Shown: in pieces, positions 1-14,578 of the stretch
How the letters are laid out: each line of letters opens with the position of its first letter
How positions within the stretch are numbered: the first letter of the stretch is position 1
Origin: a bacterium
Lineage (GTDB): Bacteria; B130-G9
NCBI GenBank assembly: GCA_021160245.1
Contig: JAGHCW010000217.1
Span: forward strand, 1-14,578
DNA length: 14,578 bases
Reading direction: 5' to 3'
Program-made: the position numbers and the translations under genes
The notes under the pieces: model-generated
What the model was told of the DNA's origin: nothing
Databases searched by the model: none
What the model saw: only the letters and a program-made list of their open reading frames with translations

Positions 1-694
1 GGATAAAGCAAGCCGTGAAGGCAAACGAGTGATACATCGGCAGGAAGGCGATGAATACGTCTTCTTCCGAGACCGGCATGGCCGCGCGGCAGGCCAGGGC
101 GTTAGACGTGATATTGCCATGCGTGAGCACGACGCCCTTCGGCTCGCCGGTTGTCCCGGACGTATAGAGTATCAGCGCCGGGCCATCGCGCGTGGAGTTG
201 CCATTCATAAGCCGCTCGCCGTTCGCTATCTCGCCGGAATGTGAATACTCAATCGCCCCGGCGGCGTCCCAGCGGGCGCATACCAGAAGCGGCTTTAGAC
301 CGGACGCCTCGATTCCCGCCTCCACCACCGGACACAATCCCTCCGAGCATATCCCCGCTACGGGACGAGAATGCGCCATCAGCGAAGCCAGCTCCCGGGG
401 CGTGTACTGAACCGAGAAAGGAACCGCGACTGCGCTAATTTCGAAGATCGCGAAGTAGGCAATCACAAACGCTGGGCAGTTGGGCATCGCAATGAACACC
501 CTATCTCCCCCTGAGACGCCGCACTCCGTAAGATGCCGACCCAAACGGCCAGCTTCTTTGAACAATTCCCCATAGGTTAAGGTTTGGGCGAGGTAGTGAA
601 TCGCAGGTTTCTCCGGAAATCTCCTCGCAGATTCGGCGAGAAGACCGTGAAGTGATGAGGCTGCCGTTAGCGGAAGGTCTTGTTCGGTCACCAT
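1..694 (-). CDS. AMP-dependent acyl-CoA synthetase/ligase, N-terminal part (runs off window)
   Basis: Reading the minus strand gives 231 codons starting MVTEQDLPLT. The translation has the adenylate-forming fold: LTYGELF near residues 39-45, the region around PNCPAFVIAYFAIF (71-84), and the phosphate-binding A3 motif YTSGTTGEPKG at 177-187, followed by LPMYHSFAF (218-226). Enzymes of this superfamily activate a carboxylate with ATP and load it onto CoA. The substrate cannot be told, because the rest of the substrate pocket and the C-terminal lid lie beyond base 1. The ATG at 694-692 is preferred because GGAAG sits 6 nt upstream and an in-frame TAG closes the frame near 761. It is transcribed away from the next gene, so 695-1084 is a divergent control region. 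The missing 3' part is due to the window edge, not a visible lesion. Confidence 0.9.
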   Translation of the reverse strand, partial: MVTEQDLPLTAASSLHGLLAESARRFPEKPAIHYLAQTLTYGELFKEAGRLGRHLTECGVSGGDRVFIAMPNCPAFVIAYFAIFEISAVAVPFSVQYTPRELASLMAHSRPVAGICSEGLCPVVEAGIEASGLKPLLVCARWDAAGAIEYSHSGEIANGERLMNGNSTRDGPALILYTSGTTGEPKGVVLTHGNITSNALACRAAMPVSEEDVFIAFLPMYHSFAFTACFI

Positions 695-905
695 TGCTTG
701 CTTCCTATCAGCTCCGATGTCTCTTGCGTTGTGGAATAAGTCCCTCGTCTCCAAAGAGATCTAGCGGTTTGACACTAATCAGATTGGGCGTCAGAATCAA
801 GCGCCGCGAAAGCCTTAGTCTCCTTTTCACGCATAATTCGGCGAGTTTCTCCCGATTGCGGCTTGATTGCGCTCGTCATCTATCATTCGGATGCGAAGTT
901 GCTTG

Positions 906-915
906 ACCTCGAGGT
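906..915. promoter_or_regulatory. 10-bp perfect palindrome, possible operator
   Basis: ACCTCGAGGT is a perfect inverted repeat in the divergent spacer between the acyl-CoA synthetase and the GT39-like gene, 26 bp before the first direct-repeat copy. A dimeric repressor site is possible, but a 10-bp palindrome can occur by chance and no second copy was noticed nearby. Confidence 0.2.
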
Positions 916-940
916 TACGGGAAGATATATTTGATGCTGG

Positions 941-1030
941 TTTAATCGCACTATACTAGAGAAATTATGCGCGTTGCTGTTTTATTGCAGGATTTGGTTT
1001 GGTGATTTAATCGGACTATTATAGAGATAT
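941..1030. repeat. Imperfect 25-bp direct repeat pair in the divergent control region
   Basis: Copies at 941-965 and 1006-1030 match at 21 of 25 positions. They share the core TTTAATCG-ACTAT and a following AGAGA, and are 65 bp apart (about six helical turns). Each carries a -10-like hexamer at the same offset, TATACT at 952-957 and TATTAT at 1017-1022. This fits a duplicated promoter core or two binding sites of one regulator on the same DNA face. The flanks between the copies are not repeated, so it is not a simple tandem duplication. Confidence 0.55.
994..1022 (+). promoter_or_regulatory. Candidate sigma70-type promoter for the GT39-like gene
   Basis: TTGGTT (994-999) is followed after 17 bp by TATTAT (1017-1022). 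This would place transcription start near 1029 and leave a leader of about 55 nt before the proposed start at 1085. The -10 lies inside the second copy of the direct repeat. The -35 is a 4/6 match, so the call is tentative; the TATAAT on the opposite strand at 1018-1023 could equally serve the divergent gene. Confidence 0.35.
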
Positions 1031-1084
1031 TCCTCTATCTGACTTCTTTTAGCTTTGCGCCCAGTGGGGCAAGGACGGTGAGAG

Positions 1085-2671
1085 ATTAGACGTCATATCA
1101 TCGCTCTGTTTGCCCTTTTGTGCCTTGCGGTAGTTCTTAGGGCGACAAACACTGACTTCGGCCTTCCCCGTTCGCCACGCGGCTTTGAGGTCCACAATGC
1201 CGACTCCAGCATCGGATTTCTCGCTCATTCTCTAGGATTTGAGAGTATCTCCTGCTCAACTACGAGCGACGGCCTAGAGAGGGCGAGCGATCGTCACGGC
1301 CGGACAATTCGATTAAGCAGAATCGCAACGTGTATCTTGAGTATCGGGACCTGCCTCCTGGTCTTTCTTTCGCTGAAGAACTCCAGCCCAAGTTGGATGG
1401 CCTACCTCGCTGCTTTTCTCGCCATAACTCATCCGATTCTCATCTTCCAGGGCCGCTTCGGGCTACGAGAGACTTTGGCCGGGGCACTTTCGCTCGCCGG
1501 ACTCTGCCTCGTGGCGAACAGCAAGGGCAAGAAATGGGGAGCGAGGCTCTTCATTGCCGGCTTCCTGCTAACGCTTGGGGCTGGTAATGCCGTGTCGGCG
1601 GGGGTTCTCTGGCCATTGGCACTCCTGACGCATTCGATCCTATCGAACCGGAAGAGGAGAATGCTCGATTTCCCTTTCTTGAGCTCTTTGCTCGCAATAA
1701 TCGCCCTGGCGCTATTTTTTTCCGAAGCTCCCATCCTCTTCCCGATCTCGCTCTCATTGCTGGCAATCGGCGGATTCGCAGTCGTGGCCTTCGGATCGAG
1801 CCCGTTAGCCTTCTTGAGGGAATCCAAACAGCGGCAGTTACTTGCCGGAGCGTCCGGCGCCGTGTTTGCATCCGTCATGCGTCACACGCTTTGCTCAACA
1901 CAGGAGGCGCCATCGGGCGGATTCGACGCTCTTTATGACGCGATCGCACCCGAGCCGCTCTCCTTCGCAGTCATACCGATACTGATAGCTGCCTCAATTG
2001 GCTTCGGCTGGTCGCTGGCCTACGGCAAGAAGGAGCAGTCGGTCTGGCTGGCCTACGCGGCGGTCTCCGTCGTCTTGGCCCTCTTCTTTGCCAGAGAATA
2101 TGAGGCCGGAATAGCCACTGCAATTCCCATTCTCTGCGTGTTTGCCGCAATAGGAGTACACGGTCTCGGCAAGATGCTACTAGACTCGTTCAATCTCATC
2201 TCCCGGTTCCGTTGGACACCGATAGTGCTTGCGGCAGTGGTAGCTGTCTTTCCTCTAATTCATGGCATCGAACTTTTGGTGAATCTCGCCAAAAGAACGA
2301 CGCTGGACGCGGCCGTGGCGTGCATTGAGCGGACGGTCCCGCAGGGTTCGGTGGTCGCTGTTGAAAGGGGCCTGCTCGAGCTTCCGGCTCAGCGGTTTCG
2401 CACGTTTTACGTCGAAAAGGCGGGCGAGAATTCGCCGGAGTTCTACACCAAAAGGAAGATCGAGCACTTGGTTGTGGGCGTCGATAACATCCTTGAGGCG
2501 CAGACGCAGCTTGCTGGAATCAATTACTCGCGGCTTTTTATTGCTGCAAAGAGCGTTGCGGCATTTGAGAGTGGCGACAAGCTGGTCGGGCCGAAGGTGC
2601 TTTTGATTACTCTGGACGAGGCGCGGCTCCCAAGAGACGACGGGCGTCATAATACGGCTCATATAGAATGA
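1085..2671 (+). CDS. Polytopic membrane protein, GT39/ArnT-like glycosyltransferase family (putative)
   Basis: About 528 residues with roughly ten hydrophobic helices followed by a soluble C-terminal domain, the layout of GT-C glycosyltransferases of the GT39/ArnT type that use lipid-linked sugars at the membrane. Supporting stretches are the ITHPILIFQGRFGLRETL loop-helix and the post-membrane segment LDAAVACIERTVPQGSVVAV, like the after-helix domain of GT39 proteins. The usual acidic loop after helix 1 is not clear (FEVHNADSS at best), so the catalytic assignment is uncertain. The start is odd. The first ordinary start in frame is TTG 1118, which would cut the first transmembrane helix (RRHIIALFALLCLAVVLR). 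The frame opens at 1082 and ATT at 1085 sits 9 nt after AAGGA, so I begin there. A one-base error joining GTG 1078 is the alternative. It is followed by an Fe-S protein gene after 25 bp, likely co-transcribed. Confidence 0.6.
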   Translation: MRRHIIALFALLCLAVVLRATNTDFGLPRSPRGFEVHNADSSIGFLAHSLGFESISCSTTSDGLERASDRHGRTIRLSRIATCILSIGTCLLVFLSLKNSSPSWMAYLAAFLAITHPILIFQGRFGLRETLAGALSLAGLCLVANSKGKKWGARLFIAGFLLTLGAGNAVSAGVLWPLALLTHSILSNRKRRMLDFPFLSSLLAIIALALFFSEAPILFPISLSLLAIGGFAVVAFGSSPLAFLRESKQRQLLAGASGAVFASVMRHTLCSTQEAPSGGFDALYDAIAPEPLSFAVIPILIAASIGFGWSLAYGKKEQSVWLAYAAVSVVLALFFAREYEAGIATAIPILCVFAAIGVHGLGKMLLDSFNLISRFRWTPIVLAAVVAVFPLIHGIELLVNLAKRTTLDAAVACIERTVPQGSVVAVERGLLELPAQRFRTFYVEKAGENSPEFYTKRKIEHLVVGVDNILEAQTQLAGINYSRLFIAAKSVAAFESGDKLVGPKVLLITLDEARLPRDDGRHNTAHIE

Positions 2672-2696
2672 CTGAGCGTAACCAGAAGGTGCAATA

Positions 2697-3449
2697 ATGA
2701 CCGATGATCTCAAGGATGTCGTCTCCGAATTGGCCCAGCGGATGCTGGTGGAATGGGACGTCAATTCAATCTGCACAGATGTGCTGATCGGATTCTGTGA
2801 CCTTATGAGCGACGAGGCGCTTAGGGCAATCGATGAGCATCCCAGGCCACACAAAAAACCGCACGAGCTCTTGCCCGGCACAAGGAGCGGCATGGCCTTC
2901 TTTCTTCCGTTCAATAAAGAGATAGTCGAATCCAATCGCGGCGGCAGATGGGCATCACGAGAATGGGTTGAGGCCTACATATCAGTCAATAGGCTCGCCC
3001 AACGGATAGGCGCCGTGGTCTCGCTGGCCATAGGGGCGGCTGGCGAGCAAGCGCGATCTGTCCCCCCCACCGGCGATTTCAGCGAAGAGACGCTTTCGTC
3101 AAACTGGTCACATAAGCTCATCGGGGAGCTTTGTGGTCTGGGTCACATCGGGCTGCATCAGATGCTGATCACGCCGGCGGGATGCGCAGGGCGCCTCATC
3201 TCGCTCGTAACAACGGCCGAGTTGGAGCCGTCGTCAAGGTCTGATGCGCAACTCTGCGCCTACCTGCGCGATGAGAGCTGCGTCGAGTGCATTGAGGCCT
3301 GCCCTGTGGGTGCAGTACGCCCCGACGGCTTTGATGCTCAGGCGTGTTATCGCCATTGCATAGCCAACGCGTTGAGGCTGCCGGAGATGCCTCTAGCTGA
3401 GGTCTGCGGCAAGTGTGCGGCTACAAGATGCGCTCTTGGGCCCGGGTAG
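2697..3449 (+). CDS. QueG-like 4Fe-4S double-cluster protein (epoxyqueuosine reductase-related)
   Basis: A 250-residue protein. The centre carries the SHKxxG...GLGxIG...LITPAG...RLISLVTT signature (about 138-173) seen in epoxyqueuosine reductase and its relatives. It is followed by ferredoxin-like cysteines: C195-x2-C198-x3-C202-P, then C217 and C221, and a second group C237-x2-C240-x4-C245. This spacing can hold two [4Fe-4S] clusters. QueG itself reduces epoxyqueuosine in tRNA with cobalamin, but it is longer (about 350-380 aa) with a conserved N-terminal B12 region that I do not recognise here. I therefore call it a paralogous Fe-S oxidoreductase of unknown substrate. ATG 2697 has AGAAGGTG 7 nt upstream. 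It lies 25 bp behind the GT39-like gene and only 13 bp from the convergent cytochrome gene. Confidence 0.75.
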   Translation: MTDDLKDVVSELAQRMLVEWDVNSICTDVLIGFCDLMSDEALRAIDEHPRPHKKPHELLPGTRSGMAFFLPFNKEIVESNRGGRWASREWVEAYISVNRLAQRIGAVVSLAIGAAGEQARSVPPTGDFSEETLSSNWSHKLIGELCGLGHIGLHQMLITPAGCAGRLISLVTTAELEPSSRSDAQLCAYLRDESCVECIEACPVGAVRPDGFDAQACYRHCIANALRLPEMPLAEVCGKCAATRCALGPG

Positions 3450-3462
3450 ATGCGAGCTCAGG

Positions 3463-4026
3463 CTAGTGCCCCCCTGTGCAGCCAAGCTTCTTAACCCGGG
3501 ACTTCGCGTCAAAATCGGCGCTCCTGTGGCAAAGTATGCAGATTCGCGCCAGCTGACACTCGGCACAGCTCACATTGCCGTATTCTGGGTCATCATCCCC
3601 CATCCGGCGTGCCTGAACATGTGCAGACCCCGGACCGTGACACGCCTCGCATGTCACCGCGGCCAGGTGAGGCGTGCTTTCTATGTCGATGAATCCGCTC
3701 CGCTCAAAAAAGCCCGTAGTATGACACCGCAGGCACTCGGTTGCATTCTGATCGCCTCGCTTAACTAGTGGCTGATAAGACCTGGAATGGGCAGATTTCG
3801 ACCATTTATCAAACTGCTTTGAATGACAATCTCGGCAGATTTCTGGCCCGACAAACAGGAGATTGCCGTCGGGCGGTAGAGGCGATGTGCCCGCTATGAC
3901 AGTGGCTTGGGCGGTTTTATCGGGCGACTGGGGCGGGCTATCCTGCACCTTCAGGCATCCGACGAGAGCACAAAGGGCAAGAATAGGCACTATGTATGCA
4001 GCTCTTGCAGCTTCTGCCCTCGACAT
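3463..4026 (-). CDS. Multiheme c-type cytochrome lipoprotein, cytochrome c554-like
   Basis: 187 residues. The N-terminus is a lipoprotein signal: hydrophobic 11-22, then lipobox LVGC with the lipidated Cys at 24. Four CxxCH heme sites are visible: CRDCH 64-68, CLRCH 98-102, CEACH 126-130 and CILCH 163-167. The surrounding CHSKQFDKWSKSAHSRSY and CEACHGPGSAH are typical of the cytochrome c554 family, periplasmic electron carriers. A fifth position reads CAECQ (154-158), one base from CAECH, and the last residues CTGGH resemble a heme site lacking its second Cys. The ATG directly follows the rimI stop (TAG-ATG), so translation is probably coupled to rimI. The partner oxidoreductase is not in the window. 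The family call is secure; the biological role is not. Confidence 0.85.
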   Translation of the reverse strand: MSRAEAARAAYIVPILALCALVGCLKVQDSPPQSPDKTAQATVIAGTSPLPPDGNLLFVGPEICRDCHSKQFDKWSKSAHSRSYQPLVKRGDQNATECLRCHTTGFFERSGFIDIESTPHLAAVTCEACHGPGSAHVQARRMGDDDPEYGNVSCAECQLARICILCHRSADFDAKSRVKKLGCTGGH

Positions 4027-4536
4027 CTAATGTAGAGGCCTGACCATCACGAGCGCGTCCTCGCCATCGGGGTAATAGCCCTTCTCCACATGGTGGACGC
4101 TGAATACGTGCTTCCGATAAAGCTCGATAGCTGCCTCATTGGACTTCCTGACCTCCAAAACCGCCGTGCTGAGATTCTTCTTGGCGAACCTGTCCAGCGC
4201 ATGAAGAAGAAGCTGCTCGCCCCACCCGGCGCCTCTAAATTTCTTGGAAACGGCTAGATTCAGAATGTGGCCCAGGCCAACCTCGCGCATCAGGCAGACA
4301 TAGCCGGCCAGCTCGGTGTCCCCGTTCGCGCTTTCATGCTCCAGCACGAATACTGACCCGCGAAATCCCCCAGGGGATTTGGCCAGGAAAAGAAACGCAG
4401 AACGCGACCAAGGGTGTGGAAACGTCTCCTGCTCAACGCGATAGACATCCGGTAGGTCGCGCCCGCGGAAGGGGCGAATTTTGAACTCGCCGGAGGGCTT
4501 GGGCATATCCCGGGTAGTAAGCTCTTCAGGTGGCAT
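4027..4536 (-). CDS. rimI: Ribosomal protein S18-alanine N-acetyltransferase
   Basis: 169 residues with a GNAT fold. RimI-type landmarks in order: ExxxFPHPWS (35-44), the acetyl-CoA loop KFRGAGWGEQLL (99-110), LEVRKSNEAAIELY (127-140) and KGYYPDGEDALVM (152-164), the C-terminal signature of RimI. It acetylates the N-terminal alanine of ribosomal protein S18 from acetyl-CoA. The short extra N-terminus (about 10 residues) means translation could also begin at M11; the ATG at 4536 has AGGGA about 10 nt upstream. It follows tsaB in the usual tsaB-rimI order and is immediately followed by the cytochrome gene. A 20-codon open frame overlaps its start from the tsaB side. Confidence 0.9.
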   Translation of the reverse strand: MPPEELTTRDMPKPSGEFKIRPFRGRDLPDVYRVEQETFPHPWSRSAFLFLAKSPGGFRGSVFVLEHESANGDTELAGYVCLMREVGLGHILNLAVSKKFRGAGWGEQLLLHALDRFAKKNLSTAVLEVRKSNEAAIELYRKHVFSVHHVEKGYYPDGEDALVMVRPLH

Positions 4537-4588
4537 GACCGACGCGTCCCTGCATGACTTCCAAGAGCGACCTGATCATCTTCACCAT
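4526..4588 (-). other. Possible 20-codon mini-ORF linking tsaB and rimI
   Basis: Its ATG overlaps the tsaB stop (TGATG) and is preceded at ideal distance by AAGGAGG, the best Shine-Dalgarno sequence in this stretch. It encodes MVKMIRSLLEVMQG... and stops 11 bases inside rimI, in a different frame. It may be a relay peptide carrying ribosomes from tsaB to the rimI start. Chance is possible, because AAGGAGG also encodes tsaB codons (K-E-A). Confidence 0.3.
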
Positions 4589-5310
4589 CACCCGGCCTCC
4601 TTGCCCTTGGGCGCACCGTTCTTTGCATCCCTAGCAAGCTCAGCGTTCGATTTCCTAAGATAGGCCGGACGAATATCCGCCGGACCAACTGTCGGCCTAT
4701 TTTTCGCGCATTCCGCCACGCACGCTACAATGCTGCTTCCGCGGGCATGGCGAAGGTGATGAGGCGCAAGCACATATTCAGAGCTCATGGCGGCTGAAAT
4801 GACATCTCCATAGACATCTATACCCGTGCCCAAGAAGATGACCTTCTCGCCGGAAACCAGCCGCAAGACCTCCTCAGGCTCAACGGCTGCCTCAGCGGTT
4901 TCCCTGACCATTCCGGCTTCCAAAAATCGAAAGAGCGCGGAGAAGACCTCGCCGCGCCTCGCATCAATCATCGGGCAGATAATGTGCGAGGAGCCGGCGT
5001 AGTTGAAGGCAAGACCCTCAAGCGACGAGAATGGCGTAAGCTCTTTGCCCTCTGCGAAGGCTAGCCCCTGCATGACGCTAATGCCAATCCTGAGGCCGGT
5101 GAATGAGCCGGGGCCTATTGAGACCCCTAGCACATCAACGTCATGTATGGGGCAATCAACCGAACTGAGCAGATAATCAATACAGCTGAGCAATCGCTGT
5201 GAATGCGTTTGGCCGATCGAGATATTGATCTCCGCGCACGTCTCGCTGTCCGTGTCTAGAAAGCCCACGGCACCGACCTGGGTCGAGGTGTCAACCGCGA
5301 GAATTCTCAT
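4588..5310 (-). CDS. tsaB: tRNA threonylcarbamoyladenosine biosynthesis protein TsaB
   Basis: About 240 residues, close to the usual TsaB length (about 230). It begins MRILAVDTSTQVGAVGF and carries the diagnostic GPGSFTGLRIG at 66-76. It ends with the family's PAYLR...AE segment. TsaB is an ASKHA-fold protein that pairs with TsaD (and TsaE) in transferring threonylcarbamoyl to A37 of ANN-decoding tRNAs; it acts in the cytoplasm. The frame stays open to 5367, but those 19 extra residues do not fit the family, so I start at 5310. No Shine-Dalgarno precedes that ATG. An upstream 11-codon frame with a good GGAGGG ends in ATGA across the start, which may supply ribosomes. tsaD and tsaE are not in this window. 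Confidence 0.93.
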   Translation of the reverse strand: MRILAVDTSTQVGAVGFLDTDSETCAEINISIGQTHSQRLLSCIDYLLSSVDCPIHDVDVLGVSIGPGSFTGLRIGISVMQGLAFAEGKELTPFSSLEGLAFNYAGSSHIICPMIDARRGEVFSALFRFLEAGMVRETAEAAVEPEEVLRLVSGEKVIFLGTGIDVYGDVISAAMSSEYVLAPHHLRHARGSSIVACVAECAKNRPTVGPADIRPAYLRKSNAELARDAKNGAPKGKEAG

Positions 5311-5342
5311 GGCCAAGAGGGATGCAGCACAAGTTGCTTCAT
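5307..5342 (-). other. Possible 11-codon leader peptide coupled to tsaB
   Basis: GGAGGG lies 9 nt before an ATG that opens MKQLVLHPSWP and closes with TGA overlapping the tsaB start codon (ATGA). tsaB itself lacks a recognisable ribosome site, so translational coupling from this leader would explain how it is initiated. Too short to support by homology. Confidence 0.3.
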
Positions 5343-5409
5343 ACCCCACATCCCTCCGCAGTTCCATTGCTCAGCATAGACAGCAAACTCATCGCTCTCC
5401 GAGTGTGTA

Positions 5410-5431
5410 GGGCGGGCTTTCCAGCCTGTCC
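5410..5431. repeat. REP-like hairpin in the spacer between the ALDH gene and tsaB
   Basis: A 9-base arm GGGCGGGCT and its partner AGCCTGTCC flank a TTCC loop, pairing with two G.T wobbles in the plus-strand RNA. The minus strand shows GGCT-GGAA-AGCC, a GNRA tetraloop. The motif (CAGGCTGGAAAGCC) recalls small dispersed intergenic palindromes of planctomycete/candidate-phylum genomes; that resemblance is from memory. A second small hairpin, GAGGC-CGA-GCCTC at 5457-5469, directly abuts the ALDH stop without a T-run. Confidence 0.4.
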
Positions 5432-5468
5432 ATCATATTCATAATGAGAGCCTGCCGAGGCCGAGCCT

Positions 5469-6962
5469 CTAATTCTCGAAATCGTCTATCTGCGCCCTCT
5501 GGAGCTTTCCGCTGAAATCGATATAGACGGACTTCCACTCGGAGAAGACGTCAAGCGATGCGGTTCCGGCCTCACGATGCCCGTTGCCCGTGCCCTTCGT
5601 GCCGCCAAATGGGAGCTGTATCTCGGCCCCAATCGTCGGGGCGTTCACGTAGAAAATGCCCGTGTGAACCTCACGCATTGCCACAAACGCCTTGTTTATG
5701 TCCTGCGTGTAGATCGAGGCGGACAGGCCAAAGCTCGTGTCGTTGCAGATGTCAATTGCGTCATCTAGGTCGTCAATCGTGATTATCGAGACCACCGGAC
5801 CGAATATCTCCTCTCGAGCAATCCGCATGTCGCGCTTCACGCCGGAGAATATCGTCGGCTCATAGAACGAGCCTTTCTCGCAGCCGGGGCCGTCATATCG
5901 CTTGCCGCCAGTCTGCAGCTCCGCGCCCTCTTTCTTTCCTATCTCAACGTATGAGTGAACGGTCTTGAGCTGACCCTCGCTGACCGTTGGGCCAACATCA
6001 ACCTTCGGGTCTAGGCCATCGCCGAGCTTCAATTTCTTGACCGCCTCAACGTAGCGCTCAATGAACTCCTGGGCGACGCTCTTATGCACGATTATTCTAC
6101 TCGTCGCCGTGCAACGCTGACCGGTCGTGCCAAATCCGCCCCATACAGCCCCCTCAAGGGCTTGGTCGAGATTCGCATCGTCCATCACCATGATCGCGTT
6201 CTTGCCGCCCATCTCGAGGCAGACTCGTTTCATGTTGCGGGCGCCGAGCGTGCTGATGTTCGTTCCTATCTCAGTCGAGCCCGTAAACGAGATCAAGTTG
6301 ACATCCTTGTGGACGACCATGTCGTCACCGATCTCGCTCCCGGACCCCGTAACAACGTTGAAAACGCCCGCCGGAAGGCCAGCCTCCTCATAAACCTCGG
6401 CAAAATGGATGACCGAAAGCGGAGTTAGCGTAGCGGGCTTTATCACGACCGCGTTGCCAACAACGATTGCCGGGAGCGATTTCCACGAGGGTATCGCAAT
6501 CGGGAAGTTCCAGGGAGTTATGGCCGACACGACGCCAATCGGGACCCTTAAAGACATAGCGAATTTGTCGGGCATCTCAGCGGGAACAGTCTGACCAAAG
6601 CATCTTCGGCCCTCTCCGGCCGCATAGAATGCCATATCGATGGCCTCTTGAACGTCGCCCCTCGTCTCGGCTATCACCTTGCCCATCTCTCGCGTCATGT
6701 CACGAGCAATCTCTTCCTTGCGCTTCGTCAGAACCTGGCCGACTTTGTACAGCACCTCGCCTCTTTTCGGGGCAGGCACGAGAGCCCACTTCTTCTGGGC
6801 TGCCCGCGCGGCCTTCATCGCGCGATCGACATCCTCGGCGTTAGACTTCTGATGAATGGCGATAAGCTCGTCTTGATTGGCCGGGTTACGATTCTCATAA
6901 GTGCGTCCGGAAACGCTCTCAACCCATTCGCCGTTAATATAGTTCTTGCATGTTAGAGGCAT
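5469..6962 (-). CDS. NAD(P)-dependent aldehyde dehydrogenase (ketoglutarate-semialdehyde dehydrogenase/YcbD-like class)
   Basis: 497 residues, full ALDH length. Oxyanion-hole Asn is in PWNFP (150-154), the cofactor Lys in IKPATLTP (174-181), the Rossmann FTGSTEIG at 226-233, the general base Glu250 in LEMGGKN, and the nucleophile Cys284 in GQRCTATSR. EEIFGPVVS follows near 383-391. The GFGTTGQRCTATSR context is like alpha-ketoglutaric semialdehyde dehydrogenases and Bacillus YcbD, but substrate cannot be fixed from motifs. It oxidises an aldehyde to an acid in the cytoplasm. AGGAGA is placed 7-8 nt before ATG 6962. It is the last gene of the minus-strand unit, 28 bp behind the 56-residue membrane protein. 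Nothing in the neighbouring genes names its aldehyde. Confidence 0.92.
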   Translation of the reverse strand: MPLTCKNYINGEWVESVSGRTYENRNPANQDELIAIHQKSNAEDVDRAMKAARAAQKKWALVPAPKRGEVLYKVGQVLTKRKEEIARDMTREMGKVIAETRGDVQEAIDMAFYAAGEGRRCFGQTVPAEMPDKFAMSLRVPIGVVSAITPWNFPIAIPSWKSLPAIVVGNAVVIKPATLTPLSVIHFAEVYEEAGLPAGVFNVVTGSGSEIGDDMVVHKDVNLISFTGSTEIGTNISTLGARNMKRVCLEMGGKNAIMVMDDANLDQALEGAVWGGFGTTGQRCTATSRIIVHKSVAQEFIERYVEAVKKLKLGDGLDPKVDVGPTVSEGQLKTVHSYVEIGKKEGAELQTGGKRYDGPGCEKGSFYEPTIFSGVKRDMRIAREEIFGPVVSIITIDDLDDAIDICNDTSFGLSASIYTQDINKAFVAMREVHTGIFYVNAPTIGAEIQLPFGGTKGTGNGHREAGTASLDVFSEWKSVYIDFSGKLQRAQIDDFEN

Positions 6963-6990
6963 GGAGACTCTCCTAATAGTCTGTCAAACA

Positions 6991-7161
6991 TTATCCACCC
7001 ACAATAAACATCATCCAACCAACGACGATTGAGCCGAGAAAAAGCGCCGCGAAATACTTGGAAGCGTTCTTCACGATCTTGACCCGGTCGTTCGTCCCGG
7101 TTGCAGATACAACAATCGATATAGCTAGCGAAAGATAGAATAGACAAAGAAAATGTATCAT
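6991..7161 (-). CDS. Small two-helix membrane protein (56 aa)
   Basis: A short gene that a length cut-off would miss. The ATG at 7161 overlaps the stop of the upstream DUF6677-like gene as ATGA, and the frame ends TAA at 6991. The protein has hydrophobic helix 1 (about 2-19, MIHFLCLFYLSLAISIVV), a short basic linker (TNDRVKIVKNASK) and helix 2 (about 38-55, ending MMFIVGG). The four-base overlap, the membrane-like composition through the whole frame and the position between two real genes all argue that it is translated. It may be an accessory subunit of its membrane-protein neighbour. I know no named family for it. Confidence 0.7.
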   Translation of the reverse strand: MIHFLCLFYLSLAISIVVSATGTNDRVKIVKNASKYFAALFLGSIVVGWMMFIVGG

Positions 7162-7682
7162 TTGCTGGACCCACCCGCGCTCGATTTCTCTTGCCCTCGC
7201 CGCTTCTTCTGCTTCTTCTGCTGCTTCTGCTGCTTGGCGAGGCGCCTCGCCTCCTCAGCGGCATCATAATCGTAACCTATCGAGCAGCGGTAGGCATCAA
7301 TAGCTGTCAGAATGTTGAAAAGGCCTGCGCTCAGAAGGAACGCGATACCGATTTCGAATGTCGGCTCCGCGATAACGCCCTTTCCAAGACCAAACAACAA
7401 AGATATGAAGTACAATAGCCCGCTACCAAGCCCGGCCAACGTGGCGAGGGAGTTGATCAGCGACTCGGAGCCGCTCTGGCCGGCCTCGAACTGATAGAGC
7501 TTGCCGTCCATCAAAATGCCGAGAATAAACGTCAGAATCGTGATAGACCCAAGCAGCAGGGCCTTCTTTCTTCGACCCAACCATAAATGGCCAGCCCCGG
7601 GAATAAGCCATGCCACAATAAGCACGCCCAGCGCCTTGCCCTTGCTCGAAACGACGCTCGCAGAAGCCTCCCAATCACTCAT
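7158..7682 (-). CDS. DUF6677/TM2-like integral membrane protein with basic Gln/Lys-rich tail
   Basis: 174 residues. Helix 1 contains AWLIPGAGHLWLGRRKKALLL (24-44), the PGxGHxxLGRR pattern of TM2/DUF6677 proteins. A second helix follows to about 58, then MDGKLY; a third sits near 83-100, and TFEIGIAFLLSAGLFNILTAIDAY (108-131) forms the last. The tail from about 143 is charged and low-complexity, ending in a Gln/Lys run (150-162) likely to be cytoplasmic. The function of this family is unknown. GGGAAGAG stands a few bases before ATG 7682. It starts 25 bp after the DUF2723-TPR gene and overlaps the 56-residue gene, so the three membrane genes are almost certainly one unit. Confidence 0.75.
   Translation of the reverse strand: MSDWEASASVVSSKGKALGVLIVAWLIPGAGHLWLGRRKKALLLGSITILTFILGILMDGKLYQFEAGQSGSESLINSLATLAGLGSGLLYFISLLFGLGKGVIAEPTFEIGIAFLLSAGLFNILTAIDAYRCSIGYDYDAAEEARRLAKQQKQQKKQKKRRGQEKSSAGGSSK
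7203..7236. repeat. Nine-base tandem repeat inside the DUF6677-like gene
   Basis: CTTCTTCTG occurs at 7203-7211 and 7212-7220, then the variant CTGCTTCTG at 7221-7229 and a partial CTGCTTG. On the coding strand it encodes the Gln/Lys run (CAG and AAG codons). Units are nine bases, so gain or loss keeps frame and would change only tail length. Confidence 0.55.
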
Positions 7683-7707
7683 TATACTCTTCCCATGTCA
7701 CAACTTG

Positions 7708-7923
7708 TTAATTGCCAATCGACAGTATCTCGCCGAATCTCGGGTCATCTCGGATGTTGTCGAACTCCTCCGAATCCCTTATTGTCTTAACAAACTTGCT
7801 GCTCATATACCTCCGACCTCGTTTCAGCCATTTGAGAGCACTCTTCTTGTCGCCCTGCAACGAATAGGCCGAGGCGAGATTGAAATATGGCAACTCGGAC
7901 TTGGGAGCGGCCCCCATCGCCAC
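7708..7923 (-). CDS. C-terminal TPR piece of the DUF2723 protein, separated by a -1 frameshift
   Basis: Read in the neighbouring frame this encodes AMGAAPKSELPYFNLASAYS (helix A of a TPR), QGDKKSALKWLKRG (helix B), and an ending FDNIRDDPRFGEIL typical of the closing helix after TPR arrays. It joins seamlessly to AIGHFR in the upstream frame: with one extra G the text reads AIGHFRVAMGAAPK, a proper TPR. Hence it is not a separate gene but the displaced end of the gene above. The stop at 7708 lies 25 bp before the DUF6677-like gene. A sequencing or assembly slip or a recent one-base deletion is likelier than programmed frameshifting, as no X-XXY-YYZ heptamer is present. Confidence 0.7.
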   Translation of the reverse strand: MAMGAAPKSELPYFNLASAYSLQGDKKSALKWLKRGRRYMSSKFVKTIRDSEEFDNIRDDPRFGEILSIGN

Positions 7924-10088
7924 CTAAAATGCCCTATCGCCTCATCGAATCTGCCCTGTTTTTTAAGAATGAAGCCCAGGTTGTTATGGGCGTAAACATG
8001 GTGCGGCATCAGCTCGATCGTCCTGGCGAAGCACTTCTCCGCCTGCTCTAGATCTGCTTTCAGCATGAATGCGTTGCCCAAATAAATCGTCGCATCCGGA
8101 TTCTCCGGGTCAAGAGAAAGCGATTGCTCAAGAATTGAGACCGCTCTGTCCAACTGCTCGGCCCGGAAGTATAGAATACCGAGTCGCGAGAGAAACCGGG
8201 GGTTCCGCGGCTGGAGCTCAATCGCCCTCTCCATGTCCGCGATTGCCTCCGCGCCCATGCCTGCTTGCTGATGATATATCGAGAGGTTGTTCATAAGCCC
8301 GGCATTGTGAAATCCCAGCAACCTAGCCCTCTCAAATCGAGCCTTTGCGCTAGGCCGGTCGCCCAGAAGCTGCGCCTGGTGGCCCCATAGCAGAAAATAC
8401 TTGGCCCGCGTCTCTTGCGTCCATCTGTCCACATAGACATCTGCCGGCGGGTCATCCAAGAACGTTGAATAAAGCGCCGGAAAGTCCATCGTCGGGGTCA
8501 GCGGCTCCACCATAAACGCCTCGAGCAGTATCCCGAAGAGCTTGATATTTATCGCCGGAACTGTCGGATACTCAGCATAGAAGACCGGAGCCATCGCACT
8601 CTCAATTATCCGCATCTCGCGATTGTAATTCGACTGAGCGTCGTTCTGCTCAAAATACTCGACAACTCGCCATCGCCGCTCGTATAGCCGAACATCCTCC
8701 CTTAGGCCCTCGACGAATTTCATATAGTAAAGCGGAAAGAGAGCCGTGTCCGTCTCCCCGAAGAAGGTCGAGTCCAACGGCATCGTCCGGAGCATGTTAT
8801 GGCCATGCCAATAGGCGTAGTAATTGCCGGAACTGTTGCACGAGTGATAGTTCTTGGCCGCAAGGTGCAGCGGCAGCACAGCGAGCAATATGAAGACCGC
8901 GAGCGCAAGCTTGCGCCTCAGCCGCGCGCTCTCCGAGCTTCTGGCTCCGGTAACTAGCCGAAGCAAGCCACCAACCCCAATGCCAGCTAGAATAGCGGCG
9001 GCAAGATAGGCCGGCAGGCAGTAGGCAGGCTCCAGGCTCTCACCCTCCCCATAGAGAAGGGTCACGAGCAACGTTCCGAGCATAAGAAGAGGAAAGAAGA
9101 GTATCCATGATCGCCTCCTCATAAGTCCCCAGATAAGCCCAAAGAGGGCCAATACCGCCCCGCAGGGCCCTAGCTGTGTCCAGATTGACGTGAAATAGGA
9201 GCGAGTTACGGCCACGTTCTCATCAAACGTCCGACTCGCCTGCTTGAACTTGTAATCCGTCTGGGAGACGTGTCCCCAGAATCGCTCCCACGTTGAGGGA
9301 TTATCCCAGTTTAGCAAAGGCTTCTCATTCGCCCGGACTGGCAGATATAGATAGACCAATAATCCAAACGCCAAAAAGAATAGGGCAACGAGCGCCACGC
9401 CTTTTTTGCTAAGAATTCGCGCGAACCTGATTGGACGCGACAGGGCAAGGGCTATCGGAAAAAGAGCGAGTGTGAGATGATTACCGAGGCCGATGCCCAG
9501 CACGAAGAAGAAGAGCGCCGCGCTCCTAAGAATCGGGAAACCGGCCTGAACATCACCGCGACTTGTCTTCTGTAATGCCGCCGAGTCTCTCCCGGAAACG
9601 CCGAGCGCTCGAAACGCGATCAATACAAGCGCGCTCCCGAGCATCAAGTTCATTGAATAGACTGTCGATTGAGTTGCCTGAAGCCAAAATGTCTCCGAGA
9701 AGGCGAGAAAACAGGCTGCCACAACCCCCGAAAACGCCCCAGAAAGGCGAAGGCAGATTAAGAATACAAAGGTAACTACGAGCGAGGCGCACAAAGCGGC
9801 GAGGATGTTAGCTCTGAAGCACGGATTGCCAACTGGCAGCAAGAATGACCAAGCCTTCTGGCACATAAGAAACAACGGGTAGCCGGTGGGGTGTGCAACG
9901 CCCAGAAGGTGTGAGGCGGTCGCGAGCTCAGGCCCGTCGCTGAACCTGAACAAGGGATTTGCCGTCGTCAGATAGAGCGTGAATGAGGCGGCAAAAAGAA
10001 CTGCCGCAATTAGCACAATCGCGACGCTAATACCACCTGTGTTCGAGGCGCCCATTATTGTTCGGGATTTCACGGTGGGGCTTTTCAA
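7824..10088 (-). CDS. DUF2723 membrane protein with C-terminal TPR domain (O-mannosyltransferase-like), frameshifted at 3' end
   Basis: 754 codons as sequenced; about 793 if joined to the piece ending at 7708. The N-terminal half is a multi-helix GT-C-like membrane domain with the DUF2723 hallmarks FSDGPELATASHLLGVAHPTGYPL (49-72), D51/E54 being in the acidic first loop and HPTGYP at 66-71. A globular stretch follows (about 420-565), then TPR repeats from about 566 (for example AIADMERAIELQPRNP, AVSILEQSLSLDPENP, CFARTIELMPHHVYAHNNLG). DUF2723 proteins are thought to act as lipid-linked sugar transferases of the envelope; the acceptor is unknown. After R722 the frame runs into a low-complexity out-of-frame tail. 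The start is TTG 10088, one base after the previous stop and 8 nt after GGGAG; ATG 10055 (M12) is the alternative. Confidence 0.82.
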   Translation of the reverse strand: MKSPTVKSRTIMGASNTGGISVAIVLIAAVLFAASFTLYLTTANPLFRFSDGPELATASHLLGVAHPTGYPLFLMCQKAWSFLLPVGNPCFRANILAALCASLVVTFVFLICLRLSGAFSGVVAACFLAFSETFWLQATQSTVYSMNLMLGSALVLIAFRALGVSGRDSAALQKTSRGDVQAGFPILRSAALFFFVLGIGLGNHLTLALFPIALALSRPIRFARILSKKGVALVALFFLAFGLLVYLYLPVRANEKPLLNWDNPSTWERFWGHVSQTDYKFKQASRTFDENVAVTRSYFTSIWTQLGPCGAVLALFGLIWGLMRRRSWILFFPLLMLGTLLVTLLYGEGESLEPAYCLPAYLAAAILAGIGVGGLLRLVTGARSSESARLRRKLALAVFILLAVLPLHLAAKNYHSCNSSGNYYAYWHGHNMLRTMPLDSTFFGETDTALFPLYYMKFVEGLREDVRLYERRWRVVEYFEQNDAQSNYNREMRIIESAMAPVFYAEYPTVPAINIKLFGILLEAFMVEPLTPTMDFPALYSTFLDDPPADVYVDRWTQETRAKYFLLWGHQAQLLGDRPSAKARFERARLLGFHNAGLMNNLSIYHQQAGMGAEAIADMERAIELQPRNPRFLSRLGILYFRAEQLDRAVSILEQSLSLDPENPDATIYLGNAFMLKADLEQAEKCFARTIELMPHHVYAHNNLGFILKKQGRFDEAIGHFRWRWGPLPSPSCHISISPRPIRCRATRRVLSNG

Positions 10089-10089
10089 T

Positions 10090-10947
10090 TCAGCGGCTCC
10101 CTATTCCAGGCTTTGGTTTGCGCTCACACTTTGGCGGCCCAAACGCATGCCCGTCCGAGATGAACGTGACATTGCCACACTCATCCGTGCGAATGATCTG
10201 GATGTTCCTCTTCTCAAGCCTCTCTAAAACTGCCTCGTGCGGCCTGCCATACTTGTTCGGCGTCGCAACCGTGATGACAGCAAACCTTGGCGCAACTGCA
10301 TCAAGGAACGCCTCGCATGTCGAATCCGACGCGCCGTGGTGTCCCACTTTCAGTATCTGGCTCCTAAGCGGCAGCTCGTCGAAGAGAACGACTCCCTCGC
10401 CCACAGTGTCCAGGTCGCCCGCGAACATCACAGAGGCGTCCTTGTAGCGCAGCCTCGCCAGAATGCAATCCGGGTGAAGGCGCTTGCCCCGTCGCTTGGG
10501 ATTGAGAAACTCAAGATGCACGCCCGACGGCAAGCTAACGAGTATCCGGCCGCAGACAATCGTCGTAATGCCTCCGAACTCTCGCAAGGCTTTTTGATAG
10601 CTGTGAAACTCCTCGCACTCAAACCCTATCCCCGTGTCATAGAGCGTCTTGACCTCAAACTCCCGAATTATCTGAACGAGGCCGCCGATGTGGTCAGGAT
10701 GCGGATGCGTGGCAATCACAACGTCCAGCGCCTCGATGCCACGAGCCTTCAGGTATGCCGCAACTTTCTTGCCGCCCGCAACAGTCCCCCCGTCTATCAG
10801 AATGTGCTCGCCAGCTGGCCCCTCAACTAGCGCCGCGTCCGCAGTCCCAACGTCGAAAAACGTGACCTTCAGCAGGCCATCGGCGGCAACAATAGGCAAT
10901 TGGGCAAGCAGAAAAATAACGAAGACAAGACACAGGACAAAACGCAC
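10090..10947 (-). CDS. Secreted ComEC/Rec2-like metallo-beta-lactamase-fold hydrolase
   Basis: About 285 residues with an N-terminal signal sequence (RFVLCLVFVIFLLAQLPIVAA, likely cut near residue 22). The MBL metal site HPHPDH is at 81-86, preceded by VTFFDVGTADAALVEG and ILIDGG. MFAGDLD (174-180), KVGHHGASDST (200-210) and NKYGRPH (231-237) complete the fold. These are the landmarks of the ComEC C-terminal domain and of stand-alone relatives, which act as exported hydrolases (nuclease or phosphodiesterase activity is known for some). There is no ComEC membrane channel here, so DNA uptake should not be assumed. The frame is open to a GTG at 10971, but GTG 10947 has AGGGAG 6 nt upstream and gives a cleaner signal peptide. 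It is first in the unit; its TGA is one base from the DUF2723 start. Confidence 0.85.
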   Translation of the reverse strand: MRFVLCLVFVIFLLAQLPIVAADGLLKVTFFDVGTADAALVEGPAGEHILIDGGTVAGGKKVAAYLKARGIEALDVVIATHPHPDHIGGLVQIIREFEVKTLYDTGIGFECEEFHSYQKALREFGGITTIVCGRILVSLPSGVHLEFLNPKRRGKRLHPDCILARLRYKDASVMFAGDLDTVGEGVVLFDELPLRSQILKVGHHGASDSTCEAFLDAVAPRFAVITVATPNKYGRPHEAVLERLEKRNIQIIRTDECGNVTFISDGHAFGPPKCERKPKPGIGSR

Positions 10948-10998
10948 AATCGGCTCCCTTATAATCAACACCCCGGGAACAAACCTAATGAGTTTTAG

Positions 10999-11027
10999 AG
11001 CCTACGAAGAGAGCTCTTGCCTGTCAA
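10999..11027 (-). promoter_or_regulatory. Candidate sigma70-type promoter of the MBL-DUF2723-ALDH unit
   Basis: On the minus strand a perfect -35 TTGACA (11027-11022) is followed after 17 bp by TAGGCT (11004-10999), which keeps positions 1, 2 and 6 of TATAAT. Transcription would start near 10992, giving a leader of about 45 nt before GTG 10947. It lies in the spacer after the methyltransferase gene, so the downstream unit need not depend on the RM cassette. Confidence 0.5.
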
Positions 11028-11085
11028 GGGCGCCGACGGTGTGTGATGCTGTCCAATGGAGTGAATCGCTCAAGATTGCCCGCAG

Positions 11086-12033
11086 CTAGGCAGGCATGTC
11101 CTCCTGAAAAAGCGAAAACTGATCTCTCGCAACTGCAGACCGTACCTTCAATCGTTGCAGAAAGAGCATCTTCGGCGAGACATGCTCGCGGGCGATGCGC
11201 ATTCTCGCTATCTGGCAATAGGAGGGATTGAGATCGATCCCTATGAAGTTCCGACCTGCGGAATTTGCTGCAACGCAGGTCGAGCCGGAGCCGCTGAACA
11301 TATCCAGGACGATGTCGCCTGAGAAACCGACGCTGGGATCCTTCCGAAATGTGTACATCAGCATAAGTCGCAAAGGCAGAACAACGGGAAACGGCGCTGG
11401 ATGCCCGCCAGCACGCTTGACATCCTCAGGATAAATCGGCCAAACCTGCATCGCCAGATTGCGCCATTGCTCCTGCGTCAACTTGCTGGCCTCCTTCGCC
11501 TCGCGCGGAAGGCCAACGGGCTTCCCGTCCTTGACAAGGACGTTTATAAACTCGATCGTGTTGTCCTCGAAGATATTGGGGGGATATGGATAGCTGCCAA
11601 ACATCTTAACCGATGTCTGTTTCTGCCAAATAAATACGCTATAGCGATTAAGGCCCTTCATGCCTGCCAGTATCGATTGCTCAATGTCGCTGGCGATGTT
11701 CTTCAGGTGTCTTGTATGCTGCGTATTCGACACGCTTTTGGGAAGAGGCATGATGGGCGCCACAATCGCTAGCTTTCCATTGGGGATCAAAATCCTAAGC
11801 GTTTCGCGCCAAATGGGGACCAGGTCTTCGATGTATCTAGCATAATCGCTCTGACCAACTTGACCGTCCACGCCGTAGTCCTTGACGTTCCAATAGGGCG
11901 GGCTGGTAACGGCCAGCGCGATACACTCGTCAGGGAGGCGCTTGAGCGCACGCAACGCATCATCATTTATTATCTCGTTGATCGAGTCCCGAGGCCAATT
12001 ATTCGTATCAGGTATTCTGTATATCAAGCCCAT
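11086..12033 (-). CDS. Type II DNA methyltransferase, beta class (likely N4-cytosine or N6-adenine)
   Basis: 315 residues. The catalytic motif IV TSPPYWNVKDYG (43-54) comes before the AdoMet motif I DMFSGSGST (244-252), the beta-class order. IGIDLNPSYCQIA (264-276) follows, and GHPAPFPVVLPLRL (210-223) is the usual motif X region. SPPYW is most often seen in N4-cytosine methyltransferases, though some N6-adenine enzymes share it. It protects the cassette's own recognition sites. Its start overlaps the end of the nuclease gene by 26 bp, so the two are co-translated. At ATG 12033 the AAGAGG is too close (one base), which makes TTG 12027 a fair alternative. No separate specificity domain is obvious; the stretch between the motifs must read the site. 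Confidence 0.88.
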   Translation of the reverse strand: MGLIYRIPDTNNWPRDSINEIINDDALRALKRLPDECIALAVTSPPYWNVKDYGVDGQVGQSDYARYIEDLVPIWRETLRILIPNGKLAIVAPIMPLPKSVSNTQHTRHLKNIASDIEQSILAGMKGLNRYSVFIWQKQTSVKMFGSYPYPPNIFEDNTIEFINVLVKDGKPVGLPREAKEASKLTQEQWRNLAMQVWPIYPEDVKRAGGHPAPFPVVLPLRLMLMYTFRKDPSVGFSGDIVLDMFSGSGSTCVAANSAGRNFIGIDLNPSYCQIARMRIAREHVSPKMLFLQRLKVRSAVARDQFSLFQEDMPA

Positions 12034-13459
12034 GCCTCTTGAATTGTATGAATTGCTTGTAGTTTCCCTTCAGCAAACCAATTCGCGAGTACCTCGCGCT
12101 TTCCGGAAACAGCCCGGCCAAGATAATTCCTCGAACGTTGCCGGCCGCGTCAGGAATATTCCGATGAACCCAACCAATATACCGCAGAATCTGGCCAAAG
12201 ACCGAATCTCTGGCCTCTTGCGCCTTAATTTCCACAACCACGTATTCTCCCAGCTCGCTAAGGCACAAGAGATCGATGCGACCAATAGGCGTAGAGTACT
12301 GCCTGCCCGAGTCCACCAGCTTGAGGCCTTTTTCTAGCTGACCTAGATTCGTAACATAGAAAGTCTCAATGTCTTTTTCGATCTGCTTTCTCTCAACTAC
12401 TTCTGCTTCCTCTTTCGTTAGCAAGTTCTTGCCCTCGGCCACAAGATCTTCGACCTCGCCTCTCGCTTGTGCCCCGTCAATCGCCAGGCAAAGATAAGTG
12501 AACCATGAGGGCTTCTGAAGCGGATCACCAAAATAGGCAAACCAGTCCGCCAAACTGCCAAACGTAGATACCTTCAAGCTGGGCAAGTGCTCCTGAAGCA
12601 ATCTGTCCACTTGGTCAACCGCCCTGCACACTATTGAGTCGTTCTCTACATCCAAGTAGTCAGGATAACAGAAAAACGAGCGCTGATAACTAGCGCTCAG
12701 ATGTATTCGAGTGTACCGCGTCTGCGGATTCGATGCAACGTCACCATCCCAGAATGACCCCGAGCGAAATCCCGCTTGAGTCATAGGTACCCTCCTGGCC
12801 AGCTCCAGCAGCAAATGCCTTTCATCATCCCCAAGGTCTCTCCAGTGCAAAACATAGTTGCTGACAAGATCAAGGTCCTCATGGCTCTGTGCTAGGTTCA
12901 GGAAAAGCTCGTATTCGGTAAAGGCGATCGTGTAATCACAAATGCTAAGAATCTGTAGGAGAAAGAGGTGTGGAACAATGCCTAGGAACTCCGGTGCATA
13001 ACTGCCCGCGATGGTCGGGTTAGGGTATTGAAATTTCGCAATCTGAGATTCGATGACAGGTCGAGCAGCGATCGATTCGCCGCCGATGAGGTCAAGTCCC
13101 GCATCTGTGATCATAATCTCGGAATCATCTTGAATCCACAAAAGCCCCAGTGCTTCAAGGAGTTTTTTCCATATCCTCACTAGTGCAGTACGGTCTTGCT
13201 GAGTTCCATCTGGCACCCTAGGTTCGAGTAAGCCTTTTTTCATGAGTCTTCCAAGCAACCTGTCCTGGGTGGTCGGATTCCAAATCGCGCCCAGAAATTC
13301 GTTGAAGACCGTCTCTAATATGCTGTACACGGCCTCAACATTTTCGCTCTTGAGCGCTCTGGCCTTCGGAACATACCAATAGGTTGAGCAGGCTTCGTAG
13401 CGCGAGAGAAAATCCTCAAAAACATCTCTGAAAGGGAACTTACTGGGTAACCCAACCAT
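12008..13459 (-). CDS. Restriction endonuclease with NucS/DUF91-type PD-(D/E)xK nuclease domain
   Basis: 483 residues. From about 358 to 450 it matches the NucS/DUF91 nuclease: IEKDIE (360-365), GRQYSTPIGRIDLLC (385-399), VVVEIKA (407-413; E410, K412) and GQILRYIGWV (422-431), supplying D396, E410, K412 and Q423 of a PD-(D/E)xK core. The N-terminal 350 residues look like a DNA-reading part, with a winged-helix-like stretch (ILETVFNEFLG to ITDAGLDLI, 47-125) and FQYPNP (143-148). This part may be AlwI/BstNBI-related, but that is only an impression. Context is decisive: the overlapping methyltransferase makes this the cleaving partner. The ATG at 13459 has GAGG about 10 nt upstream and a strong promoter ahead. 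The gene is visibly poorer in GC than its neighbours, a sign of transfer. No controller gene was found. Confidence 0.82.
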   Translation of the reverse strand: MVGLPSKFPFRDVFEDFLSRYEACSTYWYVPKARALKSENVEAVYSILETVFNEFLGAIWNPTTQDRLLGRLMKKGLLEPRVPDGTQQDRTALVRIWKKLLEALGLLWIQDDSEIMITDAGLDLIGGESIAARPVIESQIAKFQYPNPTIAGSYAPEFLGIVPHLFLLQILSICDYTIAFTEYELFLNLAQSHEDLDLVSNYVLHWRDLGDDERHLLLELARRVPMTQAGFRSGSFWDGDVASNPQTRYTRIHLSASYQRSFFCYPDYLDVENDSIVCRAVDQVDRLLQEHLPSLKVSTFGSLADWFAYFGDPLQKPSWFTYLCLAIDGAQARGEVEDLVAEGKNLLTKEEAEVVERKQIEKDIETFYVTNLGQLEKGLKLVDSGRQYSTPIGRIDLLCLSELGEYVVVEIKAQEARDSVFGQILRYIGWVHRNIPDAAGNVRGIILAGLFPESARYSRIGLLKGNYKQFIQFKRHGLDIQNT

Positions 13460-13512
13460 CGCCCGCTTGCCTCATGTTGCGCCGTCATTCAATCCCTGAT
13501 CCATTAAGCCAT

Positions 13513-13540
13513 ATTGTAAGAAGCAAACGCAGAATGTCAA
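13513..13540 (-). promoter_or_regulatory. Near-consensus sigma70-type promoter of the restriction-modification cassette
   Basis: The minus strand reads TTGACA (13540-13535), 16 bp, TACAAT (13518-13513): a 6/6 -35 and a 5/6 -10. Transcription would begin near 13506, with a leader of about 47 nt before ATG 13459. The -35 begins inside the T-run that may terminate the upstream gene. Confidence 0.65.
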
Positions 13541-13565
13541 AAAACAATTCACAGCATCTTGAATC
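13539..13565 (-). terminator. Possible weak intrinsic terminator after the 13589-14578 gene
   Basis: On the minus strand GATTCA and TGAATT (13565-13560 and 13551-13546) can pair around an 8-base loop, directly followed by six T residues (13544-13539). The stem is AT-rich with one G.U pair, so termination would be weak. The T-run overlaps the -35 of the RM promoter. Confidence 0.3.
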
Positions 13566-13588
13566 TCGCACGCGCAGCCTACGCTCTG

Positions 13589-14578
13589 CTATCTCTGCGC
13601 CTTCACCTTCAAAGGCCACAAGACGTCGCTGCTTCCGGGGACGGTGCAGACGACTATCTTGCCCTTGCTGTCGGAGATGTGCAGAAAGCCCATCTTCTCA
13701 TTGAAGACCAGATGCTCTATCGGCAACTCCACCTCTTTTGGAATGCTCAGCGTCCACTTGCCGACCTCAGCAAGCGAGGCGGAGAGCTTGCGAACGACCG
13801 CCGTCTTACCGTCACAGTCCACGAGCATAAAGCCGTCGTTGTGGATAGAAGGAGATAAAATTACCTTCACACTCCCGGACAATCGAGGCGCCTCAAACTC
13901 GGTCTTCAGCCTCTCGACCTTGCCGCCGGCCAGTTTGAATCCCAGGATGCGATAGCTGGTTTTGCCCTCGAAACCACAGAGAAAGGTGTCCCCCAGGGCA
14001 ACGATGTGGGAAGGCTCCTTCGGCCCCAGGACAAACGTCTTCCTGCCTTGTGACTCAATCGACCTGTCAGTTGAGGTCATGTCAAAAACCGCGACTTCCA
14101 CCTCGGCTAGGGCCTTCTCCTTCGGTTTCGCAAGGTCCACAACTTTCGTGCTGGCTGCCCCTTTGGAAGGCGTCATCACGATGCAGGCCAGATTTCCATC
14201 GGCATTCTGGATAACTCCACTTGGCATTCTAGCCTCGGGGCAGTTGATGCAGAGCTTCTTCTTGACGTCGGAGAGATAGTCATCGAGCAAGAACCCGCAG
14301 ACTCTGAAACCATCGTCCGGCGCGGAGAGCGCGAACCACCGCTTTGGCCCGGCGGTCGTGCGATAGACGCTCCTGACCGGGTCCAGCGTCGCCATCGGAG
14401 CCAGGAGGCGCCATGTTCCGTCGATGCCATCCCAAAAAAGCACGCGGAAATCGTCCTCGCCGGCCTTCTGCTCGGTTACTGCGAGCAATCGCTCCCCTCC
14501 GATGAAGTGGACGGAACCGTTGGGGTCCGAGAGGACGGGCTCCTCCGTCAAATCCTTGAAAATCACCGTCGGCGGCCA
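13589..14578 (-). CDS. Unrecognised beta-rich protein, C-terminal part (runs off window)
   Basis: At least 329 residues read to the right-hand edge; the frame is still open there (W-P-P-T before the GTG at 14566), so the start probably lies outside. I recognise no family. The text is made of short beta-strand-like segments with repeated patterns such as GGERLLAVTEQK, NADGNLACIVMTP, ALGDTFLCGFEGK, HNDGFMLVDCDGK and NEKMGFLHISDSKGKIVV, which suggest a beta-propeller or WD40-like lookup protein, an inference from strand periodicity alone. A CxxC pair (LCINC) occurs once. No transmembrane segment or catalytic motif is visible. It is upstream of, and co-directional with, the RM cassette but separated by a possible terminator and a new promoter. 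Confidence 0.6.
   Translation of the reverse strand, partial: WPPTVIFKDLTEEPVLSDPNGSVHFIGGERLLAVTEQKAGEDDFRVLFWDGIDGTWRLLAPMATLDPVRSVYRTTAGPKRWFALSAPDDGFRVCGFLLDDYLSDVKKKLCINCPEARMPSGVIQNADGNLACIVMTPSKGAASTKVVDLAKPKEKALAEVEVAVFDMTSTDRSIESQGRKTFVLGPKEPSHIVALGDTFLCGFEGKTSYRILGFKLAGGKVERLKTEFEAPRLSGSVKVILSPSIHNDGFMLVDCDGKTAVVRKLSASLAEVGKWTLSIPKEVELPIEHLVFNEKMGFLHISDSKGKIVVCTVPGSSDVLWPLKVKAQR

Follow-up and report, generated by a model that had tools for sequence, protein, structure and literature searches.

The NucS-type nucleases (NucS/EndoMS, PF01939) carry a catalytic domain that is best known from mismatch repair, and the members whose structures have been solved act as dimers. The restriction enzymes AlwI, Nt.BspD6I (BstNBI), PleI and MlyI (PF09491) belong to a different family, in which an N-terminal recognition domain of about 300 residues accompanies a catalytic domain with a PD...EVT motif, and a DNA methyltransferase is encoded alongside, a single one in the case of MlyI. 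The N-terminal domain of BspD6I consists of two subdomains and is taken as the DNA-binding part (PMC8533099). The HpyAII system of Helicobacter (site GAAGA) has an HNH nuclease and two methyltransferases, one of which, M2.HpyAII, produces m4C on TCTTC (PMC7494987).

We analyzed a stretch of 14,578 nucleotides, here called the window, that contains a nuclease gene (R) and a methyltransferase gene (M). R shares with NucS/EndoMS the catalytic domain and its catalytic residues, but has no match to the N-terminal half of NucS, carries a restriction reader and sits in a restriction-modification (R-M) cassette. With the AlwI/Nt.BspD6I family it shares a homologous recognition domain and an adjacent methyltransferase, but its catalytic domain is of the NucS type (D...ExK...Q), its methyltransferase is of the SPPYW type and not Dam-like, and it is shorter, with 483 aa compared with 568-715 aa for the AlwI-type proteins collected here. 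The same architecture and pairing are found on plasmids pTK7 of Sphingobium and pDC09 of Rhizorhabdus (27% identity for R and 46% for M), where, unlike in the window, the M gene comes first; annotation there goes no further than "endonuclease NucS domain-containing protein" or hypothetical. We consider it probable that the two genes of the window form a mobile R-M pair of Type II, and most likely of Type IIS, with an AlwI-type reader, a NucS-type cutter and an SPPYW protector.

Gene layout and relatives of the R-M pair

The open reading frames agree with a preliminary description of this DNA as a two-gene R-M cassette in which the nuclease gene comes first, an SPPYW methyltransferase gene overlaps it and a controller gene is absent; the flanking gaps (10972-11085 and 13460-13588) hold no ORF longer than 44 aa. 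Feature coordinates are given in Table 1. Translation of the two genes is likely coupled through their overlap, and an overlap of equal length (26 bp) is present in the relative at locus L003. Promoter-like sites numbered four across the whole region, compared with 2.8 expected in shuffled sequences, and the site at the start of M could be due to chance.

Table 1. Features of the R-M pair in the window
Feature	Position	Strand	Basis
R gene (483 aa), coding for a putative Type IIS restriction endonuclease	12008..13459	(-)	ORF; six full-length relatives, each adjoining an M homologue
Reader, residues ~37-315, homologous to the AlwI/Nt.BspD6I N-terminal recognition domain	12515..13351	(-)	hhalign; PF09491 in relatives
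NucS-type PD-(D/E)XK catalytic domain, residues 361-450	12110..12379	(-)	Pfam PF01939, E=1.1e-10
M gene, SPPYW DNA methyltransferase, 315 aa	11086..12033	(-)	ORF
26 bp shared by the 3' end of R and the start of M	12008..12033	(-)	ORF coordinates
Sigma-70-like promoter upstream of R, TTGACA-16-TACAAT	13513..13540	(-)	consensus match only, 11/12
Weak promoter-like site at M start	11998..12027	(-)	consensus match only, 10/12

Using tblastn and profile searches we found six full-length relatives of R, with identities of 58% (L003), 53% (L004), 44% (L005 and L023), 28% (L022) and 27% (L008). They come from three other phyla, with sources in Planctomycetota, Dehalococcoidia/Chloroflexota and the Sphingobium plasmid, whose R-M genes are also present on the Rhizorhabdus plasmid. 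A homologue of M directly adjoins R in all six, so that the pairing holds at 7/7 loci including the window, a recurrence well above what chance would give, and at none of these seven is there a second conserved gene besides M. Four of the relatives share the R-M order of the window, while L022 and L008 have the order M-R. The trees of R and M contain the same groups, and nuclease and methyltransferase thus appear both paired and co-inherited, as is characteristic of Type II R-M systems. We found the pair in two genomes among 392 from Planctomycetota and in two among 400 from Chloroflexota, one of each two being a genome already known, and full-length R was present in one of four genomes of the window's own phylum. 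With GC contents of 0.50 and 0.53, R and M are poorer in GC than the neighboring genes (0.55-0.59). Given this pairing, the two gene orders, the agreeing trees, the sporadic spread and the lower GC, the picture is one of a Type II R-M pair whose genes are inherited together and move horizontally. An empty-site comparison in the relatives placed the flanking genes on different contigs in genome G002.

Two observations concern the surroundings of these genes. On pTK7, R and M directly follow a RelE/ParE-HigA toxin-antitoxin pair (L008:3007-3829). Elsewhere in the window, two adjacent genes (4027-4536 and 4588-5367), by eye rimI-like (ribosomal acetyltransferase) and tsaB-like (threonylcarbamoyl-adenosine protein), would represent an ordinary chromosomal pairing.

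Reader and catalytic domain of R

The preliminary description could not place about 350 residues of the nuclease and offered an AlwI-like reader as a possibility. A direct Pfam scan did not report RE_AlwI (PF09491) in the window R itself, and its link to AlwI therefore runs through the relatives and the family profile. Five of the six relatives did match PF09491, three of them above the curated cut-off, with a best value of 1.9e-11 at about residues 103-217. For the profile comparison, AlwI-type proteins were represented by six Chloroflexota sequences (loci L045-L050), whose profile matches the solved Nt.BspD6I (2ewf) at E=1e-87. Using hhalign, columns 39-312 of a profile of the seven R proteins aligned with positions 10-301 of the AlwI profile (probability 97.7, E=1.9e-12, score 101), and 2 reversed and 20 shuffled controls scored no higher than 23. 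The profile match, its controls and the role of the BspD6I N-terminal domain together show, at the level of homology, that the formerly unplaced residues are mostly an AlwI-type reader, which is our main new result. The structural half of the check that had been proposed for residues 1-350 was less informative, since the mean pLDDT of the model (51) is too low to judge the reader; at this confidence the absence of BspD6I from its matches carries no weight. The AlwI-type catalytic domain, with its PD...EVT motif, was not found in R. Among the Chloroflexota AlwI-type genes, three (L048:3865-6860, L049:2504-5809 and L050:437-3913) each adjoin a single DPPYN methyltransferase, two others (L045 and L046) come with a double Dam-like methyltransferase in fused form, and L047 has two separate ones.

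The C-terminal part of R carries the NucS/DUF91 signature noted earlier, with GRIDLLC at residues 393-399, VVVEIKA at 407-413 and GQILRYIGWV at 422-431, and its match to NucS_C (PF01939) exceeds the curated Pfam cut-off. The NCBIfam NucS profile matched this C-terminal part only (6e-12, 45 bits compared with a full-length cut-off of 216) and had no match to R in the N-terminal half, so R does not qualify as a full-length NucS. The same stretch is matched by the PADLOC candidate profiles PDC-S02. Among PDB entries, the R family profile matched Pyrococcus abyssi NucS (2vld, 6.4e-9) and EndoMS (5gke, 1e-7). The catalytic residues D396, E410, K412 and Q423 are intact in R and invariant in all seven proteins, so that the D, ExK and Q of the PD-(D/E)XK core characteristic of the PF01939 family are all present; loss of this fold, which would have spoken against the preliminary description, is not what we see. 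In a structure model built from a four-sequence alignment (mean pLDDT 51), residues 378-458 resembled 2vld (Z 6.0, 3.6 A over 75 residues), which lends weak support to the NucS part. A prediction from the single sequence (pLDDT 35) gave an unusable model.

We also considered that the AlwI catalytic domain might itself be a divergent NucS domain. This gained no support, as hhalign found no detectable relation between the AlwI catalytic part (PD...EVT) and the C-terminal part of R (probability 0.1, E=0.67). Because of this result it looks as if the cutting module has been exchanged behind a conserved AlwI-type reader, although the two catalytic parts may be related by divergence beyond detection. 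Within the titles and abstracts searched, with REBASE outside the search, we found no description of an AlwI reader fused to NucS and no characterized enzyme with the layout of R, the discovery of which would also have told against the preliminary description. None of the papers covered by the literature search contains both AlwI and NucS. R would then be a compact, natural case of a restriction-enzyme reader that has swapped its cutting domain for one from a different nuclease family. Provided that it is active, R would add a new cleavage module to the Type IIS enzymes and could help in engineering nickases or chimeric nucleases. The result also shifts into restriction some proteins whose annotation stops at "NucS domain".

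Methyltransferase M

M has the motif order of a beta-class enzyme (motif IV, SPPYW, before motif I) and is probably an m4C methyltransferase. It matches PF01555 (1.4e-32) and PADLOC MTase_II (2e-55), and its closest solved structures are 2zie (TTHA0409, 1.8e-37) followed by the N4-cytosine methyltransferase 8s9n. An SPPY-type methyltransferase on a Helicobacter suis plasmid is 40-43% identical to M and lies in a cassette with a MboIIA-like m6A enzyme and a nuclease that by eye has an HNH-like motif, an arrangement that appears HpyAII-like. By cassette, M2.HpyAII is thus the nearest characterized relative of M, and since it produces m4C, the same modification is likely for M. The HpyAII-like nuclease of the H. 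suis plasmid (L011:5509-6807) showed a faint likeness to the AlwI-type reader (hhalign probability 35, E=4e-4). We did not accept a shared reader from this faint hint, which does hint that the AlwI-type reader may be common to several nuclease types.

Proposed recognition, cleavage and protection

By analogy with AlwI, BspD6I and MlyI, the N-terminal ~315 residues of R would bind a short, probably asymmetric site, and the NucS-type PD-(D/E)XK domain would cut the DNA a short distance from it. A Type IIS assignment (asymmetric site, cleavage outside it) is most likely and follows from the reader family. Both strands would be cut, most likely through dimerization of two catalytic domains, which we propose because the neighboring genes include none for a separate small catalytic subunit. 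M, probably acting on N4 of cytosine, would protect the host by treating the site of R as an ambiguous palindrome and could in this way mark both strands on its own, as in MlyI/M.MlyI. Published precedents suggest this site geometry and mode of protection.

The preliminary description held that the usual delay of the nuclease behind the methylase must be achieved otherwise, and that, with an AlwI-like reader of an asymmetric site, a single methylase could protect only one strand, which would be notable. Both statements appear too strong. A nuclease gene in first place with no controller is the arrangement of EcoRI, which is not known to have a C gene. Operons that start with R and in which M has an additional promoter within R are described for EcoRI and for another system, printed as Eco29I (PMC3874152). 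In some Type IIS systems, among them MlyI (GAGTC, methyltransferase GASTC) and BbvI, one methyltransferase reads a quasi-palindrome symmetrically (PMC4081073). The AlwI family as given in PMC9799307 includes MlyI, and the Chloroflexota AlwI-type loci L048-L050 likewise have one adjacent methyltransferase. We therefore rejected both the gene order and the single methyltransferase as unusual features.

The single methyltransferase at all seven loci would also suit a Type IIP-like enzyme, in which an R dimer recognizes a symmetric site and one methyltransferase suffices trivially. The placement of Bsp6I (GCNGC) in the AlwI family (PMC9799307) is consistent with such an arrangement, but most characterized readers of the family have asymmetric 5-bp sites and cut outside them, and we regard a symmetric site as unlikely. 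It is less likely still that R is a sequence-specific nickase, cutting one strand as a monomer or requiring a second catalytic subunit encoded elsewhere. Nt.BspD6I, the closest solved relative of the reader family, is indeed a large subunit that nicks DNA and depends on a small partner subunit. Against this speaks that M is the only conserved gene accompanying R across the seven loci, as does the catalytic domain of R, which is of another family whose solved NucS/EndoMS members are dimers.

One-strand protection as in the MmeI family, where M would modify one strand and R would need two opposed unmodified sites, seems improbable to us. It would account for the single methyltransferase, and M2.HpyAII marks the TCTTC strand only, but MmeI-type enzymes are single-chain RM proteins of a different layout and the AlwI reader family already offers a known example of the quasi-palindromic solution. 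We give equally little weight to the idea that the NucS module, through its own mode of cleavage (a dimer around a distorted or looped duplex, or action at two sites), senses more than an unmodified site, with the single methyltransferase protecting one strand only. That R is a NucS repair nuclease merely adjoining a methyltransferase, as the association of its domain with mismatch repair might suggest, is hardly credible given the missing NucS N-terminal half, the AlwI reader and an R-M pairing that recurs both on a plasmid and across unrelated genomes.

Our preferred reading thus remains a Type IIS-like R with both strands protected by M. Relatives of R were found neither in a scan of viral contigs with the R profile nor in phage records. 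The same is not true of M, since viral contigs carry orphan homologues (L024:3974-4918 and L025:3998-4921) with no recognizable partner nuclease nearby. The first of these is 81% identical to M of the Sphingobium plasmid pTK7, and a probable role of these phage-borne enzymes is counter-restriction.
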